64,000 nt of DNA from Aceticella autotrophica (GTDB lineage: Bacteria; Bacillota; Thermoanaerobacteria; Thermoanaerobacterales; Thermoanaerobacteraceae). This document shows, piece after piece, positions 1 to 64,000 of the stretch. The number at the start of each line of letters is the position of its first letter. Within the stretch, counting starts at the first letter, position 1. The notes under the pieces were generated by a model. The model searched no databases and was not told where the DNA came from. It saw nothing but the letters and a program-made list of their open reading frames with translations. The DNA lies in the NCBI RefSeq assembly GCF_017357865.1, contig NZ_CP060096.1, positions 682,001 through 746,000 on the forward strand. The letters run 5' to 3'. A program made the position numbers and the translations under genes.

Positions 1-420
1 GGTGCGGATGGTGAAAAACACAGACCAATTATGCTACATAGGGTTGTGTTTGGCAGTATTGAAAGGTTTATTGCAATATTGATTGAAAATTTCGCCGGGG
101 CATTTCCAATATGGCTATCACCGGTTCAGGTGAAAATATTGCCTATATCTGATAAGCAACTGGATTATGCACAGAATGTATATGAGATATTGATAAATAA
201 TGGAATAAGGGTAGAACTTGATGATAGAAATGAAAAGATAGGCTACAAGATAAGAGAAGCACAGCTTAAAAAAATACCCTATATGCTGATAGTAGGCGAT
301 AAAGAGGTAGAAGCCGGTACAGTCTCAATTAGGGCAAGAAAAGGCGGGGATCTGGGCTCAAAATCATTACAAGAATTTCTTGCAGATGTTTTAAAAGAAA
401 TTCAAAACAAATCATTATAA
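1..420 (+). CDS. thrS: Threonyl-tRNA synthetase, C-terminal part (5' end outside window)
   Basis: Class II aminoacyl-tRNA synthetase that charges tRNA-Thr in the cytoplasm. The frame is open from base 1 and reads GADGEKHRPIMLHR, the approach to class II motif 3, followed by GSIERF, the conserved motif 3 arginine region. The remaining ~100 residues are the alpha/beta anticodon-binding domain (FPIWLSPVQV, then LIVGDKEVEAGTVSIR). About 139 residues are visible; the N-terminal TGS, editing and catalytic core parts lie upstream of the window. aroC follows 35 bases later. Seen: the motifs and the open 5' end. Family assignment is very secure. Confidence 0.95.
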   Translation, partial: GADGEKHRPIMLHRVVFGSIERFIAILIENFAGAFPIWLSPVQVKILPISDKQLDYAQNVYEILINNGIRVELDDRNEKIGYKIREAQLKKIPYMLIVGDKEVEAGTVSIRARKGGDLGSKSLQEFLADVLKEIQNKSL

Positions 421-455
421 GGATAACAGCTTGTTAAGAAAGGAGGAATTTTATT

Positions 456-1502
456 TTGAGGTATTTAACATCCGGGGAAACCCATGGCGAAGCATTGACA
501 GCCATAATTGAGGGCTTGCCTTCTAACCTACCGGTAGATGTTAACTTCATTAATTCAGAACTGAGAAGGCGGCAAGGGGGTTATGGCAGAGGCGGAAGAA
601 TGGCTATTGAACAGGATACTATCCATATATTAAGTGGTGTAAGAGAAGGCAAAACGATAGGTTCACCATTATCATTGATGATATTAAACCGTGATTTTGA
701 AAATTGGAAGGATAAGGAGTTAAAAGTAATAACGCGACCCAGACCCGGACATGCTGATTTGTCAGGAGCGATTAAATATAATCAAAGAGATATGAGAAAT
801 ATTCTTGAAAGGGCAAGTGCCAGAGAAACTGCTGCCCGTGTCGCAGTCGGAAGCATTGCAAAAACCTTGTTGAATATGCTTGATATTAAGGTTAAAAGCA
901 GTGTTCTTGAAATAGGCGGTATAAGGGATGAAAATGAAAGGATTAAGGCAATCGATAAAGCCAAAAAAGAAGGGGATACCCTTGGAGGAATTATAGAAGT
1001 AATTATTGAAGGTGTACCTGTTGGACTTGGCAGCCATGTCCAATGGGATAGAAAGCTTGATGCAATATTAGCATACCATATTATGAGTGTTCAAGCTATA
1101 AAAGCTGTTGAGATAGGACTGGGTTTTGAATCAGCTAAAAAACCCGGTTCTATAGTACATGATGGAATTTATTATGATGGAGAATTTTTAAGGGCAACTA
1201 ACAATGCGGGTGGTATTGAAGGTGGTATATCAAATGGCATGCCTATCATTGCAAGAGCTGCTATGAAGCCGATTCCCACATTAAAAAAGCCTCTAAAATC
1301 TGTAGATATAAATACAAAAGAACAATTTGAAGCAGCATATGAAAGGTCTGATGTTACTGCTGTTGAAGCAGCATCAGTAGTATTAGAATCTGTTTGCGCA
1401 TGGGTAATTGCAGATGAGTGTATGAAAAAATTCGGTGGAGATTCTATAGAGGAGATTTTAAATAATTATAAAATGTACAAAAAATATATAAAAGAATTTT
1501 AA
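456..1502 (+). CDS. aroC: Chorismate synthase
   Basis: Last step of the shikimate pathway: converts 5-enolpyruvylshikimate-3-phosphate to chorismate using reduced FMN. The protein is 348 residues, close to the usual family length. Signatures seen: [14 protein letters not shown] at the N-terminus, [15 protein letters not shown] near residue 110, [15 protein letters not shown] near 250 and [16 protein letters not shown] near 308, the conserved blocks of the FMN/substrate site. The start is TTG at 456, chosen because AGGAGG (441-446) sits 9 bases upstream. It stands alone after thrS, away from other aro genes, and ends in a strong hairpin. Confidence 0.95.
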
Positions 1503-1523
1503 AGGGGGCTTTTAGCCCCCTTT
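1501..1523 (+). terminator. Hairpin after aroC
   Basis: Perfect 10-bp inverted repeat AAAGGGGGCT / AGCCCCCTTT with a 3-base loop, starting within the aroC stop codon. The following T-run is short, so termination efficiency is uncertain, but position and strength fit an intrinsic terminator. Confidence 0.75.
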
Positions 1524-1602
1524 AAAATATGGCTGATCATATTTATAATCACAAAATGTTTTTGCTGAGTATAAGTGAAAAATTATTCCTTGAAAAATCC
1601 TG

Positions 1603-1631
1603 TTGACAAATGATAAATAAGGGAGTATAAT
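1603..1631 (+). promoter_or_regulatory. SigA-type promoter of the marR-ABC operon
   Basis: TTGACA (1603-1608) and TATAAT (1626-1631) with a 17-base spacer, a perfect housekeeping promoter. It lies 54 bases upstream of the MarR-type gene. Confidence 0.9.
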
Positions 1632-1633
1632 GT

Positions 1634-1669
1634 TTTGCATACGAAATATATTTATACGAAATATGTAAA
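1634..1669 (+). promoter_or_regulatory. Candidate MarR operator (repeats after the -10 box)
   Basis: Just downstream of the -10 box, ATACGAAATAT occurs twice (1639-1649 and 1654-1664, 15 bases apart), flanked by an imperfect inverted pair TTTGCATA (1634-1641) / TATGTAAA (1662-1669). MarR dimers bind palindromic sites that often overlap their own promoter, so this is the likely autorepression site. The repeats are seen; their role is inferred. Confidence 0.5.
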
Positions 1670-1684
1670 GAAAGGAGGAAAAGC

Positions 1685-2122
1685 ATGGAGGAAGTAAGCA
1701 ATGGTATTAAAATACTTAAAGTGTTAAAACAGATAAGGGATATTATGAAGCAGAATATGAAGTATCAGTTTAATAAAATAGATATAACCGGACCACAAGG
1801 CATGTTAATGAGTATGCTGGCTCATCATGGGAAAATGAAAATTAGTGATTTAAGTGAGAATCTTGGACTATCAAACAGCACTGTATCTGGTATTATTGAT
1901 AGATTGGAGAGACAAGGTCTGGTTGAAAGAATCAGAAGCATTGAGGATAGAAGAGTGGTTTATGTTAGTGTTACTTCGGAGTTTAAAAAAAATGCTAAGG
2001 AACAATTAAATGAAATCGAAAAGAAATTTGAGGATATGATGAATAAAGCTACTCCAGAGGAATTAAATACGATATTTGAAGGTTTAAACACATTAAAAGA
2101 GGTAATGGATAGGAATAAATAA
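1685..2122 (+). CDS. MarR-family transcriptional regulator
   Basis: A 145-residue winged helix-turn-helix protein. Residues ~40-105 carry the MarR core: KISDLSENLGLSNSTVSGII (HTH) then RLERQGLVERIRSIEDRR, the wing with the family DRR motif. The C-terminal helices form the dimer interface. RBS AAGGAGG lies directly upstream of ATG 1685. It precedes a two-subunit ABC exporter by 93 bases, and a perfect SigA promoter plus repeats stand before it. The inference is that it represses its own operon and is released by a compound the exporter removes; the ligand cannot be read from the sequence. Confidence 0.88.
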   Translation: MEEVSNGIKILKVLKQIRDIMKQNMKYQFNKIDITGPQGMLMSMLAHHGKMKISDLSENLGLSNSTVSGIIDRLERQGLVERIRSIEDRRVVYVSVTSEFKKNAKEQLNEIEKKFEDMMNKATPEELNTIFEGLNTLKEVMDRNK

Positions 2123-2215
2123 TAATTTAAACTGTAAATTTATATTTAGGATTTAAGTTGATTTAATACCATAGAAGGAAATATACGCTATATTTTAAAT
2201 AAGGAGTAGATTATT

Positions 2216-4441
2216 ATGCTGAAATTATTGAAATACTTAAAGCCGTTTACTGTCATGCTTATTGTTGTAATAATGCTATTATTTGTCCAGGCGATGTGTG
2301 ACCTTGCACTTCCGGATTATATGTCCAATATTGTTAATAAAGGTATCCAGCAGGGTGGGATTGTAAATGCCGTACCGAAAGCAATTAGAAAAAGTCAGAT
2401 GGATAAACTTGTGCTGTTTATGAGTCCCGCTGATAAGGCAGAGGTTTTGAAAAATTATAAGTTAGTTGATAAATCAACTGCTGATTATAATAAATATATC
2501 AAAGATTATCCGGTTCTTTCTAAAGAACCTGTTTATATTCTTAAAAATACAGATAAATCGGAAATTGATAAAATAAACCTCACAATGGGAAAGGCTTTTA
2601 TTACTGTAACAGGTATTGAAAAGGCTAAGGATAGTGCAAAAGGTGGAATAATTGATTTTAATGGGAAGAAAATACCGGCTAACGTAGATTTATTTGCAAT
2701 GATAGCAAAGATGCCAAGAGAGCAGCTTTCTCAATTAAGTGGTGAAATGGATAAAAAATTTTCAGCCCTTGGTGATAATATGATTATCCAGGCTGCTGTT
2801 TCTTCAGTAAAAGCAGAATATAAAGCATTAGGAATGAATACAGATAAAATTCAAATTAGCTATATCATAAATACAGGGATAATAATGCTTTTGATATCTC
2901 TGCTAAGTGCCGCATGTTTGATTATGGTGGTATTTTTAGCAGCGAAAATAGCAGCAGGTGTCGGGCGAAATCTGCGGGAAAATATATTTACAAAGGTGGA
3001 GAATTTTTCACTGACCGAATTTGATAAATTCTCCACTGCTTCACTTATAACAAGAACAACAAATGATATTACACAGATTCAGATGCTTCTTGTTATTATG
3101 ATAAGAATGATATTTTATGCACCGATTATGGGTGTAGGGGGAATAATTAGAGCACTTGGTAAAAGTACATCCATGTCTTGGATTATTGCATTAACAATCA
3201 TTGTACTTCTTAGTTTAATTATGGTAGTATTTGCGGTTGCTATGCCTAAGTTTAAGATTATACAAAAGCTTGTTGATAAGTTAAATCTTGTAACCCGTGA
3301 AAATCTTTCAGGTATAATGGTTATAAGGGCTTTTAATACCCAAAAATTTGAAAAAGATCGTTTTGACAAAGCAAATCAAGACCTTACAAAGACAAATCTC
3401 TTTGTAAACCGTGTAATAGTATTTATGATGCCTGCTATGATGTTTATAATGAATGGGGTTACCTTACTTATTGTTTGGGTAGGCGCTAACAAGATTGCAA
3501 ATTCAAGTATGCAGGTTGGCGATATGATGGCATTTATGCAGTATGCCATACAAATTATTTCGGCGTTTTTGATGATGTCCCTTATGTTTATTTTGATTCC
3601 AAGAGCTTCTGTATCTGCACAGCGTATTGATGAGGTTTTGGAAACGGAGCCGACAATTCTTGATCCCAAGGAACCAAAGCACTTTGCCAAGGAAGCAAAA
3701 GGGATAGTTGAGTTTAAAAATGTTTGCTTCAGATTTCCCGGCGCAGAGAAAGATACGCTTAAGAATATAAGTTTTAAAGCCTTACCGGGTCAGACAACGG
3801 CATTTATTGGTTCTACAGGTTCAGGCAAAACCATTCTTGTCAGCTTAATTCTTCGCTTTTATGACGTAACAGGGGGTCAAATCTTAATCGATGGGATAGA
3901 TATAAGAGAAGTGACACAGCATGAACTTCGCAGCAGGATCGGTTATGTGCCTCAGAAAGGTTTATTATTTAGCGGAACGATCAAGTCAAATCTAATGTAC
4001 GGAGATGAAAATGCATCAGATGAAGATATAAAAAAAGCTGCTGAAATTGCTCAGGCCATAGAATTTATAAATGAAAAAGCGGAAGGCTTTGATAGTGAAA
4101 TCTCGCAGAGCGGAACAAATGTTTCAGGAGGGCAAAAGCAAAGATTATCAATTGCTCGTGCTCTTGTTAAAAAACCTGATATCTATATTTTTGATGATAG
4201 TTTTTCGGCTCTTGATTTTAAGACTGATGCAGCTCTCAGAAAAGCCTTAAAAGCCAAAACAAGTCAAAGTACCGTTCTTATTGTTGCACAACGTATTTCA
4301 ACGATTATGAATGCAGATGAGATTATTGTACTTGAAGATGGGGAAATAGTAGGGATTGGTACACATAAGGAACTCATGGAAAATTGTAAGATTTATCAGG
4401 AAATTGCTTTATCACAGCTTTCAAAGGAGGAATTGGCGTGA
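2216..4441 (+). CDS. ABC multidrug-type exporter, subunit 1 (degenerate Walker B)
   Basis: Half of a heterodimeric ABC exporter (BmrC/TM287-like) in the cytoplasmic membrane; 741 residues, longer than the usual ~580. The extra length is a hydrophilic segment (~residues 45-205) between TM1 and TM2, probably outside the cell. A six-helix exporter domain follows, then the NBD: Walker A GSTGSGKT (~532), signature VSGGQKQR (~635), Walker B IYIFDDSFSALD (~659). The residue after the Walker B Asp is Asp instead of the catalytic Glu, typical of the inactive site in heterodimeric exporters. Its stop overlaps the start of subunit 2 by 4 bases. The substrate is unknown. Confidence 0.9.
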   Translation: MLKLLKYLKPFTVMLIVVIMLLFVQAMCDLALPDYMSNIVNKGIQQGGIVNAVPKAIRKSQMDKLVLFMSPADKAEVLKNYKLVDKSTADYNKYIKDYPVLSKEPVYILKNTDKSEIDKINLTMGKAFITVTGIEKAKDSAKGGIIDFNGKKIPANVDLFAMIAKMPREQLSQLSGEMDKKFSALGDNMIIQAAVSSVKAEYKALGMNTDKIQISYIINTGIIMLLISLLSAACLIMVVFLAAKIAAGVGRNLRENIFTKVENFSLTEFDKFSTASLITRTTNDITQIQMLLVIMIRMIFYAPIMGVGGIIRALGKSTSMSWIIALTIIVLLSLIMVVFAVAMPKFKIIQKLVDKLNLVTRENLSGIMVIRAFNTQKFEKDRFDKANQDLTKTNLFVNRVIVFMMPAMMFIMNGVTLLIVWVGANKIANSSMQVGDMMAFMQYAIQIISAFLMMSLMFILIPRASVSAQRIDEVLETEPTILDPKEPKHFAKEAKGIVEFKNVCFRFPGAEKDTLKNISFKALPGQTTAFIGSTGSGKTILVSLILRFYDVTGGQILIDGIDIREVTQHELRSRIGYVPQKGLLFSGTIKSNLMYGDENASDEDIKKAAEIAQAIEFINEKAEGFDSEISQSGTNVSGGQKQRLSIARALVKKPDIYIFDDSFSALDFKTDAALRKALKAKTSQSTVLIVAQRISTIMNADEIIVLEDGEIVGIGTHKELMENCKIYQEIALSQLSKEELA

Positions 4442-6297
4442 GCAACCAAGATAATTTGAAATCACAAAAGCGCTTATCAATGCTTGGGCATCCTGGCGGC
4501 ATGTCACAGGGAACAGAAAAAGCCCGTGATTTTAAAGGTACAATGAAAAAACTGTTTAAATACCTAAGCCCTTATAAAATATCAATGATTATTGTTTTTA
4601 TATTTGCAGTAGCCAGCACAATATTTACTATTGTAGGACCTAAAATTTTAGGTAAGGCTACGACAAAGTTATTTGAAGGAGTTATGAATAAAATCTCAGG
4701 TAATGGAACAATAGACTTTGATTATATTGAAAGAATAATTCTTATTCTTTTATGTTTTTATTTGTTGAGCCTATTATTTGGATATATACAGGGTTGGGTA
4801 ATGTCAGGGGTTTCAATGAAGGTGACATATAAGTTAAGAAAAGATATTTTTGATAAGATTCATCGTATGCCTCTCGGATATTTTGAAAGTACAAACCAAG
4901 GGGAAGTATTATCACGTATTACCAATGATGTTGATACAATAAGCCAAACCCTTAATCAGAGTTTAACACAAATTATTACATCAATTACAACGGTAATCGG
5001 AGTACTTATCATGATGTTTAGCATAAACTGGATAATGGCTCTTGTGGCATTATTAACGGTGCCTATTTCCATGCTGATGATTATGGGTATTATGAAATAC
5101 TCTCAGAGATATTTCAAGGAGCAACAGGATTATTTAGGGCATGTAAACGGTCATGTTGAAGAGATGTTCGGGGGGCATTTTATAGTAAGGGCATTTAATG
5201 GTGAAAAGAAAAGTATTGATCATTTTAATAAATTGAATAACAGGCTTTATAACTCAACATGGAAGTCTCAGTTTTTAAGTGGCTTAATTATGCCTGTCAT
5301 GAATATTGTAGGTAATATTATCTATGTAATTGAGTGTATTTTGGGTGGATGGCTTGCTATTAAAAAAACCATTGAGGTTGGTGATATTCAGGCTTTTATT
5401 CAGTATATACGTTCATTTACAATGCCAATTTCTCAAATTGCCAATATATCTAATATTTTACAACAGACGGCTGCTTGTGCAGAACGTGTATTTGAATTTT
5501 TAGCTGAGGAAGAAGAGATTCCTGATACTTCTGTCCCTGTAAAGCTTGATAATATTCATGGCAATGTTGAGTTTAAACATGTTCGCTTTGGATATAATCC
5601 TGATAAAATCATCATTAATGATTTTTCTGCTTATATTAAACCGGGACAAAAGGTTGCAATTGTCGGACCAACTGGAGCAGGCAAGACAACAATAGTTAAA
5701 TTGCTTATGCGCTTTTATGATGTAAATGAAGGTGAAATCTTGATTGATGGGCATAATATAAAGGAATATACCCGTAGCGATTTACGCTCAATATTTGGAA
5801 TGGTTTTGCAGGATGCCTGGCTTTCTAACAGCAGTATAATGGATAATATCAGGTATGGTCGTCTTAATGCAACTGAAAAAGAAGTTATAGCTGCTGCAAA
5901 AGCAGCATATGTTGACAACTTTGTGCATACGCTTCCTGCTGGTTATAATATGGTGCTGAATGAAGAAGCTTCAAACGTATCTCAAGGTCAGAAGCAGCTT
6001 ATAACCATTGCAAGAGCTATTTTAAAAGATCCAAAGATACTTATTCTTGATGAGGCTACGAGTTCTGTTGACACTCGTACTGAGGTACTAATTCAAAAGG
6101 CTATGGATAATCTTATGAAGAACCGTACAAGTTTTATAATTGCACATCGATTGTCGACAATTCAGAATGCTGATTTAATTCTTGTTATGAATCATGGAGA
6201 CATTGTTGAACAGGGTACACATAAAGAATTGCTTGCAAAAGGCGGTTTTTACGCAAATCTTTATAACAGCCAATTTGAAGAAGCATTAGTTAGTTAA
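4438..6297 (+). CDS. ABC multidrug-type exporter, subunit 2
   Basis: Partner half-transporter (BmrD/TM288-like), 619 residues. A short hydrophilic N-terminus precedes a six-helix exporter domain (~50-340) and an NBD with Walker A GPTGAGKTT (~410), signature VSQGQKQL (~515) and canonical Walker B ILILDEATSSVD (~536). The Glu is intact here, but the signature reads SQGQ instead of SGGQ. Subunit 1 Walker A/B pairs with this signature, so both changes fall in the same composite ATP site. GTG start at 4438, overlapping subunit 1. Drug or lipid export is inferred from family; MarR linkage supports inducible efflux. Confidence 0.9.
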   Translation: MSNQDNLKSQKRLSMLGHPGGMSQGTEKARDFKGTMKKLFKYLSPYKISMIIVFIFAVASTIFTIVGPKILGKATTKLFEGVMNKISGNGTIDFDYIERIILILLCFYLLSLLFGYIQGWVMSGVSMKVTYKLRKDIFDKIHRMPLGYFESTNQGEVLSRITNDVDTISQTLNQSLTQIITSITTVIGVLIMMFSINWIMALVALLTVPISMLMIMGIMKYSQRYFKEQQDYLGHVNGHVEEMFGGHFIVRAFNGEKKSIDHFNKLNNRLYNSTWKSQFLSGLIMPVMNIVGNIIYVIECILGGWLAIKKTIEVGDIQAFIQYIRSFTMPISQIANISNILQQTAACAERVFEFLAEEEEIPDTSVPVKLDNIHGNVEFKHVRFGYNPDKIIINDFSAYIKPGQKVAIVGPTGAGKTTIVKLLMRFYDVNEGEILIDGHNIKEYTRSDLRSIFGMVLQDAWLSNSSIMDNIRYGRLNATEKEVIAAAKAAYVDNFVHTLPAGYNMVLNEEASNVSQGQKQLITIARAILKDPKILILDEATSSVDTRTEVLIQKAMDNLMKNRTSFIIAHRLSTIQNADLILVMNHGDIVEQGTHKELLAKGGFYANLYNSQFEEALVS

Positions 6298-6300
6298 ATT

Positions 6301-6371
6301 GGTAGCCCGCCCTTAATGCTGCAAAATAAAAGGTGTGTCCATTTAACAAACAGTGTAAAGGGTGGGCTACC
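6301..6371. repeat. Long-armed inverted repeat between the ABC operon and fprA
   Basis: GGTAGCCCGCCCTT (6301-6314) pairs with AAGGGTGGGCTACC (6358-6371), 13 of 14 Watson-Crick plus one G-T, around a 43-base loop. It lies between convergent genes and could be a terminator with a large loop, or the footprint of a lost insertion sequence. An adjacent palindrome AAAAAGATCTTTTT (6380-6393) and a stretch with repeated TGTCCC-type words (~6400-6424) follow. The repeat is seen; its origin is inferred. Confidence 0.55.
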
Positions 6372-6425
6372 TATGCTTTAAAAAGATCTTTTTATTTCAC
6401 GGGCAAGAAACCTGTCCCCTTGTCC

Positions 6426-7604
6426 CTAAAGTATACCTAATTCCCTGTGCTTCTGTGCAATTGTATGGGAAAGGTTATCCAGAGCTTTAAAATCCTCGTC
6501 TTTTGGATAACCTTTTATAAATACTGGAGAAATAAGTTCAGCTTTTAAATTTGTAAACATTTCTGTAAGCTGTTTGTCTGCTCTGCTTCCCCAACTATAT
6601 GATCCAATTATTGACACAAATTCTGTTTTTGGCTTTAATGCGTTCGCAAGATATGCAGCATAAACTGCCATAGGATGTGCTCCAGCCAAAACAGTTGGTG
6701 TAGCTATTATAATTGTAGCTGCATCTATTAAGGCCATTGAAAGCTCTCCAGTATCTGTTACAGTTAAATCAAATGGCTCGACCTTAATACCTTTAGCAAT
6801 TAAAGATGTTTCAAGATACTCTTCCATCTTCTTTACGCTTCCATGCATTGAAACATACGGTATTACAACAATATTTTTGGGTTTATGGTATACCCAATCC
6901 TTATATGCATCAAGTATAAAGTTGGGATCATCATACAAAGGACCATGACTTGGAGCAATTATCTGTATGTCCAAATCTTTAATCTTATCAAGATTTTTCT
7001 CTATAAAGCTTCTAAAAGGCATCATTATCTCTGCATAATACCTTTTTGCTGCATCATATACTTGGCATCTGTCAATTACATATAAATCAGATGTTGCAAG
7101 ATGGGATCCTAAAAAATCACATGTAAAAAGTATCTTATCCTCTTTCAAATACGTAAACATAGTTTCAGGCCAGTGTACCCAGGGAGCATATATAAAAGTA
7201 AGGGTCTTGTCTCCCAAATCTAATGTTTCGCCATCTGCAACAGTAATAATCTTTTCCTCAGGAAGAAGCAATAAATCCATTAAAAATCCTTTTGCTTTTT
7301 GAGAACACAAAACCTTTGCATTTGGATATTTTTCAAGTACCATAGGAATAGTCCCAGAATGATCTTGTTCAGCATGGTGTGCAATTATATAATCAATTTT
7401 ACTAACGTCTTTAAGCTGTTCCATTAAAACCTCAGCTTTCATTGGATCTACAGTATCTAAAAGGGCAGTTTTGCTGCTACCTTCAATTAAATATGCATTA
7501 TAACTTGTTCCATTTGGCAGTGGTATAAGAGAATCAAACAGTCTTCTCTCAAAATGCACTGCACCAATCTTGCTTACGCCCGGTCTTATAATCATTGGTT
7601 TCAA
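6426..7604 (-). CDS. fprA: A-type flavoprotein (flavodiiron oxygen/NO reductase)
   Basis: Cytoplasmic enzyme reducing O2 to water or NO to N2O with electrons from rubredoxin or a reductase; a typical defence of anaerobes. The N-terminal ~250 residues are a metallo-beta-lactamase domain with di-iron ligands in HHAEQDHSG and later HWPETMFTY, CDFLG and SHGPLY. The C-terminal ~150 residues are flavodoxin-like and FMN-binding (PYVSMHGSVKKME, IIGSYSWGS). Start taken as TTG at 7604 because GGAGGG sits 6 bases before it; a TTG at 7619 overlaps the SD and is less likely. Monocistronic and convergent with the ABC operon. Confidence 0.93.
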   Translation of the reverse strand: MKPMIIRPGVSKIGAVHFERRLFDSLIPLPNGTSYNAYLIEGSSKTALLDTVDPMKAEVLMEQLKDVSKIDYIIAHHAEQDHSGTIPMVLEKYPNAKVLCSQKAKGFLMDLLLLPEEKIITVADGETLDLGDKTLTFIYAPWVHWPETMFTYLKEDKILFTCDFLGSHLATSDLYVIDRCQVYDAAKRYYAEIMMPFRSFIEKNLDKIKDLDIQIIAPSHGPLYDDPNFILDAYKDWVYHKPKNIVVIPYVSMHGSVKKMEEYLETSLIAKGIKVEPFDLTVTDTGELSMALIDAATIIIATPTVLAGAHPMAVYAAYLANALKPKTEFVSIIGSYSWGSRADKQLTEMFTNLKAELISPVFIKGYPKDEDFKALDNLSHTIAQKHRELGIL

Positions 7605-7645
7605 ATTCTTTCCCTCCAACCTAATTAAATTATCTTCACATCTTT

Positions 7646-7651
7646 ATTATA
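7646..7651 (-). promoter_or_regulatory. -10 element of fprA promoter
   Basis: On the minus strand the sequence reads TGTTATAAT, an extended -10 (TGnTATAAT), about 42 bases before the TTG start. The -35 is weak. The 305-base gap 7605-7908 otherwise holds only this promoter and the divergent GH130 promoter. Confidence 0.6.
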
Positions 7652-7798
7652 ACAAATATTGATTGAAAACAAAACAAATTTAATAAATTGTATTATTTCA
7701 TAGAATTTCTCTGTACGCCAAACCAATTAATATTTTTTAAAATTATGGTTACAAATGTATAATTATAGTAATAAAGTATAACATTCGATTAACGGTAT

Positions 7799-7830
7799 AA
7801 AGATGTGTTATAATAAGGTTTGAGGATAAA
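7799..7830 (+). promoter_or_regulatory. GH130 promoter, near copy of the 10141-10172 promoter
   Basis: Contains TGTTATAAT (extended -10; TATAAT at 7809-7814). The 32 bases 7799-7830 match 10141-10172 at 30 positions, while flanking sequence does not match. This points to duplication of a regulatory unit or strong common selection. Confidence 0.7.
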
Positions 7831-7908
7831 TATTTTCAAAAAGTTCTATGACTAAAATTATTCGAAATGGGAGCAATAGCTTGATTGTTCCGGAGGTGTA
7901 ATAAAGCT

Positions 7909-8844
7909 GTGAAAGAGCCGATAGTTAAACGCTATGAAGGAAATCCTATTTTAACAAAAAAAGATATACCTTATCCTGTGTTTACAGTGCATAATGCCGG
8001 TATGGCAAAATATCAGGGAAAATATTACATGATTTTTAGGGCACATAAAGATAACGGACGAAGCATACTTGGGCTTGCTGTAAGTGATGATGGTTACAAT
8101 TTTACTGCAGAGGATAAACCTTTTATGACACCCGCTAAAGAAGGGATATTTGCAGAATATGAGGAATATGGTATTGAAGACCCCCGTATCTGTTGTATAG
8201 AAGGAGAATATCTTATAACTTACAGTGCCTATTCAAAAAACGGTGTTAGAACAGGATTAGCAAAAACAAAAGATTTTAAATCGGTTGAACGTATATCATT
8301 TATAACTCAGGCTGATTATCGTAATACAGTTATATTTCCAGAAAGAATCGATGGTAAGTATGTAAGGCTTGACAGACCTCATACCCAGATTGCACCTTGG
8401 TCTATTTGGATAACCTATTCAAAAGATTTGATATATTGGGGTGAGTCGAGGATAGTTATGAAACCTTATCCTTACCATTGGGATGAGATGAAAATTGGTC
8501 CCGGTGCCACACCCTTTAAAACAGATAAGGGATGGCTCTCGATTTATCATGGGGTATTTTCTACAATGGATGGCTGCATATACAGATTGGGAGCTGCACT
8601 TCACGACTTAAAAAACCCGGCAAAGATTCTTGGGGTTGGAGATTCATGGATATTGCAACCTGAAACACCATGTGAAGTCATAGGGTATGTTCATAATGTT
8701 GTATTTACTTGCGGTGCTATTCCAGAAGATGATGGAACAGTTAAAATATACTGGGGTGGTGCTGATTCAGTTATGAATGTTGGCGTAGCTAAAATTGATG
8801 ATTTGGTTGATTTGTGTTTAAATAATGGAAGACCTGCATTGTAA
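7909..8844 (+). CDS. GH130-family glycoside phosphorylase (mannoside phosphorylase-like)
   Basis: Five-bladed beta-propeller enzyme of family GH130, which reversibly phosphorolyses beta-mannosides to mannose 1-phosphate. Seen: VKRYEGNPIL and VHNAG near the N-terminus, MIFRAH, EYGIEDPRIC (acidic catalytic region), HTQIAPWSIW, IGPGATPFKTDKGWL, and a C-terminal YWGGADSVMNVGVA. Length is 311 residues, normal for the GH130_2 type. Start GTG 7909 is chosen because GGAGGTG (7892-7898) precedes it and homologues begin about there; an upstream TTG (7885) would put the SD inside the gene. Its last 27 bases overlap a gene on the other strand. Exact substrate not readable. Confidence 0.88.
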   Translation: MKEPIVKRYEGNPILTKKDIPYPVFTVHNAGMAKYQGKYYMIFRAHKDNGRSILGLAVSDDGYNFTAEDKPFMTPAKEGIFAEYEEYGIEDPRICCIEGEYLITYSAYSKNGVRTGLAKTKDFKSVERISFITQADYRNTVIFPERIDGKYVRLDRPHTQIAPWSIWITYSKDLIYWGESRIVMKPYPYHWDEMKIGPGATPFKTDKGWLSIYHGVFSTMDGCIYRLGAALHDLKNPAKILGVGDSWILQPETPCEVIGYVHNVVFTCGAIPEDDGTVKIYWGGADSVMNVGVAKIDDLVDLCLNNGRPAL

Positions 8845-9183
8845 CTTATCTTGCTGCAAAGAAGGAATTCGTCTCTGTTTCCATCTTTCAGCAGGAGTCA
8901 TATTCCTGAGGTCATCTTTATACTTGCGATATTCTTTTTCATCAAGAAAAAGGAGCCCCCATAGAGAAATTATTGCCTCGAACAGTTCTCTTGCTCCATA
9001 AAAATCGTTTAAAAATACTTCTCTAACACCATTAAACCCATAATATTCAAAAAGCCATGCGATTTGTTCTAACTCTCCAAATGTAAGCATTGTTTTTATT
9101 ATCCGTCCTTTGTGTTTTTCTGTGTCCAAACTATTAAAATCATAGTTTTTAAATAAAGGTTTGAAATCTTCAGGAAGCTTCAT
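8818..9183 (-). CDS. DUF6922-type small protein, partner of the AbiEii-like gene
   Basis: A 121-residue protein of the kind encoded beside AbiEii-type nucleotidyltransferases. It starts MKLPEDFKPLFKNYDFNSLD, then KGRIIKTMLTFGELEQIAWL FEYYG, an arrangement I recall as DUF6922; no characterised motif is visible. Its ATG overlaps the AbiEii stop (ATGA), so the two are translationally coupled. The last ~9 codons lie inside the 3' end of the convergent GH130 gene, so the C-terminus (KLQCRSSII) may be a by-product of the insertion junction. Antitoxin function is inferred only from neighbourhood. Confidence 0.7.
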   Translation of the reverse strand: MKLPEDFKPLFKNYDFNSLDTEKHKGRIIKTMLTFGELEQIAWLFEYYGFNGVREVFLNDFYGARELFEAIISLWGLLFLDEKEYRKYKDDLRNMTPAERWKQRRIPSLQQDKLQCRSSII

Positions 9184-9905
9184 AATCCTATCCCCTTTCC
9201 TTTAGGAGACTGCAAATACATCTTTATTGCGTCCTTTGCTTTTTGCTCAAGATATTTTTCTATTTCTTCAACAGTCAATTTTTTACCTAATACAGTAGAT
9301 AAAGCAGTTTCCTTGTCATCAATATCTTTGGTATAACTAAGCTGCTGCAAAAACATTTTTCTTGAAAAAACTATTTCGTTATCTATGATAAACTTCTGAG
9401 GAGCTTTAGTCAAAATATATTCTATTGTTACTGTGTTAGTCTTTAATAAAAAATAAAGGTCTATATAATCTCTGTAAGTAGGTCGTCTCCCTATAGCATA
9501 TGCTTTCATTAAAGCTATCTCTTTAGGAGACGTTAGATTAATGCCTGTGAGGTTTATATCAATTTTTTCGCCAGGTACTAGTGGTTCTATTAAAAGAAAA
9601 GGATATGCAATAAAACTAATCTTTATTCCATAAATATTAAAATTTACTTGATCAACTTGTTTTAGTATAATCTTAATATCCTTTTGTGGAAATAGGTTTA
9701 TTAATCTTTTATAAATTTCGTCAAAATTAATTTTTCCATTAGAATCTGATTGAAAAAAATCTAAATCATACGATTTTCGGTGGTTAAATTGCAAAGCCAG
9801 GGCTGTTCCACCTGCCAGATAGTATTTATTTCTTAGTATATCATCTTGGGCTATTTGTTTACATATCATAAGACTGTTAAGATCTAAAATTTCTATCTGA
9901 TCCAC
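9180..9905 (-). CDS. AbiEii/AbiGii-type nucleotidyltransferase (putative toxin)
   Basis: A 241-residue DUF1814-type nucleotidyltransferase, the toxin family of type IV AbiE systems used in phage defence. Motifs seen: YLAGGTALALQFNHRKSYDL followed by DFF, giving the GG-T and D-x-D metal-binding core (~residues 29-51), and KAYAIGRRPTYRDYIDLYFL (~130-150), the family K..A..R...RD..D motif. GTG start at 9905 with AGGGAGAG 8 bases upstream. In classical AbiE the antitoxin AbiEi comes first; here no AbiEi is present and a DUF6922 gene follows instead. It sits on the opposite strand between GH130 and GT4 genes, like an inserted cassette. Confidence 0.82.
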   Translation of the reverse strand: MDQIEILDLNSLMICKQIAQDDILRNKYYLAGGTALALQFNHRKSYDLDFFQSDSNGKINFDEIYKRLINLFPQKDIKIILKQVDQVNFNIYGIKISFIAYPFLLIEPLVPGEKIDINLTGINLTSPKEIALMKAYAIGRRPTYRDYIDLYFLLKTNTVTIEYILTKAPQKFIIDNEIVFSRKMFLQQLSYTKDIDDKETALSTVLGKKLTVEEIEKYLEQKAKDAIKMYLQSPKGKGIGL

Positions 9906-9954
9906 TTATAATCTCTCCCTACTTAACTTTTTTAATTTAAATTATTTATATTAT

Positions 9955-9975
9955 ATTATAGCATTAAAAAAATGC
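9955..9975 (-). promoter_or_regulatory. AbiEii promoter with overlapping inverted repeat
   Basis: On the minus strand TGCTATAAT (extended -10; TATAAT at 9960-9955) lies 50 bases before the GTG. Directly upstream, GCATT / AATGC (9961-9965 and 9971-9975) form an inverted repeat within the spacer, a suitable place for autoregulation. The role is inferred. Confidence 0.5.
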
Positions 9976-10140
9976 AAAAGATAAATAAGTCCAAATTAAA
10001 AATAAAAATTGCAAGTTTATAAGCAACAGCTTTTTCTTTATTCTTGTAATTTTTCAGAATAAATGATAATACCTTATTGCTGCGTTTTACCTTAATCTTA
10101 CTGTTTTCAGAAATATCGGATTATTTTTGTAGAGAAGCAG

Positions 10141-10172
10141 AAAGATGTGTTATAATAAGGTTTAAGTATAAA
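10141..10172 (+). promoter_or_regulatory. GT4 promoter, near copy of the GH130 promoter
   Basis: TGTTATAAT extended -10 (TATAAT at 10151-10156), in a 32-base stretch 30/32 identical to 7799-7830. The gap from 9906 to 10200 holds this promoter and the divergent AbiEii promoter; the rest is AT-rich with no feature I can support. Confidence 0.7.
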
Positions 10173-10200
10173 GCTTAAATCATAGGAGGTGTTTTTTGAT

Positions 10201-11211
10201 ATGAAGGTTGCGATAATTTCACCAATTGCATGGAGAACACCGCCACGTCATTATGGACCTTGGGAAAGAGTTGTTTCATTAATAACAGAAGGGCTTGTCA
10301 AGGAAAATATTGATGTAACACTTTATGCAACGGGTGATTCTATAACCACTGCTAAGCTTAGAAGTGTATGCAAAGTACCTTATGAAGAAAATAAAGATGT
10401 AGACGCAAAGGTTTGGGAAGCATTGCATATATCTGAAGTAATGGAACATGCAAATGAATATGATATAATACACAATAATTATGATTTTTTACCTTTGACT
10501 TACAGTAGATTGATAAAAACTCCAATGGTAACAACAATACACGGATTTTCTTCACATAGAATCCTTCCCGTTTTCAAAAAATATAATAAAAATACATATT
10601 ATGTTTCAATCAGTAATGCTGATAGAAATAGCGAACTTGATTATATAGGCACTGTATATCATGGTATAGATATAGAAAATTTTACATTAAAAAAAGATTG
10701 CGGCAACTATCTGCTTTATTTTGGAAGGATACACAACGACAAAGGAACTAAGGAAGCAATACAGGTTGCTAAAATGGCAAAGATGAAATTAATAATTGCC
10801 GGTATTATTCAGGATAAGCTGTATTTTGAAAAATATGTAGAGCCATATTTAAATGATGATATCTGCTATATTGGATCGGTAGGTCCTGAAGAAAGGAATA
10901 AGGTGTTAAGCAATGCATATGCATTGTTACACCCGATTAATTTCAATGAGCCTTTTGGGCTTAGTGTTGTTGAAGCAATGGCTTGCGGAACACCTGTCAT
11001 TGCATTTAACAGGGGTTCTATGCCTGAGATCATTCAAAATGGCATCAATGGGTTTATTGTATCTAGTATAGAGGAAATGGTTGAAAGGATTAAAGATGTC
11101 AAGAATATTTCTCGGGAAGATTGCCGTAAAACGGTGGAATATAGGTTTACCCAGGAAAAAATGGTGAAAGAATATATCAAAATTTATAAAAAGATATTAA
11201 AAATGTTATAG
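10201..11211 (+). CDS. Glycosyltransferase family 4 (GT-B fold)
   Basis: A 336-residue retaining, nucleotide-sugar-dependent glycosyltransferase. N-terminal Rossmann half begins MKVAIISPIAWRTPPRHYGP; the C-terminal half carries YFGRIHNDKGTKEA and EPFGLSVVEAMACGTPVIAF, the E-x7-E donor-site motif of GT4. Start ATG 10201 has AGGAGGT (10184-10190) 10 bases upstream. The shared promoter with the GH130 phosphorylase suggests joint regulation, perhaps synthesis and recycling of a mannose-containing compound; acceptor and donor are unknown. The AbiEii cassette separates the two genes. Confidence 0.85.
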   Translation: MKVAIISPIAWRTPPRHYGPWERVVSLITEGLVKENIDVTLYATGDSITTAKLRSVCKVPYEENKDVDAKVWEALHISEVMEHANEYDIIHNNYDFLPLTYSRLIKTPMVTTIHGFSSHRILPVFKKYNKNTYYVSISNADRNSELDYIGTVYHGIDIENFTLKKDCGNYLLYFGRIHNDKGTKEAIQVAKMAKMKLIIAGIIQDKLYFEKYVEPYLNDDICYIGSVGPEERNKVLSNAYALLHPINFNEPFGLSVVEAMACGTPVIAFNRGSMPEIIQNGINGFIVSSIEEMVERIKDVKNISREDCRKTVEYRFTQEKMVKEYIKIYKKILKML

Positions 11212-11252
11212 CAATTCATTAAAACAAACCGTAAAAATTTAAAAATTGAGTA

Positions 11253-11281
11253 TTGACTATTCAAAAAGCATATGTTAAAAT
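11253..11281 (+). promoter_or_regulatory. Promoter of the infC operon
   Basis: TTGACT (11253-11258) and TAAAAT (11276-11281) with a 17-base spacer, upstream of the structured infC leader. Confidence 0.75.
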
Positions 11282-11402
11282 AAACAAGGAAAAGTAGAAG
11301 CACCCGCTTCTCACCTTTCACCTACGGGGGTGTCGGGTCAGTCAAAAGGTTTGTTTTTTGTACTTATGATTTATGAGGCGGGGTTATACCCGCTTTTATT
11401 TT
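11282..11402 (+). ncRNA. L20-type autoregulatory leader of infC-rpmI-rplT, ending in an attenuator
   Basis: The ~120-base transcribed leader holds a GAAGC/GCTTC hairpin (about 11297-11310), a G-rich stretch (ACGGGGGTGTCGGGT) and finally GCGGG-loop-CCCGC (11378-11393) followed by TTTTATTTT, an intrinsic terminator ending 28 bases before infC. In Firmicutes ribosomal protein L20 binds such leaders and causes premature termination; position, structure and terminator fit. The match to the Rfam L20 leader is my inference from context. Confidence 0.65.
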
Positions 11403-11429
11403 GCCAAAAATTTTAGGAGGTGCGTATTT

Positions 11430-11942
11430 ATTAACAAGGAACTGCAGGTTAATGAAGAGATAAGAGACAGAGAGGTTCGTCTTATTGATGAGGATGGCAA
11501 CCAATTGGGAATATTATCTGCAAAAGAGGCTTATAAATTAGCCTTGGAAAGGCATACGGATTTGGTGAAAATTGCTCCACAGGCGAATCCGCCGGTATGC
11601 AAATTGATGGACTTTGGTAAATTTAGGTATGAACAAAGCAAAAAGGAAAAGGAATCTAAAAAGAAACAAAGGGTTATTAATATTAAAGAAATAAGGATGA
11701 CACCTGCTATTGAGGATCATGATTTTGGAGTAAAGTTAAAAAGCGCAATTAAATTTTTAAAAGACGGTGATAAGGTTAAGGTTACTATAAGATTTAGAGG
11801 TAGAGAAGCATCTCACACAAAAATAGCCGAAGAACTTTTAAATAGATTTGCTACAGAAATCAGTGAATATGGTGTTGTTGAGAAAATGCCCGGAATGGAA
11901 GGCAGAAGTATGATGATGATATTAACACCTAAAAACGTTTAA
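11430..11942 (+). CDS. infC: Translation initiation factor IF-3 (ATT start)
   Basis: Binds the 30S subunit and checks start codon-anticodon pairing. The mature protein begins INKELQVNEEIRDREVRLID, the standard IF-3 N-terminus, with LAKLE-type linker residues and a C-terminal domain containing KEIRMTPAIEDHDF and GREASHTKIAEEL. The frame contains no ATG/GTG/TTG at the right place, but ATT at 11430 lies 9 bases after AGGAGG. infC is known to use AUU/AUC-type starts for self-control. From there the protein is 170 residues, the normal length. A TTG- or ATG-based start further upstream would run through the terminator hairpin. Confidence 0.93.
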   Translation: MNKELQVNEEIRDREVRLIDEDGNQLGILSAKEAYKLALERHTDLVKIAPQANPPVCKLMDFGKFRYEQSKKEKESKKKQRVINIKEIRMTPAIEDHDFGVKLKSAIKFLKDGDKVKVTIRFRGREASHTKIAEELLNRFATEISEYGVVEKMPGMEGRSMMMILTPKNV

Positions 11943-11960
11943 TTGAGGAGGATAATAAAA

Positions 11961-12158
11961 ATGCCAAAAATGAAGACACATAAAGGAGCTGCAAAAAGAT
12001 TTTCATTAACTAAAAGTGGTAAGGTGAAAAGAGCAAAAGCATTCAGAAGACATATTCTAACAAAAAAGACAAGGAAGACCAAGAGAAAACTTAGAAAAAT
12101 AGCGTATTTTAAAGCTGCGGATGCAAAGAATATCAAACGTTTAATTCCATATGCATAA
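11961..12158 (+). CDS. rpmI: 50S ribosomal protein L35
   Basis: A 65-residue basic protein, [20 protein letters not shown] at the N-terminus and ending KRLIPYA, fully typical of bL35. Start ATG 11961 follows GAGGAGG; the earlier TTG at 11943 overlaps the SD. It lies between infC and rplT in the standard operon order, co-regulated by the upstream leader. Confidence 0.96.
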
Positions 12159-12180
12159 AAAATCTTAGGAGGTTATAGAA

Positions 12181-12540
12181 ATGTCAAGAGTTAAATCAGG
12201 AAAAGTCACAAGAAAAAGACATAAGAAGATATTAAGACTTGCAAAAGGTTATTATGGAGCAAAAAGCAAGCTTTTTAGAGTAGCTAATCAAGCGGTGATG
12301 AAGTCGCTTAATTATGCATATATCGGTAGAAAATTAAGGAAGAGGGATTTTAGAAAATTATGGATTGCCAGGATTAATGCTGCAGCAAGGGCAAATGGCA
12401 TATCTTACAGTAGGTTTATTAACGGTTTGAAAAAGGCAAATATTGAGATAAATAGAAAGATGCTTTCAGAGATGGCTATAAGTGATGGAAAAGCATTTTC
12501 TGAGTTGGTTGATATAGCTAAACAGCAGTTAAACGCATAA
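12181..12540 (+). CDS. rplT: 50S ribosomal protein L20
   Basis: A 119-residue basic protein: [20 protein letters not shown], then [20 protein letters not shown], typical bL20. It is needed for early 50S assembly and is the likely feedback repressor of this operon through the leader at 11282-11402. AGGAGG stands 10 bases before ATG. The operon ends in a hairpin at 12541. Confidence 0.97.
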
Positions 12541-12574
12541 TTTTCAAACCCGGTATGTGCTCCGGGTTTGAAAA
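12541..12574 (+). terminator. Hairpin after rplT
   Basis: Perfect 13-bp inverted repeat TTTTCAAACCCGG / CCGGGTTTGAAAA with an 8-base loop, directly after the rplT stop. The T-run after the stem is poor, so it may be partial and let trmH be read through. Confidence 0.7.
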
Positions 12575-12601
12575 TATAATTATTTGAGAAAGTGAAATAT
12601 T

Positions 12602-13372
12602 ATGATAATAACAAGTGATAAAAATGAATTGATAAAAAAAATAAAAAAGCTTAACAATAAAAAAGATAGATATGAAAGTGGTTTGTTTTTTGTTGAAGGC
12701 AGAAACAATGTTAACGAGGTGTTAAAAAGCAAATTTTCTATAAGATATATTATAATTTCAGAAAATTATAATAATAATATAGACTTTGACCTTAACAGAA
12801 TAATTAAAGTACCCGATAATCTTTTCAAAAAAATATCTGATACTGTTACACCGCAAAATATTATGGCAATTGTTAGAATTCCAAGATATGAATTGAATAC
12901 GATAATAGATAAAAACAATGTATATATTATTGCTGATGAAGTACAGAACCCCGGAAATCTCGGTACTATAATCAGAACAGCGGATGCATTTAAGGTAAGA
13001 GCAGTCTTTACAATAAATAATTCAGTTGATATATATAATCCGAAGGTTATACGTTCTGCAATGGGTTCTATATTTCATATTCCGGTAGTAAATATTGATG
13101 ATATTGATGAACTAATGAATAGACTCAAGAAATCTTGTATTAAAATATATTCAACAGATTTAAAGGCTGATCAATATATTTTCGATTTTAAAATTTCTAA
13201 CAATGTAGCATTTATATTTGGAAATGAGGCAAAGGGTGTAAATCCTATGCTGAATGGGTATATTGACGGGAAGTTTAAAATACCAATGACAGGTAATGCT
13301 GAGTCTTTAAATGTATCAATAACTGCTTCAATTTGCCTTTATGAATCACAAAGGCAGAGATTGATTAAATAA
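12602..13372 (+). CDS. TrmH/SpoU-family RNA 2'-O-ribose methyltransferase
   Basis: A 256-residue SPOUT-fold methyltransferase that transfers a methyl group from SAM to a ribose 2'-OH, probably in 23S rRNA. The N-terminal RNA-binding substrate domain covers ~1-95. The catalytic domain has motif 1 NPGNLGTIIRTADAF (~118), motif 2 IFGNEAKGV (~203) and motif 3 IPMTGNAESLNVSITAS (~222), the deep trefoil knot. Its location before pheS is common in Firmicutes (ysgA). The rRNA target nucleotide cannot be deduced. Confidence 0.88.
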   Translation: MIITSDKNELIKKIKKLNNKKDRYESGLFFVEGRNNVNEVLKSKFSIRYIIISENYNNNIDFDLNRIIKVPDNLFKKISDTVTPQNIMAIVRIPRYELNTIIDKNNVYIIADEVQNPGNLGTIIRTADAFKVRAVFTINNSVDIYNPKVIRSAMGSIFHIPVVNIDDIDELMNRLKKSCIKIYSTDLKADQYIFDFKISNNVAFIFGNEAKGVNPMLNGYIDGKFKIPMTGNAESLNVSITASICLYESQRQRLIK

Positions 13373-13389
13373 TATTCAAGTGTTATAAT
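13361..13389 (+). promoter_or_regulatory. Promoter of the T-box-pheST transcript
   Basis: TTGATT (13361-13366), a 17-base spacer, and TATAAT (13384-13389) with an extended TGT. The -35 lies inside the last codons of the preceding methyltransferase gene. Confidence 0.75.
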
Positions 13390-13399
13390 ACTGGAAAAT

Positions 13400-13678
13400 A
13401 AGAAGATATGGAACATACTCTTATAGGAAATGTTCCGGGTTAAATGCTATGAAGGAGTAAAGTACATTATCGGATTACACAGGGATGTAATGCTGTTGAT
13501 TGAGAGCATTACTGTAATAAAGATAATGGAAGTTCCCTCTGGAGCAGCGTGCTGAACTGATAGTAGGCATTGCCGGTATAACCGTTATTGAAAATGAGTG
13601 AGCACTTTGTGCTAATAGGGGTGGTACCGCGGGAATCAAATTCTTTGTCCTTTGTGACGAGGGATTTTTTTATTTGAT
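13400..13678 (+). promoter_or_regulatory. T-box riboswitch, tRNA-Phe type
   Basis: The 5' half holds the GAAGGAGTAAAGTA block (~13451-13464) typical of the Stem I base and a long stem closed by ATTATC/GATAAT. The 3' side reads GGAAGTTCC, placing TTC (13533-13535), a phenylalanine codon, in the specifier position. The T-box GGGTGGTACCGCGGG lies at ~13619-13633. It is followed by a terminator stem (TCCTT...AGGGA) and TTTTTTT near 13673. Uncharged tRNA-Phe should stabilise the antiterminator and switch on pheST. It fills the 326-base gap. Confidence 0.92.
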
Positions 13679-13698
13679 TAAAAAAGGAGTGTAATACT

Positions 13699-14718
13699 GT
13701 GAAGAAGAGATTAACTGAGATTTTAGAAACGGCAAAAAATGAAATATTAGCCGCAGATAACACAGCGGATTTAGAAGATTTAAGGATTAAATACCTTGGT
13801 AAAAAAGGTGAACTCACAAAAATATTAAGGAGCATGGGGGAATTGTCTCCGGAGGAAAGACCTGTAATTGGTCAGCTTGCAAATGAAATCAGGGTTGAGA
13901 TAGAAAACATATTAGCATCTTCTAAAAATAAACTTATTGAAAAAGAAAAGGAAAAAACCATTAAAAGTCAGTACATTGATATAACATTGCCTGGAGACAA
14001 GGTAAAAATTGGCTCCAAACATCCGATGACAAAGGTTCTTGATGAAATTGAAGAAATATTCTTAGGACTTGGATTCTCAATTGTAGAAGGTCCTGAAATA
14101 GAACTGGATTACTATAATTTTGAAGCTTTAAATACCCCATCAGATCATCCGGCAAGGGATTTGCAGGATACATTTTATATAACACCAAATATTCTATTAA
14201 GGACCCAGACATCACCGGTACAGGTAAGAACTATGGAAAAAACCAAACCTCCTATAAGGATTATATCACCCGGAAGGGTATACAGGTCAGATGAAATAGA
14301 TGCCACACATTCACCCGTCTTTAATCAGATAGAGGGGCTTGCGGTTGATAAAGGCATAACAATGGGGGATTTGAAGGGAGTTCTTAATTTATTTGCACGT
14401 AAATTATTTGGTGATGAAACCAAGACCAAATTCAGGCCACATTATTTTCCCTTTACAGAACCAAGCGCTGAAATGGATGTAAGCTGTTTTGTATGCGGTG
14501 GAAAAGGCTGCAGGGTATGTGGATATTCTGGTTGGATTGAGATACTCGGTTCAGGTATGGTTCATCCAAATGTTCTAAAAATGTCAGGAATTGATCCGGA
14601 GGAATATACGGGATTTGCCTTTGGTTTAGGACTCGACAGAATAACAATGTTGAGATATGGAATTGATGATTTAAGGCTTTTGTATGAAAATGATTTAAGA
14701 TTTACAAAACAATTTTAG
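13699..14718 (+). CDS. pheS: Phenylalanyl-tRNA synthetase alpha subunit
   Basis: Catalytic subunit of the alpha2-beta2 PheRS; 339 residues, standard. An N-terminal coiled coil (~1-90) binds tRNA. The class II core shows [28 protein letters not shown] (motif 2), a cysteine pair cluster [16 protein letters not shown] and [14 protein letters not shown] (motif 3). GTG start 13699 with GGAG 10 bases upstream. Controlled by the T-box; pheT follows after 14 bases. Confidence 0.97.
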
Positions 14719-14732
14719 AAGGAGGAAAATTA

Positions 14733-17117
14733 ATGTTAGTTTCCGTAGATTGGCTTAAAGAATATGTAGATATAGATGTCGATACAGAAAAACTTGCAGA
14801 TGACCTTACAATGTCGGGGTCAAAGGTTGAAACCATTACGAATTATGGTTCTCAGATAAAAAATGTTGTTGTTGGAAGAATTATGTCTCTTAATAAACAT
14901 CCAAATGCAGATAAATTGCAGATTGGGATTGTAGATGTTGGGAATGAAAAATTACAGATAGTTACGGCCGCTCAAAATATAAAAGAGGGTGATTATATAC
15001 CTGTTGCATTACATGGGTCAACGCTTGCCGGAGGTGTAAAAATAAAAAAAGGGAAATTAAGAGGTATTGAATCAAACGGTATGATGTGTTCTGCAAGAGA
15101 ACTTGGACTTAATGAAGCACTTCTCCCTGAATATCAAAAAAACGGGATTTTTATCCTGCCGGAATTGCCTCTTGGACAGGATATAAAAGAAGCCCTGAGG
15201 ATAAATGATGATGTTATAGAATTTGAGATAACGCCAAATAGACCAGATTGTCTATCTATTTTAGGTATTGCAAGAGAAACGGCTGCAATATACAGAAAAA
15301 ATTATAATGTGCCGGATATAAGCATAACCGAAGCTGATGAAGAGAATCCGGCTAATGTAACAATAGAAGATAAAGACTTATGTTTCCGCTATGTTGCAAG
15401 GGTTATCAAAAATGTAAAAATAGGTCCGTCGCCCTTATGGATGCAGATGCGGCTTTTAAAATCCGGTATTAGACCTATTAATAATGTTGTTGATATAACT
15501 AACTATGTTATGCTGGAATTAGGTCAGCCACTTCATGCATTTGACCTTGACAAAGTTAAAAATAGGCACATCTTAGTAAGAAGAGGGATAGATGGAGAAA
15601 GGCTTATAACACTTGATGGGAAAGAAAGGGTACTTAATAACTCAATGTTGGTTATAGCAGATGAAGAAAAATCCATCGGACTTGCAGGAGTCATGGGAGG
15701 ACAAAATACGGAAATATCTGATGAAACTATCAACATACTTATAGAAAGTGCTAATTTTAAAGGTAGTAATATAAGATATACTTCAAAAAAACTTGGATTA
15801 AGAAGTGAAGCTTCCTCACGATTTGAAAAAGGCTTAGATCCGGAAATAACCGTATTCGCATGTAACAGAGCTGCTCATCTTATGGCTGAATTAAGCGGTG
15901 GAATAATATTGAAGGGTTTGGTTGATATATATCCTGAGCCTGTAAAAAAATCAACAATTAATATAAGACCATGTAGGATAAATAATCTACTTGGCACAAA
16001 ATTAACAACTGAAGAAATGTGCAATTTGTTAAAACTACTTGACTTTGAAGTTGAGATTAATGAAGATTTGTTGAAAGTTACTATACCAGCCTTTAGAAGA
16101 GATATTGAAGGGGAAGCAGATATTGCCGAAGAGATTGGGAGATTATATGGATACAATAATATAGAAAGCACACTTTTAATGGGTACAAATGTAACAATTG
16201 GTATAAGGACATTAAAGCAGCAGTTAGAAGAAAAAGTAAAAAAAATATTTTTAGCTTCAGGTTTAAATGAGATTACAACAACATCATTTATGGGAACAAA
16301 AGATTTAGACAGGCTTAATTTACCAAGTGATAGTTATTTAAGAAAGGCTGTAAAGATTATGAATCCGCTTGGAGAAGACCAGGGATTTATGAGAACCACA
16401 ATGCTTCCATCTATGCTTAATGTTGCATATACTAATTACAGTCGTAAAGTCAGTGATTTTGGTGTATTCGAGTTGTCAAAGGTATTTATACCAAAGGAAT
16501 TGCCTCTTAAAGAATTACCTATGGAAATAAAAATGGCTGTTATCGGTATGTATGGGAAGGATATTAATTATTATTCGATTAAAGGTATTGTAGAAGCATT
16601 GTTTGACAAGATGAATATAAAAAATGTAAAATATAGGAGAAGTGAAAATCAACTGTTTCATCCCGGCAGGTCTGCAGATATCATTGTAAATAATGAAAAA
16701 GTTGGAGTAATCGGTCAACTACATCCGGATATTATCGAAAATTATGATATTCAATCAGAGGTATATGCCGGGGAATTAAAAATTGATACAATAATTGATA
16801 TGGCAGATATGAATAAAAAATACTCTCCGTTGCCGAAATATCCTGCAGTAGAACGGGATATTTCGATATTGTTGGATAAGGAAATATTCGCATTTGATAT
16901 AGAGGAAACCATTAGGAAAATTGGTGGGAAAATCCTTGACGATGTCAGGCTTTTTGATGTATACACAGGTGAAAATATACCAGAAGATAAAAAGAGTATC
17001 GCATTTTCAATCTGGTACAGGTCATATGAAAAAACCCTTACAGATGCGGAAGTAAACAAGGTACATGATAAAATTATTGAAGAGCTGAAAAGGAAATTTC
17101 ATGCTGAATTAAGATGA
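14733..17117 (+). CDS. pheT: Phenylalanyl-tRNA synthetase beta subunit
   Basis: Structural and editing subunit of PheRS, 794 residues as expected. Order: N-terminal with an EMAP-like tRNA-binding domain (~40-150, [20 protein letters not shown]), B3/B4 editing domain ([20 protein letters not shown], then [18 protein letters not shown]), B5 domain, the pseudo-synthetase core, and a C-terminal ferredoxin-fold anticodon-binding domain ([17 protein letters not shown]). AAGGAGG precedes ATG. Ends in an intrinsic terminator. Confidence 0.97.
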
Positions 17118-17142
17118 AAAAGACCGATTTATGGTCTTTTTT
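17117..17142 (+). terminator. Terminator of pheST
   Basis: AAAAAGACC / GGTCTTTTT stem with a 7-base loop followed by further Ts, immediately after the pheT stop. Confidence 0.9.
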
Positions 17143-17225
17143 ATCTTAATTTATGTTAAAAAGAAGGAGATTATGAATAAATGTAGAATTTAATAAAGTA
17201 ACAATTTATTAAGGAGATGTTTTTA

Positions 17226-17603
17226 TTGGGAATAAATAAAGTAACCGTCAATATTAATGGAAATGATTACATACTCAAATCAGATTATCCTGAGGATTAT
17301 ATATTAAAGCTTACCGAATATGTCAATACTATAATTAAAGAGATTTCAAATAACTATCGTGGTATTTCATTGCATACGCAGCTTGTGCTGACAGCCTTAA
17401 ATGTTGCCGATGAATTATTTATATCGAGAGAGGAAAATAATGCCCTGAAAAAACAAATTCTTATATTAAATTCGGAATTAGATAAAAAAAGCAAGATGAT
17501 AGAAGACCTCAATGAAAAGCTTGAAAAAGCAAAGGATGAATTAGAAAGGTCAAAAAATGAGCTTTTAGAATATATTAAAACATTTGATAACGAGGATGAA
17601 TAA
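17226..17603 (+). CDS. zapA: Cell division protein ZapA
   Basis: A 125-residue FtsZ-associated protein that bundles FtsZ filaments. The N-terminal ~70 residues form the ZapA head (INKVTVNINGNDYILKSDYP), and the C-terminal half is a coiled coil rich in K/E (ENNALKKQILILNSELDKKS). TTG 17226 is taken as start because GGAG (17213-17216) lies 9 bases upstream; the ATG at 17217 sits inside the SD. It stands just before mutS2, the usual Firmicutes order. Confidence 0.9.
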   Translation: MGINKVTVNINGNDYILKSDYPEDYILKLTEYVNTIIKEISNNYRGISLHTQLVLTALNVADELFISREENNALKKQILILNSELDKKSKMIEDLNEKLEKAKDELERSKNELLEYIKTFDNEDE

Positions 17604-17651
17604 TCCTTAAATTCATTTTGCTTATGGGAAAGAGGTCATGGAGGAATTTTA

Positions 17652-20015
17652 ATGATAGAAAAATATTTGAAGAATTTAGAATATGATAAAATAATTAAAT
17701 TTATTGCCGATTACTGTGATTCGGAACCAGGCAAAGAAGATGCATTAAAAATAAGACCATTATATGATATCGATAAAATAGAAGATGAGCTGAATAAAAT
17801 CCAAGAAGCAGTTTCATATATAAGTTCATATGGGACCATATCATTTTTATTTAAAAATCTTGACGATATTATAAAAAAAGCAGAAATAGGGTTTTTGCTT
17901 AATACAAAGCAGCTCCTTAAGGTAGCGGGGTTTTTAGCTTTAATCAGTAAAGTAAAAGCATATCTTAAAAATATCAAAGATGAAGGTAATTATCCTATTT
18001 TAAGCTGTTTTAATGAAAAATTGATGGTGATGAAGGAACTGTGGGAAAAAATAAACAGTGTAATCATATCGGAAGAGGAAATTGCAGATGATGCTTCACC
18101 CTTATTAAGGAATTTAAGGAAGCAAAAGGTTAAGACAAATGAAAAAATAAAGAATACATTAAATTCCATTATTACATCGTCTTCCAAAGAACTGCAGGAG
18201 CCAATAATTACAGTTAGGCAAGGAAGATATGTGGTTCCTGTCAAACAAGAATATAAAGGTTCTTTTAAAGGCTTAATACATGACCAGTCATCAAGCGGAG
18301 CAACACTTTTTATAGAACCGATGCAGGTTGTGGAATTAAATAATAACTTAAAGCAGCTTGAATTATTAGAACAACAGGAAATTGAAAGGATTTTGAGTGA
18401 GTTATCACATCTTGTTAGTGAAAATGCAGATGCAATAAAAGAAAATGCAATTATTATGAAGGAATTGGATTTAGTCTTCGCTAAGGCAAAATATTCCATA
18501 GAGATAAATGCTTCAAAGCCTCAATTTAATGAAAAAGGCTATTTGAATTTTAAAAATGCCAGACATCCCTTAATAGAGCCAGAAAAGGTTGTGCCTATTA
18601 ATATTTATCTTGGAGATAAGTTTGATACCCTTGTTATAACAGGACCGAATACAGGCGGCAAAACCGTCACGCTTAAAACGGTTGGACTTCTCACACTTAT
18701 GGCATTATCAGGATTAAATATTCCTGCAGATGAGGGTTCAGAGGTAGCATTATTTAATGATGTTTTTGTCGATATAGGTGATGAACAAAGCATTGAACAG
18801 AGTCTCAGTACCTTTTCGGCACATATGATAAATATTGTACAAATATTAAATAAAGTAAGCTCAAAAAGCCTTGTTCTCCTTGATGAACTTGGAGCAGGAA
18901 CAGACCCGACAGAAGGTGCCGCACTTGCAATGAGCATATTGGACTATCTTCATAATATTGGAGCTCGTACCATTGCAACAACCCATTATAGTGAACTTAA
19001 GCAATATGCCTTGAAAATGGTGGGAATTGAAAATGCATCTGTAGAATTTGACGTTAATACATTAAAACCCACGTACAGGCTTACAATAGGAATACCCGGA
19101 AAAAGTAATGCATTTGAAATATCAATGAGGCTTGGATTGCCGCAAGAAATTATTGAAAATGCAAAAAGCTACATTACTGAGGATGTTTTAAAATTTGAGG
19201 ATTTATTAAAAGACTTAGAAGAAAAGAGAAATGAAGCAGAAAAAACAAGATTGGAAGTTGAGACCTTAGAACGTGAAATACAACAGATAAAAAGAGAATA
19301 TGAGATGAAAAATTCGAAAATTCAAGAGGAAAGAGAAAAGATTTTAGAAAAAGCAAAAATAAAAGCCAAAAAATTGCTTGATACTGCAAAAGCAACGTCA
19401 GAGGAAATAATTAAAAAGCTGAGAGAAGCTGATAAATGCGACAATAAAAATAAAATAATTGAAGAAGCAAGATTAAAACTAAAGAATAATATAAATGAAC
19501 TTGAGGATGTATTAACAAAGACTAAGAAGTCTACTTATCATAATGTTCCGAAGGATATAACCCCGGGTCAATCTCTTTATATTGTCCCGCTTGACCAAAA
19601 CGGAACAGCACTTTCAAAGCCTGATAGAGATGGGAACGTTGAGATGCAGGCAGGAATTCTCAAAATAAAAGTGAATATAACAAATCTTAGGTTAATAAAT
19701 GAAGGTGTAATGAAAGATGAAGCAGAAAAAGGATTTACAAGATTTTTAAATGAAAAAACATCAAATATCAGCACCTCAATTGATGTAAGAGGTAAAAATT
19801 TAGATGAAGCAATAATGGAAGTTGATAAATACATAGATGATGCATATCTTGCAGGATTAAAACAAATAACGATTATTCATGGTAAGGGTACAGGCATATT
19901 AAGAAGCGGGATTTCGCAGTTGTTAAATCGTAATAAGCATGTGAAATCACATCGTTTAGGTGTATATGGAGAAGGCGGAGATGGAGTTACTATAGTTGAA
20001 ATAGAGGGAAAGTAG
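17652..20015 (+). CDS. mutS2: Endonuclease MutS2
   Basis: MutS-family ATPase/nuclease that in Firmicutes acts on branched DNA and rescues collided ribosomes. 787 residues. The N-terminal clamp/lever region (1-~300) has no mismatch-binding domain; ATPase Walker A GPNTGGKTVTLKTVG (~330) and Walker B LLDELGAGTDPTEGAALAMS (~410); a long charged coiled coil (~515-640); and a C-terminal Smr domain with SIDVRGKNLDEA and HGKGTGILR (~705-787). ATG 17652 follows GGAGG. The next gene starts 2 bases after its stop. Confidence 0.96.
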   Translation: MIEKYLKNLEYDKIIKFIADYCDSEPGKEDALKIRPLYDIDKIEDELNKIQEAVSYISSYGTISFLFKNLDDIIKKAEIGFLLNTKQLLKVAGFLALISKVKAYLKNIKDEGNYPILSCFNEKLMVMKELWEKINSVIISEEEIADDASPLLRNLRKQKVKTNEKIKNTLNSIITSSSKELQEPIITVRQGRYVVPVKQEYKGSFKGLIHDQSSSGATLFIEPMQVVELNNNLKQLELLEQQEIERILSELSHLVSENADAIKENAIIMKELDLVFAKAKYSIEINASKPQFNEKGYLNFKNARHPLIEPEKVVPINIYLGDKFDTLVITGPNTGGKTVTLKTVGLLTLMALSGLNIPADEGSEVALFNDVFVDIGDEQSIEQSLSTFSAHMINIVQILNKVSSKSLVLLDELGAGTDPTEGAALAMSILDYLHNIGARTIATTHYSELKQYALKMVGIENASVEFDVNTLKPTYRLTIGIPGKSNAFEISMRLGLPQEIIENAKSYITEDVLKFEDLLKDLEEKRNEAEKTRLEVETLEREIQQIKREYEMKNSKIQEEREKILEKAKIKAKKLLDTAKATSEEIIKKLREADKCDNKNKIIEEARLKLKNNINELEDVLTKTKKSTYHNVPKDITPGQSLYIVPLDQNGTALSKPDRDGNVEMQAGILKIKVNITNLRLINEGVMKDEAEKGFTRFLNEKTSNISTSIDVRGKNLDEAIMEVDKYIDDAYLAGLKQITIIHGKGTGILRSGISQLLNRNKHVKSHRLGVYGEGGDGVTIVEIEGK

Positions 20016-20017
20016 GG

Positions 20018-20476
20018 ATGTATATGTATCTTATAAGTGCTTGCCTTGCAGGAATTAACTGCAAATACAATGGAGGAAACAATATTGTGGAAGAAATAAT
20101 AAATTTGGTCGAAAAGGGAAAGGCAGTGCTTGTATGTCCCGAACAACTGGGGGGGTTTCCTACCCCCAGATTAGCATCTGAAATAAAGGGAGACCGGGTA
20201 ATCAATGTAAATGGAGAAGATGTTACATGTCAATTTGAAAAAGGGGCACAGGAAACCCTAAAAATTGCAAAGCTGATGAAAATAAAAACAGCAATTTTAA
20301 AATCTAAAAGCCCATCATGTGGACCAGGGAAAATTTACGATGGTACATTTACGGGGGTTTTGACAGATGGATATGGTATTACGGCAAAGCTTTTAAAAGA
20401 AAATGGGATTGAGGTTATAGATGAAATGGAATTTGTAAGACGGCTTAGTGATATTGAAAGTCCGGGTTTTATGTGA
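20018..20476 (+). CDS. DUF523 family protein
   Basis: A 152-residue protein of unknown function. Conserved blocks seen: ISACLAGINCKYNGGNN, CPEQLGGFPTPR, KSPSCGPGKIYDGTFTG and DGYGITAKLLKENGI, with four cysteines that could hold a metal or be redox-active (C at ~9, 15, 47 and 107). Start may be ATG 20018 or 20024. It lies 2 bases after mutS2 and 47 before tyrS, so the three are probably co-transcribed. Confidence 0.9.
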   Translation: MYMYLISACLAGINCKYNGGNNIVEEIINLVEKGKAVLVCPEQLGGFPTPRLASEIKGDRVINVNGEDVTCQFEKGAQETLKIAKLMKIKTAILKSKSPSCGPGKIYDGTFTGVLTDGYGITAKLLKENGIEVIDEMEFVRRLSDIESPGFM

Positions 20477-20523
20477 TAAAATGAAAACAGCATTTGATAG
20501 GACGGTTTATGGGAGGTTTTTTA

Positions 20524-21744
20524 ATGGGTTTTGAAGAAGAAATGAAGATGATAAAAAAAGGTGTTGCCGAGATAATTACAGAGGAAGAACTTAAAAAAAA
20601 GCTTGAGCAATCTAAGAATAAAAAGAAACCATTAAGGATAAAATTAGGGCTTGATCCAACTGCACCTGATATACATTTAGGGCATACAGTTGTATTGAGG
20701 AAGCTTAAGCAGTTTCAAGATATGGGGCATCAGGTGGTTTTGGTTATAGGGGATTTTACCGGAATGATAGGTGATCCCACAGGAAAATCGGCGACCCGCA
20801 AGCAGCTTACAAAGGAAGAAGTAAAAGAAAACGCAAAGACATATGAGAAGCAGGTGTTTAAGATATTAGACCCCGGCAAAACCGAAATAAGATTTAATAG
20901 TGAATGGTTATCGAAAATGAATTTTGAAGATATAATAAAGCTTTCATCAAAATACACAGTTGCCAGAATGTTGGAAAGAGATGATTTTCATAAGCGTTTT
21001 ATTGAAAATTTACCCATATCTATTCATGAATTTTTTTATCCGCTTATGCAAGGGTATGATTCGGTTGCATTAAATGCAGATATTGAGTTTGGTGGGATGG
21101 ATCAGAAGTTTAATATTTTGATAGGAAGGATGCTTCAAAGGGAATATGGGCAGGAAAGTCAGGTGGCAATCTTTATGCCTATATTAGAAGGACTTGACGG
21201 TGTCAAAAAGATGTCCAAGAGCCTTGGCAATTATATTGGCATAAATGAAAGTCCGGATGAGATATATGGGAAAACAATGTCAATTCCTGACGAATTAATG
21301 CTAAGGTATTATGAGTTGACAACTGATTTGTCACCAGAACAAATAGATAAGATAAGAGAAGGGCTTAAAAATGGAAGTATGCATCCAAGGGATGTGAAAA
21401 TGATGCTTGCGCGGGAAATTGTTAAGCTGTATCATGGAGATGAAGCTGCATTAAAAGCGGAAGAAAATTTTAAAAAAATATTTCAAAAAAGAGAATTGCC
21501 TCAAGATATAAAAGAGGTAGTTATTGATTCAAAGGAATTGGATGAAGAAGGCATATGGATTGTAAAGTTGCTGTCTCTAACTGATTTAGCACCCACTAAC
21601 AGCGAAGCAAAACGGCTTGTTGAACAAGGGGCTGTCAAATTAAATGACGAAAGGATAAACAATCCCACCTTGAATGTAATGATAAAAAATGGATATATAT
21701 TACAGGCAGGCAAAAGAAAATTTGCAAAAATTCTATTAAAATAA
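20524..21744 (+). CDS. tyrS: Tyrosyl-tRNA synthetase (TyrZ-like)
   Basis: Class I synthetase that charges tRNA-Tyr; 406 residues. Catalytic domain has [15 protein letters not shown] (HIGH-type motif) near residue 45 and KKMSKSLG (KMSKS) near 230; the C-terminal ~65 residues form an S4 RNA-binding domain ([17 protein letters not shown]). The HLGH form and length fit the TyrRS-Z group. ATG 20524 is chosen over a TTG 30 bases upstream because GGGAGG (20511-20516) sits correctly. No T-box precedes it, unlike many Firmicutes tyrS genes. A hairpin follows that overlaps the next gene's SD. Confidence 0.95.
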
Positions 21745-21750
21745 GTAACC

Positions 21751-21790
21751 AAAACACCTCTTCTAACATAAAATATAGGGGAGGTGTTTT
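21751..21790 (+). terminator. tyrS terminator hairpin that covers the yunB SD
   Basis: Perfect 10-bp inverted repeat AAAACACCTC (21751-21760) / GAGGTGTTTT (21781-21790), 20-base loop, followed by TT. The 3' arm includes most of GGGGAGG, the SD of yunB whose TTG is at 21796. Read-through from tyrS would therefore hide this SD; a transcript starting inside the loop would not. Confidence 0.75.
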
Positions 21791-21795
21791 TTAAA

Positions 21796-22494
21796 TTGAA
21801 GAGGAAAAAATGGGGGCATAGAAGAGATATTAAATTTTATATAAACATAGTTATAATGTTTTTAATTTTTATAGCAATTTATTCTTTTATTGTATATAAA
21901 TTTAAACCAACTGTAATTGCAGTAAGTGATACGGTGGCGAAGGATGTTGCAGTTAGAACCATAGACAGATCCATTAATGAAAAAGTTTTAAAGGGGATAA
22001 AATATCAGGATTTAATCAATGTTAGAACGGATAAAAATGGTAAGATATCAATGCTTCAGGCAAATACAATTGAGATGAACATGCTTGCAACAAAAATAAC
22101 ACAGGAAGTTCAAGACAATCTTAATAATCTTGGTTCTGTATATGTTAAGATACCGCTTGGTACCTTGATATCTTCAGATATATTTGCAAATATCGGACCG
22201 AGGATAAAAGTTGGATTACTTCCAATTGGTGCTGTAACAGTTGATTTTAATTCGGAATTTCAACCAGCCGGTATAAACCAGACCCGTCATATTATATATC
22301 TTCATATCAAAACATATATTCAAATAATTGCACCTCTTGCCTCAGACAAAGTTGAAGTTACTACACATATGCCTGTAACAGATAGTATTATAGTTGGAGA
22401 TGTACCTGGTAGTTATGTTGATGTAAATGGCAACAAATATACTGTTCCGGTTCCAAATGGGGGAAATTCAAATATCAACATCAAAGGAAATTAG
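21796..22494 (+). CDS. yunB: Sporulation protein YunB
   Basis: A 232-residue membrane-anchored protein of the YunB family, made in the mother cell under SigE in B. subtilis. One N-terminal helix (IVIMFLIFIAIYSFIVY, ~19-35) is followed by an extracytoplasmic domain with VGLLPIGAVTVDFNSEFQPA and GINQTRHIIYLHI, the family blocks. TTG 21796 is chosen because GGGGAGG lies 11 bases upstream; GTG 21784 would sit in the SD. The SD is inside a hairpin arm. A loop sequence CATAAAAT (21767-21774) resembles a SigE -10, but no good -35 is present. Confidence 0.87.
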   Translation: MKRKKWGHRRDIKFYINIVIMFLIFIAIYSFIVYKFKPTVIAVSDTVAKDVAVRTIDRSINEKVLKGIKYQDLINVRTDKNGKISMLQANTIEMNMLATKITQEVQDNLNNLGSVYVKIPLGTLISSDIFANIGPRIKVGLLPIGAVTVDFNSEFQPAGINQTRHIIYLHIKTYIQIIAPLASDKVEVTTHMPVTDSIIVGDVPGSYVDVNGNKYTVPVPNGGNSNINIKGN

Positions 22495-22497
22495 TGT

Positions 22498-22525
22498 TTG
22501 ACATTTTATGATGATATGGTATAAT
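22498..22525 (+). promoter_or_regulatory. tRNA promoter
   Basis: TTGACA (22498-22503), 16-base spacer, TATAAT (22520-22525), 17 bases before tRNA-Ala; a strong housekeeping promoter. Confidence 0.9.
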
Positions 22526-22541
22526 ATAAATTGTCTTAGAT

Positions 22542-22617
22542 GGGGGTGTAGCTCAGTTGGGAGAGCACCTGCCTTGCAAGCAGGGGGTCAGGAGTTCGAA
22601 TCTCCTCATCTCCACCA
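22542..22617 (+). tRNA. tRNA-Ala (anticodon TGC)
   Basis: 76 bases with encoded CCA. TAGCTCAG D-arm, anticodon loop CTTGCAA giving TGC, and GTTCGAATC in the T-arm. Acceptor stem contains two G-U pairs but closes. Confidence 0.97.
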
Positions 22618-22618
22618 T

Positions 22619-22695
<77 letters not shown>

Positions 22696-22703
22696 TATTA
22701 CCC

Positions 22704-22737
22704 GACCAGGGTTTTTTTTGTCTGGTTTATTTTTTTG
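22704..22737 (+). terminator. Terminator of the tRNA pair
   Basis: ACCAG / CTGGT short stem followed by TTATTTTTTT, eight bases after tRNA-Ile. Confidence 0.65.
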
Positions 22738-22826
22738 AAGGATTTTCTCATTTTTTGTTGAATATATTAATTATCTTATTTTTTCAAGTATATATTTGTT
22801 AAAAAAATAAAAGGAGCATTAAACAA

Positions 22827-23990
22827 ATGGATTTTAAATATGGGGAGAAACTTGGTAATATAGTAGAAAAAACAGTTGAAGCAATTGATGACAGCAAAAC
22901 ACAAATAAATGAAATCCTTGACAAGACCAGAGAGGAATACTTAGACCTTGAAAATGAAATCAATGAGTTAAAGGTTCGGGTTTTAAATGTAATGAAAGAA
23001 GTTGAGAATCTCGAAAGAAAAGAGAAACAGAGCAGGCTTAAATTGGTTTATGTAAGCAAACAATTTGGAAACATGTTTGAAACAAAGGTTAAAGAGGCTT
23101 ACGATGAAGCAAAAGATATGCAGATACAGCTTATTTTAAAAAGGCAGGAAGAAAAAGATTTAATTAACAGAAGGAATAAGCTGGAAAGGAAATTGCTTGA
23201 TTATAAGACAATAGTTGAAAAGGCGGAGAAGCTTTCCAAACAAATCGGTGTAGTATTGAAATACCTGACAGGTGATTTTAAGGAAATGCATACACAGTTT
23301 GAGGAATTAAAAGACAGGCAAATGATGTGTATGAGAATTATTGAGGCACAGGAGGAAGAAAGAAAACGAATAGCAAGAGAAATCCATGACGGACCTGCAC
23401 AGACAATGGCAAATGTTCTTCTAAAAGCGGAATTATGTAATAAGCTCATAAATATAGATATAGAAGAATCAAAGTTAGAGATGAGGAATTTAAAAAATGT
23501 TGTTCAAGATTCTCTAAAAGAAGTAAGAAAGATTATATATGATTTAAGGCCTTCATCTATTGACGACCTTGGACTTTTACCTGCTGTTTCAAGATATATT
23601 AATAACTTTAATAATGAAACAAAAATCAATGTGGAATTAAAGGTTTTGTCTGAATACAAGAAACTACGTTCCGAAATTGAAATTACCTGTTTTAGGATTA
23701 TACAAGAGGCATTAACAAATATATACAGACATTCTAAAGCAAAAAACGCTTTAGTCAAGCTTGAGTATGGGGAGTGTTATATAAGTATTATAATTGATGA
23801 TGACGGTGTAGGTTTTGATAGTTCATCTGGAGAACAGGGTTTTGGATTATTGGGGATGAGGGAAAGAGTTCAAATATTAAGCGGACAATTTGAGGTGCAT
23901 AGTTCTATTAATAATGGAACTCAAATATATGTATCAATACCTATAGACGGAGGCATTAAAAAAGATGATAAATATTTTGATTGCAGATGA
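22827..23990 (+). CDS. degS: DegS-type sensor histidine kinase
   Basis: Cytoplasmic two-component kinase with no membrane helix. 387 residues: an N-terminal DegS coiled-coil sensor (~1-165, charged heptads), HisKA_3 dimerisation domain with RIAREIHDGPAQTMAN (phospho-acceptor His187), and C-terminal HATPase with EALTNIYRHSKAK (N box), DDDGVGFD and GFGLLGMRERV (G boxes). In Bacillus DegS-DegU control degradative enzymes, motility and competence. The 3' end overlaps degU by 26 bases. GGAG lies 13 bases before ATG. Confidence 0.93.
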   Translation: MDFKYGEKLGNIVEKTVEAIDDSKTQINEILDKTREEYLDLENEINELKVRVLNVMKEVENLERKEKQSRLKLVYVSKQFGNMFETKVKEAYDEAKDMQIQLILKRQEEKDLINRRNKLERKLLDYKTIVEKAEKLSKQIGVVLKYLTGDFKEMHTQFEELKDRQMMCMRIIEAQEEERKRIAREIHDGPAQTMANVLLKAELCNKLINIDIEESKLEMRNLKNVVQDSLKEVRKIIYDLRPSSIDDLGLLPAVSRYINNFNNETKINVELKVLSEYKKLRSEIEITCFRIIQEALTNIYRHSKAKNALVKLEYGECYISIIIDDDGVGFDSSSGEQGFGLLGMRERVQILSGQFEVHSSINNGTQIYVSIPIDGGIKKDDKYFDCR

Positions 23991-24585
23991 CCATGCATTG
24001 ATAAGACAGGGATTAAAGAAATTAATTGAGATGGAAAAAGATATGAAGGTAGTTGCTGAAGTATCAAATGGTGAAGAAGCATATAAAATTGCACGAGAAC
24101 TTATGCCTGATATAATTCTGATGGATATTAACATGCCCAGGTCTAATGGAATTAAAGCGGCAAAAATGCTGAAAGAAGAAAATAGTAATACAAAGATAAT
24201 ATTTTTAACCATTTACGATGATAGAGAATATTTAATAGAGGCATTTAAAATAGGTGTTGAAGGTTATGTGTTGAAAGATGCAGATAGCGATGAACTTATA
24301 AAAGCCATCAGGATTGTAAAAAATGGTGGTATATATATACAGCCATCTCTGCTTAATGTAATAAAAAATGTCGAAAAGAATGATTTTAAGAAAGATTTGA
24401 CAAAAAGGGAATTTGAGATACTTTCACTTATTGCTAAGGGATACACTAATAAAGATATAGCAGAAAATTTATATTTAAGTGAAAAAACAGTAAAAAATCA
24501 TGTATATAATATTTTTAAAAAGTTGGATGTTAAAGACCGAACACAAGCAGCAATATATTTAATAAAAAATAGAAACACCTATTAG
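23965..24585 (+). CDS. degU: DegU-type response regulator (NarL/LuxR family)
   Basis: A 206-residue regulator: N-terminal receiver domain with acidic pocket ADDH (D8, D9) and phospho-acceptor Asp54 in ILMDINMPRSNG, conserved Lys in YVLKDADSDEL, and a C-terminal LuxR-type HTH (LTKREFEILSLIAKGYTNKD, then SEKTVKNHVYNIFKKLDVKD). It overlaps degS, so translation is coupled and DegS is its cognate kinase. Promoter targets are not visible here. Confidence 0.94.
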   Translation: MINILIADDHALIRQGLKKLIEMEKDMKVVAEVSNGEEAYKIARELMPDIILMDINMPRSNGIKAAKMLKEENSNTKIIFLTIYDDREYLIEAFKIGVEGYVLKDADSDELIKAIRIVKNGGIYIQPSLLNVIKNVEKNDFKKDLTKREFEILSLIAKGYTNKDIAENLYLSEKTVKNHVYNIFKKLDVKDRTQAAIYLIKNRNTY

Positions 24586-24666
24586 TCATGTACATAAAAT
24601 TTGATTTTTAACAAAGAATATTTTATAGTATAATATATAAAATATGGATGGGGGTAAAATTTCAAG

Positions 24667-26070
24667 ATGGAAAACGATGAATTAAAATTAATTGAGAAGC
24701 GTTTTGGTTATAAGAATACAAACGGTTGGACAAGATTAAAGAATGAGGAAAGAGAAAAAGTTTTTAAGCTTGCGGAAGATTATAAGTTATTTATGACAGA
24801 GTGCAAAACCGAAAGGGAAGTTGCTGAGAAAATAATAAAGATTGCCGAAGAAAATGGATTTATAAATATCGAAACAGCTTCAAATTTAAAGCCGGGTACT
24901 AAGGTTTATTATAATAATAAAGGAAAATCAGTTGTTATGGCTGTTGTTGGGAAACAATCATTGCAGTATGGTTTTAAAGCAGTTGCTGCACATATTGATT
25001 CACCTCGGATAGATTTAAAGCCAAATCCAATGTATGAAGAGGGCGGTATTTGTTTACTTAAGACCCATTATTATGGAGGTATTAAAAAATATCAATGGGT
25101 TACAATACCTTTGGCATTGCATGGTGTGATTATTAAAGGCGATTGTGAGAAGATAAGTTTCAAACTTGGTGAAGATGAGTCGGATCCTGTATTTTACATA
25201 ACCGATTTGCTTCCACATCTTGCAAAAGACCAAATGGAAAAGAAAATGAGTGAGGCTATATCTGGAGAAGCTCTAAATGCTGTAATAGGAAATATTCCCC
25301 TTTCTGATGAAATAACGGTTAAACCTAATCTGCTTAAGCTGTTAAATGAAACATACGGCATTGTGGAGGAGGATTTTTTAAGTTCGGAATTAGAACTTGT
25401 ACCTGCTTATAAACCAAGGGATATTGGATTTGATAGAAGTATGGTGGGAGCATACGGGCAGGATGACAGGGTATGTGCGTATACAGCATTAAGGGGAATA
25501 CTTGATGTAGAAAATCCGGAGAAAACTGCTGTTGCCATTTTTGCAGACAAGGAAGAGATAGGAAGCATGGGAAATACAGGACTTCAATCAAGATTTTTTG
25601 AAAATGCGATTGCTGAAATACTTGAAAAACATGAGGGTACAACAGATATAAAGCTTAGAAGAACAATGAACAATGCAGAACTTCTATCAGCAGACGTAAA
25701 TTCAGCATTTGACCCTTCATATCCGGATGTCAGTGAGAAACTTAATACTGCATATATTGGCAATGGCGTATGCCTTACAAAATATACCGGTGCTCGCGGC
25801 AAGAGCGGTTCGAATGATGCAAACGCCGAATTTGTAGGAAAAATAAGGAAACTTTTTAACAATAATAGTATTATATGGCAAACAGGAGAACTTGGTAAGG
25901 TTGATATTGGCGGAGGCGGTACAGTAGCACAATTTGCTGCAAATTATGGCATGGAAGTTATAGACTGCGGTGTAGCACTTTTAAGCATGCACTCACCATA
26001 TGAATTATCGTCAAAATTGGATATTTATATGGCATATAAGGCATATATGACATTTATGCAAAACAAGTAA
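24667..26070 (+). CDS. M18 family aminopeptidase
   Basis: Zinc-dependent aspartyl-type aminopeptidase, cytoplasmic, 467 residues. Metal and catalytic motifs: AAHIDSPRIDLKPNP (His ligand), YGQDDRVCAYTAL (bridging Asp), FADKEEIGSMGNTG (catalytic and ligand Glu), SADVNSAFDPSYPD and ALLSMHSPYEL (last His). GGGGGT lies 11 bases before ATG and TATAAT stands at 24629-24634, so it is probably monocistronic. Role: N-terminal trimming of peptides. Confidence 0.93.
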   Translation: MENDELKLIEKRFGYKNTNGWTRLKNEEREKVFKLAEDYKLFMTECKTEREVAEKIIKIAEENGFINIETASNLKPGTKVYYNNKGKSVVMAVVGKQSLQYGFKAVAAHIDSPRIDLKPNPMYEEGGICLLKTHYYGGIKKYQWVTIPLALHGVIIKGDCEKISFKLGEDESDPVFYITDLLPHLAKDQMEKKMSEAISGEALNAVIGNIPLSDEITVKPNLLKLLNETYGIVEEDFLSSELELVPAYKPRDIGFDRSMVGAYGQDDRVCAYTALRGILDVENPEKTAVAIFADKEEIGSMGNTGLQSRFFENAIAEILEKHEGTTDIKLRRTMNNAELLSADVNSAFDPSYPDVSEKLNTAYIGNGVCLTKYTGARGKSGSNDANAEFVGKIRKLFNNNSIIWQTGELGKVDIGGGGTVAQFAANYGMEVIDCGVALLSMHSPYELSSKLDIYMAYKAYMTFMQNK

Positions 26071-26083
26071 TCAAAATAATTTT

Positions 26084-26135
26084 CCTCCTCTTATTACGAA
26101 GATGGTTATTTTTGAATATATAAAATAAGAGGGGG
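26084..26135 (+). terminator. Hairpin after the M18 gene that covers the DUF3343 SD
   Basis: CCTCCTCTTATT (26084-26095) pairs with AATAAGAGGGGG (26124-26135), 12 bp with one G-U. The 3' arm is the SD AGAGGGGG of the gene at 26143. The loop is 28 bases. As at 21751-21790, upstream read-through should hide this SD. Confidence 0.65.
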
Positions 26136-26142
26136 AATAAAT

Positions 26143-26400
26143 ATGATATATGCAATAATTGTATTTTATTCATATCAACATGCAATTTTATGCGAAAAAC
26201 TTTTAAAACAAAATAATATTTCTGTAGAATTTATTTCAACACCAAGATCTATTTTGAATAGTTGCAGTCATTCATTAAAATTTAAGCTTGAATATGCTGA
26301 GGTTGTTAAAACAATTGTTCAAAGAACAAGTATTCCTTATAAAGGGATATTCAAGGTGGAAAAAGAATATTCAGGATATAAAGTTATCGGGGCGATTTAA
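26143..26400 (+). CDS. DUF3343 (Se/S carrier-like) protein
   Basis: A small 85-residue protein of the DUF3343 family, renamed putative Se/S carrier-like. It has an alpha/beta ferredoxin-like pattern: AIIVFYSYQHAILCEKLLKQ, then VEFISTPRSILNSCSHSLKF with the family Cys, which could carry the chalcogen. Biochemical role is not established. SD is within a hairpin arm. Downstream is a probable spore-surface protein. No selenium genes are nearby. Confidence 0.8.
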   Translation: MIYAIIVFYSYQHAILCEKLLKQNNISVEFISTPRSILNSCSHSLKFKLEYAEVVKTIVQRTSIPYKGIFKVEKEYSGYKVIGAI

Positions 26401-26563
26401 ATATTTTTCAAAAAAGATTATCCTTTAATTTCAAAATCTTATATGCAAAGGTCCTCCTTTCAATTAAATATATTCAGTTATTGTAACAAATATTAGAGAA
26501 TTACGTATATTGTAATTAGAAAAACAAAATTTTATATTCAATGAAAAGCAAGGAGGAAATAAA

Positions 26564-27148
26564 ATGGCATTTGAAAAAAAATTAATTGGACAACAAGAAG
26601 TTGTTCCAGGTCCTGTTGAACCTGGGCAGTTGCCGGAACCTACTGAAATAACCTGTATAGAAGTTGTAAAAGTATATGATGCATGTTCGCAAAGGTTGTG
26701 CCTTGACAATATACCGCCTATTACTTTTGTACCAACGGGTTTAAATCCTTCATTTGGGCGTTGCAAGAATATATCCGTATCACTTGTGACAACCCCTGGT
26801 TTTGTAATCACACCCTTAAAGGACAGACCGGGCTTTGCAAGGCTTCAAGCAACATTTCAAGTAATGTATGATATAGTTATATCGTATCCTGATGGAAGTA
26901 CACAGGTGCTACCAGGAAATACAACAACATTTAGCAAGGATATTGTGCTTTATGTTCCAGAACCTTCAGCAGCTACTATCAAATATGAAGCGACTGCCGA
27001 ATGCTTATTTGGAAAGGTAAATATAGGTCTAACAGATACTGTGGAAGTAATTTTAGGTGTTTGGATTATAATAAAATCAGCTTTAGATGTACAGCTTTTG
27101 GTACCATCATACGGCTTCTGCCCTGTAGCACCTGCATGTGTTCCATGA
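26564..27148 (+). CDS. Cys-containing probable spore-surface protein (hypothetical)
   Basis: A 194-residue protein I cannot assign firmly. No signal peptide or membrane helix. A proline-rich start (VVPGPVEPGQLPEPTE) precedes TCIEVVKVYDACSQRLCLD, a motif seen in clostridial proteins related to spore coat/SPOCS types. The rest is rich in beta-strand residues and aromatic/Thr, with seven Cys in all and a C-terminal GFCPVAPACVP. This fits a cross-linked coat or exosporium protein. Strong SD AAGGAGG before ATG. The spore role is inferred. Confidence 0.6.
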   Translation: MAFEKKLIGQQEVVPGPVEPGQLPEPTEITCIEVVKVYDACSQRLCLDNIPPITFVPTGLNPSFGRCKNISVSLVTTPGFVITPLKDRPGFARLQATFQVMYDIVISYPDGSTQVLPGNTTTFSKDIVLYVPEPSAATIKYEATAECLFGKVNIGLTDTVEVILGVWIIIKSALDVQLLVPSYGFCPVAPACVP

Positions 27149-27317
27149 AAAAATACAATGAGATAAGTTTTTATATTATTCTTTATGAAAAAGAAGGTTT
27201 TTGAATAATTATGTAGAAATATATATTGGGTAGGGCGTGTCAGAAGAACTAATTTATATAATAAGAGTTTGCTTGATATGTAGGGAGAATTTTTTTAAAA
27301 GCGAGGTTAAAAAGCAA

Positions 27318-29000
27318 ATGAATAAAAAACCTTTACATGAAAATACCCAAGAAAAACAGTTAATTGAGATTATAAAAGCGCAAGAAAGTAAGATTAACGA
27401 ACTGTCCACAGAACTTGAAATTCTAAAAAAGGTTGAGAAGGAATTACAAATATCATTGGCATATAATCAAATTATAAGCGATGCTTGTTTTATGGCGATT
27501 CAAGAAAAGGATTCTTTAAATTATGTTTTCAAAGTCCTAAGTATGGTGAAGAAAAGACTCAAGGTGGATCAAATGTACTTTTTTGAAATTTCTCAGGAAA
27601 AAGGCACAATAAACAGGATTTTTGAGTTTATGACATTAGATGAAGTAAATCAAAAGGAAAAACTTCTGGCAGAATACAGAGAGGGATTAAACTGGTGGAT
27701 TGAAAGGTTTGTAAATGGAGGGACAATGAACTTTGAGAATCTTGAAGCCACTTTATATATAAATCTAAAGAAAATTTTAAGGGAGCAGGGAATCTATATT
27801 AAATTGGTGTTGCCTTTATTTAGAGTAGGAGAATACAGTAGCTTTGTAGGTTTGGGCAGTTGTCTGGAAAAAAGGGAATGGACTGAAACTGATATCAGCT
27901 GCTTTCAATTAGGTATCTTTATTGTTGCAGGATATGTTATGCATAAAGGAATGGAAGAAAAACTTATTTTTTCTTTATATCACGACAAGCTTACAGGGCT
28001 TTACAACCGCAGGTATATAGAAGAAGAAATAAGACATATAGATATACCAAGTCACCTTCCTTTATCGGTTATTATAAGTGATATCAATGGATTGAAGCTG
28101 ATTAATAATTGTTATGGCAATGAAACAGGGGATATTACTTTAAAAAAAGTTGCGGAGGTATTAAAGAAAAACTGTCGACATGAGGATATTATCGCTCGCT
28201 GGGGGGAGGATGAGTTTATTATCTTCCAGCCATTGACTGATGAAAAAGCAACTGAAGAAAGGATTAATAGTATTAATAAGGAGTGCCTTTTAAATGGTGA
28301 TGAGTCTCTTCGGATAAGTCTTTCTTTTGGTTATGCCATAAAAAATAAAGCCGAAGAAAATATCTGTCAGGTAGTGGAGAAAGCCGAAGAAGGGATGTGC
28401 CGTAATAAGTTTTTGCAGAATAAAAGCTACAGAAATGCTGTTATTTTATCTCTGGGGGCTGCTATTCTTGAAAAAAGCATGGAAACAGAAGAACATGCAG
28501 AACGGTTGAAAGAAATATGCAGAAAAATAGGAGAAGGTATGGGCTTGAACTCCCAACAGTTGGACGAGCTGGAGATACTATCGGTACTTCACGATATCGG
28601 GAAAGTGGCCGTCAAAGAAAGTATTTTGCTAAAACCCGGTCCTTTGACAGAGGAAGAATGGGTGGAGATGAAAAAACATTCAAATGTTGGATATCGTATT
28701 GTACAAGTTATACCGGGATTGGCTTCTGTTGCTGAATATATCCTGTACCATCATGAACGTTGGGATGGCAAGGGTTATCCACGAGGGCTGAAAGGAGAAG
28801 AAATCCCGCTGCTATCTCGTATTTTGGCTGTTGCTGACAGTTTTGATGCTATGACAAATGACAGGGTGTACAGGAAAGCAATGAGCACAGAGGAAGCGAT
28901 AGCTGAAATTAAAAGGAATGCAGGAACGCAGTTTGACCCGGCGGTGGTAAATGCTTTTATTGAAAGCTGCTGTAAAAGAGAAAAAAATGATGTTTTATAA
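27318..29000 (+). CDS. GGDEF-HD-GYP protein (cyclic-di-GMP phosphodiesterase, variant GGDEF)
   Basis: About 560 residues, cytoplasmic. Order: coiled coil (~10-45), a GAF-like sensor (~50-220), GGDEF domain (~225-385) and HD-GYP domain (~395-555). The HD-GYP part is complete: LHDIGK (~424), HHERWDGKGYP (~477), DSFDAMTNDRVYR. It should hydrolyse cyclic-di-GMP. The diguanylate motif reads GEDEF instead of GGDEF, with an intact RHED inhibitory site five residues earlier, so it may bind rather than make the nucleotide. Start unclear: GTG 27237 gives 587 residues; ATG 27318 has GAGG upstream and is preferred because a TATAAT-like box lies between. Confidence 0.88.
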   Translation: MNKKPLHENTQEKQLIEIIKAQESKINELSTELEILKKVEKELQISLAYNQIISDACFMAIQEKDSLNYVFKVLSMVKKRLKVDQMYFFEISQEKGTINRIFEFMTLDEVNQKEKLLAEYREGLNWWIERFVNGGTMNFENLEATLYINLKKILREQGIYIKLVLPLFRVGEYSSFVGLGSCLEKREWTETDISCFQLGIFIVAGYVMHKGMEEKLIFSLYHDKLTGLYNRRYIEEEIRHIDIPSHLPLSVIISDINGLKLINNCYGNETGDITLKKVAEVLKKNCRHEDIIARWGEDEFIIFQPLTDEKATEERINSINKECLLNGDESLRISLSFGYAIKNKAEENICQVVEKAEEGMCRNKFLQNKSYRNAVILSLGAAILEKSMETEEHAERLKEICRKIGEGMGLNSQQLDELEILSVLHDIGKVAVKESILLKPGPLTEEEWVEMKKHSNVGYRIVQVIPGLASVAEYILYHHERWDGKGYPRGLKGEEIPLLSRILAVADSFDAMTNDRVYRKAMSTEEAIAEIKRNAGTQFDPAVVNAFIESCCKREKNDVL

Positions 29001-29078
29001 TAGATTTAAAATTATAGAGTAGGGGGTGAATATCTGGTCTAAGCCGTATGAAACTTTTGGGCTTTGATTAGATACATA

Positions 29079-30224
29079 ATGTTTTCTTATATTTGTGAAA
29101 AAATTAATGCTTCTAAATTACGCAGTAGAATTGCGATGATTATCATAATAGCTATTCTTGTGTCATTTGCTGTTTCTTTTGTTGTAATATCTGCTTATGA
29201 TGAAGTTATAATGTCTGCTACAGATAGGGTAAAGTACGATATTGATTTATTTCAAACATTGCTTGAACAAAAGTATCCCGGTGCTTGGAATATTAAAAAT
29301 GGAAAACTTTACAAAGGCAATGTTCAGTTAAATGATAATTACGATGTGGTTGATTGCTTTACTTCGATTTCCGGCAACACAACCACAATTTTTCAAGGAG
29401 ATACAAGAATTTCCACATCTATTAAAAATAACAAAGGTGAACGGGTCATTGGTACAAAGGCTGATCCTGAGGTTGCAGAAACTGTTTTAAAACAGGGTAA
29501 AAATTATTTTGGGATAGCTAATGTAGTTGGGGAAAAATATATTACGGCATATAAGCCTATCAAAGATAATGAAGGGGAAATTATTGGTATGGTTTATACC
29601 GGAATACCCTTGTCTTCTTTTGATATTGTGAAAAAAAGGCTGATTTTAAGAATAGGTTTTCCCAGTTTTCTATTTTTGATATTTGCTATAACAGAAATAA
29701 TGTTAATTGTGGAATGGATTAACGTACGCAAATTAGCTTTAACGGATTCTTTAACAAATGCTTATAACCGTCGTTATTTTACGCAGATGCTGGAAAGGGA
29801 AATAGAATATGCGAAGCGGACAGGGTTGACTTTTTCCATAATTATGGTGGATTTGGACCATTTTAAGAATGTAAATGATCGGTTTGGTCATGCTGCCGGT
29901 GATTTAGTTTTGAAAAGTTTAGTAAATATGATTAAGCAGAGGATACGTAAAACAGACTGCATTGCTCGCTGGGGCGGAGAAGAATTTCTAATACTTTTGC
30001 CTAATACGCCTGTGGATAAGGGAGCATATTTGGCAGAGGAACTTAGAAAACGCTTAAGCCGCATGGTCATTCCTAAGGTGGGACATGTGACTGCCAGCTT
30101 TGGTGTTACGGGTTATTGTGAGGGCGATACGATTGATACCTTGGTTATGCGTGCTGACAGTATGATGTACAAGGCAAAGTCTTCCGGACGAAATTGCGTA
30201 CGGTTTACAGACAAATGCAAGTAA
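29079..30224 (+). CDS. Membrane Cache-GGDEF diguanylate cyclase
   Basis: About 381 residues. TM1 (~20-41), an extracellular single-Cache-like sensor (~42-185: TKADPEVAETVLKQGKNYFG, GEIIGMVYTGIPLSS), TM2 (~190-210), then GGDEF with DSLTNAYNRRYF, MVDLDHFKNVNDRFGH and active GGEEF (~296), preceded by RKTD, the product-inhibition site. It should make cyclic-di-GMP in response to a small extracellular ligand. The start is uncertain: AGGGGGTG at 29021 is ~50 bases upstream, with a stop in between, so the SD may belong to a lost short frame; ATG 29079 or TTG 29064 is used. Confidence 0.88.
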   Translation: MFSYICEKINASKLRSRIAMIIIIAILVSFAVSFVVISAYDEVIMSATDRVKYDIDLFQTLLEQKYPGAWNIKNGKLYKGNVQLNDNYDVVDCFTSISGNTTTIFQGDTRISTSIKNNKGERVIGTKADPEVAETVLKQGKNYFGIANVVGEKYITAYKPIKDNEGEIIGMVYTGIPLSSFDIVKKRLILRIGFPSFLFLIFAITEIMLIVEWINVRKLALTDSLTNAYNRRYFTQMLEREIEYAKRTGLTFSIIMVDLDHFKNVNDRFGHAAGDLVLKSLVNMIKQRIRKTDCIARWGGEEFLILLPNTPVDKGAYLAEELRKRLSRMVIPKVGHVTASFGVTGYCEGDTIDTLVMRADSMMYKAKSSGRNCVRFTDKCK

Positions 30225-30254
30225 ATACTTAAGGTGAAACAGGAGTTGAAAAAA

Positions 30255-30842
30255 ATGATTGCATATAAGTTGGGAAATTCTCTATACCTTAACATTACAA
30301 ACAGGTGTACGAATAGATGTGAGTTTTGTATAAGGCAAAGGGAAATAGGAGTGGGAGGTTATGACCTTCGTCTGGAAAAGGAGCCTTCATTAAAGGAAAT
30401 CATAGAAGCCATCGGTGATCCTTCTGGTTATAAAGAGGTAGTTTTTTGCGGATATGGCGAGCCTTTATTGCGCCTTCAGACTGTTTTGGATGTGTCAAGA
30501 TATTTGAAAAAGAATTATCCCAATGTACCAATTCGCATAAACACCAATGGTCAGGCTAATCTCATTTATGGTGAGGATATAACTCCGCAGTTTAAAGGTC
30601 TGGTGGATGTTATTTCCATAAGCCTTAATGCAGAAAATGCCGAGAAGTATCAGGAGTTATGCCATTCGGACTATGGGAAAGAGGCATATTATTCCATACT
30701 GGAGTTTGCGAGGAAATGTAAGAACCATATTCCTCGCGTGGTATTGTCTGTGGTAGACCTTCCCTCAATAGATGTGGAAAAGTGCAGGAGATTGGCTGAG
30801 GACCTTTGCGTGGAATTGCGAGTCAGAATATACTATGAGTAG
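30255..30842 (+). CDS. TatD-linked radical SAM protein
   Basis: A 195-residue radical SAM enzyme. The 4Fe-4S motif is CTNRCEFC (C18, C22, C25; Cx3Cx2C), and CGYGEPLLRL is the SAM-binding GGEP-like motif. It is short, with only a partial barrel, as in the TatD-associated radical SAM family (TIGR04038 type). No tatD gene is adjacent. ATG 30255 follows CAGGAG. Follows the GGDEF gene by 30 bases and may share its transcript. Reaction unknown. Confidence 0.82.
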   Translation: MIAYKLGNSLYLNITNRCTNRCEFCIRQREIGVGGYDLRLEKEPSLKEIIEAIGDPSGYKEVVFCGYGEPLLRLQTVLDVSRYLKKNYPNVPIRINTNGQANLIYGEDITPQFKGLVDVISISLNAENAEKYQELCHSDYGKEAYYSILEFARKCKNHIPRVVLSVVDLPSIDVEKCRRLAEDLCVELRVRIYYE

Positions 30843-31038
30843 ACTAATTTTGACCTTAAAAATTTATTGTTTTTATTAATTGTATTAATGTTTAAAATTA
30901 TGATATAATAATTTTTAAATTAATGAGTGAAAGTTATATATTATCATGATTTATATAAAAGGAATATATTATTTTGCTTCAAATAATAGAGTTAATGAAA
31001 AATATATAACTAATCCAGGTATTAGGAGGAATAAAATA

Positions 31039-31593
31039 ATGAATGAATTACCATTAATCGAACATTTCAAAAGAAAGATAAATTATGTACCCTGTATAGC
31101 CGGTAGCGACCTTTTAGTGGAAACGATAATAATTGATTTCGATCTTTCCGAATTACTTCCATATATCAATGCTGTAGCTGAAAAAGCGAAATATATCCCT
31201 GAACTTAATTGGATTAAATTTAAGTTTCATGGGTTTCCGCATAAGTATCAGGATGGTGTATGGGATGTTGCAGTTCATCAAAATACTATTTCAGTACGTG
31301 CTTTTTTAGATAGGGATACTGCAGATAAGGTTTCTGACGAGTGTATTAACTATATTAATGATATTATTTTTCACAAAGACGAAATAATACCAAGTTATAA
31401 AGAATGGAAACAACCCAAGGCAATTGATATAATAAAATATTTACCTAAAATTAATTGCGGAAAATGCGGTTTTCCAACCTGTATGGCTTTTGCTGCAAAA
31501 TTAGCTCTTGGAGATACAGATTTGATAAATTGTCCTGAATTATCAAAAGAGCCGGACAAGCGTCAAAAATTGTTAGAGTTACTTGGAAATTAA
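31039..31593 (+). CDS. (Fe-S)-binding protein with ACDS-type cluster motif
   Basis: A 184-residue protein. The C-terminal ~50 residues contain CGKCGFPTCMAFAAKLALGD then C in INCPEL, the four-Cys 4Fe-4S motif (PF04060) shared with the corrinoid Fe-S protein of the acetyl-CoA pathway and RnfB. The N-terminal 130 residues match no domain I recognise. ATG 31039 has AGGAGG 9 bases upstream; a GTG/ATG further up would not. A TATAAT at 30904-30909 may be its -10. Electron transfer is likely, partner unknown. Confidence 0.75.
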   Translation: MNELPLIEHFKRKINYVPCIAGSDLLVETIIIDFDLSELLPYINAVAEKAKYIPELNWIKFKFHGFPHKYQDGVWDVAVHQNTISVRAFLDRDTADKVSDECINYINDIIFHKDEIIPSYKEWKQPKAIDIIKYLPKINCGKCGFPTCMAFAAKLALGDTDLINCPELSKEPDKRQKLLELLGN

Positions 31594-31714
31594 TCCGAAC
31601 TAATATTTTTTATTTTAATTTCAAATTAAAAAGTTGTTTTGATTAGCAAGATTAAACTTTTTGGTTACTGTTCGATTTAAAAATCAAAATTTAATTAGGA
31701 GAAAAATTTAATTT

Positions 31715-31739
31715 AGAGACTATATATGGTCTCTTTTTT
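31715..31739 (+). terminator. Terminator after the Fe-S protein gene
   Basis: AGAGAC / GTCTCT stem with an 8-base loop followed by TTTTT, 120 bases after the gene and before the recombinase locus. Confidence 0.8.
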
Positions 31740-31806
31740 ATTTTGCAAGTGTACAATCTAAGTATACATATATTTATTACGAACGAATTACAAGGGAGGT
31801 GTTTTT

Positions 31807-31935
31807 ATGGATGAAAAAAAAGATAAATCAGAAAAGGTTGAAGACAAAATACTTGTTGTACATGAATTTGATGATAAAGGCAAAAAACTGGAGTATTTAA
31901 TAAAACTTATTATAAAACAAACAATAAATTTATGA
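31807..31935 (+). CDS. Small charged protein before the recombinase
   Basis: A 42-codon frame, MDEKKDKSEKVEDKILVVHE at the start and ending KLIIKQTINL, too short for most finders. A strong SD GGGAGGTG (31795-31802) with ATG 31807 supports translation. Highly charged N-terminus, then a short beta/helix pattern. It ends 40 bases before the serine recombinase and could be a helper protein or a gene cut short by its arrival. No family recognised. Confidence 0.5.
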   Translation: MDEKKDKSEKVEDKILVVHEFDDKGKKLEYLIKLIIKQTINL

Positions 31936-31975
31936 AAAATAATATTATGGTAGTTATCCATGAAGGAGGTTTCAA

Positions 31976-33553
31976 ATGTTTAAGGATAACGTACCGGAAA
32001 AAATTTGGAATTGTGCGGTATACTGCAGGCTGTCAAAGGAAGATTTAAACCATGGATATAGTGAAAGTATACAGGCACAGAAAAACGAATTGACTAAATT
32101 TGTTTTAGAAAATGGTTGGAGTCTTTTTGGTTTTTATATTGATGATGGTGTAAGCGGAACTACCTTTGAACGGGATGATTTTAAAAGAATGATTGATGAC
32201 GTTGAAAAGGGCTTTATAAATTGTATTATAACAAAAGACTTGTCCAGACTTGGACGTGATTATATTGAAACAGGAAGATATTTAGAGAAAGTATTCCCCG
32301 AGTTTGGCATAAGATATATTGCTTTGAATGACGGCATAGATACGTCAAAAGGTGATGATGACAGTATACCTTTTAGAAATGTTGTTAATGATATGTATGC
32401 AAAAGACATATCGAAAAAAATCAAATTTAATCTTTACAGCAAAATGAAAGACGGCTTATATGTAGGAGCATTAGTACCTTATGGGTATAAAAAAGATCCG
32501 AATAATAAAAACAGATTAATACCGTCTAATGATATTACAACTCAGGCAGTAAAGAGAATTTTTTCATTATATATGGATGGTTTTGGCAAACAAAAGATTG
32601 CTAAAATATTATCGGAAGAAGGTTATCCTACACCATCAGAATCAAAAGAGAATTATAATAATTCGAATCAGAAGGTTAAAATGTGGAACAGCAATGCTGT
32701 TCACCGGATATTGACTAATGAAGTATATATTGGAACAATAGTTCAGCATAAAAGAAAAAAAGTATCATACAAGGTTAAAAAAACTAAGGAAGTTCCGGAA
32801 GAAGAATGGATTAAAAAAACTGATATGCATGAGCCTATAATAGATAAAGATATTTTTTGGCAGGTACAGGAGATAATACAGGAAAGGTCAAAAATGAAAT
32901 TCAGACCGGGGCATGTTACACATTTGTTTTCGGGTAAAGCCAGATGCGGTGATTGTGGTTCATATATGGGGTATTTTTATGATAAATATAGAAGTGAGCC
33001 ATGTTGGAAACTTATCTGCGGTGTCTTCAGGAAATATGGTTCAAAAGCTTGTACAATGCATTCTATTCCTGAAAACAAGTTAGAGCAAATTATTTTAGCG
33101 GACCTCAGAGGTATAGTAAAAGAAATGCTTGATTATCAGGAATTGATGAGAATTGCAGAGGATTCGGTTGAGGAAAAATGTATAGAGCAGGAAAATATAT
33201 ACAAGGAATACAAGAAAAGACTTTTCGGTTTGCAAAATACTTTTAAACAGATGTATTATGACAAAATTAAAGGGCTATTAAATGAAGAGCAGTTTAAAAT
33301 ACTTTCCAACGAGATTCAAAATGAAATGAACACTTATCAAAATAAATTAAACGAGATTGAAAAAGATATAAATTCAAAGGATAGGAAAATGATTCTTATA
33401 CAACAGGCATACGAAAAAATTAAAGCAATAGTTGATATGCAGGATTTAAACAGGCAAATGGTTGAAAATCTTATTGACTTTATAGAAATATTTGATGATA
33501 ATAAAATTAAGATACATTATAAATTTTCCACTCCTGAAAATTACTACTCATAG
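31976..33553 (+). CDS. Large serine recombinase (TndX/SpoIVCA-like)
   Basis: A 525-residue site-specific DNA recombinase. The catalytic resolvase domain (~1-150) shows CAVYCRLSKED with the nucleophilic Ser at ~19, FYIDDGVSGTTFERDDFK and ITKDLSRLGRDYIETGRYLE. The recombinase domain (~155-270) starts PYGYKKDPNN, and a Zn-ribbon has CGDCGSYMGY with later Cys pairs, then a coiled coil (~400-480). Such enzymes excise or integrate elements between attachment sites; SpoIVCA excises skin from sigK during sporulation. No other integrative-element genes are beside it. AAGGAGG precedes ATG. Confidence 0.93.
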   Translation: MFKDNVPEKIWNCAVYCRLSKEDLNHGYSESIQAQKNELTKFVLENGWSLFGFYIDDGVSGTTFERDDFKRMIDDVEKGFINCIITKDLSRLGRDYIETGRYLEKVFPEFGIRYIALNDGIDTSKGDDDSIPFRNVVNDMYAKDISKKIKFNLYSKMKDGLYVGALVPYGYKKDPNNKNRLIPSNDITTQAVKRIFSLYMDGFGKQKIAKILSEEGYPTPSESKENYNNSNQKVKMWNSNAVHRILTNEVYIGTIVQHKRKKVSYKVKKTKEVPEEEWIKKTDMHEPIIDKDIFWQVQEIIQERSKMKFRPGHVTHLFSGKARCGDCGSYMGYFYDKYRSEPCWKLICGVFRKYGSKACTMHSIPENKLEQIILADLRGIVKEMLDYQELMRIAEDSVEEKCIEQENIYKEYKKRLFGLQNTFKQMYYDKIKGLLNEEQFKILSNEIQNEMNTYQNKLNEIEKDINSKDRKMILIQQAYEKIKAIVDMQDLNRQMVENLIDFIEIFDDNKIKIHYKFSTPENYYS

Positions 33554-33665
33554 TACATTTTCACCTGCATGCGAAGAATTTCCAACAAATGTTTGTGATG
33601 AATTCATGAAGAAACCATTTCCACCATTTATACCCCCACAAAAAGCACCATATTCGCCATATTGA
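33554..33665 (+). pseudogene. Orphan open reading frame remnant after the recombinase
   Basis: Directly after the recombinase stop, a frame continues without stop for 37 codons and ends in KKPFPPFIPPQKAPYSPY before TGA (33663-33665), with Cys and eight Pro, like coat-protein tails. It has no start with SD. The minus strand is also open here and reads a Gly/Asn-rich stretch (GEYGAFCGGINGGNGFFMN) ending at 33548. I cannot say which is real. It may be one end of a gene split by the recombinase element. Composition is seen; origin is inferred. Confidence 0.3.
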
Positions 33666-33666
33666 T

Positions 33667-33692
33667 AAAAAGCCAGCAAATAGCTGGCTTTT
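33667..33692 (+). terminator. Terminator of the recombinase locus
   Basis: AAAAGCCAGC / GCTGGCTTTT perfect 10-bp stem with a 5-base loop; works on either strand. Confidence 0.85.
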
Positions 33693-33763
33693 ACATATTA
33701 CCAAGCTGATGCTTTTATTGATTTTTGTACTTTTAGTTTAAATAGGAAGGAATGAAAATAAAT

Positions 33764-34861
33764 ATGGAAATATTATTTATGACTTTTATAGATATTTTAA
33801 ATTCACTTCCTCAGAGAAGTCACCATATCATAGATTTTTTGAAAGAAAGGTATGATTTGACAGTATTATTTTGCCGCTATAATGAATCTGGGGTATTCAA
33901 TAAGAAAGATGGGAAAACTAAATATATAGGTATTCCTGTTAAATTTTACGACCTTTTTAATCCTATGACGCTATATAATGCTTATACGGAAATTAATAAG
34001 GAAAGTTATGATATATGCATAGCACAAGGACCATGGATGGGTATTGTTGCTGTAGAATTTAAGAAATCAGGTAAAATAAATTTATTGGCATATGAAGATA
34101 TAGATTATTTTCCGGATTTTTTCCAATATGAAGAAATATATAACAGTACAAGAAATATGGAAAAATTCTGTATTGAAAATGCAGATGTAACGTTTAGTGT
34201 AAATCGATATTTGATAAAGTTGAGAGAAGAACAGACAGGTATTACACCATATTATATTCCCAATGGTGTAAAATTTAATATTTTTCAAAAAAGGGAAAAA
34301 GAGCATGAGGGATTATGCCTTATTTTCAGCGGTTCTCTTGAACATTGGTCAGGCTTGGAACTACCAATAAAAGTATTGCCCGCATTGAGAAGAGAATTTA
34401 AAGAGGTATATGTAAGGGTGCTTGGTAAAGGACACTATGAAGCAGCATTAAAAAAACTTGTAGCAGATTTAAAGATTGATGATTATATACATTTTTATGG
34501 GAAGGTAGAATACAATGACTTGCCATATTATTTTAGTATGGCTGACATAGGATTATGCACATTATTTCCTACTGAACTTATAAACTATTCTTTTCCTTTA
34601 AAAGCAGTTGAATATATGGCGGCAGGTTTGCCTGTTGTTGCTACAGATATGGGGGAACTTGGGGATTTGATAAAAAAGAATAAATGTGGTATAACAATAA
34701 CATACAGTTATACTGATTTATTGGAAAAATTGATTATGCTTTTGAATAATCCAGATAAATTAAGGAGTATGGGGAGTAACGGATTAAAGGCAGCGGAAAT
34801 GTATGATTGGAAAAATTTATTTGAAAAAGAATTAAATATTATTTTGCAAAAACTTGAATAA
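33764..34861 (+). CDS. Glycosyltransferase family 4 / group 1-like protein
   Basis: A 365-residue GT-B protein. C-terminal half shows LIFSGSLEHWSGLELPIKVL, VRVLGKGHYEAALKKL, HFYGKVEYNDLPYYFSMADI and PLKAVEYMAAGLPVVATDMG, the donor-binding block; the E-x7-E motif is not perfect. The N-terminal half is divergent. Start: ATG 33764 (13 bases after GGAAGG) is preferred to ATG 33752, which is only 1 base from it. Isolated, not in a polysaccharide cluster; a role in surface glycosylation is inferred. Confidence 0.78.
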   Translation: MEILFMTFIDILNSLPQRSHHIIDFLKERYDLTVLFCRYNESGVFNKKDGKTKYIGIPVKFYDLFNPMTLYNAYTEINKESYDICIAQGPWMGIVAVEFKKSGKINLLAYEDIDYFPDFFQYEEIYNSTRNMEKFCIENADVTFSVNRYLIKLREEQTGITPYYIPNGVKFNIFQKREKEHEGLCLIFSGSLEHWSGLELPIKVLPALRREFKEVYVRVLGKGHYEAALKKLVADLKIDDYIHFYGKVEYNDLPYYFSMADIGLCTLFPTELINYSFPLKAVEYMAAGLPVVATDMGELGDLIKKNKCGITITYSYTDLLEKLIMLLNNPDKLRSMGSNGLKAAEMYDWKNLFEKELNIILQKLE

Positions 34862-34888
34862 GATTAAAATTTTGATGAAGGGTGAATC

Positions 34889-35158
34889 ATGATGAGTGAT
34901 GGTATAAGAGAGGATGTATTGCTAAGGTTGAAAACCATTAAAGGGCATATAGCTGGGATTGAAAAAATGGTTGAGGAGAGAAAAGGATGTCCAGATATTC
35001 TGTTGCAAATAGCAGCTGTAAGGTCTTCATTGGAGAAGGTTGGACTTTTTATAATAAATGAACATGCTCAGGAGTGTTTTTCTTCAAAAGAAGATGGGAA
35101 AATTACATATGAAGAAATGCAAAGGGTAATAGATTTCCTGATTAAATTTTTGAAATAA
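34889..35158 (+). CDS. csoR: CsoR-family metal-sensing repressor
   Basis: An 89-residue all-helical DUF156 repressor. The metal ligand set C34, H59, C63 has exactly the spacing of copper-sensing CsoR (x-C-H-C), unlike RcnR or FrmR types. LLRLKTIKGHIAGIEKMVEE is the DNA-contacting helix region. No copper ATPase or chaperone gene is adjacent, so its targets are elsewhere, or it senses another thiophilic ligand such as persulfide. GAAGGG lies 6 bases before ATG. Confidence 0.85.
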   Translation: MMSDGIREDVLLRLKTIKGHIAGIEKMVEERKGCPDILLQIAAVRSSLEKVGLFIINEHAQECFSSKEDGKITYEEMQRVIDFLIKFLK

Positions 35159-35234
35159 CAAACATAATATGAACGTTCAAGACGCAGTTTATCTGTCTTA
35201 GTTATATAATACAAAAAAAGAAGAGGTGTTTTTG

Positions 35235-35453
35235 ATGAAGATACATGGCATAATTGATAGTATAGAAGATAATATTGCTGTGATTTTGCTGAATAATGAA
35301 GAAAAAACTATAAACATACCTGTAGATTATCTTCCAAGCAATGTTGTTGAAGGGGATATCATTGATATTTCAATAAATATAAATAAAGGAAAAGCGGTTC
35401 AAAAGTCTGATAAACTTAAAAAGATGATGTCGAAGGTTTATAAAGAAGATTGA
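35235..35453 (+). CDS. DUF3006 family protein
   Basis: A 72-residue protein with a beta-barrel-like pattern: KIHGIIDSIEDNIAVILLNN then NIPVDYLPSNVVEGDIIDI and a basic C-terminal tail. Matches small DUF3006 proteins found beside metallo-beta-lactamase genes in other Firmicutes; none is here. ATG 35235 preferred because AAGAGGTG precedes it; GTG 35226 lies in the SD. Function unknown. Confidence 0.72.
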   Translation: MKIHGIIDSIEDNIAVILLNNEEKTINIPVDYLPSNVVEGDIIDISININKGKAVQKSDKLKKMMSKVYKED

Positions 35454-35476
35454 AATTATCATGAGGATGTGTGTAA

Positions 35477-36631
35477 ATGGAAGTATATCTTGATAATAGT
35501 GCTACCACAAGAGTAAGAAGTGAAGCTATTGAAGAAATGGTAAGGGTGATGGATATAAATTATGGAAATCCGTCATCGATACATTTAAAAGGATATGAAG
35601 CGGAAAAAATACTTAATGAAGCAAGGCATAATGTTGCTGAATTAATAAATTGTGAGGACAGTGAAATAGTATTTACATCGGGTGGTACTGAATCAAACAA
35701 TCTTGCATTGAGAGGAATTGCCGAAATTATGAAAAAAAGAGGTAATCATATTATCTCTTCTAAGATAGAGCATCCTTCTGTTTTAAATGTATTAAAACAA
35801 CTGGAAGAGGAAGGATTTGTGGTTACATATCTGGATGTTGATGAAGCCGGTAAAATAGATTTAAAAGAACTTAAAGAGGCAATAAGCAGTAAAACAATAC
35901 TTATATCCATTATGAGTGTAAATAATGAAATAGGTACTATTGAGCCTGTTGAAAGTATTGCTGTACTTACGGCTCAATATGAACTTGCTGTATTTCATGT
36001 TGATGGGGTACAAGCAGCAGGAAAAATTGAAATTAATGTTAAAAATGATAATATACATTTATTATCATTAAGTGGTCATAAAATACATGGACCTAAAGGT
36101 ATAGGAGCACTATATATTAAAAAGAAGGTCAGGATAAAACCCATAATTTTGGGTGGTGGTCAGGAGAGAAATCTACGTTCAGGGACTGAAAATCTTCCCG
36201 GCATTGCAGGATTTGGCATTGCCTGCAAATTATCAAAAGAAGAATTCAAGGGAAATGCTGAAAGACTTAGAATCCTGAAAAAAAGATTGTATGACGGGAT
36301 TTCTGCTGAGATAAGGGATATACATTTAAATGGGCCTGAAATAAATGATGGTGCACCACAGATTTTAAATGTATCTTTTCCAGGTGTGAAAAGTGAAGTT
36401 CTTTTACATGCTCTTGAAGAAAAAGGGATATATGTTTCTCCTGGTTCGGCATGCTCCAATAGAAAGAATGGTGTAAGTCATGTTTTGAAATCCATAGGAT
36501 TAAAACGTGAACTTGCGGAAAGCGCCATAAGATTTTCTTTTGGATATTTTAATACTGAAGAAGAAATTGATTATACAGTATCTGTTTTAAAAGAAAAGGT
36601 GAGTTTTTTAAGAAAATATATGCGGAGGTAA
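35477..36631 (+). CDS. iscS: Cysteine desulfurase (IscS/NifS family)
   Basis: PLP enzyme that moves sulfur from cysteine to a persulfide. 384 residues: YLDNSATTRV at the start, FTSGGTESNNLAL, HVDGVQAAGKIEI, PLP lysine in LSLSGHKIHGPKGIGALY (~205), and catalytic Cys in SPGSACSNRKNGVSHVLKSI (~325). thiI follows 3 bases later, so it most likely supplies sulfur for 4-thiouridine in tRNA. Start ATG 35477 with GAGGATGTG just upstream. Confidence 0.93.
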   Translation: MEVYLDNSATTRVRSEAIEEMVRVMDINYGNPSSIHLKGYEAEKILNEARHNVAELINCEDSEIVFTSGGTESNNLALRGIAEIMKKRGNHIISSKIEHPSVLNVLKQLEEEGFVVTYLDVDEAGKIDLKELKEAISSKTILISIMSVNNEIGTIEPVESIAVLTAQYELAVFHVDGVQAAGKIEINVKNDNIHLLSLSGHKIHGPKGIGALYIKKKVRIKPIILGGGQERNLRSGTENLPGIAGFGIACKLSKEEFKGNAERLRILKKRLYDGISAEIRDIHLNGPEINDGAPQILNVSFPGVKSEVLLHALEEKGIYVSPGSACSNRKNGVSHVLKSIGLKRELAESAIRFSFGYFNTEEEIDYTVSVLKEKVSFLRKYMRR

Positions 36632-36634
36632 GAT

Positions 36635-37780
36635 ATGCAAGATATATTGTTAATTAAATACGGAGAGTTAGCGCTAAAAGGAGATAACAGGTCTTTTTTT
36701 GAAAATAGACTTATGAAAAATATAAAAAATGCCCTTAATGAAATTAACGATGTAAAAATAGAAAAAACCCACGGCAGGATATATGTGGAATGTAGTGATA
36801 ATACCGACTATGTAATAGAAAAATTAAAAAGAGTTTTTGGAATTGTAGGAATAACGTTAGCAAAAAAAGTTGATTTGAATATAGAAGATATTTATGAGGC
36901 TTCAATTAATATAATGAAGCAGTATAAGGATAAGAGCTTTAAAGTTGAAACAAGAAGACCCAATAAAACTTTTCCGTATGAAAGCATGGAGATAAGCCGT
37001 AAGGTGGGGGCGGAAATTTTAAGCAATGTAGATAATCTACATGTTGATGTACATAATCCGGATGTATTATTAAATATTGAGATACGTGAGATGGCATATC
37101 TCTATACGGATGTAATTGATGGTATTGGAGGCATGCCGGTAGGAACTAACGGGAAAGCAACCGTACTATTATCCGGCGGTATAGACAGCCCGGTAGCTGC
37201 TTGGATGATGATGAAAAGAGGTGCTGAAGTTAATGCGGTATATTTTCATAGTCATCCATATACATCTGAACGAGCGAAAAACAAGGTTATAGAATTATGC
37301 AGGGTTTTATCACAATATGGGCAGAAGATTGACCTGAATATTGTCAATTTTACAGAATTTCAGCTTGCCATTTATGATAAATGTCCGCCTAAAATGACCA
37401 CAATCATTATGAGAAGGATGATGATGAGAATAGCAGAAAACATAGCAAGAAAAACCAGTTCAATGGCTCTTGTAACAGGTGAGAGCTTAGGACAGGTAGC
37501 AAGCCAGACAATAGAAAGCATATACTGTACAAATGCTGCTGCATCTATGCCTGTTTTTAGACCCTTAATCGGGATGGACAAAAGTGAAATAATGGGACTG
37601 GCAAAAAAAATAGGGACATATGAGATTTCAATAAGACCTTATGAAGACTGCTGTACAATATTTGTCCCGAAACACCCTGTAATAAAGCCTGTTCTTGAAG
37701 AAATAGAAGAGATAGAAAGAAATTTCAATTATCAAAACTATATTGATAATATTAGTATAGATGTTCAAAGTATAAAATAA
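36635..37780 (+). CDS. thiI: tRNA 4-thiouridine synthetase ThiI
   Basis: Thiolates U8 of tRNA using ATP and IscS-derived sulfur. 381 residues: N-terminal ferredoxin-like and THUMP domains (~1-165), PP-loop ATPase with LLSGGIDSPVAAWMM (~180) and the LVTGESLGQVASQT block. No C-terminal rhodanese domain, as in most Firmicutes, where the neighbouring desulfurase delivers sulfur directly. GGAGG lies 6 bases before ATG. The pair with iscS forms a complete module. Confidence 0.95.
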   Translation: MQDILLIKYGELALKGDNRSFFENRLMKNIKNALNEINDVKIEKTHGRIYVECSDNTDYVIEKLKRVFGIVGITLAKKVDLNIEDIYEASINIMKQYKDKSFKVETRRPNKTFPYESMEISRKVGAEILSNVDNLHVDVHNPDVLLNIEIREMAYLYTDVIDGIGGMPVGTNGKATVLLSGGIDSPVAAWMMMKRGAEVNAVYFHSHPYTSERAKNKVIELCRVLSQYGQKIDLNIVNFTEFQLAIYDKCPPKMTTIIMRRMMMRIAENIARKTSSMALVTGESLGQVASQTIESIYCTNAAASMPVFRPLIGMDKSEIMGLAKKIGTYEISIRPYEDCCTIFVPKHPVIKPVLEEIEEIERNFNYQNYIDNISIDVQSIK

Positions 37781-37790
37781 TTGATATATA

Positions 37791-37818
37791 AATAAGCTGT
37801 CGATATCGACAGCTTATT
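37791..37818. terminator. Bidirectional terminator between thiI and ychF
   Basis: Perfect 28-base palindrome, arms AATAAGCTGTCGAT / ATCGACAGCTTATT, no loop bases. It overlaps the last base pair of the ychF stop codon and serves both converging genes. Confidence 0.85.
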
Positions 37819-38908
37819 AAACGTTAAATCTAAATACTACTACATCTCCGTCTTGCATTATATAATCTTTACCTTCAAGCCGCATCAAACCTTTTTCTTT
37901 TGCGGCAACTTGTGACCCGACTTTAACAAGGTCATTGAAAGAAACTATTTCTGCACGTATAAATCCCTTTTCAAAATCAGAGTGAATTTTACCAGCCGCT
38001 TGCGGTGCTTTTGTACCATTTTTAATTGTCCATGCCCTAACTTCTTTTGGACCAGCGGTAAAAAAAGTAATAAGACCAAGAAGAGAATACCCATGTCTTA
38101 TTATATTATTAAGTCCCGGTTCCTTTAGACCATATTCAGAAAGAAGCTCATTTTTTTCATCGTCAGACAAATTTGACAGTTCTTCTTCGATTTTTGCACT
38201 TATAACAATAACTTCAGAATTTTCTTTATTTGCATATTCTTTTACTTTTTTAACATAGTTGTTTTCTACTCCGGCTATAAGGTCATCTTCAGATATGTTT
38301 GCGGCATACATAACAGGTTTTGAGGTTAAAAGCATAAGTTGATTTACAAAAATTCTTTCATCCTCATTGAAATTGATTGTTCTTACAGGTTTACCAGCCT
38401 CAAGTGTTTCTTTTATTTTTTCTAAAACACATAATTCAAAAGCGAAATTTTTATCGTTTTTAGCGATTTTTGAGGTTTTAGCCATACGTTTTTCTATTAC
38501 TTCCAAATCTGATAATATAAGTTCAAGGGTAATAATTTCAATATCTCTAACAGGGTCTATGCTTCCTTCAACATGTGTAATATTGGCATCCTCAAAGCAT
38601 CTTACGACATTCATTATTGCATCAACTTCCCTTATATGTGATAAGAACTTATTTCCCAATCCTTCACCTTTACTTGCACCTTTAACAAGCCCGGCAATAT
38701 CTACAAATTTTATAGTTGCAGGGATTATTTTTTGAGGGTTTTCCATTTTCGCAAGAATATTCAACCTGTTATCAGGCACCGGTACAATACCGACATTTGG
38801 CTCTATGGTGCAAAAAGGATAATTTGCACATTCAGCACCTGCTTCAGTAATTGCATTAAAAAGTGTACTTTTTCCAACATTAGGCAGACCTACTATTCCT
38901 ATTTCCAT
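37817..38908 (-). CDS. ychF: Ribosome-associated ATPase YchF
   Basis: Obg-related P-loop protein that hydrolyses ATP rather than GTP. 363 residues: G1 GLPNVGKSTLFNAITEAG, switch II FVDIAGLVKGASKGEGLGNK, coiled coil (~130-200), and C-terminal TGS domain (GPKEVRAWTIKNGTKAPQAA). Bound ribosomes and stress-related roles are known from the family. AGGAGG precedes ATG 38908 on the minus strand. Monocistronic, convergent with thiI. Confidence 0.96.
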   Translation of the reverse strand: MEIGIVGLPNVGKSTLFNAITEAGAECANYPFCTIEPNVGIVPVPDNRLNILAKMENPQKIIPATIKFVDIAGLVKGASKGEGLGNKFLSHIREVDAIMNVVRCFEDANITHVEGSIDPVRDIEIITLELILSDLEVIEKRMAKTSKIAKNDKNFAFELCVLEKIKETLEAGKPVRTINFNEDERIFVNQLMLLTSKPVMYAANISEDDLIAGVENNYVKKVKEYANKENSEVIVISAKIEEELSNLSDDEKNELLSEYGLKEPGLNNIIRHGYSLLGLITFFTAGPKEVRAWTIKNGTKAPQAAGKIHSDFEKGFIRAEIVSFNDLVKVGSQVAAKEKGLMRLEGKDYIMQDGDVVVFRFNV

Positions 38909-39076
38909 TTACAATTCCTCCTATTAGTTTCATTTAGAATTATATATGAAATTGTCTTTTTGTTCAAATTTTTTAAATAAGAATGTGTTTAATTTAAAAA
39001 ATTGAAATAATATCCAAGTCTAAATTTAATAAATTGTATATATGTGTGCAAAATATTTGTGGGAGGTGTTTTAAAA

Positions 39077-39595
39077 TTGAAAAAAACAAGAAAAATTTTA
39101 TTGATGTTATTTGTTATTACGATGATTATTGCTACTGTATTGTCGGGATGTAAACCGGCTAAAAAGCCGACACCTACAAGGTATACACCACCGGCGCCAA
39201 AAACGACACCGGCACCTGGAACGCCGGGTTATACGACACCGGCTCCTGTGAGAAAACCTGTATCAGAAACAGCAAGAGCAGAAAGAATTGCGAGAAATGT
39301 TGCAAAGATATCGGAAGTAAACAAAGCAACAGTTGTGATTTCTGGGAGTACGGCGCTTGTAGGGATAGATATGAAAGCTCATGTTCAAGGTGCACACGAG
39401 ACAGAGGTAAAGAAAAAGGTAGAGAAAACGGTAAGGGAAACCGATAATGCTGTTAAGAATGTTTCTGTTACCGCAGACCCTGACCTTTATAAAAGAATAG
39501 ATAATATAGCGAAAGGAATAGCTGCAGGAAGACCATTATCGGAGTTTACTAAACAGATAGCGGAGATTCTTAAAAGAATCACACCAAGTGCATAA
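39077..39595 (+). CDS. YhcN/YlaJ-type sporulation lipoprotein
   Basis: A 172-residue lipoprotein. Signal: KKTRKILLMLFVITMIIAT then lipobox VLSGC (Cys ~26), followed by a Pro/Thr-rich linker (~30-70). The C-terminal YhcN/YlaJ domain has ARAERIARNVAKISEVNKAT and TADPDLYKRIDNIAKGI. B. subtilis homologues sit in the inner spore membrane. TTG 39077 has GGGAGGTG 9 bases upstream. No convincing SigG/SigF promoter could be read. A stem AAAGCCC...GGGTTTT follows. Confidence 0.9.
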   Translation: MKKTRKILLMLFVITMIIATVLSGCKPAKKPTPTRYTPPAPKTTPAPGTPGYTTPAPVRKPVSETARAERIARNVAKISEVNKATVVISGSTALVGIDMKAHVQGAHETEVKKKVEKTVRETDNAVKNVSVTADPDLYKRIDNIAKGIAAGRPLSEFTKQIAEILKRITPSA

Positions 39596-39599
39596 TATT

Positions 39600-39623
39600 A
39601 AAGCCCGGGGAAACCTGGGTTTT
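39600..39623 (+). terminator. Terminator after the YhcN-type gene
   Basis: Stem of about 10 bp (AAAGCCCGGG / CCTGGGTTTT, with G-T pairs) and a short loop, ending in TTTT. Confidence 0.75.
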
Positions 39624-39702
39624 AATATTTAGATTATTGACGAATCAAAACAAGTGAAATATAATGAAGAAATAGTTGGATTATTTTAGAAGGAGTGATA
39701 AA

Positions 39703-40992
39703 ATGGATTTAATACATGTACAAATTACTGATGGAATCAATCTTTATGTAAAAAATATAGACAAATTCAAGACTATATCCATAAATACATATATACATAA
39801 TTACCTTGGAAAGGATGCTACAAGGTTTGCGCTTATCCCTTCAATTTTGAGAAGAGGTACAAAAAAAATAAAAACCTATAAAGATATATCAAAATTTCTT
39901 GAAGGTTTATATGGTGCAACACTTTCATCGGCTGTGTATAAAAGGGGTGAAAGACATATTCAGCAGTACAAGCTTGAATTGGCAGAAGAAAAGTATATAA
40001 ATGAAGATATTTTAAATGTAGGTGCAAATTTTTTAAAAGAATTTTTATTTAATCCATTAATCGTAGATAATGGATTTGAAAAAGCATATGTGAATCAAGA
40101 AAAAGAAATTCAAAAAAATAGAATCGAATCCAGAATTAATGAAAAGACAAAATATGCTGTTGACAGATGTATCGAAGAAATGTGTAAAGGTGAAAATTAT
40201 TCAATATATGAACTTGGCAGTATAGAGGACCTTAATGAAATTGATGAAAAGAATTTGTATAGGTATTATTGCAAATGCATGAATACTTTGCCTATAGATA
40301 TTTATGTTGTTGGACATGTGGACCCAGATTATGTTATACAACTTTTTCATAAGCATTTTAATGTTGAAAGGGAAAAAATTTTATCTATTCCGGAAACCGC
40401 GGTTAAAAAATCGGTTGAAAAAGTCAAATATGTTACTGATAAACTTGATGTTACGCAAGGCAAATTAACCCTTGGTTTTAGGACAAACATAAGTCCAAAT
40501 GAAAAGGCTTATTATCCACTGCTACTTTACAGCGGAATCTTAGGCGGGGGACCTTTTTCAAAGCTTTTTATGAATGTAAGAGAGAAATCCAGTCTTGCAT
40601 ATTATGCTTCAACAAGGTTAGAACGTTTTAAAGGGCTTATGCTTATTATGTCGGGGATAGAAATAGACAACTATCAGAAGACCCTTGATTTAATACTGCA
40701 ACAGGTTGAGGAAATGAAACGAGGAAATATAAGCAATTATGAATTTGATTCGACTTTAAAAGCTGTAAGAACATCAATGAACGCTATAAAAGATAGTGCG
40801 ACACAACTGTCTGACTTTTATATGTCACAGAATATTGCACATTCAAATGATGATATAGAAGATTTTATTAATAAAATAGAAAAAGTTGCGATAAATGATG
40901 TTGTGAGGGTTTCAGAAAACATCAAGCTTGATACGGTATACTTTATGACAGGGAGAAAAGGAGGCGTAGCAAATGCAGGAAATATGCAATAA
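39703..40992 (+). CDS. yfmF: M16-family protein YfmF (non-catalytic partner)
   Basis: A 429-residue M16 peptidase-like protein. The HxxEH zinc motif is missing; the matching region reads ALIPSILRRGTKKI. The C-terminal half keeps the M16 fold (GFRTNISPNEKAYYPLLLYS, GPFSKLFMNVREKSSLAYYA). In Firmicutes such a protein pairs with an active partner (yfmH); the pair has been linked to EF-P modification or peptide processing. ATG 39703 has AGGAG 8 bases upstream. Overlaps yfmH by 20 bases. No EF-P gene is in the window. Confidence 0.85.
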   Translation: MDLIHVQITDGINLYVKNIDKFKTISINTYIHNYLGKDATRFALIPSILRRGTKKIKTYKDISKFLEGLYGATLSSAVYKRGERHIQQYKLELAEEKYINEDILNVGANFLKEFLFNPLIVDNGFEKAYVNQEKEIQKNRIESRINEKTKYAVDRCIEEMCKGENYSIYELGSIEDLNEIDEKNLYRYYCKCMNTLPIDIYVVGHVDPDYVIQLFHKHFNVEREKILSIPETAVKKSVEKVKYVTDKLDVTQGKLTLGFRTNISPNEKAYYPLLLYSGILGGGPFSKLFMNVREKSSLAYYASTRLERFKGLMLIMSGIEIDNYQKTLDLILQQVEEMKRGNISNYEFDSTLKAVRTSMNAIKDSATQLSDFYMSQNIAHSNDDIEDFINKIEKVAINDVVRVSENIKLDTVYFMTGRKGGVANAGNMQ

Positions 40993-42241
40993 GACCATAG
41001 ATGAAAAAATGTATTTTGCAGAACATGAAAGCGGATTAAAAATATATTTAATGCATAAAAAAGGCTATACAAAACAGTTTGCCATATTTGCCACACATTA
41101 TGGTTCTAATGATTGTAAATTTATTATTCCGGGTGAAAATGATATTACACAAGTTCCTGACGGAATTGCACATTTTCTTGAACATAAAATGTTTGAAGAA
41201 GAAGAAGGGAGTATATTTGAGGAATTTTCTAAAAATGGTGCTTCTGCAAATGCATTTACGAATTTTACAACAACAGCATACTTATTTGCAAGTACAGATA
41301 AATTTTATGAAAATTTAAAGCTGCTTGTAAATTTTGTACAAAATCCATATTTCACAGATGAAAATATAGAAAAAGAGAAAGGAATAATTGGGCAGGAGAT
41401 TAGGATGTATGAAGATGACCCTAATTGGCGGGTATATTTCAACATGTTGGATGCCTTGTACCACATTCATCCGGTAAAAATTGATATAGCGGGGACAATT
41501 GATTCAATTTCAAAAATCAATAAAGAAATGCTGTATAAATGTTACAAAACATTTTATCATCCTTCAAATATGGTGCTTTTTGCCGTTGGAGACATTGACA
41601 TAAATAAATCTTTAAAAATAATTACGGATAATATAAAAGAGAAGTCCAAACAGGGTACAATAAAAAGAATTTATCCCGAGGAGCCTAATGCAGTTAATAA
41701 AGATTATGTGGAGCAGAAAATGTCAGTATCTATGCCAATTTTTAATATTGGTTTTAAAGATACGGATGTTGGATACGGCGGTAAAAAGCTTTTAAAAAAG
41801 GATTTATCAACTCAAATTTCCCTTGAACTTTTAGCAGGAAGAAGTTCTGATACATATGAAGAACTTTATAATGAGGGCCTTATTGATAATACGTTTGAAA
41901 CAGAGTATATTGGTGAAATTGATCACGGATATTCAATTATAGGCGGTCAGTCAAAGAATCCGCGGGCTGTAAAAGATTTAATCCTGAATAAACTTGCAAA
42001 TACTGACAATTTTAAGGAAGAGGATTTTGAAAGAATAAAGAAAAAGTTTATGGGAAGGTTTTTAAGGGCTTTCAATTCCGTTGATTGTATAGGGCAAAGT
42101 TTTATCTCCTATTATATGAAGGATATAAATATTCTTGATTATCTTGATGTGCTTAAGGAAATACAATACATTGATATAATAAACAGATTTAAGCATCATT
42201 TAAACAAGGAAAATTCTGTTTTATCTGTTGTTAAACCTTAA
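40973..42241 (+). CDS. yfmH: M16-family zinc peptidase YfmH (active partner)
   Basis: A 422-residue zinc metalloprotease. The HxxEH motif is intact: GIAHFLEHKMFEEEEGS (~55), and the downstream Glu lies in EKEKGIIGQEIRMYEDD (~130). The C-terminal half matches an M16 dimer partner. Translation is coupled to yfmF by a 20-base overlap, consistent with an active/inactive heterodimer. A strong terminator follows. Confidence 0.9.
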   Translation: MQEICNKTIDEKMYFAEHESGLKIYLMHKKGYTKQFAIFATHYGSNDCKFIIPGENDITQVPDGIAHFLEHKMFEEEEGSIFEEFSKNGASANAFTNFTTTAYLFASTDKFYENLKLLVNFVQNPYFTDENIEKEKGIIGQEIRMYEDDPNWRVYFNMLDALYHIHPVKIDIAGTIDSISKINKEMLYKCYKTFYHPSNMVLFAVGDIDINKSLKIITDNIKEKSKQGTIKRIYPEEPNAVNKDYVEQKMSVSMPIFNIGFKDTDVGYGGKKLLKKDLSTQISLELLAGRSSDTYEELYNEGLIDNTFETEYIGEIDHGYSIIGGQSKNPRAVKDLILNKLANTDNFKEEDFERIKKKFMGRFLRAFNSVDCIGQSFISYYMKDINILDYLDVLKEIQYIDIINRFKHHLNKENSVLSVVKP

Positions 42242-42252
42242 CTCTTTTATAT

Positions 42253-42282
42253 AACCCCTGAAAGTGTTTCAGGGGTTTTTTT
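42253..42282 (+). terminator. Terminator of yfmFH
   Basis: AACCCCTGAAA / TTTCAGGGGTT stem with a 3-base loop followed by TTTTT. Confidence 0.92.
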
Positions 42283-42376
42283 ATCTATATTTTTCAATTT
42301 AGATTTTTTATTTTTTTTTTAAAAAATTTTTTAATTTAGAAGGATTTTTAAGTTTTATATAGAATAATAAATATAT

Positions 42377-42413
42377 AAAGTGGTTTAAAGTGGTTCAAAG
42401 TGGTTTAAAGTGA
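42377..42413 (+). promoter_or_regulatory. MraZ operator (four AAAGTGG repeats)
   Basis: AAAGTGG recurs at 42377, 42387 and 42397, and AAAGTGA at 42407, with an exact 10-base period and near-identical spacers (TTTA, TTCA, TTTA). MraZ binds tandem GTGG-type repeats upstream of its own gene, one helical turn apart, so this is the autoregulatory site of the division cluster. No clear -35/-10 pair could be fixed in the AT-rich sequence upstream. Confidence 0.85.
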
Positions 42414-42432
42414 AATAAGGTTTGGTGATTTT

Positions 42433-42864
42433 ATGCTGATGGGTCAATTTGAACATTCAATAGATACAAAAGGAAGAATAATAATACCTGCCAAATTAAG
42501 AGATGAACTGGGTGAGAAATTTATTCTTACACGGGGTCTTGATAATTGTCTTTTTGTATACTCATTAGCAGAATGGGCTAACATAGAAATAAAACTAAAA
42601 TCACTTCCGCTTAACAAGAAAGACGCCAGAGCATTTACGAGATTTTTTCTTGCCGGTGCGACAGAATGTGAAGCAGACAAACAGGGGAGAGTCTTGATAC
42701 CGATTAATTTACGTCAGCATGCAAAAATTGATAAAGATGTGGTGATTATTGGCGTGTCAACAAGAATTGAAATATGGAGCAAAGAAATATGGAACGAGTA
42801 TTTTAATAATGTAGATATATCTTTTGAAGATGTTGCAGAACATCTCGATGATTTAGGGATTTAG
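42433..42864 (+). CDS. mraZ: Transcriptional regulator MraZ
   Basis: First gene of the dcw cluster, a DNA-binding ring protein. 143 residues with two SpoVT/AbrB-type repeats: [20 protein letters not shown] and [20 protein letters not shown] (the DxxGR motifs). ATG 42433 gives the MLMGQFEHS start usual in the family. It lies 20 bases after its own tandem repeats; rsmH follows after 9 bases. Confidence 0.95.
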
Positions 42865-42873
42865 GGTGATATT

Positions 42874-43812
42874 ATGGAATTTATACATAAAAGTGTTTTG
42901 CTTGATGAGGCGATTGATTTTCTTAATATTAAATCAGATGGCATATATGTAGACGGAACAGTTGGCGGAGGCGGTCATTCATCTGAGATAGTAAAAAGGT
43001 TGAAAAGTGGCAAATTGATTGCAATAGACAGGGATATAGATGCTATAAATGCGGTAAGGAAGAAACTGAAAGAATTTAATAATATTGAATATATTCATGA
43101 TAATTTTAAAAACATAAAAAATATATTGAATATACTTAATATTGATAAAGTTGATGGAATCTTGCTGGACTTGGGTGTTTCTTCATATCAATTTGATGAA
43201 GCTCTGAGGGGTTTTTCATATATGAAGGATGCCCCCCTTGATATGAGGATGGATAAAAGCAGTAAATTAACTGCATATGATGTGGTAAATAAATACACTG
43301 AAGAGGAACTTGCAAGGGTTATTAGGGAATACGGCGAAGAAAAGTGGGCTAATAGAATTGCTAAATTTATTGTAAAGGCAAGGGAACACATAATTGTAAA
43401 AACAACGTTGCAATTGGTAGATATAATAAAAGAAGCAATACCTGCTTCTGCAAGAAGGGAAGGACCGCATCCTGCAAGGAGAACCTTTCAAGCTATCAGA
43501 ATCGAAGTGAATGAAGAACTTAAAGGACTAAATAAGGCAATTACAGATATGACGGATGTCTTAAATAAAGATGGCAGAATCGTAATCATTACCTTTCATT
43601 CACTTGAAGATAGGATTGTAAAAAATACGTTTAAGCGGTTGGAAAATCCATGTACTTGTCCACCAAAATTACCGTGCACCTGTGGCAAAAAACCGATAGT
43701 AAAAATTTTAACAAAGAAACCTGTAATTCCGGATTCCAAAGAACTTGAGGCAAATCCAAGGGCAAGAAGCGCGAAATTAAGAGCTGCTGTTAAACTTTAC
43801 AGTTCTAAATAA
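42874..43812 (+). CDS. rsmH: 16S rRNA m4C1402 methyltransferase RsmH
   Basis: SAM-dependent N4-methyltransferase for C1402 in the ribosomal P site, 312 residues. SAM motif [13 protein letters not shown], then [46 protein letters not shown] and [12 protein letters not shown], all family hallmarks. A C-terminal [15 protein letters not shown] cysteine patch is usual in Firmicutes members. Confidence 0.96.
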
Positions 43813-43829
43813 TAAGGGGGAAGAATAAA

Positions 43830-44252
43830 TTGATATTGACAGACAAAGAATACAGTTATGATTACAGGTCATATAAAGAACCATCAAGGGCTAAAAAACC
43901 TCGTAATAAATTAAAAAATTTATTTTTGATTGTGTTTATTTGTTCACTGAGTTTTGTAATATTGTTAAGATATTCGATTATTTATCAAAAATCGGTATTA
44001 TTGAACAAAATGGAAACGAAACTAGCATATACAGAGAATTTAAATAGGCAATTAGAAGTAGAGATAGCATCACTTTCAGATATGCAAAAAATTGAATCAA
44101 TTGCAAAGGATAAGCTTGGGATGATTGAACCTGAAGGGGGGCAGAGAGTTTACTTGAATGTAGGAAGCGATAAAAAAAATGATGTACATATGACAAACAA
44201 AAATGAAAATAAAAGTATTTTTTCTAAAATACTTGGTTTGGTGGTGAAGTAG
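43830..44252 (+). CDS. ftsL: Cell division protein FtsL
   Basis: A 140-residue single-pass protein: basic cytoplasmic head (SRAKKPRNKLKN), TM helix (LFLIVFICSLSFVILLRYSI, ~32-51), and a coiled coil (~55-95) that binds DivIC and DivIB. The LGMIEPEGGQRVYL block after the coiled coil is typical. TTG 43830 has AAGGGGG 9 bases upstream. Sequence is poorly conserved, but position between rsmH and the PBP settles the call. Confidence 0.87.
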   Translation: MILTDKEYSYDYRSYKEPSRAKKPRNKLKNLFLIVFICSLSFVILLRYSIIYQKSVLLNKMETKLAYTENLNRQLEVEIASLSDMQKIESIAKDKLGMIEPEGGQRVYLNVGSDKKNDVHMTNKNENKSIFSKILGLVVK

Positions 44253-44267
44253 GGGGGATTTGAGATA

Positions 44268-46340
44268 TTGCCAAATATTTTGATAAAAAAGAGGATTCTC
44301 TTTTTGCTATTTTTGTGTACAACTGTGATATTTGCACTCATTTTAAGGCTGTTCTGGATTCAGGTAATTAAGAGCGAAACATATCAAAAGATGGCTTTAC
44401 CCCAATGGACACTGGATGTATTGGTTTCACCAAAAAGAGGAATAATCTTTGATAGAAATGGCAAGACGCTTGCAGAAAGTGCCAGTTCTAACAAGATAAG
44501 TATTGTTCCAAAAGATATAAAGGATTCTGAAAGGGAATTTGTTGCATTAAAATTAGCAAAACTACTAAACATAAAAGAAGAAGATATACTCAAAAAGATA
44601 TCTAATCATGGAGTTCAAGAGGTATTGATTGCCAGGAGGGTTAATGATGACATAATAAATGAAATAAGAAAATTAAATATTCCCGGAATTATAATTTCTG
44701 TTGATACTAAAAGGTACTATCCTGACAAAAACTTAGCTTCGCATATTCTTGGTTTTACAGGTGCAGACAATCAGGGACTTGATGGCATAGAATCTGTTTT
44801 TGATAATTATTTAAGGGGTATACCGGGAAGAATATCTTTTCCAATGGATGCCATTGGAAGAAAAATGGAGTATGGTACAGATCAATATTATGCGCCTGTT
44901 AATGGATATAATGTTATTTTGACGCTTGATGAAACAATACAGCATTTCACAGAAAAAGCCCTTGACGATGGAATAGCCCATGCAAAGCCTACAAAAGGAG
45001 CAGTTGCTATTGTAATGGATCCTAAAACCGGTGAAATATTGGCTATGGCCAGCAGACCTGACTATGACCCTAATAATCCGTTTGCAGGTTCCAAGGAGGA
45101 TTTATATAAAAAATGGAGAAATAAGGCTGTTTCCGATGCATATGAACCTGGTTCTGTTTTCAAAACTGTTACTGCATCAGCTGCACTTGAAGAAAATGCA
45201 GTTAGCCCGGATGATCAATTTTACTGTCCCGGATATATCACAGTAGCCGGGCAAAGAATAAACTGTTGGTCAACACATGGAAGTGAAACATTTGTAAAAG
45301 GCGTGCAAAATTCCTGTAACGTTGTATTTGCAACAGTTGCACAGAGATTAGGTGTTGATAAACTTTATAAATATATACATGTATTTGGATTTGGACAAAA
45401 AACAGATATCGTTCTCCCTGGGGAAGCACCTGGACTAATAATGAAAGAAAAGAATGTAGGTCCTGTTGAACTTGCTACGAATGCCTTTGGACAGGGGATT
45501 GCAGTTACACCGCTTCAAATGATAAGAGCAGTATCAGCTATTGTAAATGGAGGCAAATTGATGGAGCCGCATATTGTAAAAGCAATAGTCGATGATAAGG
45601 GGAATCCTGTAAAAGAGTTCAAACCAAAGATTGTAAGGAAGGTTATATCTGAAAAAACCTCTGCTACAATGAGGAGCATTTTGGAAAGCGTAGTTTCTGA
45701 AGGGACAGGGAAGGCTGGCTATATAGAAGGATATGATGTTGGTGGTAAAACAGGTACAACAGAAAAATATGCTCCTGGTAAATATGTAGCATCATATATA
45801 GGTTTTGCACCGGCAGATGACCCAAAAATAATTGTACTCATTGTAATAGATGAGCCAAATGCAGAAACCCACTTTGGAAGTGCATTGGCAGGTCCTGTTG
45901 CTAAGAGTATATTGCAGGACTCATTAACATATTTGGAGGTAAAACCGAAAGGTATAGAAAAAAAACCTTTAGTAGTTGTTCCTGATATTAAAAATATGAA
46001 AGTTAGTGATGCTCAGAATACCCTTATGAATGGAAAATTAAGATGCACTCTTCAAGGAAATGGCAACGTCGTTGTCGATCAAATACCTAAGGCTGGTGCA
46101 ATGGTGGAAGAGAATACATTGATTGTTTTATATTTAAATAATTATGAATCAAATCAAAAGGTTGAAGTACCTGACTTAAAAGGGAAGACCGTTGTTGAGG
46201 CAAGTAATATTCTGAATGATATAGGATTAAAGATTAAAATAAATGGCAGTGGTGTTTCAGTTAGTCAAAAACCGGAAAAAGGTGAACTGGTAGATAAAGG
46301 AACAACCGTAAGTGTAGATTTCAGGCCATTGGAAAATTAA
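44268..46340 (+). CDS. spoVD: Penicillin-binding transpeptidase with PASTA domains (SpoVD/Pbp2B-like)
   Basis: Class B PBP for septal or spore-cortex crosslinking, 690 residues. TM anchor (~9-28), dimerisation domain, and transpeptidase with SVFK (Ser ~293), SCN (~349) and KTGT (~494). Two C-terminal PASTA domains (~565-625 and 630-690) end in VSQKPEKGELVDKGTTVSVD. Only one such gene lies in the cluster, so it may serve both division and sporulation; SpoVD is favoured by the PASTA pair and SpoVE-like partner. TTG 44268 after GGGGGG. Confidence 0.92.
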   Translation: MPNILIKKRILFLLFLCTTVIFALILRLFWIQVIKSETYQKMALPQWTLDVLVSPKRGIIFDRNGKTLAESASSNKISIVPKDIKDSEREFVALKLAKLLNIKEEDILKKISNHGVQEVLIARRVNDDIINEIRKLNIPGIIISVDTKRYYPDKNLASHILGFTGADNQGLDGIESVFDNYLRGIPGRISFPMDAIGRKMEYGTDQYYAPVNGYNVILTLDETIQHFTEKALDDGIAHAKPTKGAVAIVMDPKTGEILAMASRPDYDPNNPFAGSKEDLYKKWRNKAVSDAYEPGSVFKTVTASAALEENAVSPDDQFYCPGYITVAGQRINCWSTHGSETFVKGVQNSCNVVFATVAQRLGVDKLYKYIHVFGFGQKTDIVLPGEAPGLIMKEKNVGPVELATNAFGQGIAVTPLQMIRAVSAIVNGGKLMEPHIVKAIVDDKGNPVKEFKPKIVRKVISEKTSATMRSILESVVSEGTGKAGYIEGYDVGGKTGTTEKYAPGKYVASYIGFAPADDPKIIVLIVIDEPNAETHFGSALAGPVAKSILQDSLTYLEVKPKGIEKKPLVVVPDIKNMKVSDAQNTLMNGKLRCTLQGNGNVVVDQIPKAGAMVEENTLIVLYLNNYESNQKVEVPDLKGKTVVEASNILNDIGLKIKINGSGVSVSQKPEKGELVDKGTTVSVDFRPLEN

Positions 46341-46426
46341 TCTATATATAATATGATGCAATACATTTATGCAGGCTATGTAATTGTGTTATACTATTTA
46401 ATATATATTAGAAAAGGAGGCCTATT

Positions 46427-47878
46427 ATGAGACTTACGGATATATTAAAAGATATAGAGTTTGAAATAAAGGGAGATATAAATGTTGAAATCAGAGGCAT
46501 CTGTTACAATTCAAAAAAATGTGATAAGAATTTTATCTTTATTGCGATAAAAGGGTTTAAGGAAGATGGGGCAGATTTTATAAATGATGCTATAAAAAGA
46601 GGCGCAAATGTTATAGTGATTGACAGAGACGTAGAAATAACAGGGAATATAACCGTAATCAAAGTGAAAAACTGTAGAAAGGTAATGGCGAAAATTTCAT
46701 CAAATTACTATGGCAACCCCACCAGCAGATTATTTTTAATTGGTGTAACTGGTACAAATGGTAAAACATCTGTTACATACATGATAAAATCAATCCTCGA
46801 AAGCCAGAATAATAAGGTTGGGCTTATAGGCACCATACAAAATATGATAGGGAATAAGGTTTTCCCCTCAGAACATACAACTCCTGAATCTCTTGATTTA
46901 CAGAAGTTTTTCAGGGTAATGGTTGATGAAGGTGTTAAATATGTTGTTATGGAGGTTTCATCACATTCGCTGGCACTTAATCGGGTTGATGAATGTGATT
47001 TTGATATAGCAGTATTTACGAATTTAACAGAAGATCATCTTGATTTTCACAGAACAATGAAAAATTATGCCGATGTAAAAAAGAAACTTTTTCAAATGGC
47101 TAAAACAGCTTGTATAATCAATATTGATGATGATTATGCATCATTAATGATAGAAAGTTCCAATGCAAAAGTACTTACATATGGAATTAAAGATTGTGCT
47201 TATATAATGGCTAAGGATATAAAGAACAATTTAAAAGGAACAAGATTTAAAGTGCAGATTCAAGATACAGCAGAAGAAATAAGTTTAAAGATGCCAGGGC
47301 TTTTTAATGTATACAATGCGCTTGCGGCAATATCAGTTGCATATTTTCTTAAAATTCCGCTTAATACCATTAAAATGGTTTTAAGCAAAATTCAGGTAAA
47401 AGGAAGATTTGAAGTTATAGATTTAGATGTTCCATATTATATAATAATAGATTATGCTCATACACCAGATGGTATTGAAAATTTAATGAAAACACTTGAC
47501 GAATACGAAACAGGCAGGAAAATTTTATTGTTTGGATGCGGCGGTGACAGGGATGTTAATAAAAGACCGATAATGGGGGAAATAGCAGGTAAGCATGCTG
47601 ATTTATGCATACTGACATCTGATAATCCTCGTACAGAAGAACCCATGGAGATTATTAAAAAAATAGAAAAAGGAATAAAAAAGACCTCCTGTCCTTACAT
47701 AATTATAGAAAACAGAAAAGAAGCCATAAGGTATGCGTTATCTGTTGCAAGGGAAAATGATGTTGTAATACTTGCAGGCAAAGGGCATGAAACATATCAG
47801 GTATTGAATGATAAAACAATACATTTTGATGAAAGAGAGATAATAAGACAAATTTTGGATGAGGATGAAAACAAGTGA
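46427..47878 (+). CDS. murE: UDP-MurNAc-tripeptide ligase MurE (meso-DAP type)
   Basis: Adds the third peptide residue to UDP-MurNAc-L-Ala-D-Glu using ATP. 483 residues: GVTGTNGKTSVTYMI (ATP loop), EVSSHSLALNRVDE, TNLTEDHLDFHRTM with the carbamylated Lys region, and DNPRTEEP (~405), the meso-diaminopimelate recognition motif; lysine enzymes lack DNPR. GGAGG before ATG. A TGTTATACT extended -10 at ~46387-46395 may start a transcript here. The stop overlaps murF by one base. Confidence 0.96.
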   Translation: MRLTDILKDIEFEIKGDINVEIRGICYNSKKCDKNFIFIAIKGFKEDGADFINDAIKRGANVIVIDRDVEITGNITVIKVKNCRKVMAKISSNYYGNPTSRLFLIGVTGTNGKTSVTYMIKSILESQNNKVGLIGTIQNMIGNKVFPSEHTTPESLDLQKFFRVMVDEGVKYVVMEVSSHSLALNRVDECDFDIAVFTNLTEDHLDFHRTMKNYADVKKKLFQMAKTACIINIDDDYASLMIESSNAKVLTYGIKDCAYIMAKDIKNNLKGTRFKVQIQDTAEEISLKMPGLFNVYNALAAISVAYFLKIPLNTIKMVLSKIQVKGRFEVIDLDVPYYIIIDYAHTPDGIENLMKTLDEYETGRKILLFGCGGDRDVNKRPIMGEIAGKHADLCILTSDNPRTEEPMEIIKKIEKGIKKTSCPYIIIENRKEAIRYALSVARENDVVILAGKGHETYQVLNDKTIHFDEREIIRQILDEDENK

Positions 47879-49263
47879 TGGATTTAAAAATTAGTGAAAT
47901 AATAAATGCATTAAATGGTAAAATGCTTCAGGGTGATAAAAATATATTAATAAACGGGATAAGTACCGATTCTCGTACAATTAAAAAAGGAGAGCTTTTT
48001 ATACCGTTAAAAGGTAATAATTATGATGGTGAAAGATTTTTGGGGGATGCGCTTAAAATTGCAGCTGCTGCATTGACTGCAAATGAGAAAAACAAGAAAC
48101 TTATTACGTATGATAAACCATTGATTTATGTGAGGGATACATTTGAAGCATTACACAAACTATCAAGGTATTATAGGGATAAATTTAATATTCCTGTAAT
48201 TGCTGTTACCGGCAGCAGCGGTAAAACAACAACAAAGGATATGATACATGCTGTTTTATCAAAAAAATTTAATGTACTAAAAACAGAAGGAAATTTTAAC
48301 AATGAAATAGGTCTTCCGCTTACAATTTTTAAGCTTAATAAATTTCATCAAGTTGCGGTAATTGAAATGGGAATGAGCGGATTCGGCGAAATAAAAACAT
48401 TGAAGGACATATCTAATCCTGACATCGCTGTTTTTACAAATATAGGTGTTGCACATATTGAAAAACTAAGTTCTCGTGAAAATATATTAAAAGCGAAATC
48501 AGAACTTATTGAAGATTTTACAACTGAGAATACCATTGTGATTAATGCAGATGATGATATGCTTATAAAGCTTCTTAACAAAAAAGATGTTCAGTTTTAT
48601 ACTTACGGAATAAGAAATGGCGATTACAGAGCATATGATATTATACAGTTTGAAGGTGGTTTAAGATACAAGTTTAAAACCCCGTTTGAAAGCATGAATG
48701 TTGAATTAAGTATTCCGGGGATACATAATGTATACAATTCAATGGCAGCTATTTGTATTGGACTTAAATTCAATGTAAAAAAAGAAGATATAGTGAAAGC
48801 ATTAAGAGAATTCAAACCAGGTAAAATGAGGCTTAATATTATAAATACAGGAAAAATAAAGATAATTGATGATGTTTATAATGCAAATCCAGATTCAATG
48901 AAAGCAGCTATTTCTGTATTAAGAGAAATGAAACAACGGCGTAAAATAGCTGTTCTTGGTGATATGCTTGAACTTGGTGATTATTCAGATAAAGGTCATA
49001 GGGATATTGGCGAATATGTTTATATAAGTGGGATAGATATCTTAATTACTATCGGAAATTTGGCGGAAAAAATAGCTGAAGCCGCTCAAAATTCAGGAAT
49101 GGCAAAAGACAATATATATATATGCAGTAGTAATACTGAAGCAATTGATATATTAAAAGGAAAAATAAGGAATAATGATGTTATACTTGTAAAAGGTTCA
49201 AGGGGCAAAAAAATGGAGGAAATTGTTGAATATTTGAAAGGTGATTATGAAAGAATTACTTAA
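47878..49263 (+). CDS. murF: UDP-MurNAc-tripeptide-D-Ala-D-Ala ligase MurF
   Basis: Completes the cytoplasmic pentapeptide. 461 residues: VTGSSGKTTTKDMIHAVLS (ATP loop), EMGMSGFGEIKTL, TNIGVAHIEKLSS, and DDVYNANPDSMKAAI. ATG 47878 uses a TGATG overlap with the murE stop; GTG 47875 is possible but less likely. The substrate DAP follows from MurE. Confidence 0.95.
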   Translation: MDLKISEIINALNGKMLQGDKNILINGISTDSRTIKKGELFIPLKGNNYDGERFLGDALKIAAAALTANEKNKKLITYDKPLIYVRDTFEALHKLSRYYRDKFNIPVIAVTGSSGKTTTKDMIHAVLSKKFNVLKTEGNFNNEIGLPLTIFKLNKFHQVAVIEMGMSGFGEIKTLKDISNPDIAVFTNIGVAHIEKLSSRENILKAKSELIEDFTTENTIVINADDDMLIKLLNKKDVQFYTYGIRNGDYRAYDIIQFEGGLRYKFKTPFESMNVELSIPGIHNVYNSMAAICIGLKFNVKKEDIVKALREFKPGKMRLNIINTGKIKIIDDVYNANPDSMKAAISVLREMKQRRKIAVLGDMLELGDYSDKGHRDIGEYVYISGIDILITIGNLAEKIAEAAQNSGMAKDNIYICSSNTEAIDILKGKIRNNDVILVKGSRGKKMEEIVEYLKGDYERIT

Positions 49264-49304
49264 TATTTTATGAGTTTTCGTGATTAAATGTTATGGGGGA
49301 ATTT

Positions 49305-50258
49305 ATGAATATGCTTAAGATGATATTTGCAACAATAGTATCTTTTATTATATGTTTAATATTAGGTTCAATAATAATACCGGAATTGCATAAGTTGAAA
49401 TTTGGACAGAGTATAAGGAATGATGGACCTAAAACCCATTTTAAAAAAGCAGGGACTCCTACAATGGGGGGAATTATATTTATCATTTCGGTAGTTATAA
49501 CAGATTTGATTTTTTCAAAATGGGATAAATATATGGCACTTGTTTTGCTTATTACATTAGGATTTGGTCTTATAGGTTTTGCAGATGACTTTATAAAGAT
49601 TTATTATAAAAGGTCTCTTGGGCTTAATGCAAGACAGAAGCTTTTAGGACAATTTATTTTGGCATTTGTACTTGCATATTTTGCAAAAAGCTTTATAGGA
49701 ACAGATGTCATCATACCTTTTTTAAAAAGAAATATTGACCTAAGTATTTACTATATTCCATTTGTTATATTTGTTATTGTTGGTACTGTAAATAGCGTTA
49801 ATTTAACAGATGGTCTTGATGGGCTTGTATCGGGTGTTTCTTTTATGGTTATGGCATTCTTTGCATTGATAACATTTTTTATTGGCAATACTTCGTTATT
49901 TATATTTGCAGCTGCTTTTACCGGTGGATTAATTGGCTTTTTAAAATTTAACAGGTATCCGGCAGAGGTATTTATGGGTGATACAGGAGCATTTGCAATA
50001 GGCGGTGCAATTAGCGCATTAGCATTAATGACAAAATTGCCTGTGATACTGCCCCTTGTTGGGATTATCTTTATGATTGAGGCGTTATCGGTAATTATAC
50101 AAGTAATATCTTTTAAACTTACCGGTAAAAGAATTTTCAAGATGAGCCCTCTGCATCATCATTTTGAGTTATCAGGCTGGCATGAAACAAAGGTGGTATA
50201 TGTATTTTGGTTTGTTACGTTAATTGCAATATTTGCAGCATTTTTTAGTGTAAGTTAG
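49305..50258 (+). CDS. mraY: Phospho-MurNAc-pentapeptide transferase MraY
   Basis: Membrane enzyme making lipid I on undecaprenyl phosphate. About 317 residues, ten TM helices. Key motifs: GTPTMGGIIFII, FADDFIK (catalytic DD), NSVNLTDGLDGLVSG, GDTGAFAIGGAI, and SPLHHHFELSGW (the HHH triad). Start is ambiguous among ATG 49293, 49305 and 49311; GGGGGA at 49295-49300 excludes the first. Confidence 0.95.
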   Translation: MNMLKMIFATIVSFIICLILGSIIIPELHKLKFGQSIRNDGPKTHFKKAGTPTMGGIIFIISVVITDLIFSKWDKYMALVLLITLGFGLIGFADDFIKIYYKRSLGLNARQKLLGQFILAFVLAYFAKSFIGTDVIIPFLKRNIDLSIYYIPFVIFVIVGTVNSVNLTDGLDGLVSGVSFMVMAFFALITFFIGNTSLFIFAAAFTGGLIGFLKFNRYPAEVFMGDTGAFAIGGAISALALMTKLPVILPLVGIIFMIEALSVIIQVISFKLTGKRIFKMSPLHHHFELSGWHETKVVYVFWFVTLIAIFAAFFSVS

Positions 50259-50270
50259 GAGGATAATTAA

Positions 50271-51641
50271 ATGGAAATGAATTTTAAAGGGAAAAAAGTT
50301 GTTGTAGCCGGTCTTGGATTGAGCGGTAAGGCTTTATGCAGGGTTCTATCCCAAATGGGTGCAGACGTATGCGCATATGATTCAAAACCTGAAAAAGAGA
50401 TTATAGATACTTTAGCGGAACTAAAAGAGTATAATATCAATATATGTTTAGAGGAAATACCGGATAGCATATTTGAAGATGTTTGTATGCTTGTAGTAAG
50501 CCCGGGAATACCAATGGATTCTCAAATTATAAAAAAAGCCATAGAAGAAGAAATTGAAGTCATAGGTGAGGTGGAACTTGCCTACGAGGTTTCAAAAGCT
50601 CCGATATATGCTATTACAGGAACAAATGGAAAAACCACAACCACATCACTGCTTGGAGAAATATTCAAAAATTATGGTAAGAAAACTTTTGTTGCCGGTA
50701 ATATTGGATATCCATTAATTGATGCGGTTATGGAAGCGCAAAGTATAGATGTTATTGTTGCTGAAATTAGCAGTTTTCAGTTGGAAACAATAAAAAAATT
50801 CAAACCGAAAATAAGTTCAATTATAAACATAACACCGGATCATTTAAACAGGCACAAAACCCTTGATAATTATGTAAATATAAAGGGACGTATATTTGAA
50901 AATCAGGATATGGATTGTTATACAATACTGAACTATGATGATGGGAATGTACGGAAATTATTTAATAAACCAAAATGTCGTATTTTTCCTTTCAGCAGGA
51001 TGAGTATATTAAATAAAGGTACATTTTTAAAGAATGGCATGATTTATATTAAATCAAACGGAGAAGAAATTCCTGTAATAAAAACAGAAGATATATATAT
51101 TCCAGGTGGGCATAATGTTGAGAATGCAATGGTTGCAGTATCTATGGCTTATCTTGCCGGTGTTGATATAGATACAATTTCATATACTTTAAAAACATTT
51201 AAGGGTGTTGAACATCGTATAGAATTTGTCAAACAAATAAATGGAGTTAAATATTTCAATGATTCTAAGGGAACAAATCCTGATGCGGCAATTAAAGCAA
51301 TTGAAGCTATGAATGGACCGATCATCTTAATTGCAGGAGGATATGACAAAGGTGTAGATTTTGACGAATTTGTAAAGGCTTTTAAGGGACGTGTAGTAAA
51401 AGTTATATTATTAGGTACAACCGCAAAAAAAATTTTTGATACCGCAGTAAAATATAATTTTGAAAAAGATAACATAATAATTGTAGATAGTTTCGAGGAA
51501 GCTGTTCACAAAGCTTTTGAAATGTCAAAACCCGGTGATAATGTGTTGCTATCTCCGGCATGTGCAAGCTGGGACATGTTTAAAAGCTTTGAAGAAAGAG
51601 GAAGGTTTTTCAAGGATATGGTGAAGGAACTTAGGGGGTAG
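50271..51641 (+). CDS. murD: UDP-MurNAc-L-Ala-D-Glu ligase MurD
   Basis: Adds D-glutamate to UDP-MurNAc-L-Ala. 456 residues: NAD-like N-terminal domain (VVVAGLGLSGKALCRVL), ITGTNGKTTTTSLLGEI (ATP loop), EISSFQLETIKKFKP, NITPDHLNRHKTLDNY, FNDSKGTNPDAAIKA, and LLSPACASWDMFKSFEERG near the end. GGAGG before ATG; next gene 4 bases later. Confidence 0.96.
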   Translation: MEMNFKGKKVVVAGLGLSGKALCRVLSQMGADVCAYDSKPEKEIIDTLAELKEYNINICLEEIPDSIFEDVCMLVVSPGIPMDSQIIKKAIEEEIEVIGEVELAYEVSKAPIYAITGTNGKTTTTSLLGEIFKNYGKKTFVAGNIGYPLIDAVMEAQSIDVIVAEISSFQLETIKKFKPKISSIINITPDHLNRHKTLDNYVNIKGRIFENQDMDCYTILNYDDGNVRKLFNKPKCRIFPFSRMSILNKGTFLKNGMIYIKSNGEEIPVIKTEDIYIPGGHNVENAMVAVSMAYLAGVDIDTISYTLKTFKGVEHRIEFVKQINGVKYFNDSKGTNPDAAIKAIEAMNGPIILIAGGYDKGVDFDEFVKAFKGRVVKVILLGTTAKKIFDTAVKYNFEKDNIIIVDSFEEAVHKAFEMSKPGDNVLLSPACASWDMFKSFEERGRFFKDMVKELRG

Positions 51642-51645
51642 AAGA

Positions 51646-52752
51646 ATGAATAGAAGATATCCTGTTGACTACAATATATTAATATCTGTGCTTATTCTTG
51701 TATCGATAGGTGTTATAATGGTGTTCAGCGCAAGCTCCGCCAGTGCTTATTATACCTATAATGATTCTTTTTACTTTCTGAAAAGGCAGTTATTATGGTC
51801 AACAATCGGTTTTTTTGCCATGACAATAATGATGAATATTGATTATCATAAACTAAGAAAAATTGTAGGTATATATTTATTTGGTTCTATTTTATTATTG
51901 ATTGCTGTATTAATTCCCGGCATAGGTGTAGAAAGCTACAATGCAACAAGATGGATTGGTGTGGGAAGTTTTACAATTCAGCCTTCTGAATTTGCAAAAT
52001 ATGCGATTATCTTGTATATTGCAAATTATTTTGATAAAAAACCTAATTATGCAAAAAGTTTCAAAAAAGGAGTGCTACCTGTACTTTTTTTGGCAGGTTT
52101 ATTATTCTTCTTGATTATGAAGCAGCCTAATTTCAGTACCGCAGGTACAATTTTTATTATTTCAATAATATTGTTATTTGTTGCGGGTGCAAAAATTTCT
52201 TTTATGGCTACACTATTTGGACTTGGTGGTTCTGCTGCACTTATTGTTGTTGCATCGGTAAAATATATTAGGCAAAGGGTTTTTACATTTTTAAATCCAT
52301 GGCAGGATATACAAAAACATGGGTATCAAATTGTACAGTCATTATACGCACTTGGCTCAGGAGGGCTTTTTGGCGTAGGTTTAGGACGAAGCAGGCAGAA
52401 ATTCATGTATCTTCCAATGCCGCAAAATGATTTTATATTTTCAATAATAGGAGAAGAACTTGGCTTAATTGGAACAGCGACAATACTTTTGTTATTTTTG
52501 TATCTTATTATGAGAGGACTTAGGGTTGCAGCTAAGGCGCCAGATATGTTTGGTTGTCTTATTGCAACAGGAATTACAGGACTTATAGGAGTACAGACAT
52601 TGATAAATGTTGCTGTTGTAACTTCTTCAATGCCTGCTACAGGCGTATCTTTACCCTTTATAAGTTATGGGGGAACATCAACAGTTTTGATGATGGGGGC
52701 AATGGGAGTCTTATTAAATATTTCCCGTTATTCAAATTCAGACAGGAGTTGA
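51646..52752 (+). CDS. spoVE: SEDS glycan polymerase (FtsW/SpoVE family)
   Basis: Polytopic peptidoglycan glycosyltransferase, 368 residues with about ten TM helices. Motifs: VFSASSASAYYTYND, WIGVGSFTIQPSEFAKYA (the catalytic-loop region), GYQIVQSLYALGSGGLFGVG, QNDFIFSIIGEELG and GVSLPFISYGGTS. It works with the class B PBP in this cluster. Division and spore-cortex roles cannot be separated by sequence; the position matches spoVE/ftsW. Confidence 0.93.
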   Translation: MNRRYPVDYNILISVLILVSIGVIMVFSASSASAYYTYNDSFYFLKRQLLWSTIGFFAMTIMMNIDYHKLRKIVGIYLFGSILLLIAVLIPGIGVESYNATRWIGVGSFTIQPSEFAKYAIILYIANYFDKKPNYAKSFKKGVLPVLFLAGLLFFLIMKQPNFSTAGTIFIISIILLFVAGAKISFMATLFGLGGSAALIVVASVKYIRQRVFTFLNPWQDIQKHGYQIVQSLYALGSGGLFGVGLGRSRQKFMYLPMPQNDFIFSIIGEELGLIGTATILLLFLYLIMRGLRVAAKAPDMFGCLIATGITGLIGVQTLINVAVVTSSMPATGVSLPFISYGGTSTVLMMGAMGVLLNISRYSNSDRS

Positions 52753-52757
52753 TTATT

Positions 52758-53852
52758 TTGAAATACTTGTTGACAGGTGGTGGTACAGGTGGACATATAT
52801 ATCCAGCAGTAGCTATTGCTGATGAAATAAAGAGAAATGAACCAGATGCAGAGATTTTGTTTGTTGGAACAAAAAATGGTCTTGAAAGTGAACTTGTTCC
52901 AAAATCCGGCTATGAACTAAAAACAATACGTGTCAAGGGTTTTAAAAGGAAAATTTCAATAGATATATTTAAAACTATAAATACAGCGTTTAAAGGACTT
53001 TTTGATGCAAGGCTTATAATTAATGATTTTAAACCTGATATTGTTATAGGGACAGGTGGTTATGTATGTGGACCTGTTGTAATGATGGCTGTCCTAAAAG
53101 GAATCCCTACCATTATACATGAGCAGAATGCCTTTCCCGGCATTACAAACAGAATACTTTCAGGATTTGTAAATAAGGTTGCTGTGGCATTTGAAGAGTC
53201 AAAAAAATATTTTCTATGCAAAAGGAAAATAGTGGTAACCGGCAACCCCATTAGGACTGAAGTATTGAGTGATAATAAAACAGCATCATTAAAGAAACTA
53301 AGTTTTAAAAATAACATACCCTTAGTTGTATCCGTCGGTGGAAGCAGAGGTGCCGAAAAGATAAACGAAAGCATGGTAGATTTTATTAAGTATATTGATG
53401 AAAACATTCAAGTTCTTATAATTACGGGCAGCAAGCAATATGATACAGTTTTAAAAAAAATTAATAGCATAAATGCAGATATTAAAAAAAATGTAAAAGT
53501 TATTCCTTATTGCTACAATATGAAGGATGTTTATGCAGCAGCTGATTTAATTATTTGTCGTGCCGGTGCTATTACACTGGCAGAATTAACAGCAACAGGG
53601 ACTCCCTCGATACTAATTCCATCTCCTAATGTGACACATAATCATCAGGAATATAACGCAAAAGTACTTGTAAGCAATAAAGCTGCGGAAATGATAATTG
53701 AGAGGGACTTAACAGGAAAATTATTATTTGAAAAGGTTAATAATTTATTAAAAAATCCAATCATGTTAGAAAGGATGAAAAGCAATGCAAAAAAAATGGC
53801 AAAAATCGATGCCGTAAAAATAATATACGGATATATCAAGAAGCTTGTATAG
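52758..53852 (+). CDS. murG: Lipid II synthase MurG (GlcNAc transferase)
   Basis: Peripheral membrane GT28 enzyme adding GlcNAc to lipid I. 364 residues: LTGGGTGGHIYPAVAIADEI (glycine-rich loop), GTGGYVCGPVVMMAVLKGIP, IHEQNAFPGITNRIL, VVSVGGSRGAEKINES, and CRAGAITLAELTATGTPSI. The frame runs open further upstream, but TTG 52758 has AGGAG (52744-52748) 9 bases before it and overlaps only the spoVE end region. Completes lipid II for MraY product. Confidence 0.94.
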   Translation: MKYLLTGGGTGGHIYPAVAIADEIKRNEPDAEILFVGTKNGLESELVPKSGYELKTIRVKGFKRKISIDIFKTINTAFKGLFDARLIINDFKPDIVIGTGGYVCGPVVMMAVLKGIPTIIHEQNAFPGITNRILSGFVNKVAVAFEESKKYFLCKRKIVVTGNPIRTEVLSDNKTASLKKLSFKNNIPLVVSVGGSRGAEKINESMVDFIKYIDENIQVLIITGSKQYDTVLKKINSINADIKKNVKVIPYCYNMKDVYAAADLIICRAGAITLAELTATGTPSILIPSPNVTHNHQEYNAKVLVSNKAAEMIIERDLTGKLLFEKVNNLLKNPIMLERMKSNAKKMAKIDAVKIIYGYIKKLV

Positions 53853-53929
53853 TCCCAAGGTAACCTCCCGATTGCATCATGCATAATATAAAGTGTACAT
53901 CAGATTAACAGATTGCAGGGGGTGATATA

Positions 53930-55185
53930 ATGGGGCGAAGTTTAAAATAGTTGGAGAGAATAAATTAAAAGGTGAGTTAAGAATAAAAGGTGCTAAAAAT
54001 TCTGTATTGCCGATACTTGCAGCGACTTTGTTAAATAAGGGCATTAGTATTTTACATGATTGTCCTGCATTAAAAGATGTATATTCTATGATAGAGATAT
54101 TAAAACATCTTGGATGTACCGTAAAATTTATCGGAAGTGATATAATAGTAGATTCCAGCGGTATAATTGATAATCACATCCCTGACGAATTAATGCGAAC
54201 TATGAGGTCCTCTATATTTTTGATGGGAGCGCTTGTATCCAGAAATAATACTGCTGTAATTAGTTTTCCCGGTGGTTGTGATATTGGGCATAGGCCTATC
54301 GATTTACATCTTAAAAGTTTAAGAAAACTTTCCATAATGATAAAAGAATCTTATGGTTATATAAATTGCGAAAGCAAAAGAATAAAAGGCTGTGATATAC
54401 ATCTTGATATACCAAGTGTTGGAGCGACAGAAAATATTATGCTTGCATCTGTAATGGCAGATGGAATTACAACAATAGGCAATGCGGCGAAAGAACCTGA
54501 AATAGAAGACCTTCAAAAATTTTTAAACAGCATGGGGGCAAAGGTTAGCGGCGCCGGTTCAAATACAATAGTCATAGAGGGTGTTAAAAGCCTCCACGAT
54601 GTAGAATATAAGATAATACCAGACAGAATTGTGGCAGGGACTTATCTTATAGCTGCTGCAATGACATCAAGTGAAATTGTTCTTACAAATGTAATAAAAA
54701 ATCATTTAGAATCTTTAATATCAAAATTAAATGAAAGCGGATTTGCAATTAAAACTGGGAATGATTATATAAAACTATTTTCGAATAAAAGACCAAAAGC
54801 GATTGATATGATTATAACACTTCCATATCCCGGTTTTCCAACTGATTTACAAGCACAGATGACTTCTTTGTTGTCAATTGCGGAGGGGACATCTATAGTG
54901 ACAGAAACTATTTTTGATAACAGATTTAAATATACAGAGGAATTGGTTAGAATGGGTGCGGATATAAAAGTAGATGGGCGTATAGCAGTAATAAAAGGAG
55001 TGAAAAATCTAACCGGCACTTCTGTTGTTGCAAGAGACTTACGAGGGGGAGCGGCTCTGGTGATAGCGGGGCTCGGGGCATCAGGCATAACAATTGTTGA
55101 AGATATAGAACATATAAATAGAGGTTATGAAAATTTTGATGAAAATCTAAGGAGTATTGGCGCAAACATTGAAAAAATGATGTAA
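53930..55185 (+). CDS. murA: UDP-GlcNAc 1-carboxyvinyltransferase MurA, apparent 5' frameshift
   Basis: First committed step of peptidoglycan synthesis, transferring enolpyruvate from PEP. The frame with stop 55183-55185 encodes FKIVGENKLKGELRIKGAKN (Lys/Asn of the active site), SFPGGCDIGHRPIDLHL (catalytic Cys) and the rest of a full MurA. However, the only good start, ATG 53930 behind GGGGGTGATATA, is in another frame and stops at 53951; the MurA frame has TGA at 53923 and no ATG/GTG/TTG before TTG 54007. One extra G in the GGGG run (53932-53935) would give M-G-A-K-F-K-I-V. It could be a base-call error, a real mutation or recoding. A TTG 54007 start would lose the KGAKN site. Confidence 0.85.
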
Positions 55186-55243
55186 AACGGCATTTGCTGT
55201 TTTACATATAAATCAAAAATGTACAAGCATGGGGTGCTTAAAG

Positions 55244-55960
55244 ATGGAAAATAATACACAGGCAAGAAAAAAAAGATTCATAATAATATTGTCAATAATT
55301 ATAATATTGTTTCTGATATATTTTATTATGTTTCAATCACCTATATTTAAATTAAAGAATATTGAAGTAGACGGAAATAAAAATTTGTCCTATAATGATA
55401 TCATAAGCTTGACAGGGATTTATAAAGGTATGTATATTTTTAAAATAAATTCATTTGAAATAAAAAAGAGGCTATTATTAAATTCTTTTATTAAGGATGC
55501 CGATATAGAAATAAAGTATCCATCATCAATTATAATTAAAGTGGAGGAACGAAAACTTGTAGCACAGATACCATATAACACAAATTATATTTATATTGAT
55601 GATGAGGGTGTAGCGGTTAAAGAGAACGAATATGACAGTAAATTGCCGATAATTAATGGGATTAAAATAAAAAAATATGAAATTGGCAAGAAAATAGATG
55701 GCATTTTTGACAATAATGATATGGCAAAACTTTTAAAAATTATATATAATAAAGATATATATAAAAACATAACCGTAATAGATAAAAACAACTTAATGAT
55801 AAAAACAAAAACAGGGATTAATATAGCTTTTAATAATGTTAATGACGTTGCATATTCAATTAAATTTTCTGAACTTATTTTAAATGACTTAGAGAAAAAA
55901 GGATATGATAAAGGTACTATTCAAATCAGCAAAAACAATAACCCAGTTTTTTTGCCATAA
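55244..55960 (+). CDS. divIB: Cell division protein DivIB/FtsQ
   Basis: A 238-residue bitopic divisome protein: short basic head, TM helix (FIIILSIIIILFLIYFIMF, ~13-31), POTRA domain (IFKLKNIEVDGNKNLSYNDI), then the beta domain with LPIINGIKI. ATG 55244 follows GGGGTG by 7 bases; an ATG at 55229 would leave that SD inside the gene. It lies where Firmicutes carry divIB. Confidence 0.9.
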   Translation: MENNTQARKKRFIIILSIIIILFLIYFIMFQSPIFKLKNIEVDGNKNLSYNDIISLTGIYKGMYIFKINSFEIKKRLLLNSFIKDADIEIKYPSSIIIKVEERKLVAQIPYNTNYIYIDDEGVAVKENEYDSKLPIINGIKIKKYEIGKKIDGIFDNNDMAKLLKIIYNKDIYKNITVIDKNNLMIKTKTGINIAFNNVNDVAYSIKFSELILNDLEKKGYDKGTIQISKNNNPVFLP

Positions 55961-55977
55961 GAAATGGAGGAATCAAT

Positions 55978-56700
55978 TTGAAAAAAAATGTGTATATATC
56001 AATTGCTTTTGTGTGTATTGTACTGGGTATAATGTTATCTATAGAGTTTAAAACGATAAAAAACGGTGGGACAGTTGCATTACAAAGAGCAGAAGATTTA
56101 ACAAATAAGTTAAAAGAGGTTCAATCAGAAAGGGATGTATTAAAGAAACAATTAGCTGACCTTGAAAATAAGATTAATACTTATGAAGAATCGGCATCAA
56201 AGACAAGCGCTATAACAAAATCATTAAAAGATGACCTTATTAAATATAAGGAATTAGCTGGATTAATAGATGTACAGGGACCAGGTGTTATCGTTACTAT
56301 AAATGATAGTCAAAAGGCGGTGCAGCCAGGCGGTAATGCAAATCCATTTCTTGTTCATGACGAAGATTTATTAAAAGTAGTAAACGAGTTGCGCTCAGCA
56401 GGCGCTGAGGCTATCTCTTTGAATGATGAAAGGCTTATTTCAACTTCTGAAATTAGATGTGTTGGACCGACTGTTAATGTAAATTCATCCAGATTTGCTG
56501 CTCCTTATGTAATAAGAGCGATTGGCAGTCCCGAGACATTAGAGGCAGCCTTGAAGTTAAAAGGAGGAGTTGTTGATACACTATCGAATTGGGGAATTGA
56601 GGTAAATATAAAAAAATCCAATAATATTTTAGTAAAAAAATTCAATGGGGTTATTTCATTCAAATATGCCAAACCAATATATGAAGGAGAGAATAAATGA
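55978..56700 (+). CDS. DUF881 family protein (YlxW-like)
   Basis: A 240-residue membrane-anchored protein: TM helix (~6-22), a coiled coil (~33-90), then the DUF881 domain with DVQGPGVIVTINDS, LLKVVNELRSAGAEAISLND, EIRCVGPTVNVN and APYVIRAIGSPETLEAAL. TTG 55978 after GGAGG. B. subtilis has two such genes (ylxW, ylxX) here; only one is present. Function unknown, tied to division by position. Confidence 0.88.
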   Translation: MKKNVYISIAFVCIVLGIMLSIEFKTIKNGGTVALQRAEDLTNKLKEVQSERDVLKKQLADLENKINTYEESASKTSAITKSLKDDLIKYKELAGLIDVQGPGVIVTINDSQKAVQPGGNANPFLVHDEDLLKVVNELRSAGAEAISLNDERLISTSEIRCVGPTVNVNSSRFAAPYVIRAIGSPETLEAALKLKGGVVDTLSNWGIEVNIKKSNNILVKKFNGVISFKYAKPIYEGENK

Positions 56701-57047
56701 TGATCTTAATTATTTTATTAAGCCTTGTATTGGGACTTGCTATCGGGTTTCTTCTGCCAATTAATTTACCTCCTATTTACACACCTTATTTATCAGTTGC
56801 AATATTGGCTGCATTAGATTCAGTTTTTGGAGGAATAAGGGCAAGTCTTGAACATAAATTCAATAATGCAATATTTATTTCAGGTTTTTTTGGCAATGCA
56901 ATTATAGCGGCTGGATTAGCTTATATCGGTGATGTATTGGGTGTTCCTATATATTTAGCTGCTATATTTACATTTGGAAGCAGATTGTTTACTAATTTTG
57001 CTTATATCAGAAGGTATATGTTAAGTAATTTTTCTAAAAAACAGTAA
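56697..57047 (+). CDS. sbp: Small basic protein Sbp (DUF1290)
   Basis: A 116-residue integral membrane protein with three to four helices: LIILLSLVLGLAIGFLLPIN, then YLSVAILAALDSVFGGIRAS, FFGNAIIAAGLAYIGDVLGV and a basic C-terminus (YIRRYMLSNFSKKQ). It sits just before ftsA as in Bacillus. Start overlaps the DUF881 stop. Role unknown. Confidence 0.9.
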   Translation: MMILIILLSLVLGLAIGFLLPINLPPIYTPYLSVAILAALDSVFGGIRASLEHKFNNAIFISGFFGNAIIAAGLAYIGDVLGVPIYLAAIFTFGSRLFTNFAYIRRYMLSNFSKKQ

Positions 57048-57068
57048 TCTCCGGGGGGAGGAGAACAA

Positions 57069-58301
57069 ATGAATGATGTTATTACTGGAATTGATTTAGG
57101 GACTTCAAAAGTTTGTACTATAATTGGACAAAGTGATAAAAATGGTGAGATTCAGATTATTGGGATAGGTAATTATCCCTGTAATGGCGTAAAAAAAGGG
57201 GTGGTTGTGGACATTGATACAACTGCATTCGCAATCAAAAAGTCGATTGAACAGGCGGAAAGGATGGCTAATCAAAAGGTTTTGTCTGTATATCTTAAGA
57301 TACCCGGTGGACTTACAAAAGTTTATCGAAACAGGGGTCTTGTGGCGGTAACACGTGAAGATAGAGAAATAACACATCAAGATGTTGAAAGGGTTTTGCA
57401 AGCGGCAAGGATTATTGCAATTTCTTCAGACAAGCAAATAATAGATATCATTCCAATGGAGTACATAGTTGATGGCTATGGTGAAATCAGAGATCCCGTA
57501 GGTATGGCGGGTTTGAGGCTTGAAGTTGATGCAGCGATAGTTACAGGAAGCGTGACAGCCGTACAGAATATGGAAAAATGCGTAAAAAGAGCAGGCTTTG
57601 ATGTTGCAGGAATAGTTGTAGAACCATTAGCGACAACAGAGGCTGTTATGACAAAAGATGAAAGAGAGTTGGGAGCAGCACTTATTGATGTTGGAGCTGG
57701 TATAACCGATATATCCGTTTTTAAATCCGGTAACATGGTTTATTCTGCTTTAATTCCTGTCGGCGGTGATCATATAACAAATGACCTTTCAGTCGGATTA
57801 AAGATTTCATGTGAAGAAGCTGAAAATATTAAGAAGAAATATGGAAGTGTTTTAAGAGTAGTGGAGGGTGATTCTAATAAAATAAAAATATCCAATATAA
57901 CAAACAAAAATTTATCTGAAATAAGTATAAATGAAATTGTAGATATAATTGAAGCAAGGGTTAGTGAGATTTTGTCTATTGCCTATGAACAGATGAATAA
58001 GTCTGGGGTAATGGAGTTAGTATCAACAAATATTGTTATAACTGGAGGAGGAATAACATTTTTAAAGGGATCCGGTGAATTAGCACAGGAAATTTTTAAT
58101 AAAAACGTCAGAATTGGGGTTCCTGATATTATTGGTGTTTCAACACCTGTTTATTCTGCGGGTGTTGGTATAATAAAATACATGAATGGACATAAAAAAA
58201 ATACATATAAAAACCAAAATGAAACGACAAAAACCAAAAGAAAAATGGGTAGTAGACTAATAAACAAAATAAAAGAAATTTTTAATGATTTTTGGGCATG
58301 A
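57069..58301 (+). CDS. ftsA: Cell division protein FtsA
   Basis: Actin-like membrane anchor of FtsZ, 410 residues. ITGIDLGTSKVCTIIG (phosphate 1), 1C domain (~85-165), LIDVGAGITDISVF (phosphate 2), VITGGGITFLKG and a C-terminal amphipathic helix LINKIKEIFNDFWA for membrane binding. GGGGGGAG precedes ATG. ftsZ follows after 12 bases. Confidence 0.96.
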   Translation: MNDVITGIDLGTSKVCTIIGQSDKNGEIQIIGIGNYPCNGVKKGVVVDIDTTAFAIKKSIEQAERMANQKVLSVYLKIPGGLTKVYRNRGLVAVTREDREITHQDVERVLQAARIIAISSDKQIIDIIPMEYIVDGYGEIRDPVGMAGLRLEVDAAIVTGSVTAVQNMEKCVKRAGFDVAGIVVEPLATTEAVMTKDERELGAALIDVGAGITDISVFKSGNMVYSALIPVGGDHITNDLSVGLKISCEEAENIKKKYGSVLRVVEGDSNKIKISNITNKNLSEISINEIVDIIEARVSEILSIAYEQMNKSGVMELVSTNIVITGGGITFLKGSGELAQEIFNKNVRIGVPDIIGVSTPVYSAGVGIIKYMNGHKKNTYKNQNETTKTKRKMGSRLINKIKEIFNDFWA

Positions 58302-58313
58302 GGAGGTTTTAAA

Positions 58314-59402
58314 ATGATAGGAATAGAAACAGCCATGGAGCAATTTGCAAGTATAAAAGTTATAGGTGTAGGCGGTGGCGGTGGGAATGCTGTCAACAGG
58401 ATGATTGATGCTGGTTTAAGAGGTGTGGAATTTATAGCAATAAATACGGATAAACAGGCATTATATATGTCAAAAGCCGAAAATAAAATTCAGATAGGTG
58501 AAAAATTGACTAAAGGTCTTGGCGCCGGGGCAAATCCGGAGATTGGGAAAAAGGCGGCAGAAGAAACAAAAGATGAGATAGAAAAAATGATAAGCGGTGC
58601 TGACATGGTTTTTATAACAGCCGGAATGGGCGGAGGAACAGGAACTGGAGCTGCTCCTATTGTTGCTGAGGTTACAAGGGAACTTGGCATATTGACTGTT
58701 GGGGTTGTAACAAAGCCTTTTACATTTGAAGGTCGTAAAAGGATGACACATGCAGAAATGGGGATAGCAGATTTAAAGAAACATGTCGATGCACTTGTGA
58801 CTATACCTAATGATAGGTTATTGCAGGTTGCAGAGAAAAAGACTTCCATGATAGATGCTTTTAAAATGGCTGATGATGTTTTACGACAAGGTGTACAAGG
58901 AATATCAGATCTTATAGCTGTTCCCGGTCTTGTAAATGTAGATTTTGCAGATGTAAAAACTATAATGATGGAAACCGGACTTGCACATATGGGTATTGGA
59001 ATTGCCTCAGGTGATAATAAGGCTACAGAGGCAGCGAAACAGGCAGTTCAAAGTCCTCTATTAGAAACTTCAATACAGGGTGCAAGAGGTATTTTATTGA
59101 ATATAGCTGGTGGCTCAAACTTAAGTATTTTTGAAGTAAATGAAGCAGCTAATTTCATATATGAAACGGCTGACACTGATGCCAATATAATATTTGGTGC
59201 TGTTATAGATGAATCATTAGAAGATCAATTAAGAATCACAGTTATTGCCACTGGTTTTGAAAAGAAATTACAAGATAATAAAAATAGTAAAGCTTCTAAA
59301 ACTGAAAAATCACATCATGAAACAAAAGAAATTGATGAAACTATTCAGATAGATAGTTATGACCTTGATATTCCAACATTTTTGAGAAGAGGCAAAAGGT
59401 AA
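58314..59402 (+). CDS. ftsZ: Cell division GTPase FtsZ
   Basis: Tubulin-like GTPase forming the Z-ring, 362 residues. [13 protein letters not shown] at the N-terminus, tubulin signature [12 protein letters not shown] (~105), [11 protein letters not shown]7-loop region, a short linker and the C-terminal core peptide [11 protein letters not shown], which binds FtsA. GAGG before ATG. Ends the division part of the cluster with a terminator. Confidence 0.97.
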
Positions 59403-59410
59403 AATATCTT

Positions 59411-59447
59411 CTCCTCCATGCTAATAATTTTGGAGGAGTTTTTTTTT
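59411..59447 (+). terminator. Terminator after ftsZ
   Basis: CTCCTCCA / TGGAGGAG stem with a 12-base loop and at least eight Ts. Confidence 0.93.
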
Positions 59448-59530
59448 ATATTTAAAATATAACATTATATTACAAAAAAGGAAATAAAAATAGAAAAATA
59501 TTTTTTGCAATATGAAATGTAGATACCATA

Positions 59531-59565
59531 AAATTACATTATTAATGTAATTTTTTTATTATAAT
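59531..59565 (+). promoter_or_regulatory. Inverted repeat and -10 box before spoIIGA
   Basis: AAATTACAT / ATGTAATTT (59531-59553) is followed by TATAAT (59560-59565). In Bacillus spoIIG is SigA-dependent and Spo0A-activated. TTTGTCTAA-like sequence occurs on the minus strand near 59600, one base from the Spo0A box, but lies downstream of the -10. Which element controls the gene is not clear. Confidence 0.4.
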
Positions 59566-59634
59566 ATGAATAAAAGGATATTATGTGAATATACATTTGT
59601 TAGACAAATAATTTTTTGATGGGGATGGTAAAAA

Positions 59635-60477
59635 TTGTATGTTGATATACTTTTTGTAGAAAATTTTTTGATTAACTATATTATTTTATATTTGACAAAA
59701 AGATTTTCGAAAAACGATACAAAAAATATCAATTTATTTTTCGGTTCATTATGTGGATCACTATATATTTTGACGATTTTTTTATCTGTGCCCCATATAT
59801 TTTATTCATTTTCAGCAAAAATAATTATATCATTTTTAATAATTGCAATATCTTTTAAGATACAAAGGATAGCTGATTTTATAAGACTTTTAAGTATATT
59901 TTATCTGATTACTTTTATTATTGGGGGTACGGCATTTGCACTTATATATTTAGTTAATTTTAATTTTAATCAAATAATAATTAGTGCAATTATTATTTCT
60001 GTATTATTAATATATATAAATTGGGGTTACATTACAAAAAGAAATACGAATAGTGTTTTGATTCATGTTTTGAAGATAAATGTACTGAATATGAGCAGGG
60101 ATATAAAAGCAATTATTGACACAGGCAATTCATTATGTGACCCATTATCAAATCGTCCTGTTATTGTAGTGGAATATGATGCCATAAAAGAACTTTTGCC
60201 TGAAGGGATTAAAATGCTTTATAAAAATGGACAGTTTAACGACCTTTTTAAAATTCCGGATGTTATACATGAAGATGGGTGGATAAATAGATTAAGGATT
60301 ATACCATTTATGTCCTTAGGAATGGATAAGGGGTTATTATTAGGCTTTAAACCTGATTTTGTAAATGTTGATAATAATAAAAAAGACATTAAAGATGTAA
60401 TTGTTGGGATATGTTTTAATAAACTTAACAAATCAGGAGAATATGAGGCTTTAATAGGTCCGGAAATACTATGTTAA
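59635..60477 (+). CDS. spoIIGA: Pro-SigE processing protease SpoIIGA
   Basis: A 280-residue membrane aspartic protease that cleaves pro-SigE. N-terminal five TM helices (~1-145), starting MYVDILFVENFLINYIILYL, and a C-terminal protease domain with catalytic DTGNSLCDPLSNRPV (Asp ~162). Start is TTG 59635; GGGGATGG lies just upstream. sigE follows after 14 bases, the standard order. A processing signal from SpoIIR is known to activate the enzyme. Confidence 0.95.
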   Translation: MYVDILFVENFLINYIILYLTKRFSKNDTKNINLFFGSLCGSLYILTIFLSVPHIFYSFSAKIIISFLIIAISFKIQRIADFIRLLSIFYLITFIIGGTAFALIYLVNFNFNQIIISAIIISVLLIYINWGYITKRNTNSVLIHVLKINVLNMSRDIKAIIDTGNSLCDPLSNRPVIVVEYDAIKELLPEGIKMLYKNGQFNDLFKIPDVIHEDGWINRLRIIPFMSLGMDKGLLLGFKPDFVNVDNNKKDIKDVIVGICFNKLNKSGEYEALIGPEILC

Positions 60478-60491
60478 TGGAGGTGTATTAA

Positions 60492-61217
60492 ATGAATTTA
60501 AAAACAAAAATTAAACTTTCAATGCAATTAATAATCATAAAGATGCTGGAAAAGCTGAATATAAGAAAATCAATTTTTTATATCGGAGGAAGTGAAGCAT
60601 TGCCTCCACCTTTGAAAGCTGATGAAGAAACATTTTTGATTTCAAAAATGGCGGAAGGCGATAATGCAGCAAAAACCATGCTTATAGAAAGAAATCTAAG
60701 ACTTGTTGTATATATTGCAAAAAAGTTTGAAAATACAGGAATAGGAATTGAGGATTTAATATCAATCGGTACGATAGGGCTTATAAAAGCTGTAAATACA
60801 TTTAATCCAAATAAAAACATAAAGCTGGCAACATATGCTTCCAGGTGTATAGAAAATGAAATTTTAATGTATTTAAGGAGAAACAATAAAACAAAAATGG
60901 AGGTTTCTTTTGATGAACCTTTAAACATTGATTGGGATGGTAATGAGCTTCTTTTATCGGATATATTAGGTACTGATAATGAGCTGGTTTATAAAATGAT
61001 TGAAGATGAGGTTGATAAACAGTTGCTCTTTACAGCGATTAGAAGACTTTCGGATAGAGAAAAAAGAATTATAGGTTTGAGGTTTGGACTTGGCGGAGGT
61101 GTGGAAAAAACTCAAAAGGAAGTAGCAGACATGCTGGGAATATCTCAATCTTATATTTCAAGATTGGAAAAGAGAATTTTAAAAAGATTAAAGAAGGAAA
61201 TAAACAAATTGGTATAG
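60492..61217 (+). CDS. sigE: RNA polymerase sporulation sigma factor SigE (pro-form)
   Basis: Early mother-cell sigma factor, 241 residues. The ~25-residue pro-sequence ([20 protein letters not shown]) is hydrophobic/basic and is cut by SpoIIGA near [14 protein letters not shown]. Region 2 has [20 protein letters not shown] and [20 protein letters not shown]; region 4 has [28 protein letters not shown] precedes ATG. sigG follows under its own promoter. Confidence 0.97.
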
Positions 61218-61236
61218 TATGATGTTAAAAAATACT

Positions 61237-61264
61237 GTATAAATTTTATTCCGCAGGTAATACT
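61237..61264 (+). promoter_or_regulatory. Candidate SigF-type promoter of sigG
   Basis: GTATA (61237-61241) and GGTAATACT (61256-61264), which fits the SigF -10 pattern GGnnAnAnT. The spacer is 14 bases, slightly short. It lies 34 bases before ATG 61298. In B. subtilis sigG is first made under SigF, so it fits. Confidence 0.6.
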
Positions 61265-61297
61265 TTTTAATAAGCAATACATTTGGAGGAAAGGCAT

Positions 61298-62068
61298 ATG
61301 AATAATAAAGTAGAAATCTGCGGAGTTAATACATCAAAATTACCTGTTTTAAAAGGTGCCAAACAGAAGGAACTTTTAATTAAAATGAAAAGTGGTGATA
61401 CCAAAGCAAGGGAAGAGTTTATAAACGGCAATCTGAGGCTTGTATTAAGTGTTATTCAGAGGTTCAATAATCGTGGAGAATATGTTGATGATTTATTTCA
61501 AGTAGGATGTATAGGTCTTATTAAAGCAATCGATAATTTTGATTTAAGCCAGAATGTACGGTTTTCCACATATGCAGTACCCATGATTATAGGTGAAATA
61601 AGAAGGTATTTAAGGGATAATAATTCTATAAGGGTAAGCAGGTCTTTAAGAGATGTAGCTTACAAAGCATTACAGATAAGAGATAAATTAATTAATGCAA
61701 ACTCAAAAGAACCCAGTGTCAGTGATATAGCTAAAGAATTAAATATTCCAAGGGAAGAGGTGGTTTTTGCACTTGATGCCATACAAGATCCGGTTTCATT
61801 ATTTGAGCCAATATATCATGATGGTGGAGATGCATTGTATGTTATGGATCAAATAGGTGACGAAAAAAATACTGACGAGGTGTGGTTGGAACAAATTGCT
61901 CTAAAAGAGGCTATCAGAAAATTGAATGACAGAGAAAAATTAATTTTGACACTTAGATTTTTTGAAGGGAAGACACAAATGGAGGTAGCAAAGGAAATAG
62001 GAATTTCTCAAGCACAGGTTTCAAGGCTTGAAAAATCAGCATTAACCCATATGAGAAAATATATATAG
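61298..62068 (+). CDS. sigG: RNA polymerase sporulation sigma factor SigG
   Basis: Late forespore sigma factor, 256 residues. The N-terminus VEICGVNTSKLPVLKG is specific to SigG; region 2 LRLVLSVIQRFNNRGEYVDD, FSTYAVPMIIGEIRRYLRDN; region 4 TQMEVAKEIGISQAQVSRLE. ATG 61298 with TTTGGAGG 12 bases upstream; an earlier TTG lies in the SD. Its downstream neighbours are cut off by the IS607 element. Confidence 0.97.
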   Translation: MNNKVEICGVNTSKLPVLKGAKQKELLIKMKSGDTKAREEFINGNLRLVLSVIQRFNNRGEYVDDLFQVGCIGLIKAIDNFDLSQNVRFSTYAVPMIIGEIRRYLRDNNSIRVSRSLRDVAYKALQIRDKLINANSKEPSVSDIAKELNIPREEVVFALDAIQDPVSLFEPIYHDGGDALYVMDQIGDEKNTDEVWLEQIALKEAIRKLNDREKLILTLRFFEGKTQMEVAKEIGISQAQVSRLEKSALTHMRKYI

Positions 62069-62097
62069 CTTACCAGGAATGGTAGGCAATTTTTTTT
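62068..62097 (+). terminator. Terminator after sigG
   Basis: Stem CTTACC / GGTAGG (one T-G) followed by a run of seven Ts, starting in the sigG stop. Confidence 0.8.
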
Positions 62098-62165
62098 CAT
62101 ATATAGTATTAATGATAAATTATACATTAGGAGGTACGCAACAGCTACCTTATTTCAGACAAACC

Positions 62166-62194
62166 TTGACAAAAGATGATAAATATTATACGAT
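62166..62194 (+). promoter_or_regulatory. tnpA promoter of the IS607 element
   Basis: TTGACA (62166-62171), 17-base spacer, TACGAT (62189-62194). Transcription would start at about 62201, the A of the tnpA ATG, and no SD is visible before it. Confidence 0.6.
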
Positions 62195-62200
62195 AATTTT

Positions 62201-62845
62201 ATGGAATTGTTAACTATAAGCAAAGCAGCAAAGAAAATAGGTGTCCATCCCAACAGCCTGCGCAACTGGGAAAAGCAAGGTTTAATCAAGCCTGTCCGTT
62301 TGCCAAGTGGTCAGCGCCGATACTCCATAGACGAACTCAATAAGCTATTGCAGTCCGGACAGATAAACACTGGGCAGGAAGACGTTGTTTTATATGCCCG
62401 GGTATCCACCAAAAAGCAGGCGGATGCCGGCAATTTAAACAGACAATTGGAAAGACTGAGGCAATATGCTAATGAATCAAATTACCATGTTGTTGCCGAG
62501 TTCACCGACATAGCCAGCGGCTTAAATCAGAAGCGCCGTGGATTGACAAATGTATTTAAGCTGGCTGAACGTGGTGAATACAAGAAACTTATAATCGAAT
62601 ATCCCGATCGACTGACACGATTTGGGTATTCATACATCGAACGGCATTTGCATTATTGTGGTGTAGAGGTAATCGCCACATCTGAGAAAGAATTAGAAGA
62701 CGCACAATCCGAGCTGGTCAGGGACTTATTGGCGATAATCACTTCTTTTTCAGCTAAGCTGTATGGCACCAGAGGAGGTAAAAAGATAAGGCAGGGTTTC
62801 CGGGAACTGATAACGGAGGTGAAGTCAGATGAAGAAAAAGAATAA
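62201..62845 (+). CDS. tnpA: IS607-family TnpA serine recombinase
   Basis: A 214-residue transposase. Unlike most serine recombinases the DNA-binding part is N-terminal: MerR-type HTH (ISKAAKKIGVHPNSLRNWEK, ~5-25; LPSGQRRYSIDELNKLL). The catalytic domain has VLYARVSTKKQADAGNLNRQ with the Ser at ~67 and EYPDRLTRFGYSYIERHL. The reading frame is intact. It cuts out and inserts the element through a circular intermediate. ATG 62201 has no SD, so translation may be leaderless. It overlaps tnpB by 17 bases. Confidence 0.93.
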   Translation: MELLTISKAAKKIGVHPNSLRNWEKQGLIKPVRLPSGQRRYSIDELNKLLQSGQINTGQEDVVLYARVSTKKQADAGNLNRQLERLRQYANESNYHVVAEFTDIASGLNQKRRGLTNVFKLAERGEYKKLIIEYPDRLTRFGYSYIERHLHYCGVEVIATSEKELEDAQSELVRDLLAIITSFSAKLYGTRGGKKIRQGFRELITEVKSDEEKE

Positions 62846-64000
62846 CAATTTAAATAATGATATAACTCACACCATCTGCGGTGAATTTTTCCCGGAAATC
62901 TACCCTGCCTTACGTTCAAAAAAGTGGAGCCGTGGGATGGAGGACCCGCTAAATACCGAGATGAGATTGTTCTGCTCCTGTACTCGCTGGGCGTTCAACC
63001 GGCTGCAAGAAGATAAATCACGTGAAGAACTAAAAAAAGAAGGTCAGCAGGTATTTGGCTTAAACGTACGATACTGTGATGATGCCATACTGAAAGGTAG
63101 AGCCATAATCGAATCACAAAAAGAGCTTTTAAAAATGGAAATAGAAGAAACAAAAACAAAATTATCCCGTGCAAAGAAGAAACTCAGACAGGCAGAAAAA
63201 ACCTTAGATAAATCTGTTGAAAAGAACGATCCGGAAAAAATCAAAAATCTTAAACGCACTGTACATGGTCGCAAAGCCAGAATGAAAAAACTATCTGACA
63301 AGCTGGATGAGCTAAAGGTTCACCAAGACAATGGCACCATACCTACAGTAGTCTTTGGTGGTCATTCTTTGTGGAAGAAAGTTTGCAAAGGCAGGATTCC
63401 GATAGAAGAATGGCATAAGGCACGTCAAGACAGATTATATTCCCGTGGTGACAAGACCAAAGGCGGTAATCCAAACATAAAGATAAGCGAACATGACAGA
63501 GAATTCTTTTTATCAGTAACCATTTCTCACCTGTCCGAGCAAAAAGGTACGGATAAAAAAGATAGACCAATAATGACCAGAGCACCCCGTGTAGAAGGCA
63601 GGCTGTGGCTGCCGGATAAATACCGTTCAAAGGTATATGAATTACTTTTATCCCGTGCACCTTATACAGTAGAACTTATCAAAGGCAAGGATGACAGGTA
63701 CAGGGCACATATCAGTTTCGACTTAACACCACCTGATTTAATAACTAATCCCGACTATGGATATTTAGGTATGGATACCAACCCTGACGGAGTAGCGCTT
63801 GCAAATGTCGGTTATACCGGTCAGCCGGAACCATGGGCAGAGAATTTTAACGTATCATACCCAAAAGCCCTGCACAAATTTGACGGTGAATTTCAAGTAA
63901 AGATACATCCGAATGGTTTTCTTTACATCAAGATACCCGAACTATCTTACAGTTGTGGATATCGGCGTACTTACTTAATAGGAGTATTAGCCAATATAGT
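62829..64000 (+). CDS. tnpB: TnpB-type RNA-guided nuclease of IS607 (3' end outside window)
   Basis: 390 codons are visible with no stop. TnpB is the ancestor-like relative of Cas12, cutting DNA with an omega RNA from the element's 3' end. The RuvC-I motif YLGMDTNPDGVALAN carries catalytic Asp ~316. RuvC-II, zinc finger and RuvC-III would lie beyond 64000. A long charged coiled-coil insert (~95-165, KELLKMEIEETKTKLSRAKK) precedes the core, a form found in TnpB-related proteins. GGAGGTGA sits 8 bases before ATG 62829, inside tnpA. Known family; subgroup inferred. Confidence 0.88.
   Translation, partial: MKKKNNNLNNDITHTICGEFFPEIYPALRSKKWSRGMEDPLNTEMRLFCSCTRWAFNRLQEDKSREELKKEGQQVFGLNVRYCDDAILKGRAIIESQKELLKMEIEETKTKLSRAKKKLRQAEKTLDKSVEKNDPEKIKNLKRTVHGRKARMKKLSDKLDELKVHQDNGTIPTVVFGGHSLWKKVCKGRIPIEEWHKARQDRLYSRGDKTKGGNPNIKISEHDREFFLSVTISHLSEQKGTDKKDRPIMTRAPRVEGRLWLPDKYRSKVYELLLSRAPYTVELIKGKDDRYRAHISFDLTPPDLITNPDYGYLGMDTNPDGVALANVGYTGQPEPWAENFNVSYPKALHKFDGEFQVKIHPNGFLYIKIPELSYSCGYRRTYLIGVLANI

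Follow-up and report, generated by a model that had tools for sequence, protein, structure and literature searches.

A third, sporulation-type murA in the dcw cluster of Thermoanaerobacteraceae appears to have lost its start codon in an Aceticella strain

For B. subtilis sigG, a hairpin has been proposed to block translation of read-through RNA, and this hairpin cannot form in RNA made from the gene's own promoter (PMC5942855, legend to Fig. 1). MurAB, a MurA paralog of B. anthracis, matters for sporulation (PMC12700454). Promoters of the sigma-K type carry AC at -35 and a CATA-type -10, the latter being common to sigma-E (PMC3789822), and -1 ribosomal frameshifting in bacteria has been reviewed (PMC5009743). 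Here we describe a murA gene that touches on each of these. It lies in the dcw cluster of the thermophilic bacterium Aceticella autotrophica, within a stretch of 64,000 nucleotides that we refer to as the window. We hold, with moderate confidence, that this gene is a third, sporulation-type MurA of the Thermoanaerobacteraceae whose start was lost in the Aceticella strain. The features on which the argument turns are as follows.

52758 to 53852, plus strand: murG, the 5' neighbour in the dcw cluster, with a probable TTG start (open frame; glycosyltransferase motif GGTGGH in the translation)
53860 to 53890, plus strand: promoter-like element GTAAC-N17-CATAATATA of the sigma-K/sigma-E mother-cell type (consensus match, conserved in relatives)
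53863 to 53868, plus strand: putative anti-SD (Shine-Dalgarno) arm ACCTCC, overlapping both the -35 and the spacer of that element, pairing with GGGGGT at 53918-53923 in read-through RNA
53918 to 53925, plus strand: Shine-Dalgarno sequence GGGGGTGA of murA (from the sequence; aligned with AGGAGGTGA of the sister genus)
53930 to 53950, plus strand: six-codon leader ORF MGRSLK-stop, out of frame with murA (Thermoanaerobacterium equivalent, ATG GGA TGA)
53935 to 53937, plus strand: GCG aligned with the Thermoanaerobacterium murA start ATG
53938 to 55185, plus strand: MurA coding body without a usable start codon (KGAKN, GGCDIGHRP and FPTDLQ intact; purifying selection)
53941 to 53947, plus strand: T TTA AAA heptamer immediately 5' of TAG, where a -1 slip enters the MurA frame

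Inspection of the sequence places an ATG at 53930-53932, 7 bases after the GGGGG (53918-53922) of the Shine-Dalgarno sequence. The frame that it opens reads ATG GGG CGA AGT TTA AAA TAG and ends at 53948-53950, just as the first-pass annotation had described. The MurA frame is closed by TGA at 53923-53925 and open from 53926 to 55185; past the TGA, it runs TAT AAT GGG GCG AAG TTT AAA ATA GTT. Its first ATG, GTG or TTG is the TTG at 54007, and the KGAKN motif lies upstream of that codon, so that the earlier reading was right here too: no usable start codon precedes KGAKN. That annotation had also proposed that one extra G would join the ATG to the MurA frame. The G run at 53932-53935 does consist of four Gs, and the arithmetic is correct. 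The out-of-frame start of murA is real, and is neither chance nor misreading.

Two points speak for an error of sequencing or assembly, with an ordinary start codon in the actual strain: a single base change of either kind would yield a normal gene, and the MurA body is without decay. However, the genome of strain 3443-3Ac (CP060096) was built from Illumina (1,648 Mb) and Nanopore data and polished with Pilon (PMC10213532). The assembly is one contig of 2,267,618 bases, which puts Illumina depth at ~700x. A survey of 400 kb found 0 frameshifts in 77 conserved ORFs totalling some 25,000 amino acids; its in-hit stops arose from query frames running stop to stop and from antisense frames, and we did not score them as lesions. 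We rejected a noisy assembly on these grounds, and consider an error in the four-base G homopolymer, as suggested in the first-pass annotation, or a single miscalled base to be unlikely. The published genome description lists 69 pseudogenes (PMC10213532).

We compared the start region with that of relatives; the comparison rests on one genome for the genus Aceticella. In Thermoanaerobacterium (9/9 sampled genomes and three named-collection loci), the arrangement is AGGAGGTGAT-NN(N)-ATG GGA TGA-A: after the SD-placed ATG, which is not in frame with murA, come a single Gly codon and then a stop, and murA itself starts at a second ATG that overlaps this mini-ORF. Thermoanaerobacter and Caldanaerobacter have an in-frame ATG GGG AAA TTT AAA (or TTC AAR), which is two bases shorter. 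In an alignment of 15 loci, the spacing from ATG to MurA body in the window (ATGGGATGAAA) has the same length as in Thermoanaerobacterium (ATGGGGCGAAG), whereas that of Thermoanaerobacter (ATGGGGAAA) is two bases shorter, and the position of the Thermoanaerobacterium murA ATG is occupied in the window by the GCG at 53935-53937. The window murA is 81% identical to that of Thermoanaerobacterium and 72% to that of Thermoanaerobacter, and Aceticella is closer to Thermoanaerobacterium both by this measure and in most dcw genes. Because the window shares the Thermoanaerobacterium length, carries GCG at its murA ATG and has the nearer kinship, the parsimonious history is a shared two-base change followed by loss of the start in Aceticella. 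The best explanation from these alignments is that the offset of the SD-placed ATG was inherited, and that the second, overlapping start is what Aceticella lost. A two-base change in the common ancestor of Aceticella and Thermoanaerobacterium would have put the SD-placed ATG and murA in different frames; murA would then have begun from a second start that shared bases with the stop codon of a two-codon mini-ORF, as it does in Thermoanaerobacterium today. With GCG in place of that second start, ribosomes from 53930 would stop after six codons and make little or no MurA.

The alternative history is a real deletion: an ancestor whose only start was an in-frame ATG would have lost one base of the G run that follows ATG 53930, leaving the gene silent. 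One added base does join the ATG to the MurA frame, and the equivalent ATG starts in frame in the outgroups. This history needs three events, however (the two-base change in Thermoanaerobacterium and, in Aceticella, an independent insertion of three bases plus the loss of one base); a shared two-base change with loss of the second start needs two, and we regard the deletion as unlikely. Nor was a missing G borne out as the cause, given that the ATG-to-body spacing is the same in all Thermoanaerobacterium. The first-pass annotation had expected relatives to show either five Gs (error or mutation) or four (recoding), and neither outcome was seen. The tempting repair of adding a G would then be wrong: a misaligned ATG is normal for the clade, and it is the overlapping second start that was truly lost. 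In Thermoanaerobacterium, the two-codon start-stop ORF (ATG GGA TGA; for example L087:1485-1525) is kept throughout, has the best SD spacing and overlaps the murA ATG. Coupling or limiting of murA initiation is a possible role for it there.

The MurA body itself is intact. It matches TIGR01072 over its full length (524.8 bits, cut-off 392.7, profile positions 3-416 of 416), and the catalytic Lys/Asn of KGAKN, the Cys loop GGC..G.RP and the FPTD motif all align with solved MurA structures. Measured against Thermoanaerobacter, dN is 0.203 both in the window and in Thermoanaerobacterium, which shows no relaxed selection in the body; synonymous sites are saturated in this comparison, and the dN/dS ratio was therefore omitted. 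With no stop or frameshift in the body and dN not raised, we rejected a long-decayed pseudogene. Since the body is as conserved as in relatives, either the start was lost very recently or the protein is translated by an unusual route, and this is the point that stands against our best explanation. The first-pass annotation had raised the possibility of another murA in the genome, and two full-length MurA paralogs with GTG starts were found (G000 1891498-1892703 and 1935085-1936323), in addition to aroA. Three MurA genes are present in every Thermoanaerobacteraceae genome, the exception being one fragmented assembly in which the third copy is partial. Loss of the dcw start would be tolerated because two complete paralogs remain. 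Taken together, the evidence points to a start loss that is real and probably recent, in a spare murA of sporulation type. At the other end of the gene, the murA stop codon lies within an inverted repeat, TGTAAAACGGC...GCTGTTTTACA (55180-55212), with no T run after it, and close copies are found at the murA end in Thermoanaerobacterium and Thermoanaerobacter.

An unusual route of translation could be recoding. The heptamer T TTA AAA (53941-53947) fits X XXY YYZ, adjoins the TAG and leads exactly into the MurA frame; a -1 slip there would give MGRSLK-IVGENKLKGE..., and a slip on GGGG would work too. Ribosomes from ATG 53930 that slip at either site would make a low level of full MurA, with recoding acting as a brake, and purifying selection on the body would fit such a product. 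Among 234 artificially shifted starts of this AT-rich genome, 9% met any such heptamer before a stop and 1.7% met one directly at the stop. Against slippage, TTTAAAA encodes conserved Phe-Lys codons and is read in the normal frame in Thermoanaerobacter, so that selection for a heptamer is not required. No stimulatory structure is predicted downstream of it (MFE -7.5, against -11.75 for shuffles; z +1.7), and the sister genus relies on a second ATG. The heptamer is not kept as a shift site in relatives, being absent in Thermoanaerobacterium and in the normal frame in Thermoanaerobacter (with one Aceticella genome compared). Like known bacterial -1 frameshifting sites (PMC5009743), dcw murA has an X XXY YYZ heptamer in the initiating frame and two frames that can be rejoined; unlike them, it has neither a predicted stimulator nor conservation, and its heptamer comes from ordinary codons. 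For the slippage-based control put forward in the first-pass annotation, the one supporting feature is the heptamer before the TAG, and its occurrence is compatible with chance. We give such slippage a low probability.

Reinitiation is a further route, in which ribosomes terminate on TAG 53948 after MGRSLK and start again on the near-cognate AUA (53947) that overlaps it, making a MurA with a slightly shorter N-terminus. The overlap (AUAG) resembles the ATGA overlap of Thermoanaerobacterium murA, but AUA is a very weak start codon, and the product would be missing part of the first strand; we consider this highly improbable. A broader proposal is that MurA is made only by recoding in the first seven codons (slippage by -1 at T TTA AAA TAG, or reinitiation at AUA), that the two-codon start-stop ORF plays the matching role in the sister genus, and that a short decoy ORF in a sporulation-gated leader throttles a dedicated MurA. 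This proposal is also improbable in our estimation, and recoding at dcw murA is a minor possibility. Should MurA nevertheless be produced without a start codon, the locus would clearly exemplify recoding near the start of a gene for wall synthesis.

Our preferred reading, loss of the start in a sporulation-type gene, draws its second half from the leader between murG and murA. GTAAC-N17-CATA was present there in 22/22 dcw-murA loci of Thermoanaerobacteraceae and family f2, with the pattern GTAAC-N17-CATAnnnT; across the 15 loci of the alignment, TAAC and CATAnTAT do not vary, but the spacer does. The element matches the sigma-K/sigma-E consensus and is, by its sequence, promoter-like of the mother-cell sporulation type. 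In 1.6 Mb of the window genome, AC-N16/17-CATAnnnTA was found upstream of 11 of the 1029 SD-bearing genes, versus 0-1 for control patterns at one spacing, and the genes include yabG, a cwlD-like amidase gene and phoH. The strict form, GTAAC-N17-CATAnnnTR, was not enriched over control genome-wide in most of the six relatives searched. A known riboswitch or Rfam leader upstream of murA was rejected, as 4227 Rfam models gave no match to 52000-56000 at E up to 5. Elsewhere in the window (21745-21800), GTAAC-N17-CATAAAATA recurs 5' of a yqfF/pgpH-like (7TM-HD) gene, where an arm (ACACCTC) matches the complement of the SD GGGGAGGTG. All six relatives searched have that element with minor differences, and predicted folding raises SD access from 0.00 to 0.81 without the arm.

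The murA element is flanked by complementary arms. Predicted folding gives the window SD an unpaired probability of 0.05 in the long (read-through) RNA and 0.94 in a short RNA starting after CATAnnnT, a gain matched by only 0.9% of 222 SD genes. Across 19 distinct sequences from 22 loci, the SD or ATG is nearly always paired in the folded read-through RNA and mostly freer in the short one. The upstream arm is complementary to the SD in Thermoanaerobacterium, family f2 and the window, and to the start codon in Thermoanaerobacter; arm sequences differ between the clades, with complementarity kept. Tests of arm complementarity gave p 0.000-0.007 in Thermoanaerobacterium, mostly 0.000-0.007 in Thermoanaerobacter, and 0.003 and 0.033 in family f2; locus L096 was parsed at a second TGTAAC, and its p value is not meaningful. 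The window arm alone was no better than shuffles (p 0.28; whole-fold z -0.18), and folds of the window and Thermoanaerobacter, taken singly, are not unusual against shuffles. We also rejected a genome-wide habit of placing mother-cell promoters in SD hairpins, because hidden SDs are no commoner in CATAnnnTA genes than for control motifs. In another locus, a beta-propeller gene just past a tRNA (L164:6130-7143) has a hairpin, CCCCCTGCATA...TATGCGGGGGG, over its SD, with CATATTATA between the arms.

The predicted arrangement is that of B. subtilis sigG as given in the Fig. 1 legend of PMC5942855: complementary arms flank a sporulation promoter inside an operon, and only read-through RNA would form the hairpin that masks the ribosome-binding site. 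By prediction, the arms of the murA leader flank the -10 and hide the SD or start only in the longer RNA, with the weakest single-sequence tests in the window and Thermoanaerobacter. In contrast to sigG as that legend presents it, the gene is murA, the promoter is of mother-cell (sigma-E/K) type, the hosts are Thermoanaerobacteraceae and family f2, and the murA case is a prediction. The SD or start codon would thus be hidden in murG read-through mRNA by arms on either side of a mother-cell-type promoter, and the hairpin would be unable to form in mRNA from that internal promoter. By analogy with sigG, read-through RNA of vegetative cells would yield no MurA from the dcw copy, whose translation would depend on transcripts from the mother-cell promoter during sporulation.

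The sigK, sigE, sigG and spoIIGA frames are open in the window genome, and for strain 3443-3Ac endospores have been reported in at most 1-2% of cells at 10 days (PMC10213532); we therefore rejected loss of sporulation in the strain. Directly 3' of sigG lies an IS607-type serine recombinase (62201-62845; MerR-like N-terminus plus resolvase motif), and many IS elements are described in this genome (PMC10213532). If dcw murA is limited to sporulation, losing its start would cost little in growth; a contribution of this loss to the low spore yield is speculative. Like MurAB of B. anthracis (PMC12700454), it is proposed as an additional MurA important for sporulation; unlike MurAB, it is a third copy within the dcw cluster, and in the window strain its start codon is gone. 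This third murA is preceded in the Thermoanaerobacteraceae by a conserved leader, unannotated and putatively regulatory, and the idea of a sporulation-dedicated MurA can be pursued in the tractable relatives T. saccharolyticum and T. kivui. The leader suggests that the first step of wall synthesis has a sporulation-dedicated enzyme in the Thermoanaerobacteraceae.
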